Part shown: in pieces, positions 1-64,000 of the stretch | How the letters are laid out: every line of letters begins with the position of its first letter | Position numbering within the stretch: position 1 is the stretch's first letter | Origin: Candidatus Providencia siddallii | Lineage (GTDB): Bacteria; Pseudomonadota; Gammaproteobacteria; Enterobacterales; Enterobacteriaceae | Length of the DNA: 64,000 bases | Reading direction: 5' to 3' | Assembly (NCBI GenBank): GCA_001457715.1 | Contig: CVRF01000003.1 | Coordinates: 1 to 64,000 of the forward strand | Position numbers and translations under genes: made by a program | Notes under the pieces: generated by a model | What the model was told of the DNA's origin: nothing | The model's database searches: none | What the model saw: the letters and a program-made list of their open reading frames with translations, nothing else

Positions 1-665
1 ATTATTATATTTTTTTATGTAATTGTGTTTAAAAAAACAATGCGAATATTGTTTTAATATCAACATATAATTTCATAATTGTTTATATAAAATATATATT
101 TTTACAACAAAATTATCTGTAGCTTTAGTTTATTAAAAATATACATGCTTTAAAAATATTTATAATTTATAATCAAAATAATAAAAATAACACAAAACAT
201 ATAAAAATTTTTAGTTGTTTTAATAAAATTAAATGTAAAGTATTTTAAATACAAAATTAATATTTTATTATATTTGTAATATATTAATAAATTTAATTAT
301 TTTAAATAATATATATATATTATTTAAAATCTATTTTATTAAAATAGATTTATATTGATATATAAAACAAATTAAAAAATAGATGATAAAACAAAAAATA
401 ATTTTATATTAAACAATATATACATAATACTAATTATAAATATCATTAATTTTATTAAAAATATATCATTATTTATACATTAATATTTTAAAAAATATTT
501 ATTGAATATATATAAATATTTTTTATAATTATAATGAATAAACAAAAATAAAATCAATTATTTTTTTTAAAATTTATTTTACAACTTTACTTTTTATTTT
601 TTAATAAAAATTAATCCAATTAATTACTATTTTTATCAAAATTAATAAAAAAATTAAAATAAATT
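1..665. other. AT-rich spacer at the window start
   Basis: This stretch is almost pure A+T with stop codons in all frames. I see no gene, RNA or recognisable relic in it. In E. coli the fbaA-pgk-epd genes lie on this side of mscS, but nothing resembling them is visible here. Confidence 0.7.
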
Positions 666-1475
666 ATGAATAACATTATAAATACTGTATATAACATAAC
701 AAGTTGGATTTTAATAAATCAAGATTTATTCATAAAATATATAATTAAAATTATATTAGGCATAGTTATAATTTTTACAGGTATATTTTTTGCAAAATTT
801 ATAGAGCACAATATAAATCGTATTTTAACAATAAAAAAAATTGATTCTACTATTAATTATTTTTTATCATCTTTTATACGTTATGCCATAATAACGTTTT
901 TTTTAATTACATTCTTGAATAATTTTGGTATACAAACAACATCTATTGTTGCTATAATAGGAGCTGCTAGCTTAGCAATATGTTTGGCATTACAAAATTC
1001 ATTAAGCAATATTGCTGCAGGTATTTTATTAATAATTTTTAAACCTTTAAAAATAGGAGAATATGTAATTATTAATGGTGCTGAAGGAATTGTACAAAAT
1101 ATACAAATTTTTTCAACAACATTAAAAACAGATAATGATCGTATCATTTTTATTCCAAACAATAAAATTATAAATAATAATATTATAAATATTACACGAG
1201 AACCAAATAAACGACAGGATATTATTATTAGCGTAAGTTATTATTCTGATAATTTTACTATAAAAAAAATTTTATCAGAAATTATTAATGCTGATAAACG
1301 TATTCAACACAATAAAGATGTGATTATTCGTTTAAATAATATATCACAATCATCATTGGACTATTTAGTGCGATTTTGGACAACAAATAACAACTCGTTA
1401 CCAGTATATTGGGATTTGTTAGAACATTTTAAATATGCGTTAGATATTTACGGAGTTACTATTCAATCCAAATAA
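666..1475 (+). CDS. mscS: Small-conductance mechanosensitive channel MscS
   Basis: This is an inner-membrane channel that opens under membrane tension to release solutes during osmotic downshock. The 269-residue protein shows three hydrophobic segments (about 25-45, 68-90 and 95-125). The pore helix carries the Gly/Ala-rich pattern GAASLAICLALQNSLSN, followed by the family signature around GEYVIINGAEG and the beta domain with IPNNKI and NITREP. E. coli MscS is 286 residues. Here the protein stops shortly after the DIYGVTI segment, so roughly 17 residues that form the C-terminal beta-barrel are missing. No strong Shine-Dalgarno precedes the ATG. In E. coli mscS lies near rpiA, and that neighbourhood is kept, with argO, argP and serA gone. 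Identity is near certain. Whether the shortened tail gives a normal channel is unknown. Confidence 0.95.
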   Translation: MNNIINTVYNITSWILINQDLFIKYIIKIILGIVIIFTGIFFAKFIEHNINRILTIKKIDSTINYFLSSFIRYAIITFFLITFLNNFGIQTTSIVAIIGAASLAICLALQNSLSNIAAGILLIIFKPLKIGEYVIINGAEGIVQNIQIFSTTLKTDNDRIIFIPNNKIINNNIINITREPNKRQDIIISVSYYSDNFTIKKILSEIINADKRIQHNKDVIIRLNNISQSSLDYLVRFWTTNNNSLPVYWDLLEHFKYALDIYGVTIQSK

Positions 1476-2393
1476 ATAGATGTTTATTTTTATAATAAAA
1501 AATATAATTAAAATGCATACTTTAATAAATAATATTTTGCAACTTAATTAATTAAGGCTAATAAATAAGTTATTTAAAATATTTAATTTAAATTTTAACA
1601 AATTATATTTAAATATATTAATTGTTATATATTTTATTTTTTTATTTTTAATAATATCCATTAAATTTAATTTAATTATATAATTATATATAACTTATAT
1701 ATATTTTAATATATTAAAATATATAAATATATAATTAGATATTATTAATATAATATTTTAAATAATAAAAATATTAAAATAACAATTAATAATTTTTATA
1801 AATTTAATATTTATTATTAATAGTCTTTAATAAATAGTTTAAATTAATTTTATATTTATATTATTTTTTTAAAAAGTATTTTTTTTATAAAAATCTTAAT
1901 TTTTCAAATGAATACACAGTAATTATATAATTATAAAAAATTAAATTTAATATATAAATAAAATTTTAATAATATAATTTTATAAAATTAGTAAAAATTA
2001 TATTTTAAATAAAAAAAATAAAATTGAATTTACAGAATTTATTATTTTTTATAAAATAATTAAAATTAATATATATAAAATACAAATATTATAAAATATT
2101 AATCACCATTAAAAAATAAATATTTATATCTCTGATATAATTAAAAATTATTACTTATTTAAAAATAATACTTTATAAATTATTTAATAATTTATCGGAA
2201 ATAAAATCTATTTTTTTATTATCTATTTAAATAAAATTTATTTAAATATTAATATCAAATTATAATTTAGTATTATATATAATTAATAAAATTTAAATAT
2301 ATAATAAATATAACAAATTTCATGAAATAATTTTTATCTATTTAATATATCTATATACAATCATTACTAACTTAATTAAATAAAGGAATTAAT
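1476..2393. other. AT-rich spacer between mscS and rpiA
   Basis: About 0.9 kb of nearly pure A+T with no supportable gene. In E. coli argO and argP lie between mscS and rpiA. No readable trace of either remains. The rpiA Shine-Dalgarno (AAGGAA) is at the far right end. Confidence 0.65.
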
Positions 2394-3068
2394 ATGACTC
2401 AGGATGAATTAAAAAAAGACGTAGGGTGGGCTGCATTGAAATATATTAAACCTGGTAGTATTGTTGGTATAGGAACTGGTTCAACTATTTCATATTTTAT
2501 TGATGCTTTAGCAACAATAAAAAACAGAATCAAAGGAACTGTATCAAGCTCAAATAGATCGAGTGAAAAATTAAAATCACTAAATATTTCTGTAATTTAT
2601 TGCAATGAAATAGACTCATTAGATATTTATGTTGATAGTGCGGATGAAATAGATAAATATATGAATATGATTAAAGGTGGTGGAGGAGCATTAACGCAAG
2701 AAAAAATTATTTCTTGTATTGCAGAAACATTTATTTGTATTGTTGATCAATCAAAATTTGTTAAAGTTTTAGGTAAATTCCCATTACCAGTAGAAGTTAT
2801 TCCAATGGCAAGCAATTATGTTGCTCGTGAATTAATTAAACTCGGTGGTATACCTAAACATCGTAAAAATCTTATTACTGATAATGGTAATATAATTTTA
2901 GATGTTCATAATTTATCCATTACAAACCCAGTAGAATTAGAAAATTCGATAAATAAAATTGCTGGTGTTGTAACTGTTGGTTTATTTGCTAATCGAAGTG
3001 CAGACATAGCTATAATAGGAACACAAAAAGGCATAAAAATAAAACATAAATCGTATTTTTTAAAATAA
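2394..3068 (+). CDS. rpiA: Ribose-5-phosphate isomerase A
   Basis: A cytosolic enzyme of the non-oxidative pentose phosphate pathway that interconverts ribose 5-phosphate and ribulose 5-phosphate, feeding nucleotide synthesis. The 224-residue protein matches the E. coli enzyme (219 residues) end to end. The N-terminal phosphate-binding segment GIGTGST is at about 22-28, the catalytic acidic motif SADEID near 82-87 and the catalytic lysine stretch KGGGGA near 94-99. An AAGGAA ribosome site precedes the ATG. It is convergent with fau, as expected from the serA-deleted E. coli order. Confidence 0.97.
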
Positions 3069-3091
3069 AAATATAAAATAAATAAAGTATT

Positions 3092-3667
3092 TTACCATAT
3101 TTTTTGAGGAGTTATTATTTCTGGTAATTGCACATCCCAATTATCTATACAAAGATCTTCTATTTTTTGACAATCATAAGCAATTCCAATTGGATAAAAT
3201 TTTTTTTGTTCCCAATTCTCCAAAATTTTATCATAAAAACCACCACCCATTCCTAAACGATTACGTTGATTATCAAAAGCGACTAATGGAACTATAATAA
3301 CATCAAGATTTTCTATTGAAAAAATTTTATATATATTAAATTTTGGTTCATTAATACAGTAATTATTTTTTATTAAAATTGTTTTAGAATCATAATATAA
3401 GAATATTAAATTCTGTGGAATAAAAGGATGTATACAAGGTAAAAATATATTTTTATTAAGCTTCCATAATGCATTAATTAATGGTACAGTATTAATTTCA
3501 CCATCAAAAGATAAAAATAAACCAATATTTATAGAGTTTATTATATTTTTGTTAGATAAAATTCTATTAACAATCATTTGTGCTGAATATTTTTTTTCAT
3601 TTACGCTTAATTGACGTCTTAAAGATCGAAAAAATTTTCTAATTATTTTTTTTTGAAAAACTTTCAT
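3092..3667 (-). CDS. fau: 5-formyltetrahydrofolate cyclo-ligase
   Basis: This enzyme (YgfA) uses ATP to convert 5-formyl-tetrahydrofolate to 5,10-methenyl-tetrahydrofolate, rescuing a dead-end folate form. The 191-residue protein has the N-terminal basic helix (RKFFRSLRRQLS), the central LFLSFDGEINT segment and the family signature RLGMGGGFYDK near 137-147. The length is typical of the family. It lies downstream of zapA on the same strand, as in E. coli, where the 6S RNA gene separates the two. Here that gap (3668-3867) is only A+T. With pabB elsewhere in the window it indicates that folate metabolism is kept. Confidence 0.95.
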   Translation of the reverse strand: MKVFQKKIIRKFFRSLRRQLSVNEKKYSAQMIVNRILSNKNIINSINIGLFLSFDGEINTVPLINALWKLNKNIFLPCIHPFIPQNLIFLYYDSKTILIKNNYCINEPKFNIYKIFSIENLDVIIVPLVAFDNQRNRLGMGGGFYDKILENWEQKKFYPIGIAYDCQKIEDLCIDNWDVQLPEIITPQKIW

Positions 3668-3867
3668 AATATAAAAAATATAAAATTATATAAATATTAT
3701 TAACAAAAAATTAAATTTTAAAATAAAAAATAATAAATATTTTTTGTAAAATTTATTTTAAAAGTAATTTTTTATATTATATATATTATTTAAAATAAAT
3801 AAATAAGTTTAAAATAAAATTTAATAAATTTTTAATTATTTTATATTATAAAATAATTAATAAAAAC

Positions 3868-4191
3868 TTAAAGCAAAAATCTACTATCAGTAATTTTTAC
3901 TTGAATTTGCAATGCTTGTTCTATAGTATTTTGTAAAATTTTTATTTTTTCTTCCATATTATTAGCATAAATTCTAGTTTTTGTTTTTTCTTCTGCTAAT
4001 TCATAACAAATATTTAATGCAACAGTAAAAATAAGTTGTTCTATATTAGTTACACCGCTTTTATCTTTTAAAAGATGTAAACGATGTTCAAGTTCTTTAG
4101 CAGATTTAATTAAATCCTCTTTTTGCTCATTTGGACATTTTATTCGTATTAAACGACCAAATATTTGAATATCAACAGGTTGCAAAGACAT
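3868..4191 (-). CDS. zapA: Cell division protein ZapA
   Basis: A small cytosolic protein that binds FtsZ and bundles protofilaments at the division ring. The 107-residue protein starts with the conserved MSLQPVDIQIFGR segment. It continues with the globular domain and then a helical, heptad-like C-terminal half from about residue 50 (NIEQLIFTVALNICYELA onward) that forms the dimer and tetramer coiled coil. E. coli ZapA is 109 residues. The start is fixed by the conserved N-terminus. It is upstream of fau on the same strand. Confidence 0.96.
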   Translation of the reverse strand: MSLQPVDIQIFGRLIRIKCPNEQKEDLIKSAKELEHRLHLLKDKSGVTNIEQLIFTVALNICYELAEEKTKTRIYANNMEEKIKILQNTIEQALQIQVKITDSRFLL

Positions 4192-4894
4192 ATTATTACC
4201 TTTTATTATTTTAAATATATATATTCTTTATAAGAGAAATTTATATATCGTATTAAATAAACAAAAAAAAATAATTTTATTTATCAAATAATATTCAAAT
4301 TGTAAGTAAAATTAATATCAATTTAAACAAACTATTAATATAGTTATGAAGATATTCTGTATTTTTTTTTTAAAAAAAATAATAAACCATAATAATTTAT
4401 TTTAAAATTTATAAAAATTTAATAATTAATAATATTAAATATAATTTTTATAAATTATATTTATATAAATTAATTTAATAAATTATTTCTGTAATATAAA
4501 TAATTTATAATTATTAATTTTTTAAAAAATGTCTTTAAAAAATAAAAAATATTAATTGAATTAATATAATTATAAAATATATAATAATCAATATAGTTTT
4601 ATTAAAATAAATATAATATATTATATAATAATTTATAATTATTATTAATATAATTATAAAAAATTTTTATATATCATATTAAAATATATATTTATTGAAA
4701 ATATTATTTTTTTATTCATTTTAAAATGAAGATTAAATTTTAAAATTCTAATAAATTAACTATACTAATATAGTACAATTTATAAAAAAACAATTAATAA
4801 ATTAATTTATATGCTAATTTTTAATAAAAAATTATTTTTTAGTTTTTTTATAAAAATAATTTATTTAAAATTATTTATTAAAATATTATTAACA
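4192..4894. other. AT-rich spacer between zapA and the tRNA gene
   Basis: About 0.7 kb of almost pure A+T. In E. coli ygfB, pepP and ubiH lie on this side of zapA. None is recognisable. The stretch must contain the zapA promoter, but no sequence stands out from the background. Confidence 0.6.
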
Positions 4895-4968
4895 TGGCCC
4901 TTACTGGATTTGAACCAGTTACCTATCGATTATGAGTCGAGTGCTCTAACCAACTGAGCTAAAGGGCC
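4895..4968 (-). tRNA. tRNA-Ile2, anticodon CAU (lysidine-modified)
   Basis: A complete 74-nt cloverleaf can be read on the minus strand. The acceptor stem GGCCCTT pairs with AAGGGCC (7 bp), and there is a standard D arm. The anticodon loop CTCATAA has its CAT at 4934-4932, and the T arm is CTGGTTCAAATCCAG. The acceptor and T arm match the E. coli ileX tRNA, not elongator tRNA-Met, so the gene most likely encodes the minor isoleucine tRNA whose C34 is converted to lysidine by TilS and which then reads AUA. The tilS gene is at 58516-59859. The first anticodon-stem pair is a C-U mismatch (a G-U pair in E. coli), and the 3' CCA is not encoded. Confidence 0.9.
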
Positions 4969-4970
4969 AT

Positions 4971-5636
4971 ATAATTTTTATTATATTATTATTTTACTGT
5001 TAAATCTAGTTAATAAAAACTAAATGCTGAATTTATAAACAATTATATATAAAATAATTATAATCGTATGTTTTTAATATAAAATATTTTTATAGTATAT
5101 AACTAATATTTTTTTAAAATTTTTATAGATATTTTTTTAAAAAATATATTTATATAATTAAAATATTTTTAAATTTTTATTTATATTTATTAAATAAATT
5201 GCATAAACATATAATAAACCACAAAAATTTGATTTTTAAAATATGTTTAATATAATTTATTTAAACATATAAATAATTTTAAATCTAAAAGAATAACATT
5301 CTATCAGAATAAAATAATATTATATGCATTTTATTTTTTTTAATACTAAAAATTATTTTTTATAACAAATAATTAAATGTTATATATTTAATAAATTCAA
5401 TTAAATCAATATAATTAAAAATTAAAATTAACTAATTTATAATACTATGATAAATTTAAAAATAGATTTATTTAAAGTAAAATTATTTGTTTTGATGTAC
5501 ATTAAAATAATATTTAATTTGTTTTTTTTTAAAAAAACATGATAAATTATTTTGTATAATTTAACTATTTAAAATATAAAAAGTTTTTTTTAAAATATTT
5601 TACATATTTTTTATATGTATTATTTAGGAAATATTA
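4971..5636. other. AT-rich spacer upstream of yqjA
   Basis: About 0.67 kb of A+T-dominated sequence without a gene. It contains the yqjA ribosome site (TAGGAA) at its right end. No relic is recognisable. Confidence 0.6.
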
Positions 5637-6293
5637 ATGGAATTATTTAAAGAGCTTTTTATTACTCTTTGGTATCAAGACTATAACATTTTATCTAATT
5701 CATCTTTTATATGGTCTATTTATTTAATCTTATTTATTATATTATTTATAGAAAATGGTGTTTTACCTGCTGCATTCTTACCAGGAGATAGTTTATTGAT
5801 TCTAGTTGGTGTTCTTATTAATAAAAATCTATTAAATTATACATTAACAATAATAATATTGACCTCTGGAGCTAGTTTAGGATGTTGGTTAGGGTATATA
5901 CAAGGAAGATTGCTTAGTAATTCAAAGAATATTAAAAGATGGCTTTTGCATTTACCAGAACGTTACCATCAAAGAGCATATAATTTATTTTATCGTCATG
6001 GATTATCATCTCTTCTTATTGGAAGATTTTTACCTTTTATTAGAACATTACTACCAATAATAGCTGGTTTTGCTGGTTTAAAAAATAAAAGATTTCAACT
6101 ATTTAATTGGTTAAGCGGTTTATTATGGGTATTAAGCCTAATTAATATAGGTAACTTCTTTTGTAAAAGCACAATATTTCAACAATATGAACACCATATT
6201 ATGAATATAATGATACTTGCTCCAATAGGATTATTAATTATAGGTTTACTTGGTAGTATTGTGTTTATTATAAAAAAATATTATAAAAAATAA
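5637..6293 (+). CDS. yqjA: DedA-family membrane protein YqjA
   Basis: An inner-membrane protein of the DedA (VTT/SNARE-associated) family. Family members are linked to undecaprenyl phosphate or lipid flipping, proton-dependent homeostasis and normal division. The 218-residue protein shows four or more hydrophobic segments and the DedA signature ENGVLPAAFLPGDSLL near 39-54. It also has the conserved GRFLPFIRTLLPIIAG segment near 129-144, whose arginines and prolines are needed for function in E. coli. It matches E. coli YqjA (220 residues) rather than YabI or DedA itself. The ATG follows TAGGAA. With one DedA paralogue visible it may be the only one left, which is inference. Confidence 0.93.
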   Translation: MELFKELFITLWYQDYNILSNSSFIWSIYLILFIILFIENGVLPAAFLPGDSLLILVGVLINKNLLNYTLTIIILTSGASLGCWLGYIQGRLLSNSKNIKRWLLHLPERYHQRAYNLFYRHGLSSLLIGRFLPFIRTLLPIIAGFAGLKNKRFQLFNWLSGLLWVLSLINIGNFFCKSTIFQQYEHHIMNIMILAPIGLLIIGLLGSIVFIIKKYYKK

Positions 6294-6439
6294 TAATTAA
6301 AATACACTTTATGTGTTTAAAGTATAGAAAGAAATAAAATTATACTAATTTTATTTTAAATATTTTTAAAAATTATTTTTTTTATAAATTAAAATTTTTA
6401 TTAAACTTTTATTTTTTTTGATTATATTTTTTCAAACTT

Positions 6440-6798
6440 ATTTGAGTTAACCGATAAGCCGGGTTCTGTTATAGACAACCATTCATCTAGGCATAGCGCT
6501 TACGCGCTAGCTCAAGCGATCTACCCAGGTGTAAATGCGGGCAACATATATTACCTTGTTTGATCTTGCTCCAAGTGGAGTTTACTTTGCCACAAACTGT
6601 TACCAGTTGTGCGGTGTGCTTTTACCACACCATTTCAACCTTACCTGATCTTTTTTAAAAAAAGCCATAGGCGGTTTATTTTCTGTAGCACTGGTCGTAA
6701 GCTCACGCTTCCCAGAAGTTATCTGGCACCCTGCCCTATGGAGCCCGGACTTTCCTCTATTTTAAAAAATAAAACAGTGGTTGCCTGGTTAACTCTAC
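6440..6798 (-). ncRNA. rnpB: RNase P RNA (M1 RNA, class A)
   Basis: This is the catalytic RNA that trims tRNA 5' leaders. On the minus strand the conserved cores are present in order: GAGGAAAGTCCGGGCTCCAT, AGGGCAGGGTGCCAG, ACGACCAGTG, the GGTAACAG region, TAAACTCCACTTGGAGCAAG, CCTAGATGAATGG and the 3' ACAGAACCCGGCTTATCGG. The P1 helix closes perfectly: GAGTTAACC at 6795-6787 pairs with GGTTAACTC at 6452-6444, a lineage-specific version of the E. coli P1. The length is about 359 nt against 377 in E. coli, with the P3 tip turned into A/T. The ends are estimated from homology and P1. Confidence 0.96.
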
Positions 6799-6802
6799 TT
6801 TA

Positions 6803-6808
6803 ATTATA
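6803..6808 (-). promoter_or_regulatory. Probable rnpB -10 box
   Basis: On the minus strand a perfect TATAAT lies at 6808-6803, about 5-8 nt before the predicted rnpB 5' end, the expected distance. No good -35 box is visible at 17-18 nt upstream in the very AT-rich flank. Spacing relative to the RNA end is the main support. Confidence 0.6.
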
Positions 6809-6833
6809 GTAGATTTTAAATTATTTGTATATA

Positions 6834-7703
6834 TTATTTTATAATTTTATTATTATTAATAATAAAATTATACAAAATATTTTTTTTTATTCCATAAATC
6901 TTTGCAGTTATTAACAAAGCTTTTTGCAAAGTCAAATCTTTTTGTAATAAATTTAATGTATTAATAATATTAATTGATATATGTGAATCATTTCGCAATT
7001 CTTTATAACCTTCAATGATTAAAACAATCTCTCCACGTTTACGCGTTTCATCCTCTTTTATCCATAAAAATAAATCTTCAGCTGTCATTCCATTAATTGT
7101 TTCCCATATTTTAGTTAATTCACGAGCTAAAACAACATAACGTTTTGCGCCAAAAATATTTATTATATCTGATATACTATCTAAAACACGATGTGTAGAC
7201 TCATAGAAAATTAATGTGCGTTTTTCTTTTTTAAGCGATTCTAAAATTTTTTTACGATTTTTTGGTTTTATAGGTAGAAACCCTTCATAACAAAAACGAT
7301 TTACAGGTAAACCAGAAGCTATAAGTGCAGTAATAATTGCACAAGCACCAGGTAATGGTATAACTCTAATTTTTGCTTTATGACAACTATGAACTAAATG
7401 ATAACCAGGATCACTAATTAAAGGTGTACCTGCATCAGAAACCAATGCGATACTATTTCCTTGTTTAAGTTTTTCAATTAATTGATCAGTTTTTTTGCGT
7501 TCATTAAATTCATGTAAAGAGTATAATTGTTTTTTAATTGTAAATTGTTGCAATAAGATACCTGTTCGTCTAGTATCCTCTGATGCAATAAAACTTACAT
7601 GTTTAAGAATATCTAATGCACGTTGCGTAATATCTCTAATATTACCTATTGGTGTAGGAACTAGATATAGTGTTGATTCCATAATCATAATTTCATTTGA
7701 CAT
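6834..7703 (-). CDS. rsmI: 16S rRNA C1402 2'-O-methyltransferase RsmI
   Basis: A cytosolic SAM-dependent enzyme of the tetrapyrrole-methylase fold that methylates the ribose of C1402 in 16S rRNA at the decoding centre. The 289-residue protein carries the family signatures LYLVPTPIGNIRDIT near 12-26, SEDTRRTG near 40-47, ALVSDAGTPLISDPG near 85-99 and LIFYESTHR near 163-171. E. coli RsmI has 286 residues. It is divergent from lpoA, as in E. coli. Internal ATGs at codons 6 and 8 could also start translation, because no Shine-Dalgarno separates them. Confidence 0.96.
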   Translation of the reverse strand: MSNEIMIMESTLYLVPTPIGNIRDITQRALDILKHVSFIASEDTRRTGILLQQFTIKKQLYSLHEFNERKKTDQLIEKLKQGNSIALVSDAGTPLISDPGYHLVHSCHKAKIRVIPLPGACAIITALIASGLPVNRFCYEGFLPIKPKNRKKILESLKKEKRTLIFYESTHRVLDSISDIINIFGAKRYVVLARELTKIWETINGMTAEDLFLWIKEDETRKRGEIVLIIEGYKELRNDSHISINIINTLNLLQKDLTLQKALLITAKIYGIKKNILYNFIINNNKIIK

Positions 7704-7753
7704 GATTAATTAATTTTATTGAAATGATTGATTTTTAATTAAAAAAATAAAAA

Positions 7754-9439
7754 ATGAATATTATACTTATTTTATCTACAAGAAATAAATTAATTTATAA
7801 AACAATGCTATTTGTTTTTATCTTATCAGGTTGTCAAATAACATCAAATTATTTATTTACAGATAAAAAAACATCTTCTTTTTATTATCAAACAATAATT
7901 AATGCTGCTAAAAATAAACCATCAATGAAAGCAATACGTGCTTACATAAGTCAAGAGCCTTTATTAACTACACATAAAAAACATCAAGAAAATATTAATG
8001 GTTTATGGAAAATGTTGACAACAATAAAACGTGATGAAATAAATTATATTAATAAAAATGAAAACATCCTTAGAGGTTGGGTTGATCTTTTAGATATATA
8101 TCAAAATTATCAATATAATTACAAAACATTACGTATAAATTTTGAGAATTGGAAAAAAAAATATTCAAATAATCCTAGCGCAAAAACACCACCAAATCAA
8201 TTAATTAAAGCTATGACATCTAAATCTAAAAATAGCATTAAAATTGCATTATTTCTTCCAATGAATGGACCTGGTGAAATATATAGTAAAGCTATAATTA
8301 AAGGATTTATAGATGCGCAAAAAGGAATTACTCAAATATATTCAAATCATACATGTTTAAATACAAAACAACACCAAAACGATATTATTTTAGATGAGAT
8401 TTTTTCTAATATTTTTGCTAAAAAACCAATGATATATTCTACTTTAAATATAAATTCAAATGAATCAATATTAAACACAAATATTAAACAAATTAATAAT
8501 CAAAAGATAAAAATATTTGATACAACTAGTGAAAAACTTCCAAAATTATTAGAACAAGCAGAAAAAGAGGATTTTGATGTTATTGTTGGTCCTTTATTTA
8601 AAAAAGATGTTCAAAATATTACTCAAATGAACTCTAATATAAAAATACTTGCGCTTAATGAGCTTAATGATAAATCATTACCAGATCGTTCGAATATTTG
8701 TTATTTTTCTTTATCTCCAGAAAATGAAGCGCAAAACGCTGCTATACATATAAAAGCAGATGGAAAAAATACACCACTAATCTTAATTCCAGAAAGTGAA
8801 TTAGGGAAAAGAATAGTAAAAGCTTTTAATAAAAAATGGCAAAGTATCGGAGGATCAACTGTTTTTACACAAACTTTTGGTTCAGTTTTATCATTAAAAC
8901 AATTAATAAATAAAGGCTTTGGGATCAAATTAACAGGTATACCAGTAAATTCAAATAAAAAAATACACGCAATTCAAAATAATATTCTAAATAAACAAAT
9001 AGATGCAGTATATATCATTGCAACAAGTGATGAATTAACTCTTATTCGCCCTATGATTGAAATGACATTAAATTCAGCAACACATCCTGCATTATATGCT
9101 AGTTCTCGCAGTAATAAAGCTTATTTAAATATAGACTATAATTTTGAAATGGAAGGGTTACAATTCAGTGAAATCCCGTTACTTGCTAATTCAACAAATG
9201 ATATATATAAACAAGCATTACAAAAACTAAAAAGTGATTATTCTTTAATTCGCCTTTATGCTATGGGAGTAGATGCATGGGCATTAGCTAACAATTATAC
9301 TAAACTTAAATCAAATAATAAATTTTGTATTAATGGAGCATCTGGTTTATTAAGTAAAATTAATAATTGTACTATATTTCGTCAATTACAATGGCTGCAA
9401 TTTCAACAAGGACAAATAAATAAATATAAACAATTTTAA
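7754..9439 (+). CDS. lpoA: Penicillin-binding protein activator LpoA (shortened)
   Basis: An outer-membrane lipoprotein that reaches through peptidoglycan to stimulate the transpeptidase PBP1A. The N-terminus has a hydrophobic stretch and the lipobox LSGC (Cys27 from this ATG; the ATG at codon 18 would give a shorter signal peptide). The C-terminal periplasmic-binding-like domain is intact, with IALFLPMNGPGEIYSKAI, VGPLFKKDV, YASSRSN and YAMGVDAWALAN. The protein has 561 residues against 678 in E. coli. Most of the loss is in the N-terminal TPR-like domain, where the mature protein jumps from the lipidated start almost directly to the helix containing ISQEPLL, and in the low-complexity linker. 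A rho-independent terminator follows at 9510-9544. The usual downstream yraN and diaA are gone, leaving dolP next. Confidence 0.92.
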   Translation: MNIILILSTRNKLIYKTMLFVFILSGCQITSNYLFTDKKTSSFYYQTIINAAKNKPSMKAIRAYISQEPLLTTHKKHQENINGLWKMLTTIKRDEINYINKNENILRGWVDLLDIYQNYQYNYKTLRINFENWKKKYSNNPSAKTPPNQLIKAMTSKSKNSIKIALFLPMNGPGEIYSKAIIKGFIDAQKGITQIYSNHTCLNTKQHQNDIILDEIFSNIFAKKPMIYSTLNINSNESILNTNIKQINNQKIKIFDTTSEKLPKLLEQAEKEDFDVIVGPLFKKDVQNITQMNSNIKILALNELNDKSLPDRSNICYFSLSPENEAQNAAIHIKADGKNTPLILIPESELGKRIVKAFNKKWQSIGGSTVFTQTFGSVLSLKQLINKGFGIKLTGIPVNSNKKIHAIQNNILNKQIDAVYIIATSDELTLIRPMIEMTLNSATHPALYASSRSNKAYLNIDYNFEMEGLQFSEIPLLANSTNDIYKQALQKLKSDYSLIRLYAMGVDAWALANNYTKLKSNNKFCINGASGLLSKINNCTIFRQLQWLQFQQGQINKYKQF

Positions 9440-9509
9440 ATATTTTAAAATACATGTAATTAGTTATCATATTAATAATTAATATTACAATTAGTTTTAT
9501 TTTTAAAAA

Positions 9510-9544
9510 AAATAATTGTATTTTTAACAATACAATTGTTTTTT
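9510..9544 (+). terminator. Intrinsic terminator after lpoA
   Basis: An inverted repeat of about 8-11 bp (AATTGTAT at 9514-9521 with ATACAATT at 9530-9537, extendable by a U-G pair) is followed directly by six T residues. It lies 70 nt after the lpoA stop and on the same strand. Confidence 0.65.
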
Positions 9545-9764
9545 AAATAAATTTAAAATAAAAATTTATATATTTTAAATAAATTATTTGTTATATATAA
9601 ATATATTTAAAAAAATATTTAATAATCATAAAACATTAAATAGACATATAACTAAAATAAAGTTACTATAATAAGAAAAATCATATTTATATTTTTAAAA
9701 AAATATAAAAAATAATTTTATTACATTAAAAATATTTTTATTACCATAAAAATGGGGAAAATAA
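9545..9764. other. AT-rich spacer between lpoA and dolP
   Basis: Together with the terminator this makes a 325-base gap where E. coli carries yraN and diaA. No remnant of either is readable. The dolP ribosome site (GGGG) sits at the right end. Confidence 0.6.
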
Positions 9765-10343
9765 ATGAAATTTATTGCTATTTTTAATGTAATGTTACTA
9801 GTTATTCTATCTCAAGGTTGTATCAGTGCTACTGTAATTGGATCAGCTGCCGTAGCTACAAGAAGCGCTACAGATTCTCGTACTATTATTCAACAAGTTG
9901 ATGATAATGTATTAGAAGCTCGTATTAACGGGAAACTTAATAAAAATAAAGATATTATAAAAAAAACTCGCATTATTGTTACAGCATATAAAGGAATTGT
10001 ATTGTTAACAGGACAAAGTCCATATTTATTTCTAAGTGAACGAGCAAAACAAATAGCAACAAGTACTAAGGGTGCTTCAGTAGTCTATAATGAAATTAGA
10101 AGTGAATTTCCAGTTGATTTAGGAATAGCGTCAAAAGACGCTTGGATTACAGCAATCGTAAAATCTAAAATTTTAGCTAGTGATAAAATAAAATTAGGAA
10201 ACGTAAAAGTAATTACTGAAAATGGTGAAGTATTTTTATTAGGTGTTGTAACAAAACAAGAAGCTGAAGATGTTGCTAAAATAGCAAGTTCAATAAAAGA
10301 TGTTCGTCGAGTTACAACAGTTTTCAACTACTTAAATTATTAA
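9765..10343 (+). CDS. dolP: Outer-membrane lipoprotein DolP (two BON domains)
   Basis: DolP (YraP) is a lipoprotein facing the periplasm at the outer membrane inner leaflet. It binds anionic phospholipid and supports BamA folding and membrane integrity. The 192-residue protein has a signal peptide ending in the lipobox LSQGC (lipidated Cys19). Two BON domains follow (about 47-115 and 125-190), each with the VTAYKGIVLLTG or VITENGEVFLLG core. E. coli DolP is 191 residues. It supports the view that the BAM pathway (bamA, skp at 47-50 kb) is active. It is convergent with elbB. Confidence 0.94.
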   Translation: MKFIAIFNVMLLVILSQGCISATVIGSAAVATRSATDSRTIIQQVDDNVLEARINGKLNKNKDIIKKTRIIVTAYKGIVLLTGQSPYLFLSERAKQIATSTKGASVVYNEIRSEFPVDLGIASKDAWITAIVKSKILASDKIKLGNVKVITENGEVFLLGVVTKQEAEDVAKIASSIKDVRRVTTVFNYLNY

Positions 10344-10387
10344 TTAATATTTTATAAATATAATATTTACAATATTATTGCACAATA

Positions 10388-11038
10388 TTATGACATATCT
10401 AATATTTTTTTAACTAATTTATTAATTCCTTTATTTATGTCAAAAATAGATTGTGATACCATATAAGCTGGTGTAGTTACAATTAAATTTTTCTCATCTA
10501 CAATTATATCATCAGCATTACATTTAACATGTAATGCTCCCATCTTTTCTATTTTTGAGATTATTTCATTATTATCACCAATAGTTAATTTAATTTTGGT
10601 TTTTAATATTTTTGGAAGCATTACTGGTGCAATACATATAAAACCCAATGGTTTTTTTTGTTTATACATTTCTTGAATTAAATTTAATAAATTTTTATTA
10701 ATTTTACAACTAATTCCTTTTTCTTCAAAATTACATAAATTTTTAACAACACCAAAGCCTCCTGGAATTATAAGTGCGTCCAAGTTATCTGCATTTGCTT
10801 CAGATATAGGCAATATATTACCACGTGAAATACGAGCTGATTCTTCTATTTGGTTACGATATTCTTTTTTTAATTTATTATCTATATGATTAATAACAAC
10901 AGTTTGGAATACGTTTGGAGCAAAAAAACATACTTTAGCATTATTTACGCTTAAAGCTAATATAGTTAAAACGGATTCATGGACTTCACTTCCATCAAGA
11001 TATCCACAACCACTTAAAATAACAGCAACTGATTTCAT
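10388..11038 (-). CDS. elbB: ElbB glyoxalase III-like protein (class I GATase fold)
   Basis: The protein belongs to the DJ-1/PfpI class I glutamine amidotransferase-like family. E. coli ElbB has been described as a glyoxalase, though its physiological role is unsure. I chose the ATG at 11038 because MKSVAVILSGCGYLDGSEVHE aligns with the E. coli N-terminus. An in-frame ATG at 11071 would add 11 unconserved residues. From this start the protein has 216 residues. The nucleophile elbow GFICIAPVMLP carries the conserved Cys, and IIPGGFGVVKNL is the oxyanion region. TTPAYM near the C-terminus matches E. coli. It stands alone after loss of the arcB-side neighbours. Confidence 0.9.
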   Translation of the reverse strand: MKSVAVILSGCGYLDGSEVHESVLTILALSVNNAKVCFFAPNVFQTVVINHIDNKLKKEYRNQIEESARISRGNILPISEANADNLDALIIPGGFGVVKNLCNFEEKGISCKINKNLLNLIQEMYKQKKPLGFICIAPVMLPKILKTKIKLTIGDNNEIISKIEKMGALHVKCNADDIIVDEKNLIVTTPAYMVSQSIFDINKGINKLVKKILDMS

Positions 11039-11645
11039 TTTTTTTAACCATTTAGAAGTATATAAAAACATAAGTATAGAAAATTTATTTTTATTATATT
11101 AAAAAATAAATATTTTATCAATAAATATTGTATATAATTTTTTTTTAAAAAAATCTAAAAATATCTTAATTTAATATATACTTTACGAACTAATCGTATA
11201 AACATATAAAATACGATTTTTTATACATATAAAACATATATAGATATAATTGTTTATTACAAAATTAATTTTATTAAAATCTACTAAATATTTATTTATA
11301 ACTATTTTTATAAAAATAGTTTACAATTTTTTAATTTTTTATAAAATTAACATTTAATAACAATTAAAATAATTACTATTATTATTTATGAATAACTATA
11401 TTTTCATATATTCCAATATTTAGATATAAATCTAACTATATAAAATTATATCATTTATTTTTCATATTCATTTTACAACAAATATACACAAAAGATAAAA
11501 TCTTTTTTTAAAATAAAATATGTGATATAATATTAATATTGTAATAAAATATTAATTAACTGTAATTTGAATGCATTTAATTATAAATTTAAAAAACATT
11601 GTTTAATAATATATATAAAAACTTACAAGAGGTTATAATTTTATT
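11039..11645. other. AT-rich spacer upstream of fldA and elbB
   Basis: A divergent intergenic region of about 0.6 kb, almost all A+T. It must hold promoters for both fldA and elbB. One extended -10-like string (TGTGATATAAT, 11521-11531) lies 115 nt before fldA but has no clear -35. No gene relic is recognised. Confidence 0.55.
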
Positions 11646-12176
11646 ATGCCAATGATAGGTATTTTCTTTGGAAGCGATACAGGTAATACAGAAAATGTCG
11701 CTAATTTAATACAAGAAAGATTAGGTAAAGATATAGCAGAAGTTCACAATATATCTAAAAGTAATAAAAAAGATATAGAAGCTTTTAATATTTTGATTTT
11801 TGGAATCCCAACGTGGTATTACGGCGAAGCCCAATGTGATTGGGATGATTTTTTACCTACACTGGAACAAATTAATTTCGATGGTAAAACTGTAGCTTTA
11901 TTTGGTTGCGGTGATCAGGAAGATTATGCAGAATATTTCTGTGATGCAATGAGTATTATACGAGATATCATTGAACCACGTGGGGCAATGATTATAGGTA
12001 ATTGGCCAACAAAAGGATATAATTTTGAAACATCAAAAAGTATGATTGATGACAATTATTTTATTGGACTCGCTATTGATGAAGATCGTCAACCAGAATT
12101 AACAGAAAATCGCATTGACGTTTGGATAGAGCAAATTTCAAAAGAAATGCAATTAGAAAAACCACTGAATTATTAA
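11646..12176 (+). CDS. fldA: Flavodoxin 1
   Basis: A long-chain flavodoxin carrying FMN, used as a one-electron donor for IspG/IspH of the isoprenoid pathway, biotin synthase and others. The 176-residue protein equals the E. coli length. The FMN phosphate loop GSDTGNTE is at 9-16, the first isoalloxazine loop TPTWYYGE-like (IPTWYYGE) at about 54-61, and the second loop with Tyr in [10 protein letters not shown] near 90-99. GAGGT precedes the ATG at about 10 nt. Because dxr and uppS are also present, it probably serves the MEP pathway in this organism. Confidence 0.97.
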
Positions 12177-12342
12177 TTTTATAACTAAATGGAAAAAATT
12201 TGAATTTAGTTTAAATTTAAAATAAATTTGTGTTAATAATATAAAATTTATATTATTAGATTAATTTCTAGTTAATTATTCAATAATAATATCCTAATAT
12301 ATTTATGTTTAAAATCATTATAAATAATTTTAAATTAAAAAT

Positions 12343-13632
12343 TTAATCAATATATTCTAAACCCTTCATATAAGAACGTAATATTTTTGGTATTTTAATA
12401 CGGCCGTCAATTAATTGATAATTCTCCATTACTGCAACTAACGTACGACCTACTGCTAAACCAGAACCATTAATAGTATGAACTAATTGAGGTTTTTTAT
12501 GCTTCTTACTTCGAAATTTTGATTGCATACGTCTAGCTTGAAAATCCCACATATTAGAACAAGAAGATATCTCTCTATATGTATTTTGAGAAGGTAACCA
12601 AACCTCTAAGTCATATGTTTTACATGAACAAAAACCAATATCACCTGCACACAATATTATTTTACGATATGGCAACTTTAATAATTGAAGAACTTTTTCT
12701 GCATTTTTTGTTAACTCTTCAAGAGCTATCATTGAATTTTCAGGATGAACTATTTGCACAAGCTCAATTTTATCAAACTGGTGTAAACGTATAATTCCAC
12801 GAGTGTCACGACCATAAGAACCAGCTTCTGAACGAAAACAAGGTGTATGAGCTACCATTTTTAACGGAAGATCTCGTTCATCTAAAATTTCACCACGAAC
12901 TAAATTTGTTAGTGGTACCTCTGCAGTTGGTATTAACGCATAAGCATTAATATTTATTTTTTCAATTGATTTTGTATAAAATAAATCGTCTTTAAATTTT
13001 GATGATTGACCGGTACCAAATAAAGTATTCTGGTTAACTAAATACGGTACATATATTTCTTGATAACCATGTTCTTCAGTATGAAGATCTAACATAAATT
13101 GAATTAACGCTCGATGCAAAAAAGCTATTTTATTTTTCATTACTACAAAACGCGCACCTGTTATTTTTACTCCAGCGTTAAAATCTAATCCTCCGGTGAT
13201 TTCACCAAGGTTAACATGATCTTTTATTTTAAAATCATATGAGCGTGGTTTTCCGTATTGTAAAATTTCAACATTTTCAGAAGCATTTTTACCATCAGGA
13301 ATTAAATCATCTGGAATATTTGGAATATTATATAAAATATTATTAATTTCTTTTTGTATCTCATATAATTTTATTTTGTTAACTTTTAATTTTTCATATA
13401 ATTTATTAGATTCTAATTTTAAAGAATCAATACTTTTCTCACAATCCTTTTTATTACTAATTATTTTTGATATTAAATTACATTTAGCTTGCATATTTTC
13501 TGTATTAACCTGAAAAATTTTTCTCTGTTTTTCTAATTCACGAAATTTTTCCAAATCAAAAACAAAACCTCTTCTAGCTAATTTTTTAGCAACTATATTT
13601 AACTCTTTACGTAATAAACCTGGATTGAGCAT
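12343..13632 (-). CDS. serS: Seryl-tRNA synthetase
   Basis: A class II aminoacyl-tRNA synthetase that charges tRNA-Ser. I start it at the ATG at 13632, which has TAGGAT upstream and gives [11 protein letters not shown], matching the E. coli N-terminus. A further in-frame ATG at 13668 would add 12 residues without support. The 429-residue protein has the N-terminal long coiled-coil arm (about 30-100), motif 2 ([15 protein letters not shown]) and motif 3 ([19 protein letters not shown]). Upstream are lolA and ftsK on the same strand, the E. coli order with rarA deleted. Confidence 0.97.
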
Positions 13633-13929
13633 ATTTTTTATCCTACAGATTTTAATAAATAAATTCAATTTTCATATTAATTACTTATATTGTTTTATAA
13701 TAATGAATGATTAATTCTAAACAATAATTTTTATAAATAAAATTAATAATTTAATATAAATTTAAATATTTTAGTATCAAAACTTTAAAAATTAAATTTA
13801 ACTTAAATGCATTTTTATATATTTATAAAATTATTTTTATATTTCTTTTAAAAATTATTTTATTTATATAAAAATAATTTTTATTAAAAAAACAAATAAA
13901 AAAACTAAAAGTTAATTTATATAATGTAA

Positions 13930-14553
13930 TTAGTATTTAAATTCAGAACGCTGGTCATCTATAAAAACATTTTTAGGTATTAAAAACTTAAATTTATTTT
14001 TATCAATTCTAGTGTTTATTTGATTTTTTAATGTATAAATATTACTTTGACCATCTTCTTCAAAAACAGAAAAATCATGAATTATACCTTTTGAGGAAAT
14101 AGTAATTGAAAAATTCCTTGATGTTTTATTAATATTCTTTGATTTTAAATCAAAAGTATTACCATGTTTAACTATAAAATAATCATCCCAGTTTTTTGTA
14201 TTATTATTTATAATTAATAAAAATGGTGTATTATTAATTTCATCAGATAAATTTGTTACTGTAACTTGTTCAATAAGCGGGTTATAAAACCATAAATATT
14301 TCCCATCAGAAATTAAAAGATTTTCATCTGGAGAAATAGTCTTCCATTTAAATAAATTAGGTCTTTTAAGTCATAAATAACCAATTCCTTCTTGTATTAA
14401 TTCCCCATCGTGACCTACTGCTTTTTGCGAAAAATCAGCTTGAAAAGAATTTAGTTTACTTAAACGTTTTTGAAGATCACGATTAACATCTGATAACACT
14501 ATATTATCAAATAAACAAAAATATAGTATATAATACAATATTATTTTCTTCAT
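13930..14553 (-). pseudogene. lolA: Outer-membrane lipoprotein carrier LolA, interrupted by one in-frame UGA
   Basis: LolA is the periplasmic chaperone that carries lipoproteins from LolCDE to LolB. The minus strand from the ATG at 14553 reads 60 codons (signal peptide MKKIILYYILYFCLF, then RDLQKRLSKLNSFQADFSQK) to a TGA at 14373-14371. It then continues in the same frame with LKRPNLFKWKTISPDENLL, YLWFYNPLIEQVTVT and the C-terminal IDDQRSEFKY to a TAA at 13932-13930. The total is 208 codons, matching full-length E. coli LolA (about 203). The TGA lies exactly where E. coli has the conserved Trp of the WVKRPNLF segment, so one TGG to TGA change explains it. The rest shows no frameshift. It could be a fresh nonsense mutation, a sequence error or tolerated read-through. 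TGA is a normal stop elsewhere here (infA, fabZ, lpxB). Confidence 0.9.
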
Positions 14554-14892
14554 TTAATCAAACCTTTTATATATTAAACGATTTTTATAAAATCAAATAT
14601 GTTTTTAAATTAAAATTTTATATAAATTATAATAATTTTAATATTTTTTATAGTTTATCAAAAATATTAAATAGATATAATAAATTATTTATTACTATTA
14701 TTATAGTTTTAAATATTTAAATTTATATAATTATAAAATTAACTAATATTTTTATTACATAACATGATTATGTAATAAATTATTATTAATAATAATTTAT
14801 TTAAATTTTTATTTCATTATTTTTTTATATTAAATCCATAGATTTAATTCAATATTATCTACAAAAAATAAAAACTATTTTATTTTTAAAAT
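14554..14892. other. AT-rich spacer between ftsK remnant and lolA
   Basis: In E. coli the ftsK linker and motor domain (over 1000 codons) would occupy this side. Only 339 bases of almost pure A+T remain. I find no Walker A, Walker B or gamma-domain trace in any frame. Confidence 0.7.
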
Positions 14893-15478
14893 TTAAGATT
14901 TATATTTCTTTATACGATTTATTATTAAAATAATTGGTAATAAAACTATATTTATAGTTATTCTAAAAATAGAAAATAAAGCTAAATTTTTAATTAATTC
15001 TATGCTGATTGTAAAAAAAAACAATAAAATAATTGTCAGTTCATGCGAATTAAACCAAAATAATAATATATTACTAAATATATTACCAACTATACCACCA
15101 GAAGATAAATTTAGTAAATCATTGAAATTAACTGCAATTAATATACAAAATATAATTATAAAAAAAAATATACCAATTAATAACCTTGATAAATAAAAAA
15201 ATCAATAAAACCAGATTTTTTTTTTGTTTATAAATTAAATATGATCCAAAGAATAGCAACATAGGAATAATAAATGCTGTAATACCAAAAGCAGATAAAA
15301 GAATATCCGATACCCAAGCACCAGAAATTCCAAATAAATTATAAATAAAAAAATCACTAGTGGATTGCGACCAACATGGATCTAAATCGCTAAAACTTAA
15401 TAAAGAAATTATAAAAAAGCAAGCAATTGAACAAATAATTAATACTAACATTGTTAATATTAAATTTAATTTATACAT
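14893..15478 (-). pseudogene. ftsK: FtsK N-terminal membrane domain only, two frameshifts
   Basis: FtsK anchors at the septum with a four-helix membrane domain and pumps DNA with a C-terminal ATPase. Here the first frame (from ATG 15478) gives the first helices with SLLSFSDLDPCWSQS and FGISGAWVSDILLSAFGI, both clear FtsK matches. Homology breaks at an A10 tract (plus-strand T at 15216-15225) and again at a T7 tract (plus-strand A at 15195-15201). One added base in each restores a continuous reading that continues GFIDFFYLSRLLIGIF, NDLLNLSSGGIVGNIFSNIL and ends at the TAA at 14893, about 195 residues. The linker and the whole motor are absent. The gene order ftsK-lolA-serS is as in E. coli. 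It may be a dying gene, or an essential FtsKN rescued by polymerase slippage. Confidence 0.88.
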
Positions 15479-16329
15479 TTGTTTTATGTGTTTTATTAGT
15501 TAAATAATTTTTTTAACCCTAAATACATATACATATCTATAATAGATAATTCTGAATATATATGTTTAGTTAGTTTACTTTTAAATAAATATATACAATA
15601 TATAATATATTTATTTATATACTATAAAATGATATATAGATATATAACAAATATTTTATTAATTGTAAATTCATAACATTATTCATAAAAACGTAATTAA
15701 AATTAAACGATATAAAAATTTTATTATTTAAAAGATAAAAGTAATATTTTATATACAATACATAATATTATATAAAAATAATTATTTATTTAATATAAAT
15801 AATTAATTAAATTATGTAAAAATATCAATGAATCAAAAAAATAAAATTTATAAAAAAATAATAAATTAATTAAATTACAAGAAATGTAAAATAAAACACT
15901 TAATTTTATATAATGATAAAATATTATTAATTTAATTAATAAATAAAATAATTTAAACATAAAAATATTACTATAAATTTTATATAAAATTTATAGTTAT
16001 TTATATTAGATTACAATATTTTTAATATCTACTACTAAAAATAATATTTATATTAAAAATATTTAAATATATTTTTTATAAAATATTTTCGATAGTTATA
16101 ACAAATAAATATTATTTATATCTTTGTTTTAATTTTATTAAAAATATATTTTTATATTTTAATAAATCTCATTTTTTTTTTAAAAAAATATTTAATTTTA
16201 AGTAACTGAAATTATTAAAATATATTTTTTTAAAATAAAAATTATTTTAAACAATAACAAGTATTTACTTAATAAAATTTTTTAGGCATTATTATATTAA
16301 AATATGCTTTATAAATTTTAGAGGATTAA
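15479..16329. other. AT-rich spacer upstream of infA
   Basis: A divergent gap of about 0.85 kb between ftsK and infA. No gene is supported. The aat gene that neighbours infA in E. coli is missing, and no relic of it or of lrp is readable. Promoters for infA and the ftsK-lolA-serS group should be here. Confidence 0.6.
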
Positions 16330-16548
<219 letters not shown>

Positions 16549-16586
16549 TTTATCTTTTATTAAGATACATATATAGTATATATAAA

Positions 16587-16616
16587 ACAGGTGTGTTAAA
16601 AAATATACGCACCTGT
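16587..16616 (+). terminator. Hairpin after infA
   Basis: A 10-bp stem (ACAGGTGTGT at 16587-16596 with ACGCACCTGT at 16607-16616, one G-U pair) stands out as the only GC-containing structure in this spacer. It is 39 nt after the infA stop. The following T-run is weak (AAATTATTT). Confidence 0.6.
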
Positions 16617-17042
16617 AAATTATTTAATTTATTTTTTTAAAAAAAATTGCTAAAAATAAATTAAATTAATATTAATATATATCTTATTATAAAATTTTTA
16701 TATGAATTAGACTTTAAGCATAATTATAAATATACAATATTTTTTATTTATTAAATAATATAAAAATTTAAGTATATAATATAATTTAATATATGTTATA
16801 AATATTAAAATTTTTATTTCATAAATTTAATTGATTATTAATTTTATATTAATTATTATATAACATATTTGTAATAATTATTTATTATTTAATTTTTAAA
16901 AATCACAAATAATTAAAAATTATTTAATATAATATTACATTATAACTTCAATAAAAAAAAGATTATAACTTATTTAAAAATTTTTTAATATTCTTTTTTT
17001 ATTGTATTATGTAAGGTTTGATATTTCAATAAGGTATTTATT
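16617..17042. other. AT-rich spacer between infA and ftnA
   Basis: About 0.43 kb of A+T beyond the infA hairpin. No gene or relic is seen. The ftnA ribosome site (AAGGT) is at the right end. Confidence 0.6.
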
Positions 17043-17558
17043 ATGATTAACATAGAAATAACAAAGCAGTTAAATAAACAATTAAATTTAGAGTTTTATT
17101 CTTCAAATTTATACTTACAAATGAGTGCATGGTGCAGCTATAAAGCTTACGAAGGAGCGGCTTCTTTATTAAAGAATCATTCTAAAGAAGAAACAGAGCA
17201 TATGTATCGTCTATTTAATTATTTGATAGACTCTGGAGAGTTACCTATAGTAGGATTAATTGCAACTCCACCAATTGATTTTAAATCAATTTTAGATATA
17301 TTCACACAAACTTGCAATCATGAAAAATTAATTACTCAAAATGTTAATAATCTTATAAATTTATCTTTAACAAGTAAAGATTATGCAACATTTACATTTT
17401 TACAATGGTACATAACAGAACAGCATGAAGAAGAGAATTTATTTAAATCAATTTTAGAAAAATTAAATATGATAAGCGAATCAGAGAATGGATTATTTTT
17501 AATAGATAATGATTTAAAAAAACTATCTACTATAAAGTACAAAAATTTAAAAAATTAA
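17043..17558 (+). CDS. ftnA: Non-haem ferritin FtnA
   Basis: A 24-mer iron-storage protein in the cytosol. The 171-residue four-helix protein keeps the ferroxidase ligands: Glu in NLEFYSSNLYLQMSAWCS (about residue 17), the EExxH pattern in KEETEHMYRLF (about 49-53), and helices C/D with NHEKLITQNVN and TFLQWYITEQHEEE (about 127-130). Length and motifs match E. coli FtnA (165). A strong hairpin terminator follows. Retention of iron storage in such a reduced genome suggests the host niche supplies variable or abundant iron, which is inference. Confidence 0.97.
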   Translation: MINIEITKQLNKQLNLEFYSSNLYLQMSAWCSYKAYEGAASLLKNHSKEETEHMYRLFNYLIDSGELPIVGLIATPPIDFKSILDIFTQTCNHEKLITQNVNNLINLSLTSKDYATFTFLQWYITEQHEEENLFKSILEKLNMISESENGLFLIDNDLKKLSTIKYKNLKN

Positions 17559-17568
17559 AATATAAAAG

Positions 17569-17608
17569 AACTCTATGAAAAATTTAATTTTTATTCATAG
17601 AGTTTTTT
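17569..17608 (+). terminator. Intrinsic terminator after ftnA
   Basis: A perfect 11-bp stem (AACTCTATGAA at 17569-17579 with TTCATAGAGTT at 17594-17604) is followed by TTTT. It begins 10 nt after the ftnA stop. Confidence 0.85.
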
Positions 17609-17937
17609 ATATTTTAATTTTAATATTTTTATTTTTTAAAATTATACAAAATAATATTTTTAATATTTAAATAGAAAATTTCTACTTAAATTTTATAAAT
17701 AAAAATAATAATAAACCAATAAAATAATAAAAAAATAAAAACTAAGAATAATAAATAATAATTATATTATATCTAATAATAATTAGATCTTATAAAGTCT
17801 ATAAACATATTTTTAAAATAAAATATATATATGTTAATAAATAATAAAAAATATACAAAATAAATTAATTAATATATTATTTCTATTTTTTTTAAAAAAT
17901 ATAAATACATATAATTATTTGTTCTTAAGGGATTAAA
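17609..17937. other. AT-rich spacer between ftnA and htpX
   Basis: About 0.33 kb with no gene. It should contain the htpX promoter. AAGGGA just before the htpX ATG is its ribosome site. Confidence 0.55.
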
Positions 17938-18813
17938 ATGATGAGAATTATTTTATTTTTACTTACAAACTTAAGCGTTATATTTGTGTTTGGTATAGTA
18001 TTAAACTTAATTAACATTGATAAAAATAATATTCAGGCTTTAATGATTATATCTTGTTTATTTGGTTTTTGTGGATCATTAGTTTCGTTGATTTTATCAA
18101 AACGGATATCTTTAAAAACTGTTAACGGAAAAATCATTAAAACACCACATAATAAAACAGAAGAATGGTTAACTGATACAATTGTGAATCAAGCAAAAAA
18201 AGTAAATATTAAAACACCACAAATATCTATTTACTCATCACTTGATATTAACGCATTTGCAACAGGTACTCATCGTAACTCATCTTTAATAGCAATAAGC
18301 AGTGGATTATTAAAAAATATGACTAAAGATGAAGCAGAAGCAGTTATTGCTCATGAAATTAGTCATATATCAAATGGCGATATGATTACGATGACTATGT
18401 TACAAGGAGTTATAAATACATTTGTAATTTTTATTTCTAAATTTTTTTCGCAATTTATTTCTAAAATTATTACAAATAATAATGATGAAAATGAAAACCA
18501 TAATAATAATCAAATTATTTACAATATAATTACTATAATATTAGAAATTATTTTTGGTGTAATTGCAACTATTATTACAATGTGGTATTCACGATATCGT
18601 GAATACCATGCAGACGCTAATTCAGCAAAATTAGTCGGATATAAAAAAATGATTACTGCACTAAAAAAATTAAAAACTAATTGTGAACCTTATGAAGAAA
18701 ATATATTAAAAACATTTTATATTAATGGTAAAACTAAGGGATTAAATTATTTATTTTTATCGCACCCACCATTAAATTTACGAATTAAAGCGTTGATATC
18801 AAAAAAATTTTAA
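17938..18813 (+). CDS. htpX: Membrane zinc metalloprotease HtpX
   Basis: An inner-membrane M48 protease that degrades damaged membrane proteins with FtsH. The 291-residue protein has two N-terminal membrane helices (about 4-24 and 33-53), the HEISH zinc motif near 139-143 and two more helices (about 155-175 and 190-215). The downstream glutamate of the REYHADANSAKLVG segment is present. It closely follows the E. coli protein (293). In E. coli htpX lies beside prc and proQ. Here those two are 10 kb away, with xthA, hns, clsA, sppA and gapA between. Confidence 0.97.
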   Translation: MMRIILFLLTNLSVIFVFGIVLNLINIDKNNIQALMIISCLFGFCGSLVSLILSKRISLKTVNGKIIKTPHNKTEEWLTDTIVNQAKKVNIKTPQISIYSSLDINAFATGTHRNSSLIAISSGLLKNMTKDEAEAVIAHEISHISNGDMITMTMLQGVINTFVIFISKFFSQFISKIITNNNDENENHNNNQIIYNIITIILEIIFGVIATIITMWYSRYREYHADANSAKLVGYKKMITALKKLKTNCEPYEENILKTFYINGKTKGLNYLFLSHPPLNLRIKALISKKF

Positions 18814-18830
18814 AATAAAAAATATAAAAT

Positions 18831-18866
18831 TTCTATAAAACTAAATCATTATTTAGTTTTATAGAA
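18831..18866. terminator. Bidirectional terminator between htpX and xthA
   Basis: A perfect 16-bp inverted repeat (18831-18846 with 18851-18866) closes on a 4-nt CATT loop between two convergent genes. The T-rich side is on the minus strand, so it suits xthA best, but it lies 17 nt after htpX and probably serves both. Confidence 0.75.
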
Positions 18867-18963
18867 AAAAACTTAGCGTTCAATTACATAAAAATAAATT
18901 AATAAATATTATATGCAAATATAATTTTACATTATAAAAATATTATTTTTTAAAAAAAAATCT

Positions 18964-19788
18964 TTAAAATCTAAAATTTTTTATATCAAATTCTGACCAT
19001 ACAGGTGCATGATCAGATGGTTTTATCATTCCTCGTATTTCATAATCTATACCAGACGCAATACAATATTTTATAAGGTTTTTACAAACTAATATTAAAT
19101 CAATACGTAAACCACAATTATCATTAAATCTTTTAAAACGATAATCAAACCATGAAAAAAAACTATTTTCATCAGGGTTTTTTGCACGGTAAGTATCAAT
19201 CAAGTTACCACTGTTAAGTAAATTTGATAACCATTCACGTTCCTCAGGTAAAAATGAACATTTACCTTTTTTTAACCAAAGATTACGCTTGATATCACCA
19301 ATACCAATATCTAAATCATTAGGACTTATATTCATATCACCCATAACAATCAATTGTGCTTTTGTCTTTTGTATATGAATAACATAATTAAGTAAATCTT
19401 GATAAAAAACTTTTTTTAAAAAAAACTTTTTTTGATTAGAACGGTTATCACCTTGAGGAAAATAAGCATTAACAATTACTAAAGGACACTTATTATTATA
19501 AATATTTAACGTAATAACACGAGACTGAGCATTTATTTCATCATAAGGTAAACCTTTTATTATTTTAAATGGTTTTTTTTTACTTAAAATTGCAACACCA
19601 TAATATGCTTTCTGTCCATTACAGAAAGCATAATAACCTAATTTATTTATTTCATCAAAAGGAAACATATCATTATTAACTTTTATTTCTTGTAAACCTA
19701 TTATTTCTGGTTTATGTTTTTCTATAATAGCTTTTAACTGATGTAAATGAGCTCTTAATCCGTTAATATTAAAAGAAATAAATTTCAT
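18964..19788 (-). CDS. xthA: Exodeoxyribonuclease III
   Basis: The main AP endonuclease and 3'-5' exonuclease of base excision repair. The 274-residue DNase I-fold protein starts MKFISFNINGLRAHLHQL. The metal ligand Glu is in GLQEIKV (about 34), the catalytic Asp and Asn in GDMNISPNDLD (about 151-153) and the final Asp-His pair in PSDHAPVW. E. coli XthA is 268 residues. It shows that some DNA repair survives. It is transcribed alone towards htpX. Confidence 0.97.
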   Translation of the reverse strand: MKFISFNINGLRAHLHQLKAIIEKHKPEIIGLQEIKVNNDMFPFDEINKLGYYAFCNGQKAYYGVAILSKKKPFKIIKGLPYDEINAQSRVITLNIYNNKCPLVIVNAYFPQGDNRSNQKKFFLKKVFYQDLLNYVIHIQKTKAQLIVMGDMNISPNDLDIGIGDIKRNLWLKKGKCSFLPEEREWLSNLLNSGNLIDTYRAKNPDENSFFSWFDYRFKRFNDNCGLRIDLILVCKNLIKYCIASGIDYEIRGMIKPSDHAPVWSEFDIKNFRF

Positions 19789-20066
19789 TTTTAAAAACCT
19801 TAATAAAAACTAATCATTTTTTTATGATACAAATTACTATTTGTAATATATGCTATCGCATATACTATATTTTAAATATAAAACTTAAATAAATTATTCG
19901 TAATTATATTGTATTTATTATAAATATAAGATATATTATACTCATAATAAATAATTTAATTATAAAAATTTTTATTAAAAAATTTATCACAAAAAATATA
20001 TTTTTAAATTAAAATTTAATGCTAAAATAACTAATTATAGTTATAATAACTATAAGTAAAATTACA
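19789..20066. other. AT-rich spacer between xthA and hns
   Basis: Part of a 317-base gap whose right end is the hns terminator. No gene is visible. The xthA promoter should be here. Confidence 0.5.
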
Positions 20067-20094
20067 ATAGACACTCTTTCATAAGAGTGTCTAT
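20067..20094 (-). terminator. Hairpin terminator after hns
   Basis: A perfect 12-bp stem (ATAGACACTCTT at 20067-20078 with AAGAGTGTCTAT at 20083-20094, TCAT loop) begins 11 nt after the hns stop on the minus strand. The T-tract after it is short. Confidence 0.75.
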
Positions 20095-20105
20095 CAATTT
20101 GAGTT

Positions 20106-20528
20106 TTAAATTAAAAAATCATCTAAAGTTTTACCTTCACCTTCAATCGCTACTTTTATTATTGCTGGAGTGCGACCTTGCCCAGTCCATGTTTTACTTT
20201 CTCCATTCTCATCAATATATCTATATTTAGCAGGACGTGCAATACGTTTATTTTTTGTACTAACATTAATACCTATGTTATTTCCAGAGTCTATAGTTTG
20301 TAAAAGATCATTTAAATCTATTCCTTGTTCTAAAATCATTTCACGAACTTTTTCTAATTTACGATTACGTTCTTCTAATTCTGCACGAGCTTGATTTTCT
20401 TCATATCGTCGTTCTTCAACAACTACAGTTAATTTTTCTAACATTTCTTCTAAAGATTCTAATGTAACTTCACGCGCTTGAGCACGAAGAGTACGTATAT
20501 TATTTAACGCCTTCAATGATTCGCTCAT
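20106..20528 (-). CDS. hns: Nucleoid protein H-NS
   Basis: H-NS is a nucleoid protein that oligomerises along AT-rich curved DNA and silences transcription. The 140-residue protein has the N-terminal oligomerisation helices ([25 protein letters not shown], then heptad-rich [14 protein letters not shown]) to about residue 70. A linker follows, then the complete C-terminal DNA-binding domain with the core [12 protein letters not shown] (QGR at 117-119). E. coli H-NS is 137 residues. All key elements are present, so it looks functional. A plain TATAAT lies about 28-33 bases before the ATG on the minus strand. In a genome this AT-rich its target choice is puzzling. Confidence 0.97.
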
Positions 20529-20555
20529 TTTTTTATCTCAATTATTTGTTGATAG

Positions 20556-20561
20556 ATTATA
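20556..20561 (-). promoter_or_regulatory. Possible hns -10 box
   Basis: A perfect TATAAT on the minus strand at 20561-20556 would give a leader of about 20-25 nt before the hns ATG. No -35 with normal spacing is convincing, and chance matches are common at this base composition. Confidence 0.35.
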
Positions 20562-21716
20562 TGGTAAAAGAAAATGAAATATATGAATTACATTACTAGT
20601 TTAAAAGTAAATTTTAACGAATGCAATTTTTTTACAAAATAAATATAAACTTTTATTATTTATAAATAACTAAAAAATAAAATAAAATTAAATTAATTAA
20701 AATTATAAAAATTAAAAATCTTTTAAACATAAAAATATTTTTTAATTATATTAATTTAATAAAAAATATTTTAATATATAAAATATAATTTTAAATTATA
20801 TAAACACATATTGTTAATAAATAATTTATATAAATTAAAACAACAGTTAAAAAAATAAATTTACAACACTAAATAATAAACAAAATAATTTATTTATATT
20901 TATAAAATATTATCAGTTTAGTATTAAAAATAAAATTAAAAATAAAATTTAATAATAATAATTAAGTTATAAATTTTTAATTTTCGATTAATAAATTGTA
21001 AATTTAATGAATTTAAAAACAGTTTTTGCAACAAATTAAATAAAATTTTTTATATAAAAACAGTTATAGTTTTATTAAACAATAATAAAATTAATTATGA
21101 ATTATTTTAATATTTATATTTTTTATAAAGTATTATTTCAATTTTAACAAATTATAATCACTAATCAAAATTTTATTTATATAAAATTTAAAAATTGTTA
21201 ATTTAAATAAAATATTAAACAAATAAAAATTTTAATTAATATACATTATACAATAATAATTAATTTATTAAATTTATATTATATTTTCTTAAAAGAGTAT
21301 TGTTTTTATTATTATAAATAGTTAAAAACCATTTATTTTATTAAAGATTTAACCACAAATAATATAATTTATTACATAAAATACTAAAATTAAATATTTT
21401 TATAATTAATTTATTAAAAAATATTAAAAACGATAAAAACTATAATTTATAAAACAATAATTACATATTAATAATATTTTATTTAAAATTCATATGAAAT
21501 ATATATAATAAAATTTAATTTTATCTAAATTAAATTTTATATGTAAAAATTCCATAATTTAATATATTTCACTTATTAGACAATATAATTGTTAATATAA
21601 AATTAATTTAATTAAATATTTTATATAAACATAGAAACAAAAATATTTTTAATAAAAAATAAAAATATTCTATAAATAAAATATATTTAGTTACATTGTT
21701 ATATCGCAAATAAATT
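20562..21716. other. Long AT desert between hns and clsA
   Basis: Nearly 1.2 kb with hardly any G or C and dense stops. No coding relic, RNA or hairpin with GC content is visible. In E. coli tdk, adhE and others intervene in this part of the map. If H-NS still coats AT-rich DNA, this would be a natural target, but that is speculation. Confidence 0.6.
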
Positions 21717-23177
21717 TTATAATAATGGACTAAAAAAATAACAAAAACGTTCAATAACACGATGCCAAAACGATCGTTTATTCCAATCTATAATATCAAG
21801 TTGTGTTGAACGTAACATATAATCACATTGAATCAACGTTAAATCATTACCAAAATTTTTATCATCAATTACTATTGTAATTTCAAAATTCAACCATAAA
21901 CTTCGCATATCAAGATTCACTGATCCAATTAAGCTTAATTCATCATCAACTAAAACACTTTTAGTATGCAATAATCCGTTTTCAAAGTGATAAATCTTTA
22001 CACCAGCTTCTAATAATTCACTGTAAAAAGCACGACTCGCCCAGCGAACAAGAAATGAGTCATTTTTGCGAGGTATGATAATACTTACATCAACTCCACG
22101 CATTGCAACAGTACAAATCGCGTGAAGAAGCACATCACTTGGAACAAAATATGGAGTAGTCATAACTAATTTTTTACGAGCAGAAAATATAGCAGTCATT
22201 AATGACTGCTGAATTAATTGATTTGGAAAACCTGGACCAGATGCAATAATTTGAGCTATATGGTTATTATTATGTTTTAAAGGCATGATATTAACATCAT
22301 ATGTTGGAGGTAAAACACAATTACCTGTCTCCATTTCCCAATCAAAAGCATAAACTATACCTAGAGTGGTACTAACCGGGCCTTCCATTCGAACTAAAAT
22401 ATCAATCAATTCACCAATATTAGAATTATATTTTAAATTATTAGTATCAATCATATTCATACTCCCAGTATAAGAAATATAATTATCAATTATCACAATC
22501 TTACGATGTTGACGTAAATCCATACGTCGTAAAAAAAAACGCATTAGATTAATCTTTAAAGATTCAACAAACTCAATACCAGCAGCACGCATTTTATCAG
22601 GATACTTACCGCGAAAAAAATACCAACTACCAGCAGAATCAACCATAATTCGACATTTTACTCCACGTTTTGCTGCATTTATTGACGCATCAATAACATT
22701 ATTTACTAAACCACCAGGTTGCCAAATATAAAAAACCATTTCAATAGAAATTTTAGCATTATTAATGTCTTTTAAAAGTGATTCAAATGAATCTTTACAT
22801 GTAGTTAGAAGTTTAATTTGATTACCTTTTACACCAGCAATACCTTGTCTTTTCTCACACAATTGAAACAATGGTTGAGCAACCTGACTATTTTTAGTTG
22901 CAAATATATGTTTAAAATTACGTAAATTTTCTAACCACATTAAAACTGAAGGTGACATATTATATATTTTTTTAATTCTACGTTTACCAAGATGTAATTC
23001 ACCAAAAGCTATATAAGCAATAACACCGATTAGAGGAATAATATAAATAACTAATAACCAAACCATAGCTGAAGTAACAGGTTTTTTTTTAATTAAAACA
23101 CGAATAGTGATACCTGTAATAAATAACCAATAAAAGAAAAAAAAAATCCAACTTATAAACACATATGCTTTTGCCAT
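21717..23177 (-). CDS. clsA: Cardiolipin synthase A
   Basis: An inner-membrane phospholipase D-family enzyme that condenses two phosphatidylglycerols into cardiolipin. The 486 residues equal the E. coli ClsA length. Two N-terminal membrane helices (about 7-27 and 37-57) are followed by two HKD catalytic motifs: [19 protein letters not shown] near 223-241 and [19 protein letters not shown] near 402-420. The ATG is preceded by AAGGAG. With cdsA and pssA it completes much of the phospholipid headgroup pathway visible here. It is a single gene flanked by deserts. Confidence 0.97.
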
Positions 23178-24560
23178 AAATAATTACATACTCCTTTTCG
23201 CATACTTGATATATAATAAAATACATATAATAATATATAAAAATTTATTATTTTTTACATAAAATTTATAATTTTAACAAATAAATTTAAATTTCATTAC
23301 ATATTATTAAATAATTAAAATATATAATTAATATTTTCTTTAAAAGCTTTCTTTATTTAACATTTTATGATAAGAAAATAAAATTATTTAAAATTAACTA
23401 AATTAATAAATTTAATCTATTTAAATTGTAAAATAGATATAATTTATATTAAAATATATTTTTATATTTTTTTAACATAATTTCATATTATTAATTTACA
23501 AAAACAATTAATTACACAATTTATATAATTATTATTTATGTATTAACTAAAATTTTAATTTTAAAAAAAATAAATAGTTAAAATATATAATTATTATTAA
23601 TTTATAATTCTATATAATTAATTATTATTTAAAACAAATTAATGTTAAATTAATTATTTAAAATATATAAATAAATTTATTTATATATTACTTGTTTTAA
23701 ACAAATAATATATTTTATTAAAAATAAAATATATTATTTATATTATTATATATAATATATTTATATAAAGATTTAAGATATATTGTAATATTTAATATAT
23801 TAATATTTTAAATTATTTAAACTAAATATTGATTTTTTTAAATCATTTAGTAATAACTAATTAGTTATTAAGATAATTAATTTTAAATTACCCGAATTTA
23901 TTTTATATAAAAATTATAATTAATAGATTTTATTATATAAAAAGATTTTTATTTAAAAACATATTAACCTTTAAATAAATATTAATTTAATTATTTATAC
24001 AAATTTATCTAATAATTATAACTCTACATTCATTTAAATAATAAATAAAAATTTTTATAAAAAAATTTTAAAATTTTAATTTAATCACTAAATAATATAA
24101 AAATATTTTATTTAAAACTTTATATTATAAAATTACTTAATAATTTTTAAAAATATATTAAAATAAAAATATTAAAATATAATAATGTAGTATTATTTAA
24201 ATATATTTAAGTAAACAACTGTAATATTAAAATTAATTATATATTAATTTTTAATATGACATAAAATTTTTAATATAAATATACATTTTATTATTATAAT
24301 ATTACTAATATTGCATTAGTTAACAATTTATTATTTTAATCAATATTTAATAATTCTTTTATCAAATATTTAATTTAAAAACTGTTTAATCCGTATTTTA
24401 TATTTTATAAAATTAAAATACTTAAAATTTTTCATGCGATAAAAAGTATTAATTAAATTTTAAATTAATAATATATATTTTTTTAAAAAAAACATACTAT
24501 ACTACTAAATAATCAGTAGTTAAAATATTTTATATTGCAAAAAAAATTTTTGGAGAAAGC
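23178..24560. other. Longest AT desert of the window (clsA to sppA)
   Basis: About 1.38 kb without any gene between two divergent genes. The sequence is nearly all A and T, with many short reverse-complement A/T patches that are expected by chance. Close to sppA a small inverted repeat (ACTAC/GTAGT around 24499-24518) lies upstream of the AAAAAATTTTTGGAG ribosome-site region. No relic can be read. Confidence 0.65.
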
Positions 24561-26408
24561 ATGCGTCAAATATGCAATATGATTTCAATGATATTAAAAA
24601 CTAGTTGCAAGATATTAAAATTCATAAGAGAGCTCTTCCTTAATACTATTTTTATAGTAATATTAATTATAATTATAGGTATAATTTATTTATATAATTT
24701 TGATCATAAACCAGAAAAAAAATATTTTGGAGCTTTATATGTTGATTTACAAGGAATCGTAGTTGATAAAATTTCAACTCCATTTTCACTTAATCATATA
24801 AGTCATGAAATAATTAGCAACACAAAAAATCGTATACAAGAAAACTCATTATTTAATATCGTAAAAGCAATACGTTTAGCATCAACTGATAAACGAATTA
24901 CAGGTATGATTTTACATTTAGACAACTTTATAGGTGGAGACCAACCATCCCTTGCTTATATTGGAAAAGCTATTAAAGAATTTAAAGCAACTAATAAACC
25001 AATTTATGCTATTGGTAATAGTTACAATCAATCACAATATTATTTAGCAAGTTTTGCTAATGATATTTATTTATCTCCATACGGTAGTGTTTCTTTACAT
25101 GGTTTTTCTAATAATACTATTTATTATAAATCATTTTTAGAAAAATTAAAAATTAATAGCCATATATTCCGTGTTGGAGCATATAAATCTGCTGTTGAAC
25201 CATTAATACGCAACAATATGTCTAAAAATGTTCGTAAAATAACCAAAAGATGGTTAAATATATCATGGAATAACTATTTAAATGATATATCTTCTAATAG
25301 AAAAACTACAAAAAAACAAATATTTCCAGATATAAACACTATTTTATATAAATTAAAAGAAGTTAATGGAAATAATGCACAATATGCATTAAATCAAAAA
25401 TTAATAGATAAAATATATACAAATAAAGAAATAGAAAATATTTTAAACAATCGTTTTGGTTTAAATAAAAAAAATAAGTATTTTAACTCTATAAGTATTT
25501 ACGATTATTTTTCTAAAACAATAAATACTGACAATACAAACAAAGGTAATATTGCTATTATTATTGTACAAGGATCAATTACAGATAACCAACAAACATT
25601 CAAAATCAATGTAGGTGATAACATAGCTGCTCAAATTCGTGATGCACGACTAAATGAAAAAATTAAAGCAATTATTTTACGGGTTAACAGCCCAGGTGGG
25701 AGCGTGGGAGCATCAGAACTTATTCGTAATGAATTAGAAGCCGCTCGTTTATCAGGAAAACCTATTATTGTTTCAATGGGTGGAGTAGCTGCTTCTGGTG
25801 GTTATTGGATATCTACTCCAGCTAATTATATTATAGCTAGTCCAAATACTCTAACTGGTTCAATTGGAATTTTTGGTATAATTAATACTTTTGAAAACTC
25901 TTTTAAGTCAATTGGAATTTATAATGATGGAGTAACAACTTCTCCACTTGCAGATGTTTCTCTAACTAAAGGAATAAATCAACAATTTTCAGATGTAATG
26001 CAAATTACAATTAATAATGGTTATGAAACATTTATTAAATTAGTCGCAAATTCACGTCATAAAACTATTGAAGAAATAAATAATATAGCTCAAGGAAAAA
26101 TTTGGATTGGTCAAGATGCATTAAAAAATGGTTTAATCGATATGTTAGGTGATTTTGATGATGCTATAAACAAAGCAATTGAATTAGCTAATTTAGATCA
26201 TGTTACACTAAAATGGGATAATCAAAAAGTGTCTTTTATAGATCAATTATTAATTGAATTAACTCAAAGTGTTTTATTTAACGTTCTACAAACATTTTTA
26301 CCATCTTCAGTTATAATGAATAATCTACAACAAAATAGTTTTCTTTTAACAACAAATGATCAACAAAATCGCTATGCATATTGTTTAAATAGTATAAATA
26401 TTAATTAA
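24561..26408 (+). CDS. sppA: Signal peptide peptidase SppA (protease IV)
   Basis: An inner-membrane serine protease, active site on the periplasmic side, that degrades cleaved signal peptides. The 615 residues match E. coli SppA (618). One N-terminal membrane anchor lies at about 30-52. The N-terminal domain holds the general-base lysine in FRVGAYKSAVEP (near 209), and the C-terminal domain the nucleophile serine in GGVAASGGYW (near 409). RVNSPGGSVGASE is also conserved. A TGGAG ribosome site precedes the ATG. With htpX, rseP and prc it shows that envelope proteolysis is well kept. Confidence 0.97.
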   Translation: MRQICNMISMILKTSCKILKFIRELFLNTIFIVILIIIIGIIYLYNFDHKPEKKYFGALYVDLQGIVVDKISTPFSLNHISHEIISNTKNRIQENSLFNIVKAIRLASTDKRITGMILHLDNFIGGDQPSLAYIGKAIKEFKATNKPIYAIGNSYNQSQYYLASFANDIYLSPYGSVSLHGFSNNTIYYKSFLEKLKINSHIFRVGAYKSAVEPLIRNNMSKNVRKITKRWLNISWNNYLNDISSNRKTTKKQIFPDINTILYKLKEVNGNNAQYALNQKLIDKIYTNKEIENILNNRFGLNKKNKYFNSISIYDYFSKTINTDNTNKGNIAIIIVQGSITDNQQTFKINVGDNIAAQIRDARLNEKIKAIILRVNSPGGSVGASELIRNELEAARLSGKPIIVSMGGVAASGGYWISTPANYIIASPNTLTGSIGIFGIINTFENSFKSIGIYNDGVTTSPLADVSLTKGINQQFSDVMQITINNGYETFIKLVANSRHKTIEEINNIAQGKIWIGQDALKNGLIDMLGDFDDAINKAIELANLDHVTLKWDNQKVSFIDQLLIELTQSVLFNVLQTFLPSSVIMNNLQQNSFLLTTNDQQNRYAYCLNSININ

Positions 26409-27921
<1,513 letters not shown>

Positions 27922-27944
27922 ATCTTAAAAATTTATTAAAATTA

Positions 27945-27972
27945 TTAAGCTGCCATTATTTTGGCGGCTTAA
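27945..27972 (+). terminator. Hairpin terminator after gapA
   Basis: An 11-bp stem (TTAAGCTGCCA at 27945-27955 with TGGCGGCTTAA at 27962-27972, one G-U) starts 23 nt after the gapA stop. The outer half TTAAGC...GCTTAA is the same as in the hairpin after tsf. The T-tract is poor. Confidence 0.75.
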
Positions 27973-28383
27973 TTCATTGAATTTAATATATATTTTAAAT
28001 ATAATTTAATTAAAATTATTTTTTTTAAAAATTATAAAAATAACAAATATAGGTTTATATAAAAAGTAAAGTAATATATAATCCAATAGTCTCAAAAATT
28101 AATATGATATATATGGTTAAATTATTTTTTAAAATTATATTTTTAAATTTAATTAAAATTAGAAATATAATAAATTTAAATTTTAATTAAATTTTAAAAA
28201 ATACCAATTCAAAATAAACATCAATTATTATCTTATCTTAAAAAGATAATTATATGATAAATATATTATCAATAAAATAAATTATTCATTTTAATCGTTT
28301 TATTTTTTTTATTTTTTAAACATACTTAAAATATAATATAAATTAATTTTTTAAATTATTTTTGTATATTTATAAGTTCATAT
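27973..28383. other. AT-rich spacer between gapA and prc
   Basis: About 0.4 kb between convergent genes. A small 8-bp A/T inverted repeat (ATTATCTT/AAGATAAT, 28227-28250) might help end prc transcription, but it is weak. Nothing else is seen. Confidence 0.5.
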
Positions 28384-30387
28384 TTACATTACAAATATTT
28401 TTTTCAAATCAATTGATATATTAATTGCTTCATCTAAATATGGATCATATTCTTCATAAAAATTCATAGTTTTGTTATTACATAATTTATATTTATAAAT
28501 ATAATTTAATTTTTCTTTTTCTATTTTACTATTTTCTTTTTTACGTAATTCATAATTAAGAGAAATAAAATTATTATTATTTTTATTAACTTTAAAACAT
28601 TTTAAATCATTATTTATAAAAAATAATTTACAATTCTCTTGATTTATACGTTTTAAATGATTTATTAAAATAACTGATAGAATATCTGGAATATTTTTAA
28701 CTTTATTAAAATTTACTTCCGAAATTTTATCCAATGGTAATGAATTATCTTCAAAACGCTCACCAACTTCATATGACCATTGTTTTGATAACATAATAAT
28801 ATCAGGAATAACTCCTTTACGTTGAGTACTTTCACCTGTAATACGATAAAATTTCTGAATTGTATATTGAATAGAACCTAAAGGAGGCCATTCAGGTTTT
28901 AATATTTGATCATATATACGATTTAAACTTTTGTGTTGTTGTACTGTACCTTTACCAAAAGTTTGTTCCCCAACAATTAACGCCCTTTTGTAATCTTGCA
29001 TTGCAGCAGCAAATATTTCAGAAGCAGAAGCACTAAAACGGTTTACTAATACTACCAATGGTCCGTTATAATAAATAATACCATCATCATCAACATCTTG
29101 ATGAATTTGCCCATTATTATTACGTACTTGAACAATCGGTCCATCACGAATAAATAATCCAGATAATGTTACCGCTTCAGATAAAACACCACCACCATTT
29201 CCTCTTAAATCTATAATAATTGCAGATAAATCTTCATTAACTAACTTTTGTAATTTACTTTTTACATCATTCGTTAAGCCAATATAAAAACTTGGAATAT
29301 CTAAAATAGCTATTTTATTTGCACTACATTTCTTAATAATTAATTTAACTGCCTTATCTTCAAGACGAACATACTCTCTTACTATTGATACAAAATGAGA
29401 TTTTGTTTTATTATTAACTGAAACTATTTCCATAGTAACCTTACTACCTTTTGCACCTCTAATTAAATTGATAACATCATCAATACGCCAACCAATCACG
29501 TCTACAACTGTTTTACCAGTATCAGCAACACCAATTATTTTATCACCAACTTTTAATTTTTTACTTTTTGCAGCAGGACTCCCTGTAATTAAAGAACTAA
29601 TTACAATATCTTCATCATCTTGTTGTAAAACTACACCAATACCTTCTAAAGATAAATTTATTTCAGAATTAAACTGCTCTGTACTATTTGGAGATAGATA
29701 ACTAGTATGCGGATCTATTTCACGAGTAAATGAATTAATAATCAATTGAAATACATCTTCACTTTTAGATTGAGTTAAATACTTTAAAGCAAAATAATAA
29801 CGTTTATAAAGCTTTTCTTTAATTTCTATATCGCTTTTACCTATTAATTTTAAATTTAACCAATCAAATTTAACTTTTTTATCCCATAGTTCGTTAATTT
29901 CGTTTTTGTTTTTTGGCCAAGAAGATTTAAACCGATCGATTTCTATAAAATCATGTGTATTAAAATTTATAGGTATCTCTAAACGTTTAGAAGCATATTT
30001 AAATTGTTCAAAACGTCTTTTCTGTGCAATATTATATAAATCATAAAACATATTTAAATCACCTTTTTTAAGTAATTCACAAATATTTAATTTATGTTTT
30101 ATATATTCATCAATATCAGTTTTCAATAAAACATTATGTCCAAAATCCAACATTTTAATATATCTATTAAATATTTTTTCAGAAAATTTATCATTTAAAT
30201 CAAATTGATGATAATGTGATTTAATTAATCTTGATATTATTCTTTGACTTACTATACGATGGTGATCATCCTGTTTTAATATAGGTAACTGAATAATATC
30301 AATCGGTTGATATGCTTTTATCTCAACAAAAAAATTAGAAAAAATAATAATACAAGAAAATAATATAATTATAAAATTTTTATTCAT
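28384..30387 (-). CDS. prc: Tail-specific protease Prc
   Basis: A periplasmic serine protease (Tsp) that trims penicillin-binding protein 3 and degrades MepS and other targets. The 667-residue protein (E. coli 682) begins with a signal peptide (about 1-25). It has a PDZ domain around GIGVVLQQDDEDIVISSLI and KLKVGDKIIGV, and the S41 catalytic core with RFSASASEIFAAAMQDY and the Lys of GEQTFGKGTVQQ (about 448-480). It lies 13 nt downstream of proQ on the same strand, as in E. coli, so the pair is probably one operon. Confidence 0.97.
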   Translation of the reverse strand: MNKNFIIILFSCIIIFSNFFVEIKAYQPIDIIQLPILKQDDHHRIVSQRIISRLIKSHYHQFDLNDKFSEKIFNRYIKMLDFGHNVLLKTDIDEYIKHKLNICELLKKGDLNMFYDLYNIAQKRRFEQFKYASKRLEIPINFNTHDFIEIDRFKSSWPKNKNEINELWDKKVKFDWLNLKLIGKSDIEIKEKLYKRYYFALKYLTQSKSEDVFQLIINSFTREIDPHTSYLSPNSTEQFNSEINLSLEGIGVVLQQDDEDIVISSLITGSPAAKSKKLKVGDKIIGVADTGKTVVDVIGWRIDDVINLIRGAKGSKVTMEIVSVNNKTKSHFVSIVREYVRLEDKAVKLIIKKCSANKIAILDIPSFYIGLTNDVKSKLQKLVNEDLSAIIIDLRGNGGGVLSEAVTLSGLFIRDGPIVQVRNNNGQIHQDVDDDGIIYYNGPLVVLVNRFSASASEIFAAAMQDYKRALIVGEQTFGKGTVQQHKSLNRIYDQILKPEWPPLGSIQYTIQKFYRITGESTQRKGVIPDIIMLSKQWSYEVGERFEDNSLPLDKISEVNFNKVKNIPDILSVILINHLKRINQENCKLFFINNDLKCFKVNKNNNNFISLNYELRKKENSKIEKEKLNYIYKYKLCNNKTMNFYEEYDPYLDEAINISIDLKKIFVM

Positions 30388-30400
30388 AATTTATTCTATA

Positions 30401-31081
30401 TCAAAATGTTAAGTGTTTTGAGCGCACAATCATTGCTAAACCACTTGACAACTGAACTCTAAAAAAATCTTTAGTTATTTCAAGTATAAAAGCATCTACA
30501 ACACTACTACCAATTTTTATTTTTAGTGTTTGACCAACCTTAATAGTATTTATATTAGCAACAGATTTAAATTCTTTTTTACTACATGTTTTATCTTGTA
30601 ATAACGAATCATTTCGTTGATCTTTTTTATTTCCAGATACAGAATAACTACAAGATATAATTCTTTTGTTATAATTATTATTTTTAATAATTTTAATATT
30701 TTTTTTTCTTACTATATTAGTAATATACATTTTTTGTTTAAAACATTGTGACTGAATACGCGTTTTTAACTTAATCAATTGTTGAGAAGAGTAAATAATA
30801 TGCTCACTTTTTAATTCACCACAATCTTTACCATCTAAATCTATTCTATTAATTCCATTTTTCATACTACATAAATAACGTTTACTGGAAGTATACATAC
30901 GTAATGCGGATCGTAGTTGAGTTCTGCTTATACAATCTTTTTCAATCAAACGTTTTGCTATATCATGAAAAATTCCTATTTTTAACGGACGAATTAATCC
31001 TTTAACAAAAAAACAATATGGAAAAGATTTTACTAAAAAAGATATAACTTTTTTATTATTCAACTTTAGTTGATTTTTCAT
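30401..31081 (-). CDS. proQ: RNA chaperone ProQ
   Basis: A FinO-domain RNA-binding protein that stabilises small RNAs and mRNA 3' ends. The 226-residue protein (E. coli 232) keeps the N-terminal FinO domain (about 1-120) with RPLKIGIF, SRTQLRSALRMYTSSKRYL and RIDLDGKDCGEL. The C-terminal Tudor-like domain is also kept (NTIKVGQTLKIKIGSS to the final SGLAMIVRSKHLTF). The linker is degraded and no longer the usual Lys/Arg/Pro-rich segment. Translation probably continues into prc. With H-NS it indicates that global post-transcriptional control is not entirely lost. Confidence 0.96.
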   Translation of the reverse strand: MKNQLKLNNKKVISFLVKSFPYCFFVKGLIRPLKIGIFHDIAKRLIEKDCISRTQLRSALRMYTSSKRYLCSMKNGINRIDLDGKDCGELKSEHIIYSSQQLIKLKTRIQSQCFKQKMYITNIVRKKNIKIIKNNNYNKRIISCSYSVSGNKKDQRNDSLLQDKTCSKKEFKSVANINTIKVGQTLKIKIGSSVVDAFILEITKDFFRVQLSSGLAMIVRSKHLTF

Positions 31082-32261
31082 AAAATTTCCTAATAATAAC
31101 GATTAAATTAAAAATTTATTAACAAAAAATTACTATTACAACCTTTTATAATAACAAGTATATTGTTGTTAAATTAACAATTAACACTTATTTTATTACA
31201 TAAATATAATACTAGTAATCAAATTGATTATAAATATTTTAAAAATATTATTTTAAAATTAATTAATTATATTTTTAAATATTTTTAAAATTATACGTAT
31301 TAAATTAATTCTAACAAATATTTTAATTACTTTAATTTTTTATATATTAAATATAATTTATATACTTGAAATTTATTAAAAACAATATAAATAATTAATT
31401 ATTTAAACAGTTAAATTAAAAAAACATTTTTTATAAAAGTACAAAAAATTAGAATTTTACTATTGTAAACAAACAAAAGATTTTAAATAGTATATATTAC
31501 ATTTATTATATTATACATAATAATACATTATTTATATTTGATTTAAAAATTTAATAAACATATAAATTTTATATCATTATCTACTTATATTTTCATTAAC
31601 ATTATATATAAAATAAAATCAATTTAAAGACATATTACTTATAAATATAAATAAATAGTTATTAAAATAATAATTTATATATAAAATATAATTATATTTT
31701 ATATATAAATTATTAAATAAAAATTATTTTTATTTACAAATAAAAATCAAATTGATTTATTACTATAAATAATAATAATTAAAACATATTTTTTTTATTA
31801 AAAAAATACTTATAAATAATAAATTTAATTATTTCTATTAAATATCTAAATAATTTTTAATAAATTAAAATAACATATATTTAAAATATCATTTTAATAT
31901 AATTAATTTTATTTAAGTTATCTAAAAAATATTCAAAATAATATATAAAATATTTATTTATTAAAAAAAATATAAGTTTACTATAAAATATATTTTTTAT
32001 ACTTTATTTAAATTAAATAATTTGATTATTTACACTTATTATGTTAAATATCATATAAAATATTTTAATAAAATATTTTATAAAAAATTTTAATAAAATA
32101 TAAATCATTTTAATTTAAAAATTAAAAATAATTTTTATTATATTAAATTTCGTAAATTTCAAATAGCAATTTACTAATATATTAAATATAATTTAGATAA
32201 TAAATGCATATCATACAATAAAACCAACTACACTAATAACAAATATTATATTGTTCAGTAA
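31082..32261. other. AT desert between proQ and pabB
   Basis: About 1.18 kb between divergent genes, nearly all A+T. No gene or relic of the usual neighbours (msrC, yebS-yebT, yoaH) can be read. Confidence 0.6.
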
Positions 32262-33629
32262 ATGATTACTAATAAAATTGAATTACCATATCATCCAGAT
32301 ATAGCAATAAAATACTTTACAAGAATTTATAATCAACCATGGGCAATGTTATTGCATTCAGGAAAATCAAATTACACGTTACATAAATATGATATTATTG
32401 TAGCTGAACCAATCGCAACATTACTTACATATCAAACCGGAACTATTATTTCCGACTTAAAAAAAACAAAAGTTTTTTCAAAAAAAAACCCTTTTACACT
32501 TCTTAATAATTTTATTAAAAAATATAATTTTAATTATATCATAGATCACAGAATACCATTTAACGGGGGAGCTTTAGGAATTTGGAGTTATGATTTAATA
32601 AGACACATTGAAAATATACCTAAAATATCTAAAATAGATATGTCATTTCCTGATATGGCAATAGGAATTTATTTATGGGCATTAACTGTAGATCATAATA
32701 ATAAAATAGTAATATTAACAAGCTATGATGATGCTAACGATCGATTAAAATGGTTACATACTCAAAAAATACCACATAAAAATAAATTTAAATTAAACAC
32801 GACATGGAAATCAAACATGTCAAAAAAACAATATAAACAAAAAATTAATAAAATTCATGAATATTTGCTTAACGGAGATTGTTATCAAATCAACTTAGCT
32901 CAAAGATTCAAAGCAGAATATTGTGGAGATGAATGGAATGTTTTTTTAAAATTAGTTAAAATAAATATAGCTCCATTCTCTTCATATATTTGTATTCCTG
33001 AAAATACAATAATCAGTTTTTCCCCTGAGCGATTTATTTTATTACAAAATAATAAAATACAAACACAACCGATTAAAGGGACATTGCCTCGTTTAAAAAA
33101 TATACAAAAAGATATTAATCAAATAAAAAAATTATCAAAATCAATAAAAAATCGTACAGAAAATTTAATGATTGTTGATTTGTTACGCAATGATATTGGA
33201 CGAACAGCGATACCTGGAACAATAAAAATACCTGAATTATTCAAAGTAGAAACATTTCCTGCAGTACATCACTTAGTTAGTACAATTACCGCTAATTTAT
33301 CAAATAAATATAATGCAATAAATTTACTTGAGAGCTGTTTTCCAGGTGGATCCATCACAGGAGTACCAAAAATTCGAGCAATAGAAATAATTGAAGAGCT
33401 TGAACCTCATAGAAGACATGGGTATTGCGGTGCAATAGGTTATATTGATTTTAATGGTAATATGGATACTAATATTGCTATACGAACATTAATTACATAT
33501 AAAAAACAGATTTTTTGTTGGTCTGGAGGGGGGATTATAGCTGACAGTATAGCTAACAAAGAGTATCAAGAAACACTTAATAAAATCCGTCTTATTTTAC
33601 CTTTACTTTATAAAAATAAAAATAATTAA
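32262..33629 (+). CDS. pabB: Aminodeoxychorismate synthase component I
   Basis: PabB converts chorismate, with ammonia from PabA, to 4-amino-4-deoxychorismate, the precursor of p-aminobenzoate and folate. The 455 residues match E. coli PabB (453) from the N-terminal WAMLLHSG segment to the end. The chorismate-binding core has KGTLPR near 273, ENLMIVDLLRNDIGR near 300-314, HHLVSTITA, FPGGSITGVPKIRA and the final CWSGGGIIADS. The PIKGTLPR lysine typical of PabB (rather than TrpE) is present. PabA is not in this window. With fau this suggests folate production, typical of nutritional symbionts. Confidence 0.96.
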   Translation: MITNKIELPYHPDIAIKYFTRIYNQPWAMLLHSGKSNYTLHKYDIIVAEPIATLLTYQTGTIISDLKKTKVFSKKNPFTLLNNFIKKYNFNYIIDHRIPFNGGALGIWSYDLIRHIENIPKISKIDMSFPDMAIGIYLWALTVDHNNKIVILTSYDDANDRLKWLHTQKIPHKNKFKLNTTWKSNMSKKQYKQKINKIHEYLLNGDCYQINLAQRFKAEYCGDEWNVFLKLVKINIAPFSSYICIPENTIISFSPERFILLQNNKIQTQPIKGTLPRLKNIQKDINQIKKLSKSIKNRTENLMIVDLLRNDIGRTAIPGTIKIPELFKVETFPAVHHLVSTITANLSNKYNAINLLESCFPGGSITGVPKIRAIEIIEELEPHRRHGYCGAIGYIDFNGNMDTNIAIRTLITYKKQIFCWSGGGIIADSIANKEYQETLNKIRLILPLLYKNKNN

Positions 33630-34582
33630 AATTAAATATATTTTTAAATATTAAAAAATATAAATTTTTAATAAAATTAAAAATTATAAATTACAAAACA
33701 TAAAATATTCATTTAAAAATTCACTATTATATTATTTAAATAATTAATTAAACTTTATTACACGATCAAATATACTTAAATAACTAACAAAATAAAAATT
33801 AAAAGCAAAATAAACTATCACATATATTAATTATTTAACTATTTCAAAAACACATTTAAAGACTATTATACTTTAATATAAAAAATACTTATTTTAATAC
33901 TACATTAAATTTTTTTATACTAAATTACATATATAATATTTTAATTATAGTTATAAATTAGTTAATAAAAATTAGCTAATATCATATCAAGTTCATTAAA
34001 TTTTTCTTCATTGCAGCTTATCATATTATATTTTATTTTGAATATTTATTTTATAATATATAATAAATTAACTACGTTAATAATATATAAAAAACAAACA
34101 TATTTACAAAACATCATTTGTATTGCACATCTTATATTTAAGAATAATAATTTATAAATAATACAAATTTAAATTTGTAATATAATATTTAATTATAAAC
34201 AGTAATCTATTAGAACAATCTTAATATACAAAAACCATGAAATTATTTTTAATAAAATCAATGATAAAATAATAAATTTATAAAAAATATATTTTAATTA
34301 CACATAATTTAAACAGATTTAGTTAATTTATTTTAAATTTTATATAAAACAAACAATACAATTATTCTAATAATTTATAATTAATGATACAAAGTATTAT
34401 ACAATTAATAATATAATAAGTAAATTATATTAATAATATTTTTATTAATATAATTTACTTATAAAAAACATAACTATATAATATTTTATTAAAAAAAATA
34501 AAATAATTAATTTATCTTTAAATAAAATATTTATTTAAATTCATATAAATTAATTATCACTAAACCAAGCTGATACTATTTT
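33630..34582. other. AT desert between pabB and glnA
   Basis: Nearly 1 kb of A+T-rich sequence between convergent genes. No gene is supported. A few short stretches with slightly more G+C (around 34000-34025) do not translate into anything I recognise. Confidence 0.55.
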
Positions 34583-34616
34583 AATATTTATTTTTATTTA
34601 CATAAAAATAAATATT
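34583..34616. terminator. A/T hairpin downstream of glnA
   Basis: A perfect 15-bp inverted repeat of only A and T (34583-34597 with 34602-34616, TTAC loop) lies 33 nt after the glnA stop. The T-richer side is on the plus strand, so its role as a glnA terminator is uncertain. Confidence 0.4.
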
Positions 34617-34649
34617 ATTTTATATAATTAAAAAATAAAAAATTAAATT

Positions 34650-36059
34650 TTAAACACTGTAATACATTTCAAATTCAAGTGGGTTAGGAGTTTGATTAAT
34701 ACGTTTGATATCATCAAATAATAATTTGATATATGCATCAATAGCATTATCAGTAAAAACTCCACCACGAGATAAAAACGATCTATTTTTATCCAATTGA
34801 AGTAATGATTCTTTTAACGAATTTGATACAGTAGGTATTTTTTCCTTTTCTTCTAATGATAAGTCATACAAATTCTTATCTATTGCCTCACCTGGGTGAA
34901 TTTTATTAATTATTCCATCTATACCAGCCATTAATTGAGCAGAAAACGCTAAATATGGATTCGCGGATGGATCAGGAAATCTAACTTCAATGCGACATGA
35001 TTTTTTACTTAAAGATACTGGAATACGAATAGATGATGATCTATTACGAATAGAATAAGTTAACATAACTGGTGCTTCAAAACCAGGAACAAGACGTTTA
35101 TAAGAATTAGTTGTTGGATTTGTAAATGCGTTTAATGTACGAGCATGTTTAATTATACCTCCTATATAATATAATGATATTTCAGATAAACCTCCATATT
35201 TATTACCTGAAAATATATTAATTCCATTTTTTAATAAAGACATATGACAATGCATACCTGAACCGTTATCATTTATAAGTGGTTTTGGCATAAAAGTAGC
35301 AGTTTTACCATAAGAATTAGCAACATTATGAACTACATATTTATAAATCTGAGTTTCATCAGCTTTTTTAGTCATTGTATTAAAACGAGTTGATATTTCG
35401 TTCTGACCTGCTGTAGCTACTTCATGGTGATGAGTTTCAACAATTAAACCCATAGTTTCCATAGTAGAACACATCGCTGAACGTAAATTTTGTGATGAAT
35501 CTATTGGTGGAATAGGAAAATACCCTTTTCCAATTCCAGGTCTATGTCCTTTATTACCACCTTTATATTTTGAACCAGTATTCCAAGCAGCTTCTATATC
35601 ATCAATATAATAATAACTGCTATGCATATAATTCCCAAATCTTATATCATCAAACACAAAAAACTCTAATTCTGGACCAAAAAAAACTACATCAGCAATA
35701 CCAGTAGTTAACAAAAATTTTTCTGCACGTTTAGAAATAGTTCTTGGGTCTTTATCATAACCTTGCATTGTACAAGGCTCTAAGATATCACAACGAATAA
35801 TTAACGTCTTATCGGCAAAAAATGGATCTAATATTACCGTTGATGGATCAGGCAGTAATACCATATCAGATTCATTAATACTTTTCCATCCAGATATTGA
35901 TGAGCCATCAAACATTTTCCCTTTATTAAAAAGATCTTCATCTATCTGATTAGTAGAAATAGTAATGTGTTGATCTTTTCCTTTTGTATCTGTGAAACGT
36001 AAATCTATAAATTTAATATGACTATTTTCAATCAACGATAAAATATTTTTAATTGACAT
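34650..36059 (-). CDS. glnA: Glutamine synthetase type I
   Basis: A dodecameric cytosolic enzyme that makes glutamine from glutamate, ammonia and ATP. I start it at 36059, where [20 protein letters not shown] follows an AAGGAA site and gives 469 residues, the E. coli length. An in-frame ATG 12 codons upstream has no support. [15 protein letters not shown], the metal-site [23 protein letters not shown] and [11 protein letters not shown] are all present. The adenylylation-site Tyr in [10 protein letters not shown] is kept, although glnE is not in this window. The neighbouring glnL and glnG are missing, and glnD is deleted from its usual site next to dapD, so nitrogen control looks dismantled. 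Confidence 0.97.
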
Positions 36060-36876
36060 TTCTAATTCCTTGAATTTACAACAAAAAAAATACAATACTA
36101 TTATATAGTAATCTTATAAAATAAAAAACACAGTTTACTAAATATAAATATTATGTTAGCTGTAATTTATAAAATATTAAATTATATAAAAAATAATTTT
36201 TACAATTTAATAAATCTTAATAATTGAATTTATTTAATAAAATTAATCAATTCATATACTATTTAATATTTATAATTAATAATCAAATATTACTATTATT
36301 TATATTATTTACAAGACTGTTTATTTTTTTTTAAAAAAATAATTATTAAAATATATTCACTTTTTTAATTACTTTAATAAAACATTCAAAAATATATTTT
36401 TTAATAAAAAAATATTAAATTATAAAAAATAAAAATTCTTTATAAAAATTAATATTCTTATAATTCATATAAATATGAATATTAAATTATTCTACAATAA
36501 ACTAAACAATGTCTTAATTAAAATATTTAAATAAAATTATAAAACAACATTTTTATAAATTCTTGCATAGTTTTATACATCTAAATTTAAAAATATTAGT
36601 TTCAATAATGTTTTTTATTAAAAATATTATTTTTTTTTAAATTATATTAAGATACTTTTAAATAAACATATTATATTTAATATTTTTTTAATTTTATTAA
36701 ATAACTATACGTTACTATAAACATAATTTTATTATAATTAATTTTAAATAAAACAATTATTAAATATTATATTTTATTTTTTAATATATAAAGAAGTTTA
36801 TTACAACAAATAATACATGTAATTATTTTTATTATTTTTTTTCAACTAAATATAATTTTTACAAAATATCTATAAA
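36060..36876. other. AT-rich spacer between glnA and dapD
   Basis: About 0.8 kb of A+T with no gene. The glnA promoter should be at its left end. I see no sigma-54 type GG-N10-GC element. Confidence 0.55.
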
Positions 36877-37701
36877 TTATTTAATATCCCTTAAAAATTT
36901 ATTTATACTAATTTTAGTGTTAGTTTTTTCATCAACTTTTTTTACTATAACAGCGCAATAAAGGTTAAAATTTCCACATTTCGATGGAACGCTACCAGAA
37001 ACAACAACAGACCCAGTGGGAATTCTACCATAAAAAATTTTCCCGTTTTCACGATCATAAATTTTTGTACTTTTACTCAAAAAAACACCCATTGAAATAA
37101 CAGAACCTTCTTCAATAATAACCCCTTCAGCAATCTCTGACCTTGCACCGATAAAACAATTATCTTCAATAATTGTAGGATTATCTTGTATTGGTTCAAG
37201 CACACCGCCTATCCCAACACCACCAGATAAATGAACATTTTTACCTATTTGAGCACAAGAACCAACCGTAGACCAAGTATCAATCATTGTCCCTTCATCA
37301 ATATATGCTCCAATATTTATATAAGATGGCATCAAAACAGTATTTCTCCCGATAAAAACTCCTTTTCGTACAGTTGCAGGTGGTACAACACGAAAACATT
37401 CTTTTTTAAACCTATCATGATTATAATCAGAAAATTTCATAGAAATTTTATCAAAATATCTATTTTCTGCAGTTCCAATTACTTTATTATCATTAATAAT
37501 AAATGATAACAATATAGCTTTTTTTAACCATTGATTAGTAACCCAAACACCAGAAATTTTTTCTGCAACACGTAACTGTCCGGTATCTAACAAATAAATA
37601 ATTTCCAATACAGATTTTTTTAATTGTGAAGAAACACTATTCGGTGTAATTTTATCTTTAATATCAAACGAATCTTCTATTATTTTTCTTAATTTATGCA
37701 T
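36877..37701 (-). CDS. dapD: Tetrahydrodipicolinate N-succinyltransferase
   Basis: This enzyme succinylates tetrahydrodipicolinate on the route to meso-diaminopimelate (peptidoglycan) and lysine. The 274 residues equal E. coli DapD. The N-terminal helical domain is followed from about 100 by a left-handed beta-helix of hexapeptide repeats ([49 protein letters not shown]) and a short C-terminal cap. AGAGGA precedes the ATG. In E. coli glnD and map follow. Here glnD has been lost. Confidence 0.97.
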
Positions 37702-38328
37702 TAAAATCCTCTTTAAAAAAATATAATTTGCAACTATTTTAGTTTAAATTTAAAAAACATATTTTTATAAACTTATTTTAATTTTATATAATTTTTATAA
37801 AATAGAATAAATATAATATTAACAAAAAGCTTTTTCTTAAACAATTTTTTTTAAAATTTCAAACATATAATTATAAAATACATATAATTGATTAACATTT
37901 ATTTAAATAATGTTGTTTTATAAAAAATAAAAATCATAATCTAACTAAACAATAAAATATTTTTTAAAAATCAAATTTAAAACAAATAATAATAGTTTTA
38001 AAAAAAATATTTTCGATAATTATCCAGAATTAACTAATTTGTTATTAAATTAATAATTAACTTATTAAGTTAAACAAAACAAGATAAATAAACGATTAAA
38101 TTTATAAGAAATCAATATTTTAAAATATTTATAAAACTTAAAATTTATTTTTTAATTTATCAGAATTAATTTTATTACAAAAAATTTAAGTATAATTTTT
38201 AAAAATCTTTTTAAAAAATTAGAATTATATAATTTAATTATTAATTAATTCAATGAAGCAAATTAATTATCAAATTTAAATTCAATATTTTCATAAATAC
38301 AAATATCTAAAAAATAACTAATTAAAAA
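37702..38328. other. AT-rich gap where glnD is expected
   Basis: Between dapD and map E. coli has the 2.7-kb glnD gene. Only about 0.63 kb of almost pure A+T remains, with no readable nucleotidyltransferase or HD motif. The deletion appears complete. Confidence 0.65.
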
Positions 38329-39123
38329 TTATTCATTAATCAGTACAGATGAAGAAAAAGGTTCATCATCACGTAACGTAAGAATTTCACAACCTTTATT
38401 TGTTACTACTAAAGTATGCTCATATTGAGCAGACCAGCTTCTATCTTTTGTTTTTACAGTCCAACCATCACTCATTATTCGTATATTAGAATCACCAAAA
38501 TTAACCATAGGTTCGATAGTAAAAGCCATTCCTTCCTGTAAAATAATATTTCTATCTTCTGATTCGTAATGAAGAACTTGTGGTTCTTCATGAAAATTTC
38601 TCCCAATTCCATGTCCACAATATTCACGTACTATTGATAAATTATATTTTTCAACAAATTCCTGAATTGCTTTTCCAATAGTGTATAAACGTATACCTGG
38701 TTTCACCATCAGTATCGCTAAATACAAACTATTTTGAGCTATTTGACAGAGCTTTTTTCCTTGAATTGTTGAATTTCCAACAAAAAACATTTTAGAAGTA
38801 TCTCCATAAAATCCATCTTTAATTACAGTAACATCTATATTAACTATATCACCGTCTCTTAATATTTTACTATCACTTGGAATACCGTGACATATAACAT
38901 CATTTACTGATATACAAACAGATTTAGGAAAACCCTTATAATTAAAACACGCAGGAATTGCTTTCTGTACATCAATTATATATTTATGACAAATATAATC
39001 AAGTTTAGAAGTTTTAACTCCTGGTATAATATAAGGAGTAATTATTTTTAACACATCTGACGCTAACTTTCCAGCAATACGCATTTTTTGTATGTCTTTT
39101 TCAGATTTTATAATAATAGACAT
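38329..39123 (-). CDS. map: Methionine aminopeptidase
   Basis: A type I metallopeptidase that removes initiator methionine from nascent proteins. The 264 residues match the E. coli enzyme. Metal ligands appear in order: NIDVTVIKDGFYGDTSKMF (two Asp), GHGIGRNFHEEPQVLHY (His) and EGMAFTIEPM (Glu), with the last Glu in SAQYEHTLVVT. It is divergent from rpsB, exactly as in E. coli. Confidence 0.98.
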   Translation of the reverse strand: MSIIIKSEKDIQKMRIAGKLASDVLKIITPYIIPGVKTSKLDYICHKYIIDVQKAIPACFNYKGFPKSVCISVNDVICHGIPSDSKILRDGDIVNIDVTVIKDGFYGDTSKMFFVGNSTIQGKKLCQIAQNSLYLAILMVKPGIRLYTIGKAIQEFVEKYNLSIVREYCGHGIGRNFHEEPQVLHYESEDRNIILQEGMAFTIEPMVNFGDSNIRIMSDGWTVKTKDRSWSAQYEHTLVVTNKGCEILTLRDDEPFSSSVLINE

Positions 39124-39507
39124 ATATTATCCAGTATGCAAAATAAAACTAAAAACATAATCATATGTTAATAACATTAATTATTTTTTTAAATTATAAA
39201 AAATAATAAATATATAAATTTACTTTATTATATCAAATTTATTGATAAAAAATAACAAAAGTTGGTTTATAAAATATATTTATGATATAAAATAATTCAC
39301 TTCCATTATTTTAGATCATCTTTTGTATAAAATTAATATATAAATGAACTAATAAAATGGTTGATATTTTGTTTTCAGCTAAATTCACATATTAATATGC
39401 ATTAATCAATTCACAGACATATTTATATGTTCTTAAAAATAAATAATATATATAAACTAACATTTATAAACATAACACTAAATATTTAAATTTACATGAG
39501 GTATTAA
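39124..39507. promoter_or_regulatory. Divergent map/rpsB promoter and rpsB leader region
   Basis: This 384-base region must hold the promoters for map and for the rpsB-tsf operon. In gammaproteobacteria the rpsB leader is a structured RNA that S2 uses for autoregulation. The part from about 39355 to 39425 is less A/T-extreme than its surroundings (TGGTTGATATTTTG, CAGCTAA, ATATGCATTAA, CACAGACAT), which would fit a conserved leader, but I cannot draw the fold with confidence. The rpsB ribosome site GAGGT is clear. Confidence 0.4.
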
Positions 39508-40233
39508 ATGGAAACCATTTCCATGCACGATATGTTGCAAGCTGGAGTACACTTTGGTCACCAAACTCGCTATTGGAACCCAAAAATGAAACCTTTTATT
39601 TATGGTGCCCGCAACAAAATTCATATTATTAATTTAGAAAAAACTATTCCAATGTTTAAAAAAGCTTTATCTGAGCTAACTAAAATAGCTTATTATAAAG
39701 GTAAAATTCTTTTTGTTGGTACAAAACGCGCTGCACATGAGGAAATAAAAAAAACTGCTATTGACTGTCATCAATATTTCGTAAGTTATAGATGGCTCGG
39801 AGGTATGTTAACTAATTGGAAAACAGTACGTCAATCAATTAATCGTTTAAAAGATCTAGAAAAACAATCACAAGACGGAACTTTTGATAAGTTAACAAAA
39901 AAAGAAGCATTAATACATACTCGTGAACTTAAAAAACTAGAAAATAGTCTAGGTGGCATTAAAAATATGGGTGGATTACCTGATGCTTTGTTTATTATCG
40001 ACGCAGACTATGAACATATTGCTATCAAAGAAGCAAATAACTTAGGTATCCCTGTATTCGCTATTGTTGATACTAACTCAAATCCTAATGGAATTGATTA
40101 CGTAATTCCTGGAAATGATGACGCTATTCGCGCAATCAGATTATATATGAACATTATAACAGTTACTATTAATAGAAAAAATTTACAAGATACTTCTAAC
40201 CAAATAGAATGTTTAATAAAAACTGAAATTTAA
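39508..40233 (+). CDS. rpsB: 30S ribosomal protein S2
   Basis: A structural protein of the 30S subunit that in E. coli also represses its own operon. The 241 residues equal the E. coli length. It begins [27 protein letters not shown] and contains [34 protein letters not shown] and [13 protein letters not shown]. The ATG is preceded by GAGGT. It heads a conserved run through dxr. Confidence 0.99.
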
Positions 40234-40395
40234 AATTTTAATTACTATTTTAAATCTAATAAAACTATAATTTACTTACATAATTTTTTAAATTTATCAA
40301 AAGATATATTATGAAAATTAAATTCAAAATAGATTTAATAAATAGTAGTTGTTACTATATAATTTTTTTATAAGATATATAGAGGAATAAATTAT

Positions 40396-41250
40396 ATGCA
40401 TGTAACTACAGCTACTTTAATAAAAGAACTACGAAAACTAACTGGATCCGGTATAGTTGAGTGTAAAAAAGCTTTAATTGAAGCAGGTAATAATATTAAT
40501 TTAGCAATCGACAACTTACGTAAATCAGGTCAAATAATTGCCGCTAAAAAAGCAAATCGCATCACAGCAGAAGGGGTAATTATGATTGAGGTTTTTAATA
40601 ATGAAAAATCTGGTGCAATAATCGAACTTAATTGTGAAAGTGACTTTGTTTCTAATGAAAAAAATTTTTTAACTTTTGGAAAAAATATTTTAACAACGAT
40701 AGTTACAAACAAAAATAATAATTTTGATGAATTAAAAATTAAATTTGAAAATTCTCGTGCAATTTTAATTAATAAAATAGGAGAAAACGTAAATATACGT
40801 AGAATAGCAATTTTAAATGGTTTACAAATAGGCAGTTATTTACATGGAAAGCGTATTGGTGTTTTAGTTGCTGCTGAAAACGCATCTAAAGAATCATTAA
40901 AACATATCGCTATGCATATCGCTGCAAGTAAACCTGAATATATAACTCAAAAAGATATTCCACTTAATATTATCGATCATGAAAATCAAATACAATCAGA
41001 AATTGCAATAAAATCTGGTAAATCATATGAAATATCTAAAAAAATAATTGCAGGACGTATTAATAAATTTATGAATGAAATATCTTTAACTGGACAATCT
41101 TTCATTATAAACCCAAACAAAACTGTTGGTGATTTTATAAAAGAAAAAAATATAAAAATAACTGAATTTATTCGTTTCGAAGTTGGTGAAGGTATATCAA
41201 AAATTAAAACTGATTTCGTATCAGAAGTAGCTAAACTTAGCAAACAATAA
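40396..41250 (+). CDS. tsf: Elongation factor Ts
   Basis: The guanine-nucleotide exchange factor for EF-Tu. The 284-residue protein (E. coli 283) has the N-terminal UBA-like domain with ELRKLTGSGIVECKKALIEA and the core with ELNCESDFVSNEKNF and HIAASKPEYI. The coiled-coil and C-terminal segments are also present. AGAGGAA precedes the ATG. It lies 162 nt after rpsB, and a good terminator follows, so rpsB-tsf is probably one unit separate from pyrH. Confidence 0.98.
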   Translation: MHVTTATLIKELRKLTGSGIVECKKALIEAGNNINLAIDNLRKSGQIIAAKKANRITAEGVIMIEVFNNEKSGAIIELNCESDFVSNEKNFLTFGKNILTTIVTNKNNNFDELKIKFENSRAILINKIGENVNIRRIAILNGLQIGSYLHGKRIGVLVAAENASKESLKHIAMHIAASKPEYITQKDIPLNIIDHENQIQSEIAIKSGKSYEISKKIIAGRINKFMNEISLTGQSFIINPNKTVGDFIKEKNIKITEFIRFEVGEGISKIKTDFVSEVAKLSKQ

Positions 41251-41255
41251 AATTG

Positions 41256-41287
41256 TTAAGCCGTCACAACTTTGACGGCTTAATTTT
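41256..41287 (+). terminator. Intrinsic terminator after tsf
   Basis: A perfect 11-bp stem (TTAAGCCGTCA at 41256-41266 with TGACGGCTTAA at 41273-41283) is followed by TTTT and starts 5 nt after the tsf stop. The outer part resembles the gapA hairpin. Confidence 0.88.
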
Positions 41288-41405
41288 ATAATAGGTTATT
41301 CAATCATATTATTTAATATACAATCATACTAACATTAATTTAAGTTTTTAAATACAGTTTGTATTTAATATTTATTTTAAATAAATAACCTATTTAGGAA
41401 GCGCA

Positions 41406-42134
41406 ATGACAACTAGCGCAAAACTTATTTATCAACGTATTTTGCTTAAACTAAGTGGTGAAGCTTTACTAGGAAAAGAGTCTTTTGGTATAGATTTTAA
41501 CGCTTTAACACTTATAGCTCAAGAAATTAAAATACTTGTAAATTTAGGAATACAAATAGGTGTTGTCGTTGGTGGCGGTAATCTATTTCGTGGTTCTGGT
41601 TTAATGAAAACAGGAATAAATCGTGTTGTTTGTGATCAAATGGGTATGCTAGCTACTATTATGAATGGACTTGCTATAAAAGATGCTCTTAATCGTATTC
41701 ATGTAAAAACAAGATTAATGTCAGCAATACCATTAAATAGTATTTGTGATATTTATAACTCAGATTACGCTTTAAAACTATTACATGATAATAATATTAT
41801 CATTTTTTCTGCAGGAATAGGAAATCCATTTTTTACAACAGACTCTGCTGCATGTTTACGTGGTGTTGAAATTAAAGCTGATATAATATTAAAAGCAACA
41901 AATGTTGATGGTGTTTATTCTTCAGATCCAAATAAAGATCATAAAGCAATTATGTATAAAAAATTAAATTTCAAAGAAGCATTAAAACAAGAATTAAGAA
42001 TTATGGACTTAACAGCGTTTGCATTAGCGCGCGATCATAATTTACCTATTCGTATTTTTAATATGAACAAACCAGATATTTTACGTCGAATTGCGCTTGG
42101 TGAAAACGAAGGAACGCTTATTTCTAATGATTAA
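41406..42134 (+). CDS. pyrH: Uridylate kinase
   Basis: Phosphorylates UMP to UDP, a cytosolic step of pyrimidine nucleotide synthesis. The 242-residue amino-acid-kinase-fold protein (E. coli 241) has [11 protein letters not shown] near 13-23, [14 protein letters not shown] near 52-65, [12 protein letters not shown] and [13 protein letters not shown] near 164-176. TTAGGAAG precedes the ATG. It is followed by frr, as in E. coli. Confidence 0.98.
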
Positions 42135-42223
42135 ATCTAAATAAAATAATTAAATATAATATATTAATCCTCATAAATAACTTAGAAAACTCATTCAAAT
42201 AACCTAGTTTTAAGGATTCAAAC

Positions 42224-42781
42224 GTGATTAACATAATCCATACAAATACTAAAGAACGCATGAAAAAAAGCTTAGATACATTAAAAAACCAAATTAGTAA
42301 AATAAGAACAGGATATGCCTCTCCAAACATATTGGATAATATTATGGTAGAATATTACGGAATGCCAGTACCTATTCGTCAATTGTCAAATATAACAGTA
42401 GAAAATGCAAACACACTACTAATTTCTATTTTTGATAATAAAGCAGCAAATGCTATTAAAAAAGCTATTTTAACATCAAATTTAGATCTAAACCCATCAT
42501 TAATAGGTAATATTATTCGAGTTAAAATACCTCCTTTAACTGAAGAACGTAGAAGAAAAATTATCAAAATAATTAAAAACGATGCAGAACAAAATCGCAT
42601 TGCTATACGTAATATTCGACGTGACGCAAACGATAAAATTAAATCTTTATTTAAAAATAAAGAAATTACTGAAGATGATGAAAAACGCTCACAAAATTAC
42701 ATTCAAAAAATAACAGATGATTTTATAAAAAAAATTGATAAAATTTTAATACAAAAAGAAACTGAATTATTAAAATTTTAA
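42224..42781 (+). CDS. frr: Ribosome recycling factor
   Basis: RRF splits post-termination ribosomes with EF-G. The 185 residues equal the E. coli length. Conserved segments are KNQISKIRTGYASPNILD, VEYYGMPVPIRQLSN, IRVKIPPLTEERRRK and RNIRRDANDKIKSL. Translation starts at GTG with TAAGGA upstream. A very long perfect hairpin follows in the short gap to dxr. Confidence 0.98.
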   Translation: MINIIHTNTKERMKKSLDTLKNQISKIRTGYASPNILDNIMVEYYGMPVPIRQLSNITVENANTLLISIFDNKAANAIKKAILTSNLDLNPSLIGNIIRVKIPPLTEERRRKIIKIIKNDAEQNRIAIRNIRRDANDKIKSLFKNKEITEDDEKRSQNYIQKITDDFIKKIDKILIQKETELLKF

Positions 42782-42791
42782 TCAATATTGA

Positions 42792-42845
42792 TACTTAAAG
42801 CCACAAATGAATGTTTTTAAAAGCATTCATTTGTGGCTTTAAGTA
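42792..42845 (+). terminator. 22-bp perfect hairpin between frr and dxr
   Basis: The arms at 42792-42813 and 42824-42845 are exact reverse complements over 22 bp, with a 10-nt loop (TTTTTAAAAG). It starts 11 nt after the frr stop and ends 37 nt before the dxr ATG. No T-tract follows, so it may act as a terminator, an mRNA stabiliser or a processing site. Confidence 0.7.
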
Positions 42846-42881
42846 TTTACAATATAGTATTAATATAGAGCATTGATCACT

Positions 42882-44075
42882 ATGAAACATATTACTATTT
42901 TAGGTTCTACAGGATCAATAGGTACAAGCACGCTTTCTGTAATTCGACAACATTCTGAAAAATTCCAAATTATTGCTTTAGTTGCAAATAAGAATGTAAC
43001 TTCCATGGCTAAACAATGTCTTGAATTTAATCCAAAATATGCATCATTGATAAATGAAACATCAGCAAAAGCGTTGCGAAATATTTTATCAGAAAACAAT
43101 TGTAAAACAGAAGTATTATCTGGTAAAAAATCCGCAATTGATCTTGCGGGGTTGGACGAGGTAGATCAAGTAATGGCAGCAATTACTGGAGTTGCTGGAT
43201 TATTACCAACTTTGTCTGCAATTCGTGGTGGCAAAAGAATTTTACTGGCAAATAAAGAAGCTTTAGTTACCAGTGGGCGTCTATTTTTTAATGCTGTTCA
43301 TAAATATAATGCAACAGTATTTCCAATTGATAGCGAACATAATGCGATTTTTCAAAGCTTACCAAAAATCATACAAAAACAATTAGGTTTTGCTGACTTA
43401 TCAGCATCAGGTATTTTAAATATTATTTTAACTGGTTCTGGTGGTCCATTTATAAAAACTCCATTAAAATACTTTAAAAAAATAACTCCAAATCAAGCCT
43501 GTAATCATCATAATTGGTCAATGGGACGCAAAATTTCTGTAGATTCAGCAACAATGATGAATAAAGGACTTGAATATATTGAAGCATGTCACTTTTTTAA
43601 TGCCACCTCAAAACAAATGGAAATAATTATTCATCCTCAATCAATTATTCACTCAATGGTTCGATATATAGATGGAAGTATAATAGCACAATTAGGAATT
43701 CCTGATATGAGAACCTCAATTGCATATAGTATGGCTTATCCTAAACGAATTAATTCAGGAACAAAAAATCTCGATTTCACAAACACCTCATCATTGACAT
43801 TTATTAAACCAGATTTTAAACGTTATCCATGTTTAAAATTAGCAATAAATGCATGTCATCAAGGACAAGCTGCAACAACTGCTTTAAATGCAGCAAATGA
43901 AATAAGCGTTGCAGCTTTTCTTGATGGCAAAATTCGATTCACAGATATTGTAAAAATTAATCATAACATCTTAGATAAAGAATATTTCTCTGAACCAAAA
44001 TCAATTGAAGAAGTTTTACAAATCGATAAATTTATACGTCGTAAAACTATAAAAATAATTTCTAAATTAGAATAA
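42882..44075 (+). CDS. dxr: 1-deoxy-D-xylulose 5-phosphate reductoisomerase
   Basis: The first committed enzyme of the MEP isoprenoid pathway, NADPH-dependent. The ATG at 42882 gives [16 protein letters not shown], with the nucleotide loop GSTGSIG at 8-14. A TTG nine bases upstream in the same frame is less likely. The 397 residues match E. coli (398), with [47 protein letters not shown] and [10 protein letters not shown]. It supplies isoprenoid units that uppS, downstream, turns into the undecaprenyl carrier. Confidence 0.97.
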
Positions 44076-44204
44076 TAAAAATTTTACCAATGAACATAAA
44101 AATTTTTAATATAGTAACATAAGTTATAAATTAAAAATATTTATTATTATTAAAGTATATGATTATATATTCAATACTAAATGTAATTTAAGGATTTATG
44201 TTTA

Positions 44205-44942
44205 ATGAACTATAATACTAAGATTTCATCTAAATCAATAATTCCTAAACATGTAGCTATAATTATGGATGGAAACGGACGATGGGCTAATGAAAAAGGA
44301 AATATCAGAATTACAGGTCATAAAGCAGGAATTAAATCAGTACGCAATTCAGTACGTTTTGCAATAACAAATAAAATTAGTTCACTTACACTATATGCTT
44401 TTAGTAGTGAAAATTGGAAGAGACCAAAACAAGAAATAAGTTCGTTAATGGATTTATTTATTTTTGCATTAGATACTGAAGTTAAAACATTACATAATAG
44501 TAATGTAATACTAAAAATTATTGGTGATACAACACCTTTTAGTGAACACCTTAAAGACAAAATTTTTAAAGCACAAGACCTAACAAAAAATAACGTCGGG
44601 TTACACTTAAATATTGCAGCAAACTATGGCGGGCGTTGGGATATAGTCAATAGTGTAAAACAAATATATAAAAAAATAAAAAACGGTGATTTTCCAATTG
44701 ATGAAATAAACGAAAAAACCATAAATAATCATATTTGTATGAATGATCAAAAAAATGTTGATTTAGTAATTAGAACAGGTGGGGAACAAAGAATCAGTAA
44801 TTTTTTATTATGGCAAATAGCATATGCAGAATTTTATTTTACAAATGTTTTATGGCCGGATTTTAATGAAATAATTTTTCAAGATGCATTGGATGCATTC
44901 AGTAAACGAAAACGCCGTTATGGAGGAACTGAAAATAAATAA
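44205..44942 (+). CDS. uppS: Undecaprenyl diphosphate synthase
   Basis: A cis-prenyltransferase that makes the C55 lipid carrier for peptidoglycan and LPS. The 245 residues (E. coli 253) show HVAIIMDGNGRWA with the catalytic Asp22, GHKAGIKSVR, LTLYAFSSENWKRP, and the C-terminal RTGGEQRISNFLLWQIAYAEFYF. AAGGA precedes the ATG. The TAATG overlap of its stop with the cdsA start (44942) points to translational coupling. Confidence 0.97.
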   Translation: MNYNTKISSKSIIPKHVAIIMDGNGRWANEKGNIRITGHKAGIKSVRNSVRFAITNKISSLTLYAFSSENWKRPKQEISSLMDLFIFALDTEVKTLHNSNVILKIIGDTTPFSEHLKDKIFKAQDLTKNNVGLHLNIAANYGGRWDIVNSVKQIYKKIKNGDFPIDEINEKTINNHICMNDQKNVDLVIRTGGEQRISNFLLWQIAYAEFYFTNVLWPDFNEIIFQDALDAFSKRKRRYGGTENK

Positions 44943-45832
44943 TGAATTCGTTTAATAAAAAAAAAGAAGATACACTTAAGCACCGTTTAATTACAATAGC
45001 TGTATTAATACCACTGGTTATTACTACATTATTTTTACTTTCTCCTACTAAATTTGGATTTGTAATAATTATTATTTGTACATTAAGTGCATGGGAATGG
45101 GGACAATTTGCAGGATTCCAGTCACAAACAAAACGTATCGGATTAGCTATAATATTTGCAATAATATTACTTGTAATTCAATTTTCTTTTCAGGATATCA
45201 CAAATCTTATAAACGAACCAATTATATTTTACAGTTTACTAATAGGTATTATTTGGTGGATTATAGCTATTTTATTAGTAATCACTTATCCTATTTCAGC
45301 TTTTTGGAGTAATTCAGTGGTTGCACTGCTTTTATTTTGTTTATTAACTATTATACCTTTTTATTGCGGAATGATGATATTAAGAACTATTAGTTATCAA
45401 AATAATACATTTTTTGGAGCTTGGTTATTATTATATATAATGCTGTTAGTTTGGGGATCTGACTCAGGAGCTTATGCGTTTGGTAGAACTATAGGGCGTA
45501 ATAAATTAGCACCAAAAATCTCCCCAGGTAAAACATGGGAAGGTTTATTCGGTGGATTGATTGTATCAGAAATAATTTCGTTATTATTTATATCAATAAC
45601 ACCAATATATATTATACCAAATTATTTACTATCAACATCAATTATTGTTGTTGTAATATCTGTTTTCGGTGATTTAGCTGAAAGCATGTATAAACGACAA
45701 TCTGGTATCAAAGATAGTAGTAATTTAATACCAGGACATGGCGGAATTCTTGATAGAATTGATAGTTTAACAGCCGCTGTTCCTGTTTTTGCAGGATTAA
45801 ATTTATTAATTTTTAAATGGTTTGGTTTTTAG
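44942..45832 (+). CDS. cdsA: Phosphatidate cytidylyltransferase
   Basis: An inner-membrane enzyme that makes CDP-diacylglycerol, the common precursor of phosphatidylethanolamine (through PssA, at the end of this window), phosphatidylglycerol and cardiolipin. The 296-residue protein has about eight hydrophobic segments and the C-terminal family signature (SGIKDSSNLIPGHGGILDRIDSL, near 255-278, shown in part). SPGKTWEGLFGG is also present. Its ATG overlaps the uppS stop by one base. Confidence 0.96.
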   Translation: MNSFNKKKEDTLKHRLITIAVLIPLVITTLFLLSPTKFGFVIIIICTLSAWEWGQFAGFQSQTKRIGLAIIFAIILLVIQFSFQDITNLINEPIIFYSLLIGIIWWIIAILLVITYPISAFWSNSVVALLLFCLLTIIPFYCGMMILRTISYQNNTFFGAWLLLYIMLLVWGSDSGAYAFGRTIGRNKLAPKISPGKTWEGLFGGLIVSEIISLLFISITPIYIIPNYLLSTSIIVVVISVFGDLAESMYKRQSGIKDSSNLIPGHGGILDRIDSLTAAVPVFAGLNLLIFKWFGF

Positions 45833-45840
45833 GAGGATAA

Positions 45841-47193
45841 ATGGAATTAATTTTAAATATAACCCTTTTTATTATTACATTAAGTATATTGATAACTGTA
45901 CATGAGTTTGGTCATTATTTGGTAGCACGCAGATGTGGTGTTCATATTGAACGATTCTCTATTGGATTTGGTAAAATTTTATTTAGTAAAATCAATAAGA
46001 ATTGTACAGAATTTATATTAGCTATCATTCCTCTTGGTGGTTATATAAAAATGTTAGATGAACGAATTGACTATGTAATTCATGAAAAACGACATATGGC
46101 TTTTAATAATAAAACAATATGTCAAAAAGCTGCAATTGTTAGCGCAGGACCTATTGCTAATTTTTTATTAGCTGTTATTGTCTATTGGATAGTATATTTA
46201 ATTGGTGCTCCAACAACACGATTAATAATAGAAAATATAAAACCAGGTTCAATAGCTGAAGCTGCAAATTTCACACCAAAAATGGAGATAATATCAATTA
46301 ATGATATTGAAATGCATGATTGGAATTCTGTTAAAATAGCTTTAACTTCTAAAACAAATAATAATTTATTTACAATAAAAGTTATACCTAAAGGGTATAA
46401 CAAAACAATAACTAAAACTATTAATTTAACAAAACATAAATTCAATCAAGAGAAACAAAATCCAATATTTGATATTGGTATAATACCGATATTAACAAAA
46501 ATAAATTATATTGTAAAAAAAATAGAAAAAGAAACACCAGGTGAACGTGCTGGTTTAATGATTAACGATAAAATCGTAAATATAAATGGGAAACAATTTA
46601 ATAATTTTAATTTAATTACTGATATTATTCGTGATAATCCTGGTGTACCACTAAAATTAACTGTAAATCGTGATAACAAGTTAATATCATTAATATTAAT
46701 TCCAGATAATAAAAAAAATAAAAATAATAAACAAATTGGATTTGCTGGAATCAAACTTTCAATTTTAAATTTATCTGATAAATACATAAAAAAAGACAAA
46801 TATGGATTTTTCACAGCATTTTATAAAGCAATCGAAAAAACATGGCAATTAATAAGTTTAATAGTAAAAATGGTTTATAAAATATTTATTGGAGATATAA
46901 AAATCAATAATTTAGGTGGTCCAATATCTATTGCTAAAGGCGCAGGAGTTTCGGCTAAATTAGGTATTGTGTATTATTTAATATTTATCGCATTTATTAG
47001 CGTAAATTTAGGTGTTATTAATTTACTTCCATTATCTATTTTAGATGGAGGTCATTTATTTTTTTTAATTATTGAAAAAATTAAAGGTAGCCCTGTATCC
47101 GAACAAATACACAATATTAGTTTTAAAATAGGCTTAATCGCATTAATTTTATTAATAGGAATTTCTATTTTTAATGATTTTTCTATGTTCTAA
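45841..47193 (+). CDS. rseP: Site-2 protease RseP
   Basis: An intramembrane zinc metalloprotease that in E. coli cleaves anti-sigma factor RseA and remnant signal peptides. The 450 residues equal the E. coli length. The HEFGH motif is at 21-25 in the first membrane helix. Two PDZ domains follow (around 115-200 and 205-290, the second with ETPGERAGLMINDKIVNINGK), and the third zinc ligand lies in SILDGGHLFF near 400. GGAGG lies 5 bases before the ATG. It sits between cdsA and bamA as usual. Whether RseA and sigma-E exist is not shown here. Confidence 0.97.
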   Translation: MELILNITLFIITLSILITVHEFGHYLVARRCGVHIERFSIGFGKILFSKINKNCTEFILAIIPLGGYIKMLDERIDYVIHEKRHMAFNNKTICQKAAIVSAGPIANFLLAVIVYWIVYLIGAPTTRLIIENIKPGSIAEAANFTPKMEIISINDIEMHDWNSVKIALTSKTNNNLFTIKVIPKGYNKTITKTINLTKHKFNQEKQNPIFDIGIIPILTKINYIVKKIEKETPGERAGLMINDKIVNINGKQFNNFNLITDIIRDNPGVPLKLTVNRDNKLISLILIPDNKKNKNNKQIGFAGIKLSILNLSDKYIKKDKYGFFTAFYKAIEKTWQLISLIVKMVYKIFIGDIKINNLGGPISIAKGAGVSAKLGIVYYLIFIAFISVNLGVINLLPLSILDGGHLFFLIIEKIKGSPVSEQIHNISFKIGLIALILLIGISIFNDFSMF

Positions 47194-47210
47194 TTTCAAA
47201 GTATATAACA

Positions 47211-49631
47211 ATGGTGATAAAAAAAATCCTAATAGCAAGTTTATTTATAACTAGTATTAACGCATACTGTTCAAATAAATTTATAGTAAAAGATATTCAT
47301 CTTGAAGGCCTACAAAGAATTAGTATTAATACTGTATTACTTAATATACCGATAAAAATCGGTGATTTAATAAATAACGACGATATAAGCTTATCAATTC
47401 GTAATTTATTTTTAACAGGTAATTTCGAAGATATTAAAGTATCTCGTGACGGAAATTCACTTTTTTTTCAATTAAAAGAACTACCAATTATATCCAATAT
47501 TTCTTTTAAAGGTAACAAATATATTAATAGTGACATTATTAAGCATAATCTAGATGAATTTAATATCAAAATAGGAGAAACATTAAACTATATAAAAATT
47601 TTAAATATAAAAAAAGATCTAGAAAGTTTCTATATTAATATCGGTAAATTTAATACAACAATAGAACCAAATATCACAAAATTACCAAGAAATCGAGTTA
47701 ATTTAGAATTTATTTTTTCTGAAAGTAAAACCGCAAAAATTAAACAAATTAATATTATTGGAAATAAGTATTATAAAACTGCAGAATTAATAAACAAATT
47801 ACAATTACGCGATCATATTTTTTTGTGGAATATTTTTGCAAATAAAAAATATCAAAAACAAAAACTCAATGATGATTTAGATAGAATAAAAAATTTTTAT
47901 CTTGAACAGGGTTATGCATGCTTTAAAATTAATTCTACTCAAATAAATTTAAGTTCAAATAAAAAAGATATTTATATAACAATTAATATTAAAGAAGGTA
48001 AAAAATATAATATTTCCAATATCGAAATTATCAATAATAATTTAGAGTATTTGAGTGATATCAAAAAACTTTTGACTATTAAACAAGGTTCAATGTATAA
48101 CATCGCTAAAATAATAAATGTAGAAAATAAAATTAAAGAATTATTAAATAAATATGGATATGCTTATCCGCAAATTACTATAAAATCTGAAATCAATGAT
48201 GAAAATAAAACTATAAAATTATATTTAAACATTAATCCAGGCAAACGTTTTTATGTTAGAAACATTTATTTTCGAGGTAACTACATAACTAAAGACTATG
48301 TTTTACGTAGAGAAATACGGCAAATAGAAGGTACATGGCTTCAAAATAACCTCGTTGAATTAGGTAAAGAACGTTTAAATCGAACAGGTTTCTTTGAAAG
48401 TGTTGATATTGAAACACAACCTGTACCTAATATTATAGATCAGATAGATCTTATATACAAAGTTAAAGAAAGAAATATAGGTTCAATAAACCTTGGTCTT
48501 GGATTTGGAACAGAAAGTGGTATAAGTTTTCAAATCGGAGCAATACAAAATAATTGGTTAGGAACAGGTAACGAAGTTGCTATTAACGCAAATAAAAACA
48601 ATTACTCAACTAATATTGACTTATCTTTTACTGATCCATATTTTACTATTAACGGTATTAGCGTAAATAATAGATTCTATTATAATAATTTTAATGCAAA
48701 AAATGCTGATTTATCTAGTTTTAATAATAAAATATATGGTTTTGAAAACTTTTTTATTTTTCCGTTTAACGAATATAATTATTTTCGTATAGGTCCAAGT
48801 TATGTTAAGAATAATTTATCCAACATGCGGCCACAAGCATCTATGTGGCATTACTTTAATTCAATGGGTATATACCCAACAATTAACGAAAATGGTCGTA
48901 ATAAAGAATTATTTAAAGCAAATGAAATTACATTAAATGTAGGATGGATATTTAATTCATTAGATCAAAATTTTTTCCCAACTTCTGGTAAGAAAACAAA
49001 TATATCATGTAAAGTCACAACTCCTGGTTCAGATAATAAATATTATAAAATATGGTTTAATTTATCTAAATATTATCCTCTAAATAATGATAAAACCTGG
49101 ATTTTTTTATTCCGAGGTCAAACTGGTTATGGCACTGGATTTAATAATAAGCAAATGCCATTTTTTGAAAATTTTTACGCAGGTGGATCAAACACTATTC
49201 GTGGTTTCCGTTTAAATAATATTGGTCCTAAAGCTATTTATTTAAAACGTAATTCAACAACAGGAAAGATTGAACCAGAATCAAATAATCAATCAAATGA
49301 CGCAATTGGTGGAAATGCAATATATACAATGACGTTTGAATTAATTACACCAACACCATTTATAGATGAAAAAAATTTAAATTCAATACGAACTTCTATT
49401 TTTATAGACGCAGGTACTGTATGGGATACCAACTGGTATAATATTAATTCTGATTGGCGAAAAGAAATAATTAACAACAACACATCAAAAAGTATTCATG
49501 CTTCCATTGGTGTAGCTCTACAATGGATTTCACCTATTGGTCCATTAATCTTTTCTTATGCTCAACCAATAAAAAATACTGGACATAATAATGCAGAACA
49601 ATTTCAATTTAATATTGGTAAGACTTGGTAA
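47211..49631 (+). CDS. bamA: Outer membrane protein assembly factor BamA
   Basis: The essential Omp85 protein that inserts beta-barrel proteins into the outer membrane. The 806 residues (E. coli 810) comprise a signal peptide (about 1-20), five POTRA domains (about 21-420) starting FIVKDIHLEGLQRISIN, and a 16-strand barrel. The barrel keeps the family motif IRGFRLNNIGPKA on loop 6 and ends in the canonical beta-signal QFQFNIGKTW. It starts 17 bases after rseP. Its full length argues for a working outer membrane. Confidence 0.98.
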   Translation: MVIKKILIASLFITSINAYCSNKFIVKDIHLEGLQRISINTVLLNIPIKIGDLINNDDISLSIRNLFLTGNFEDIKVSRDGNSLFFQLKELPIISNISFKGNKYINSDIIKHNLDEFNIKIGETLNYIKILNIKKDLESFYINIGKFNTTIEPNITKLPRNRVNLEFIFSESKTAKIKQINIIGNKYYKTAELINKLQLRDHIFLWNIFANKKYQKQKLNDDLDRIKNFYLEQGYACFKINSTQINLSSNKKDIYITINIKEGKKYNISNIEIINNNLEYLSDIKKLLTIKQGSMYNIAKIINVENKIKELLNKYGYAYPQITIKSEINDENKTIKLYLNINPGKRFYVRNIYFRGNYITKDYVLRREIRQIEGTWLQNNLVELGKERLNRTGFFESVDIETQPVPNIIDQIDLIYKVKERNIGSINLGLGFGTESGISFQIGAIQNNWLGTGNEVAINANKNNYSTNIDLSFTDPYFTINGISVNNRFYYNNFNAKNADLSSFNNKIYGFENFFIFPFNEYNYFRIGPSYVKNNLSNMRPQASMWHYFNSMGIYPTINENGRNKELFKANEITLNVGWIFNSLDQNFFPTSGKKTNISCKVTTPGSDNKYYKIWFNLSKYYPLNNDKTWIFLFRGQTGYGTGFNNKQMPFFENFYAGGSNTIRGFRLNNIGPKAIYLKRNSTTGKIEPESNNQSNDAIGGNAIYTMTFELITPTPFIDEKNLNSIRTSIFIDAGTVWDTNWYNINSDWRKEIINNNTSKSIHASIGVALQWISPIGPLIFSYAQPIKNTGHNNAEQFQFNIGKTW

Positions 49632-49665
49632 ATATTAACATACATAATATATTAAGGAGTTTCAT

Positions 49666-50160
49666 GTGAAAAGAGTACTACATATAATCATTACAAGTAT
49701 TATATTATTAACATCAAAATATGTTTATGCTGAAAAAATAGCTATTGTAAATATTGGTGAAATATTTCAAAAAATGCCTGATAGAGAATCTGTCACTAAA
49801 GATCTGGAAAATGAATTTAAAAGTCGCTCAACAGAGCTAAAAAATTTAGAAAAAGATTTACAAATACATATAGATAAATTACAACGCAACAGTTCATCCT
49901 TAAAACAAACTGAACGAACAAATCTCGAATCAGAACTAATAGTTAAGCGTAATCAATTTGCTGATAAAGCTCACAAATTTGAAGAAGACACAAGACGTCG
50001 TCAATCTGAAGAACGTAATAAGATATTATTGCGTATACAAGATGCTATTAAAATAATTGCAGATAAAAAAGGATACGATATTATTATTGACACAACATCA
50101 ATTGCTTACGCAAAAGATAGCTTAGATATTACAAATCAGGTTCAAAAACAGGTTAAATAA
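49666..50160 (+). CDS. skp: Periplasmic chaperone Skp
   Basis: A trimeric, jellyfish-shaped holdase that carries unfolded outer-membrane proteins to BamA. The 164-residue protein has a signal peptide ending around Tyr-Ala (about residue 22) and then [13 protein letters not shown] long helical, charged central part (about 50-120) forms the tentacles. Translation must begin at GTG (49666), because the overlapping ATG at 49664 runs straight into TGA. AAGGAG is 7 bases upstream. Confidence 0.95.
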
Positions 50161-50162
50161 AA

Positions 50163-51200
50163 ATGTCTTCAATTAAATTAATTAATATTGCTAAACAAAT
50201 CAATGCTAAATTACATGGAGATGGTGATATTATCATAACTAACATAGCTCCTATATATTCAGCAAATAACAAACAAATAACATTTTTATCTGATAACCGA
50301 TATATCAACTATATTGCTAACTGTAATGCTGCTGCAATTGTTTTAAAAGAAAAAAATCTTTATGCTTGTAAAATTGCCGCATTAGTTGTTGAAAATCCTT
50401 ATATTGCTTATGCTTATATAGCTCAAATGTTTAATAATACACCATTACCAGCAGAATACATACATCCATCTGCACAAATATCTTATGATGCAAAGATAGG
50501 AAATAATGTATCAATTGGAGCTAACTCTATTATAGAAACAGGTGTAATAATAAATAATGACGTAATAATTGGTGCTGGTTGTTTTATTGGAAAAAACACA
50601 CAAATAGGTAAAGAAACTCGTTTATGGGCAAATGTCAGTGTTTATCATAATATTGAAATAGGACAACAATGTATAATTCAATCCAATACTGTTATAGGAG
50701 CTGACGGATTCGGGTATGCTAATGATAATGGTAATTGGATAAAAATTCCTCAACTAGGAAGAGTTATTATAGGAAATAAAGTTAAAATCGGAGCAAACAC
50801 TACAATTGATCGAGGAGCACTTGATAATACAATAATAGGTAATGGAGTTATTATAGATAATCAATGTCAAATAGCACATAATGTTATTATTGGAGATAAC
50901 ACAGCTATTGCTGGCGGGGTTATTATGGCTGGAAGTGTAAGAATTGGAAAATCTTGTATGATTGGTGGTGCAAGTGTTATTAACGGTCATATAGATATTT
51001 GTGATGAAGTAATTATAACTGGAATGGGAATGGTTATAAAATCAATAAATAAACCTGGAGTTTATTCATCTGGTGTTCCTTTACAGCTCAATAAAGATTG
51101 GCGTAAAACAGCCACTTTAATCTTAAATATCAACTTGATTAATAAACGACTAAAAACAGTTGAACGTAAATTAAATAACCAAAATCAAAAAAAACAGTAA
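50163..51200 (+). CDS. lpxD: UDP-3-O-acylglucosamine N-acyltransferase LpxD
   Basis: The third enzyme of lipid A synthesis, adding the N-linked hydroxyacyl chain. The 345-residue protein (E. coli 341) has the N-terminal uridine-binding domain (about 1-100). A left-handed beta-helix of hexapeptide repeats follows (for instance [15 protein letters not shown] and [14 protein letters not shown]), with the catalytic His in [11 protein letters not shown], and a C-terminal helix. It begins two bases after the skp stop. Confidence 0.97.
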
Positions 51201-51287
51201 TAGCCTTGTAATTCAGGCTAAAATAATCATCTGAGTTACGTTTTCCGGCCTGCCATTTAACCTAATTTATGGTTATAAAGCAGGCCG
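51201..51287 (+). other. Two GC-containing hairpins between lpxD and fabZ
   Basis: Hairpin one pairs TAGCCT (51201-51206) with AGGCTA (51215-51220) immediately after the lpxD stop. Hairpin two pairs CGGCCTGC (51246-51253) with GCAGGCCG (51280-51287) and has an inner TAACC/GGTTA helix (51258-51262 with 51271-51275). These are among the most GC-rich intergenic bases of the window. Neither is followed by a T-tract, so attenuation, mRNA processing or stability within the operon are all possible. Confidence 0.7.
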
Positions 51288-51330
51288 ATTCATTAATTAA
51301 ATTATATTAATAAACAGGAAGATTATTTCG

Positions 51331-51783
51331 ATGAGTGATAATCATACTCTGAATATAGAAGAAATCTTAGAATTACTTCCACATCGTTATCCATTTCTTT
51401 TAGTGGATCGTGTATTAAATTTTAAAAAAGGAAAATCATTACGTGCAGTAAAAAATATCTCGTTTAATGAAATGCTTTTTCAAGGACACTTTCCTGGAAA
51501 ACCAATTTTTCCAGGAGTATTAATTTTAGAAGCAATGGCGCAAGCAACAGGTATTCTAGCATTTAAAAGTTCAGGAAAACTCGAACAAGATGAATTATAC
51601 TATTTTGCTGCAATTAATAACGCGCGATTTAAACGCCCTGTTTTACCTGGAGATCAAATGATCTTAGAGGTTGAATTTATCAAAGAACGCCGGGGTGTCG
51701 CTCGTTTTAAAGGTATTGCAAAAGTTGATGGAGAAATAGTCTGTGAAGCAGAAATGATGTGTGCTCGTCGTCGTGAGAACTGA
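51331..51783 (+). CDS. fabZ: 3-hydroxyacyl-ACP dehydratase FabZ
   Basis: A hot-dog-fold dehydratase of type II fatty acid synthesis. The 150 residues (E. coli 151) contain [13 protein letters not shown] near 15-27 and the catalytic His and Glu in [20 protein letters not shown] near 53-72. CAGGAAG lies upstream. The stop is TGA, and lpxA starts one base later. It sits between lpxD and lpxA as in E. coli, where it competes with the lipid A pathway for hydroxyacyl-ACP. Confidence 0.98.
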
Positions 51784-51784
51784 T

Positions 51785-52582
51785 ATGATTGATAATACAA
51801 CTTATATACATCCTTCATCTATCATAGAAAATAAAGCTATTGTTGGAAGAAATGTCCGTATCGGGCCTTTTTGTTACATAGGAGCTAACGTAAAAATTGG
51901 AGATAATACTGAATTAAAATCTCACATTGTTATTAATGGATATACAAAAATTGGTTGTGATAATATTATATTTCAATTTGCATCAATTGGTGAAATCAAT
52001 CAAGATCTGAAATATAACGGTGAACCAACACGATTTGAAATTGGTAATAGAAATTGTATAAGAGAAAATGTAACTATCCATAGAGGAACTTCACAAGGTG
52101 GTGGTGTAACTAAAATTGGAGACGATAACTTATTAATGGTTAATGTACATATAGCCCATGATTGTACAATTGGAAATAATTGTATTATTGCAAATAATGG
52201 AACATTAGGTGGACACGTTACAATTGGTGATTATGCAATAATAGGTGGTATGACTGCTATTCATCAATTTTGTAAAATTGGTGCTCATGTAATGGTTGGA
52301 GGTTGCTCAGGTGTAGTACAAGATATACCGCCTTATATAATAGCACAAGGAAATCATGCAACTCCGTTTGGGTTAAATCTTGAAGGACTAAAACGTCGTG
52401 GTTTTAACAAAGAATCGTTATATGCTATTCGTAATGCATATAAAATATTATATTCTTCAGGGAAATCATTAAAAGAAGCACGAGAAGCTATCTCTGAAAT
52501 AGCTAAAACAAATGCACATGTAAAAATATTCAGTGATTTTTTAAAAGATTCTTCTAAATCTAAACGTGGAATTATTCGTTAA
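51785..52582 (+). CDS. lpxA: UDP-N-acetylglucosamine acyltransferase LpxA
   Basis: The first enzyme of lipid A synthesis. I start it at the ATG at 51785 ([20 protein letters not shown]), one base past the fabZ stop, as in E. coli. This gives 265 residues (E. coli 262). Hexapeptide repeats run through about residue 190, with the catalytic His in [12 protein letters not shown] (near 125) and the chain-length ruler region [18 protein letters not shown]. The C-terminal helical domain includes EGLKRRGF. Confidence 0.97.
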
Positions 52583-52625
52583 AATTATAGCACTTAATTA
52601 CGAATTACTTAAAGGAGTTAATTCT

Positions 52626-53774
52626 GTGAATAATAAACAACAATCACTTGTAATTGGAATAGTATCTGGAGAAATATCTGGTGATATCCTCGGAGCTAAT
52701 CTTATACGCAAATTTAAAGAAAAGGTACCTAATACTCGTTTTATAGGAGTACCTGGTCCGTTAATGAGAACAGAAGGATGTGAGGTTTTATATAAAATGG
52801 AAGAATTTGCAGTAATAGGATTTAATGATATTTTAAAAAAAATATTTAAATTTTTACTAATTCGTAAAAAACTTATTAAATATTTTAATAAATTTAAAAT
52901 AGATCTTTTTATAGGTATAGATGCACCAGATTTTAATCTAAATCTTGAAAAACATTTAAAATCAAAAGGTATTAAAACAATACATTATGTTAGCCCATCT
53001 ATCTGGGCATGGAGAAAAAAACGAATTATTAAAATAAAAAAATCAACTAACCTTATTTTAGTACTTTTACCGTTTGAAAAAGCAATTTATGATAAATTCA
53101 ATATAAAATGTTGTTTTATTGGTCATAGTGCAGCTGATGAAATTCCACTAAAACCAAATAGAGATGAAGCAAGAATTAAACTTAACATTCCAAAAAACGT
53201 AAAATGTTTAGCTATCTTACCAGGAAGCAGATATTCTGAGATTGAAATGTTGAGCGGTATATTTTTAAAAACAGCTAAAATTTTACAAAAACAATTTACA
53301 GATTTACACATAATTGTTCCACTAGCAAACAAACTATGTCGACAAAAATTTGAAGATATTAAAAAAACAATTTTAATAGACGCACCAATTTTATTTTTAG
53401 ATGGACAAGCTAGAGACGCAATGACAGCTGCAAATGTAACCTTATTAACATCAGGAACCGCATCTCTAGAATGTATGTTAACAAAATGCCCTATGATAGT
53501 GGCTTATAAAATGAAATTATTTTGGATCGCAAAAATTTTAGTAAAAACACCATATATCTCACTACCTAACATTTTAGCTCAAAAGGAGATAGTAAAAGAA
53601 TTTTTACAAAAAAAATGTCAACCAGATAAAATAGCACAACAATTAATTCCTCTTTTTAATGAAGATAAAAATATTTTTAAATTAAAACAAACATTTTTAA
53701 AATTACATAATTTAATACGTTGTGATTCTGATAATAAAGCAGTTAATGCAATATTAAAATTAATTAAAAACTGA
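52626..53774 (+). CDS. lpxB: Lipid A disaccharide synthase LpxB
   Basis: A peripheral membrane glycosyltransferase (GT19) that joins UDP-2,3-diacylglucosamine and lipid X. I choose the GTG at 52626, which has a strong AAAGGAG (52611-52617) and gives 382 residues, the E. coli length. Conserved parts include VSGEISGDILGANLI, GIDAPDFNLNLE, VSPSIWAWRKKR, FIGHSAADEIP and LLTSGTASLECML. The usual next gene, rnhB, is missing. The stop is TGA. Confidence 0.97.
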   Translation: MNNKQQSLVIGIVSGEISGDILGANLIRKFKEKVPNTRFIGVPGPLMRTEGCEVLYKMEEFAVIGFNDILKKIFKFLLIRKKLIKYFNKFKIDLFIGIDAPDFNLNLEKHLKSKGIKTIHYVSPSIWAWRKKRIIKIKKSTNLILVLLPFEKAIYDKFNIKCCFIGHSAADEIPLKPNRDEARIKLNIPKNVKCLAILPGSRYSEIEMLSGIFLKTAKILQKQFTDLHIIVPLANKLCRQKFEDIKKTILIDAPILFLDGQARDAMTAANVTLLTSGTASLECMLTKCPMIVAYKMKLFWIAKILVKTPYISLPNILAQKEIVKEFLQKKCQPDKIAQQLIPLFNEDKNIFKLKQTFLKLHNLIRCDSDNKAVNAILKLIKN

Positions 53775-54076
53775 TAAATTAATATTTTAAAATTATTTAA
53801 ACTAATTAATATCAATAATATATTATTAATTAAAAATTTAATACAATACACATTGTGTGTTAAATATAAATTTTTAAAACAATTTTAATTAAAATTAATC
53901 ATATTAAAACTCATAAAAAAAATAAAATTTATTATAAAAAACTATTTTAATTACATTATATATATAATTTAAATACTTTATTTTAAATTGATTTAATTAA
54001 TCAATTTAATTAAATAACATATCTGAAATAAAGCAAATTTAAATAAAAATTTAATCTAACAACATTTATATTTATC
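53775..54076. other. AT-rich gap where rnhB is expected
   Basis: In E. coli rnhB joins lpxB to dnaE. This 302-base spacer is almost all A+T with no RNase HII motif readable in any frame. It must now hold whatever drives dnaE. Confidence 0.6.
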
Positions 54077-57000
54077 ATGACTCAACCTAATTTTATTCAT
54101 TTACGTGTACACACTGATTATTCAATGATTAATGGTTTGATAAAAATAGAAACATTAATCAAAAAAATTTCTGATATGAAAATGCCATCAATTGCAATTA
54201 CAGATTTTACAAATTTTTTTGGATTAATTAAATTTTATGATGCAACACATAAAGCGGGAATTAAACCAATTATTGGAGCTGATTTTTATGTTGAAAATGA
54301 TATTTTTTGCAATAGTATTTCTCATTTAACTGTACTAGCTCGCAATAATGAAGGGTATAAAAATATGAATTTATTAATTTCAAAAGCATATCAAAAAGGA
54401 TATAAAGCAATTGGTCCTACAATTCAACGTGATTGGCTAATAGAACATAAAGATGGATTAATATTACTTTCTGGAGGGCGAAAAGGAGATATTGGTCAAT
54501 CGTTATTACACAAAAATTATGATTTAACTAATAAATGCGTTGAATTTTATAAACAATATTTTCCTGATTATTACTATTTAGAACTAATAAGAACAGGACG
54601 CGATAATGAAGAAAAATATTTATATGAAGCAATAAAATTAGCCTCTAAAAAAAAAATACCGGTTGTTGCTACTAACGAAGTATGTTTTTTTAATAAAGAA
54701 GATTTTGATGCACATGAAATACGTGTTGCAATCCACGATGGATTTGTTCTTAACAATCCAAAGCGTCCAAAAAATTATAGTCCATATCAATATTTACGAT
54801 CAGAAAAAGAAATGTGTGATTTATTTTCTGATATTCCAGAAGCATTAATAAATAGTGTAGAAATTTCAAAACGATGTAATGTCACTATTCATTTAGGAAA
54901 ACATTTTTTACCACAATTTCCAACAGGTGATGTAAAAACAGAAACTTTTTTAATTTTACAATCAAAAAAAGGATTAGAAGATCGCCTACGTTCAATTTAT
55001 CCAGATGAAAACATTAGAGTTAAAAAACGTTTTAAATATGACAATCGTTTAAATTCTGAACTCAAAGTAATTAATGAAATGGGATTTCCAGGTTATTTTC
55101 TCATAGTAATGGAATTCATTCAATGGTCTAAAGATAATAAAATACCAGTTGGTCCTGGACGTGGATCTGGTGCTGGATCACTTGTAGCTTATGCACTTAA
55201 AATTACAGACTTAGATCCATTAGAATTTAATTTAATCTTTGAAAGGTTTCTTAATCCTGAACGGATTTCAATGCCAGATTTTGATGTTGATTTTTGTACA
55301 GAAAAACGTGATAAAGTAATCGAACATGTTTCTAACATGTATGGCCGTAATGCTGTTTCACAAATTATTACATTTGGAACAATGGCAGCAAAAGCGGCTA
55401 TTCGTGATGTCGGACGTGTACTCGGATATCCATATGGTTTTGTCAATCAAATATCTAAATTAATTCCTACTGATCCAGGTATAACACTGGATGAAGCTTT
55501 CAAAAATAAGCTCGAATTAATAAAAATTTATAAAAATAATGAAGAAGTTAAAGAAATTATTAATATGGCTCGTAAATTAGAAGGAACTATACGTAATGTT
55601 GGTAAACATTCTGGTGGAATTATTATTGCTCCAACTAAAATAATAGATTTTTCTCCATTACATTATGACTCTAAAGGAAACAACCCTGTAACTCAATTTG
55701 ATAAAAATGATATTGAATATGTAGGATTAATAAAATTTGATTTTCTTGGGTTACGCACTTTAACTGTTATTGATTTAGCATTAGATATGATCAATACATC
55801 TCGTATTAAAAATAAATTAAAATCTATCAATATAAAAACAATTCCATTAAACGATAAAAAAAGTTTTAATAAGTTACGGTCTTCAGAAACAACAGGAATA
55901 TTTCAATTAGAATCAAATGGAATGAAAGATCTAATAAAACGACTTAAACCAGATTGCTTTGAAGATATTATTGCACTTGTAGCACTTTTTCGTCCAGGAC
56001 CTTTACAATCAGGAATGGTAGATAATTTTATTAATCGTAAACGTGGTTATGAAGAAATTTTTTATCCTGATAAAAAATGGCAACACAAACTATTAAAACC
56101 AGTTTTAGAGTCAACATATGGTATTATCTTATATCAAGAACAAGTAATACAAATAGCTCAAGTAATAGCTGGATACACATCAGGTGAAGCTGATATATTA
56201 CGACGTGCTATGAGTAAAAAAAAACCTGAAGAAATGTCTAAACAACGCTATATTTTTAAAAAAGGTGCAATAAAGAACAAAATAAATGAAGAATTATCAA
56301 TGAAACTTTTCGATTTAGTAGAAAAGTTTGCTGGTTATGGATTTAATAAATCTCATTCTGCTGCATATGCGTTAATTTCTTATCAAACTATATGGTTAAA
56401 AACTCATTATCCAGCAGAATTTATGGCAGCATTAATGACTGCAGATATAGATAATACTGATAAAATAATTATTTTAATCGATGAATGTTTAAGAATTGGA
56501 TTAAAAATATTACCACCAGATATAAACAATGGATTTTATAATTTTAGTGTAAATAAAAATAATGAAATTATTTATGGTATAGGAGCAATTAAAGGGATAG
56601 GTAAAACACATGTATATGAAATTATTAAAAATCGTCAACAAAATGGAGTTTTTAAAGGAATATTTGATTTTTGTAAACGCATTGATATTAAAAAAATTAA
56701 TAGTAAAATTATAGAAAAATTAATTATGGCAGGGGTTTTTGATAGCTTTTGTATTCATAGAGCAGCATTAATACTATCTCTTAATTATGCATTAAAAATT
56801 AAAAAACAATATAACCAAACCATTATGCAATCTGATATGTTTGGAATAAATACATTAATTTCTAAATATAATACAGAAATAACAAACACCCCAAAATTAT
56901 CTAATAAAATAATTCTTGACAAAGAAAAAGAAGTTCTAGGTTTTTATTTAACAGGTCACCCAATAACAGAATATCTAAATAAAATTAAGTTTTATACTAA

Positions 57001-57295
57001 TGGATTTAAAATAAAAAATATAAATAAAACACATTACGGTAAAATAGTAACAATCGCAGGTTTAATTATTTTTGTTAAGATTACATCTATAAAAAACGGA
57101 AATAAAATTTGTATATGTAAACTTGATGATAATTCAGGAAGATTAGATCTTATTTTATTTCCTGATGTATTCAATACATATATTAAATTACTTAAAAAAG
57201 ACAGTATTATAATAGCTACAGGTCGGATAACAATTGATAATTTTAATGGTAATAATAAAATGATAACTAACAAAATAACTGAAATTAAAAAATAA
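54077..57295 (+). CDS. dnaE: DNA polymerase III alpha subunit, C-terminal tail missing
   Basis: The replicative polymerase. The 1072-residue protein matches E. coli DnaE (1160) from its start: PHP domain with [14 protein letters not shown], then the polymerase core with [16 protein letters not shown] and the catalytic PDFDVDF (near 400). The third Asp is in [10 protein letters not shown], and [15 protein letters not shown] is present. The helix-hairpin-helix region and the OB fold ([19 protein letters not shown], to ITIDNFNG) follow. It stops just after the OB fold, so about 86 residues that form the tau-binding domain in E. coli are absent. No continuation exists in the 170 bases to accA. 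An A10 tract (54647-54656) lies in frame. No Shine-Dalgarno is visible at the ATG. Confidence 0.97.
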
Positions 57296-57465
57296 AATAT
57301 ACTAAAACTTTTTTATAAATAAACTTTAAATAAATCTCATTATTTTTTTAAATAAAAATTTGTAACGTTAATATTTTTATTTATATAATATAAATAATAA
57401 ATTATTTTTAATATTTATTAAATAAAGAATTAATAATAATTAAAATTATACTAAACAGGAATACT

Positions 57466-58407
57466 ATGTTAGATTTTCTTGATTTTGAACAACCTATTGC
57501 TGAATTAGAAGCAAAAATTAACTCTTTAACATCACTTTGTAATCAAGATAAAAATAATGAAGTTATAATCAATTTACGTAAAAAAAGTATAGATATGACA
57601 CAAAAAATTTTTTCAAATCTTAATGCTTGGCAAATCACAAAATTAGCGCGACATCCACAAAGACCTTATACTTTAGATTATATTTCACATATTTTTACAA
57701 AATTTCAAGAACTTGCAGGTGATAGAGCTTATGCTGATGATAAAGCAATTATTGCAGGCATAGCCCGTATAAACAATAGACCTATTATGATCATAGGTCA
57801 TCAAAAAGGACGTGAGATAAAAGAAAAAATAAATCGTAATTTTGGAATGCCAGTACCTGAAGGTTACCGTAAAGCATTACGCTTAATGAAATTAGCTGAA
57901 CGATTTCATTTACCTATTATTACTTTTATTGATACACCAGGAGCATACCCAGGTGTTGGTGCTGAAGAACGTGGACAATCTGAAGCAATAGCAAATAATT
58001 TACGTGAAATGTCTAGATTATCAGTTCCAATAATATGTATTATTATAGGAGAAGGAGGTTCTGGTGGAGCATTAGCTATAGGTGTTGGTGATAAGCTAAA
58101 TATGCTACAATACAGTATTTACTCTGTTATATCTCCAGAGGGATGCGCATCTATTTTATGGAAAACTGCAGATAAAGCATCATTAGCTGCTGAAGCAATG
58201 GGTATCACTGCTATTCGCTTGAAAGAATTAAAATTAATTGATAATATAATCATAGAACCATTAGGAGGAGCACATCGTGATTATTCAAAAATTTCATTAT
58301 CATTAAAACAACAAATTATAAAAGATCTAACTGAATTAGATGATTTAGATATTAAATCATTAAAAAAACGCAGATATCAACGTTTAATGGAATATGGATA
58401 TTGTTAA
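57466..58407 (+). CDS. accA: Acetyl-CoA carboxylase carboxyltransferase alpha subunit
   Basis: Forms, with AccD, the carboxyltransferase that makes malonyl-CoA for fatty acids. The 313-residue crotonase-fold protein (E. coli 319) has the N-terminal [18 protein letters not shown] and [36 protein letters not shown] is present (near 150-175), as are [12 protein letters not shown] and [19 protein letters not shown] precedes the ATG. It follows dnaE as in E. coli. Confidence 0.98.
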
Positions 58408-58515
58408 TTTTATTTATTAAATTTAATATCCATAAAATTTAAAAAATAATCTAAAAACTTTTTTTCATAGATAAAATTAAAATTTCAAACAATATTTAAT
58501 ATTAATAAAAATTTA

Positions 58516-59859
58516 ATGTTAACACAATCTCAAATAATTATACAGCGTGTTTACAACAAAATCAGTTGTTTTAAAAATCTATTGATTGGTTTTAGCGGTG
58601 GGTTAGATTCTACAGCTTTATTACATATTTTATTTAAAATAAAAAAATTAAATAATACTAAATTAAATATTCGAGCAATTCATGTTAATCACGGTTTAAG
58701 TGATAAATCAAATCAATGGGAAATCCATTGTAATAAAATTTGTAAACAATTACAAATTCGTTTTATATATCGACGCATTTTAATTGAATCAACAAAAAAT
58801 AACATTGAAGCTACAGCTCGAGAAGCTCGTTATAAAGCATATAGTGATGAACTGAATTCAAGAGAAGTAATGATTACGGCTCATCATTTAAATGATCAAT
58901 CAGAAACTTTCTTATTATCATTAAAACGTGGCAGCGGACCAGCTGGATTATCTTCTATGTATGAAAAAACTGCATTTAAAAAAACAACATGGATTATCCG
59001 TCCGTTACTAACAACTTCACGTAGTGACCTAGAAAAATATGTATCGGAAAATCAATTAATTTACATCAAAGATGATACCAATAGAAATAGTCGTTATGAT
59101 AGAAATTATTTGCGTTTACATGTAATGCCTTTATTGTATAAACGATGGCCTCATTTACCTAAAATGATAGCACGAAGTGCTTTTTTATGTGGAGAACAAG
59201 AATTTTTATTAGATGAATTATTACAAAATAGACTAATTGAGTTATTAAACAATAATGGTGAAATATCAATATATAAGCTACAAACATTTTCTAAAGCAAA
59301 AAGAAACGCCTTAATTCGTCGTTGGGTAAAATTATATCAATTACCTGTCCCTTCTTTTGATAAAATAGAAAAAATTTGGTCTGAAGTTGCATTAGCAAAA
59401 CAAGATGCGAATCCTATTAATCGATTCGGTCAAATAGAAATCAGGCGTTATAAAGGAAACTTATCGATTGTTAAACATATTAATAAGTTATTAGGTAAAC
59501 AATATAACTGGGATTACCATGAATCATTCGAATTACCAGAATCTCTTGGTATACTAAAAATAATAAAGTATGGAAAAATACGGCTACCTAAAGACAATGA
59601 AAAAATAACTGTACGATTTGGTTTACAAGGAAAAATAAATATAGTTGGTTTAAGTTATTCTAAAAAAGCAAAAAAAATATGGCAAGAACAAAACGTTCCA
59701 CCATGGATGCGTGAGAGAATACCATTAATTTATTATAATAATAAATTAATAACTGCTGTTGAATACTTTATAACACAAGAAGGATCAATTAATTCTGAAA
59801 ATATTGGTATTTCAATTAATTGGGAAAAATTTAATTTTTTCAATATTTGTTCTCAATAA
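58516..59859 (+). CDS. tilS: tRNA(Ile)-lysidine synthetase TilS
   Basis: Modifies C34 of the CAU-anticodon isoleucine tRNA to lysidine with ATP and lysine, changing both its charging and decoding to AUA. The 447-residue protein (E. coli 432) has the N-type ATP pyrophosphatase loop SGGLDS at 27-32. HVNHGLS, the TAREARY segment, TAHHLNDQSETFLL and the DDTNRN region follow, then the C-terminal substrate domains. Its substrate tRNA gene is at 4895-4968. AUA is a heavily used codon in this AT-rich genome, so the enzyme is surely essential. ldcC and yaeR, which separate accA from tilS in E. coli, are gone. Confidence 0.97.
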   Translation: MLTQSQIIIQRVYNKISCFKNLLIGFSGGLDSTALLHILFKIKKLNNTKLNIRAIHVNHGLSDKSNQWEIHCNKICKQLQIRFIYRRILIESTKNNIEATAREARYKAYSDELNSREVMITAHHLNDQSETFLLSLKRGSGPAGLSSMYEKTAFKKTTWIIRPLLTTSRSDLEKYVSENQLIYIKDDTNRNSRYDRNYLRLHVMPLLYKRWPHLPKMIARSAFLCGEQEFLLDELLQNRLIELLNNNGEISIYKLQTFSKAKRNALIRRWVKLYQLPVPSFDKIEKIWSEVALAKQDANPINRFGQIEIRRYKGNLSIVKHINKLLGKQYNWDYHESFELPESLGILKIIKYGKIRLPKDNEKITVRFGLQGKINIVGLSYSKKAKKIWQEQNVPPWMRERIPLIYYNNKLITAVEYFITQEGSINSENIGISINWEKFNFFNICSQ

Positions 59860-59932
59860 AAATTTTACTAAAACATATTTACAATATGTAAAAATATTTT
59901 TATATAAATAAATCTAAATAAATTGTTATTAC

Positions 59933-59962
59933 AATCATTATTCATCATTATGAATAATGATT
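59933..59962. terminator. Bidirectional terminator between tilS and proS
   Basis: A perfect 13-bp inverted repeat (59933-59945 with 59950-59962, CATT loop) lies between the convergent tilS and proS genes. The plus-strand side is followed by AAATTTTA and the minus-strand side by a short mixed tract. Position and symmetry are the main support. Confidence 0.7.
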
Positions 59963-60018
59963 AAATTTTAATTCAATAAAATAAAATTTATATAATGAAA
60001 TTATCAATATTATGTTTT

Positions 60019-61746
60019 TTAAACAAAACAATGTGCTAATTTTTCTTTTAAAAAAAAAATAATATTATCAACTTCAATAAGCTTTTTGTCATTACTACAA
60101 CGTTCTCTGTACTCTACTTTATTTTTATTTAAATTATGCTCTCCTATAATTATTAAATAAGGAACACCAATTAATTCCATATCAGAAAACATAACACCAA
60201 CTCTCTCATTGCGATCATCTAAAATAACGTCAATTCCACTTCTATTTAATTTTATGTATAAATCTTCTGCGACTTTTCTAACACGATAAGAGCGATATAT
60301 ATCTATTGGTAATATTGCAACTTGAAATGGAGCTATAACATCAGACCAAATAATTCCACGATCATCATGATTTTGTTCAATAGCAGCTGCTATAATTCTA
60401 GTAATACCTATACCATAACATCCCATTGTTATAATTTGATTCCTACCTTTTTTATCTTGTACTGATACATTAATTATTTCTGAATACTTAGTACCTAATT
60501 GAAAAATATGACCAATTTCAATACCACGTTTTATTTTCAATATACCTTTACCATCTGGGCTCATATCTCCATCAACAACATCACGTAAATCATACTCTTC
60601 TGGTAAAGGTAAATCTCGTAACCAATTAATCCCAATATAATGTTTTCCTTTAATATTTGATCCAGAAATAAAATCATTCATTACTATAACACTACGATCT
60701 GCAATAATCGGTATTGATATATTTACTGGACCTAAAAATCCAGGATCGGCATTTATAATATCTTTTATTTCTTTTTTAGTTGCAAACTGCAATGGACTAG
60801 TAACTAAAGGATGCTTTTCTGCTTTTATTTTATTAAGTTTATGATCACCTCGAATTAATAACGCAATTAAATGATTAGATGAATTTTCATTTGCATGAAC
60901 AATTAATGTTTTAACTATTTTATCTATCGGAAAATTAAATTGTTTTACTAAATCATTAATTGTTTTGATATTAATAGTATCAATTATACTCATTTTTTTA
61001 GCTGGTTTTTTATAAGATAAAGATGGTAAAACTGCTTCTGTAAATTCAATCTTTTCTACAAAATCAGATTCAGTAGAAAAAACTATACTATTTTCACCAT
61101 TTTTAACAATTACTTGAAATTCATGAGAGATACTACCACCTATTGATCCTGTATCTGCTTTAACAACATAAAATTTTAACCCAATACGAGAAAAAATTTT
61201 TTTATAAGTATCATACATAATATTATAAGTCTTTTGCAATGACTCATGATCAATATGAAAAGAATACGCATCTTTCATTATAAATTCACGTGATCTCATC
61301 ACACCATAACGAGGACGAACTTCATCACGAAATTTAGTTTGTATTTGAAATAAATTCAATGGTAATTGCTTATATGAAATAACTAAATCACGAATTAAAT
61401 TACTAATAACCTCTTCATGTGTAGGTCCAAGTATAAAATTCCTATTATTACGATCAACAAAACGAAATAATTCTGAACCATATAACTCTAAACGTCCACT
61501 TTTTCGCCATAAATCTACAGGTTGAACAACAGGTAAAAATAATTCAATAGCACCTATTTTTTCCATTTCTTTTCGAATAATATTTTCTATTTTTCTTAAA
61601 ACACGTAGCCCTGTTGGCAACCAACTATAAATACCAGAAGAAATATTATATATCATTCCTGCACGTAACATTAATTTGTGACTAATAGCTTCTGCGTTTA
61701 AAGGGGTTTCTTTTAAAGTTGATAGTAAATATTTACTAGTACGCAT
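60019..61746 (-). CDS. proS: Prolyl-tRNA synthetase
   Basis: A class II bacterial-type synthetase that charges tRNA-Pro and edits mischarged alanine. I start at the ATG at 61746 ([20 protein letters not shown]), which has GGAG upstream and matches E. coli. An ATG nine codons earlier is unsupported. The 575 residues (E. coli 572) include motif 2 ([27 protein letters not shown] region), the inserted editing domain (about 225-400) with [13 protein letters not shown], and [13 protein letters not shown] of motif 3. A T10 tract in coding sense (plus-strand A at 60050-60059) lies in frame near the C-terminus. Confidence 0.97.
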
Positions 61747-62333
61747 TATTACACTCCACTTTATATAAAACAATAATTATGCAGCAATATTTTATAATTA
61801 TTAAAATTAAAATTAATCTTTATTTTAAAAAATCATCTAATTAAAATAAATATTTTTATATAACAATATTTTTTATTAAAATATTTTTAAATATTTAATA
61901 TTTTATAAAAATATTATAATAAAATTTAAGTATTATATTTCTATATATTAAAAAATAATTTTTTTTTATATAAAAAATTAAAAATTAAAAATATTTTTAA
62001 GGATAAATAATAAACTAAAGATAATACTAAAATAATATATAATATATTAAATAATAAACCTTATATAAATATTTTATTAAAATACTAATATTTAATAAAA
62101 TTAAATATAAAAAATAAATTTCCGCATAAAATTTTTTATTTTATTTTAAATAAAAAAAATAAACAATATTTATTTTATTAATTAATAATAGATAATTAAA
62201 ACATATAAATATCTAACACTTTAAATACAAATTAATCTAATTAATGCAAAATTATTTTTTTAAACTTATTTAATAAAAATTATTTATTAAGTTTATTTTT
62301 ATATAAAAATAAACTTAATTTAAGGAATAAATA
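61747..62333. other. AT-rich spacer between proS and gmhB
   Basis: About 0.59 kb between divergent genes. In E. coli metNIQ and others lie between proS and gmhB. No trace is readable. AAGGAA just before gmhB is its ribosome site. Confidence 0.6.
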
Positions 62334-62891
62334 TTGAATAAAATCACACCAGCAATATTTCTAGATAGAGATGGAACAATTAATATTGATTATGGTCATG
62401 TATATAAAATAAACGATTTTCAATTTATTGAAGGATCTATTGAAGCAATGCTTAAATTCAAAACAATGGGATATGCAATAGTAGTTGTAACAAATCAATC
62501 TGGAATTGGGTTGGGGATTTATACAGAAAAACAATTTTTACAACTATCTAAATGGATGAATCAATTTCTCGCTGATTGCGGCATTAATCTTGACGGTATT
62601 TTTTTTTGTCCACACCATCCAGACGCTAAATATAAAAAATACAGACAAAAATGTAAGTGTCGTAAACCAGAACCTGGGTTATTATTAGACGCACAATTAT
62701 TTTTAAATATTGATGCGGCATCTTCTATTATGATTGGAGATAAATATACCGATATATTAGCAGGTAAAGCTGCTAATATAAAAACCAATGTTTTAGTTAC
62801 TAGTAATAATTTAAAAACAAATGAATCAATGACAAATGCAGATATTATTATCAATAGTATTGCGAATTTACCAGAAAAACTTTTTAAATAA
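62334..62891 (+). CDS. gmhB: D-glycero-D-manno-heptose 1,7-bisphosphate 7-phosphatase
   Basis: A cytosolic HAD-family phosphatase in the ADP-heptose pathway for the LPS inner core. The 185-residue protein (E. coli 191) has FLDRDGTIN with nucleophile Asp11 and Asp13, VVVTNQSGIG near 56, and the zinc-binding CPHHPDA...CKCRKP loop. GDKYTDILAGKAA is also present. Translation appears to begin at TTG with TAAGGAA eight bases upstream, because no ATG or GTG fits the alignment. With lpxABD it implies a heptose-bearing LPS, unusual for very reduced symbionts. Confidence 0.95.
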   Translation: MNKITPAIFLDRDGTINIDYGHVYKINDFQFIEGSIEAMLKFKTMGYAIVVVTNQSGIGLGIYTEKQFLQLSKWMNQFLADCGINLDGIFFCPHHPDAKYKKYRQKCKCRKPEPGLLLDAQLFLNIDAASSIMIGDKYTDILAGKAANIKTNVLVTSNNLKTNESMTNADIIINSIANLPEKLFK

Positions 62892-63020
62892 AAAATCTGA
62901 ATTTTTTCTAAAATTATTTTACAATAAAAACTTATTTAATTTATATATTGAAAATATAATTCAATATAAACATTAATATTTAATTTTAAAAAAATTAAAT
63001 TTCTTTTAAATTTATAAATT

Positions 63021-64000
63021 TTATAAAATTTGATTAATAATTTTATCAACATGAATCCGACGTATTCTACGTATTAATTTTTTAATTTTTATTGGGTATT
63101 CATGAATGTTTTCTAATTCAGTGTAATGCTTAATAACTTTAGTATAAGTACGAATATAATTCAATTCATTTCGTCGTTGATTAACTAACTCTTCTTTAGG
63201 ATCATGAATAAGAATCGCGTTCTCAAGATCTAATCTTAACGCTCTAGGATTTAAATTATTTCCAGTAATTAACTGCCAACAATTATCAACCCATATACCT
63301 TTTAAGTGATAAGTATTATTTCCATCTCTCCAAATACGGATAACAAGTTGATTACTATCAATAAAATATTGAAAGCTTCTCATGAAATATTTTAAATTTA
63401 TTTCATATAAATAAGGAAGAATGCTAATTATTTTAAATTTCTTCTCTGGAGAAGAATAAAAATCATTTGCAGTTTTATCTCCAACAATAATTTCTATTTT
63501 TTTACCATTATATAATAACTTATTAATAATCCTAACAAATACTGCAGGAAGATTAAAGTACGGCGTACACATAATTAATTTATCTGTTGTTGATCCAATT
63601 AAATTAATAATAACACGATTTAATTTACTTTTTTTCCCTAAACCAACAAAAGGAGATACAGAAAGAACATCATTATTTGCGTTACCAATAAAATGATAAG
63701 ATGAATTTTTTAAGTTAATACGAAATTGTTTAATTAAACGTTTAAAATCTACTGTTTTAGGAAGAGATAAAGTATTAAATAATTGGATTGCTTTAGATTG
63801 CAGTAAAGTTTCATCTATAAATTGCTTCATTATTATAGTTAATTCACTATTTTTTATTAAAAAATATCTATCATACCGATATTTTTTGTCATTATATAAA
63901 TAAATATTACTAATACTAGCTCCGCTGTATATTAAAATATCATCAAAAATAAAACCTTTTAAATGTAAAACTCCTAAAGCTTCTCTTGTATTAATTGGAA
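63021..64000 (-). CDS. pssA: Phosphatidylserine synthase PssA (C-terminal part, 5' end outside window)
   Basis: PssA joins CDP-diacylglycerol and serine, the step to phosphatidylethanolamine. The open frame continues in frame beyond the ATG at 63830 to the window edge, reading PINTREALGVLHLKGFIFDD and YSGASISNIYLYNDKKYRYD, so the true start is past 64000. The visible part corresponds to about residues 128-451 of the 451-residue E. coli enzyme. Both phospholipase-D motifs are seen (HLKGFIFDD and HLKGIWVDN, the latter followed by ITGNNLNPRALRLDLENAIL). The C-terminal basic tail KKLIRRIRRIHVDKII is kept. It is convergent with gmhB. Confidence 0.97.
   Translation of the reverse strand, partial: PINTREALGVLHLKGFIFDDILIYSGASISNIYLYNDKKYRYDRYFLIKNSELTIIMKQFIDETLLQSKAIQLFNTLSLPKTVDFKRLIKQFRINLKNSSYHFIGNANNDVLSVSPFVGLGKKSKLNRVIINLIGSTTDKLIMCTPYFNLPAVFVRIINKLLYNGKKIEIIVGDKTANDFYSSPEKKFKIISILPYLYEINLKYFMRSFQYFIDSNQLVIRIWRDGNNTYHLKGIWVDNCWQLITGNNLNPRALRLDLENAILIHDPKEELVNQRRNELNYIRTYTKVIKHYTELENIHEYPIKIKKLIRRIRRIHVDKIINQIL

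Follow-up and report, generated by a model that had tools for sequence, protein, structure and literature searches.

The lolA gene is located at positions 13930-14553 on the reverse strand of the window, the whole stretch of 64,000 nucleotides that was analysed, and its frame runs through 207 codons to a TAA terminator if the single TGA at codon 61 (14371-14373, reverse strand) is read as Trp. With the UGA translated in this way, the product exceeds the cut-off of the NCBIfam lolA equivalog model TIGR00547 (184.3 bits against 112, over residues 6-201) and is also matched by the Pfam LolA model. The original prediction of a frame open but for one TGA, placed at a conserved Trp, is borne out by the alignment, where 40 of 45 relatives were taken in and the column is Trp encoded by TGG in 39 of the 40, all 11 Providencia loci among them, with Gln in one Pasteurella. 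The base following the TGA is C, giving a UGA-C context. BamA, DolP and LpoA had been described as intact or largely so, which is correct for BamA and DolP; LpoA has an uninterrupted frame of 561 codons that matches Pfam LppC and no NCBIfam model.

The genome to which the window belongs consists of four contigs with a total of 843,819 bases, and the sampled stretches have a GC content of 23.6-24.5%. This fits 'Candidatus Providencia siddallii' PSOF, which lives as a nutritional symbiont in the leech Haementeria officinalis and for which 844 kb and 23.9% GC are given in Table 1 of PMC11218487; the P. siddallii contigs named in PMC7783057, CVRF01000001-4, are also four. The sole congener among the 40 genomes searched, a single contig of 755,758 bases, fits strain PSAC, whose host is H. 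acuecueyetzin and whose genome has 756 kb at 22.0% GC. In PMC7783057, the mitogenome tree places the two host leeches as sisters. The comparison of the two symbionts, from which PSLP, the symbiont of H. lopezi, is absent, covers 364 kb of PSOF, which is a 43% sample of its genome, and 340 kb of PSAC, and yields 251 or 252 gene alignments with 100 residues or more, depending on the region filter. Adjoining lolA, ftsK is apparently cut down to its N-terminal membrane part in both genomes, with 116 residues left in PSOF (window positions 15128-15478, reverse strand) and 172 in PSAC (stretch L027, 557-1075).

PSAC has a TGA at the identical codon of lolA. A search for LolA in the 40 genomes, PSOF itself included, found a match in 34, of which 32 have no interior stop; the remaining two are PSOF and PSAC, each with one TGA at the same codon. 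Since the codon recurs in another genome, where LolA has diverged to 57% identity, a sequencing error or a very recent mutation, two of the three readings that had been offered for the site, are both very unlikely, whereas the third, UGA read-through, gains support. An error of sequencing or assembly could be suspected in PSOF, the record being a four-contig draft, but the occurrence of the same TGA in an independent record, together with three further shared sites, leaves it a negligible probability.

The part of lolA downstream of the TGA (13933-14370, reverse strand) is no less conserved between the two symbionts than the part upstream, with pN of 0.21 and pS of 0.37 after the UGA against pN of 0.33 before it, and amino acid identity of 61% against 47%. 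The same holds for the other genes with an interior TGA in which both sides are long enough to compare, as identity and pN downstream are no worse than upstream in rimM (pN 0.21 after and 0.27 before the UGA), apbE (0.12 and 0.24) and tsaC (0.15 and 0.18), with the caveat that lolA and apbE encode signal sequences in their 5′ portions, which are more variable in any case. A second lesion in lolA was found in neither symbiont copy, so the further decay in relatives that the original prediction named as the sign of a true pseudogene is not seen in the one close relative compared.

Five sampled PSOF genes in total have an interior in-frame TGA, namely lolA at codon 61, rimM at 112, apbE at 127, tsaC at 91 and znuB at 9. 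The sites in rimM, apbE, tsaC and znuB are Trp encoded by TGG in all four free-living Providencia genomes, and PSAC shares the TGA at four of the five sites, in lolA, rimM, apbE and tsaC, while at the znuB site it has TGG. If the TGAs had arisen independently, and assuming 47 TGA among 720 Trp columns, the probability of sharing at least four of five sites would be 7.6e-5. The znuB TGA, found in PSOF alone and close to the start of the gene, could be recent or an error. Scaled up from the 43% sample, the five sites would correspond to about a dozen in the whole PSOF genome.

A best-frame comparison gave 24 columns in which PSOF shows a TGA, and the five sites were retained from these. The other 19, which were judged by position and translation and not each by other means, correspond to translated rRNA (C3, 247-250 kb), gene ends, or positions before start codons. 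A loose tblastn control of PSOF gave 24 rows with TAA or TAG and 18 with TGA, many of them at gene ends. When at least 25 columns and 40% identity were required on each side of the stop, the stops left outside RNA genes were the TGAs of lolA, rimM, apbE and tsaC, all four shared with PSAC, and a pair of neighbouring TAAs where two genes meet (C3 108965 and 108968). Within RNA genes, a tRNA gene kept one TAA and the rRNA region two TGAs. The znuB site falls outside this filter, having too few upstream columns.

These observations bear on the possibility that lolA is a pseudogene in which one nonsense mutation was inherited by both symbionts. The intact release factor RF2 and the apparent continued use of UGA to end genes, both described below, agree with such a reading. 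Against it are the conservation 3′ of the TGA, the lack of another lesion in either copy, and the kind of interior stop found, as in the conserved sampled genes these are TGAs at Trp sites, with TAAs passing the strict filter only at a gene junction or in a tRNA gene, although random nonsense mutation at 24% GC would favour TAA. A dead lolA is therefore considered highly improbable.

Both genes that the original prediction singled out for inspection, those for tRNA-Trp and RF2, have been retained. First, a search for E. coli-like tRNA-Trp genes gave one strong match in each symbiont genome (stretch L036, 1501-1577, and L035, 1499-1575), both with the anticodon CCA; a tRNA-Trp with a UCA anticodon, as expected under code 4, was not seen among such E. 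coli tRNA-Trp-like genes. The two genes differ from those of free-living Providencia, where of four copies two have the E. coli sequence and two differ from it at a single T-loop base. Both symbiont genes have a D-loop that is one base longer, an A at the variable T-loop base and an incomplete encoded CCA end; in addition, by hand-assigned numbering, PSOF carries C11 facing G24 and U28 facing G42, and PSAC has A59. With CCA kept and UGA putatively read, they resemble the tRNA-Trp variants described in PMC13092985 that read UGA with the anticodon CCA unchanged, which comprise the Hirsh suppressor altered at G24 (G24A), A9C and a variant with a 4-bp anticodon stem. The resemblance does not extend to the substitutions themselves, as neither symbiont carries G24A or A9C, although G59A is present in a triple mutant in the same paper. 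A literature search for an effect of a C11-G24 pair on UGA reading by tRNA-Trp returned nothing.

Next, the prfB gene for RF2 has an intact frame without an internal stop in PSOF, and the SPF and GGQ motifs are retained. The programmed frameshift site CTTTGAC, present in prfB of all four free-living Providencia genomes, has been lost from both symbionts, where the frame is fused at a T run and is read without a shift (stretch L031, 1489-2589, in PSOF and L032, 1453-2553, in PSAC). In PSAC, prfB is itself interrupted by an in-frame TGA, where the codon is TGG in PSOF and Trp in the four Providencia genomes, and the supply of RF2 in PSAC would therefore depend on UGA read-through.

Finally, UGA seems to serve still as a stop in both symbionts. 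The region conserved with PSAC ends in TGA in 28 of 251 sampled PSOF genes by rule, of which 27 were examined for the fourth base, one having been dropped from the hand list because its alignment ended far upstream; 16 of these 27 terminators are UGA-U. The corresponding PSAC genes number 10 to 16 depending on the rule, where the 16 of the looser rule include some PSOF Trp columns, and 7 of the 10 under the stricter rule are UGA-U. Within the window, the reading frames at 51331-51783 and 51761-52582 overlap at 51761-51783, the upstream one being terminated by TGA in both symbionts, an arrangement that might favour the retention of UGA as a stop codon.

At the same time, UGA is rare as a Trp codon, accounting for 4 of 778 interior Trp codons in PSOF and for 50 of 741 TGA and TGG codons in PSAC, while other NNA/NNG pairs are 84-96% A-ending. 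From the codon counts, UGA is apparently tolerated as Trp yet avoided, and more strongly so in PSOF, where the 4 of 778, far below the A share of the other pairs, suggests that it may be read poorly.

The evidence is thus mixed with regard to a complete reassignment of UGA to Trp in the manner of code 4, where UGA would never act as a stop. In-frame UGA at conserved Trp positions in several genes, as would be expected, is found in both genomes, at five PSOF genes and at 44 PSAC sites in PSOF Trp columns. The loss of RF2 and of UGA as a stop is not seen, however, with prfB present and about 27 TGA-ended PSOF genes and 10 to 16 in PSAC; moreover, the tRNA-Trp anticodon is CCA and not UCA, and few Trp codons are UGA, whose usage depends on the next base. 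Full reassignment accordingly has only a very slight likelihood, similar to that of the pseudogene. Because tRNA-Trp keeps CCA and prfB is intact, an ambiguous UGA is more likely than a complete reassignment, and with neither RF2 loss nor a UCA anticodon found, the state of these genomes would be a partial, context-dependent stage of the UGA-to-Trp change and not the full table 4 code. A standard code with relics would agree with the presence of RF2 in both genomes and with the TGA-ended PSOF genes.

The dependence on context is most clearly seen in PSAC. The base after its 50 in-frame UGAs is A in 40 cases, G in 7, C in 3 and never U, whereas after 691 TGG codons it is A in 240, C in 105, G in 138 and U in 208 (Fisher tests: U, P of 8e-8; A, P of 4e-10). 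A similar picture emerges when only the columns that are TGG in PSOF but TGA in PSAC are considered, which number 37 or 40 depending on the region filter (251 or 252 genes); in the set of 40, the PSAC codon is followed by A in 33, G in 5, C in 2 and U in none, while U follows in 196 of 639 columns that are TGG in both symbionts. Control codons of the AGR, GGR and CGR types give odds ratios of 0.83 for U (P 0.20) and 1.26 for A (P 0.08) in PSAC, and of 0.58 (P 6e-7) and 1.43 (P 7e-4) in PSOF, and in columns that changed from NGG in PSOF to NGA in PSAC the next base is U in 54 of 166. The next-base effect can therefore be partly mutational, yet the control is far weaker than the 0 of 50. In E. 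coli, according to PMC11126739, termination is more efficient when U follows the stop codon and less so when G does, the leakiest next base being G and not A. The absence of U in PSAC fits these termination data, whereas the excess of A in place of G does not follow from them. The five PSOF sites are followed by A in three cases and by G and C in one each, which is too few for a test. At six of the 50 PSAC in-frame TGAs, located in stretches L098-L119, the PSOF residue is Leu, Ser, Gly or Cys and not Trp.

The bias is taken as the probable mark of competition between RF2 and tRNA-Trp. The PSAC fourth-base bias and the intact RF2 would fit an ambiguous intermediate, in which UGA both stops and codes and RF2 competes with tRNA-Trp. 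A stronger version would have the fourth base set the meaning of UGA, with UGA-U mostly a stop and UGA-A, as well as UGA-G and UGA-C, mostly Trp; such a rule would predate the split of PSOF and PSAC, with RF2 and CCA kept and the prfB frameshift lost, and the Trp UGA in PSAC prfB would be a new feedback replacing the lost one. This proposal is plausible, with somewhat less than an even chance of being correct.

The context preference also bears on the origin of the shared sites, which could have arisen independently in PSOF and PSAC if only leaky sites in genes whose products are required in small amounts tolerate UGA, still read as Trp. The context-dependent use of UGA in PSAC would favour some sites over others and so make coincidence easier, but sharing of four out of five far exceeds the random expectation, and the context in PSOF lolA is UGA-C and not the favoured UGA-A. 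Independent origin is consequently unlikely, although less so than the pseudogene or the complete reassignment.

Taken together, the UGA at codon 61 of lolA is very probably read as Trp by tRNA-Trp(CCA) in the presence of a functional RF2, as part of an early, ambiguous reassignment of UGA that would predate the separation of PSOF and PSAC and in which PSAC has likely gone further. In such a mechanism, tRNA-Trp(CCA) would pair with UGA most likely through a C-A mispair at the third position, and RF2 would compete with it at codon 61, so that full-length LolA would be made in some fraction of initiations. The ambiguous stage would have begun in the common ancestor of the two leech symbionts, with PSAC having presumably advanced further in the change from stop to Trp. 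The insertion of Trp, its efficiency, the responsible tRNA change, if any, and the ancestry of the shared sites are all inferred from the genome comparison.

The code change in PSAC was reportedly regarded in 2023 as specific to the lineage of the H. acuecueyetzin symbiont and as a likely intermediate stage. The altered genetic code of PSAC has been published (Manzano-Marin, Kvist, Oceguera-Figueroa 2023, Genome Biol Evol evad164); it concerns the same species and the same kind of change, and the sister genome analysed here has 50 interior in-frame UGAs in the sampled genes. In contrast to a change reportedly confined to PSAC, the PSOF genome here has UGA in place of Trp codons at five sites, of which PSAC shares four. 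No other publication on UGA-Trp codons in P. siddallii was found by title or start of abstract, although the symbiont papers of 2015 and 2023 may include a claim on PSOF, and the word Providencia does not occur in the main texts of PMC13092985 and PMC8629427. The use of UGA for Trp in PSOF, the shared sites and the fourth-base rule, with no UGA-U among the 50 PSAC sites, are possibly new.

Among known systems, Hodgkinia cicadicola is likewise a symbiont with a reduced genome where UGA is Trp, but according to PMC2704378 it has no RF2 and an anticodon UCA, while the symbionts studied here keep RF2 and CCA. The first step proposed for Hodgkinia in that paper is a structural change in the D- or anticodon arm of tRNA-Trp with RF2 still there, and by analogy the mechanism proposed for P. 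siddallii would be this first step. Stammera, Nasuia, Zinderia and the mycoplasmas, mostly with small AT-rich genomes, have undergone the same UGA-to-Trp change and are listed in PMC8629427 among reassigned codes, whereas that of P. siddallii would be partial and context-dependent.

In practical terms, a reading by the standard code would label lolA, rimM, apbE, tsaC and znuB as broken in PSOF. More generally, how a stop codon can change its meaning while the release factor is present is an old question that has been argued mostly from completed lineages, and a comparison of sister symbionts that differ in how far the change has gone, with few UGA-Trp codons in one and many in the other, would show the order of events more directly. 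The order implied is that changes in tRNA-Trp and the loss of prfB autoregulation would already be present, that UGA would then spread in weak-stop contexts, and that the loss of RF2 and a UCA anticodon would be steps as yet unreached.
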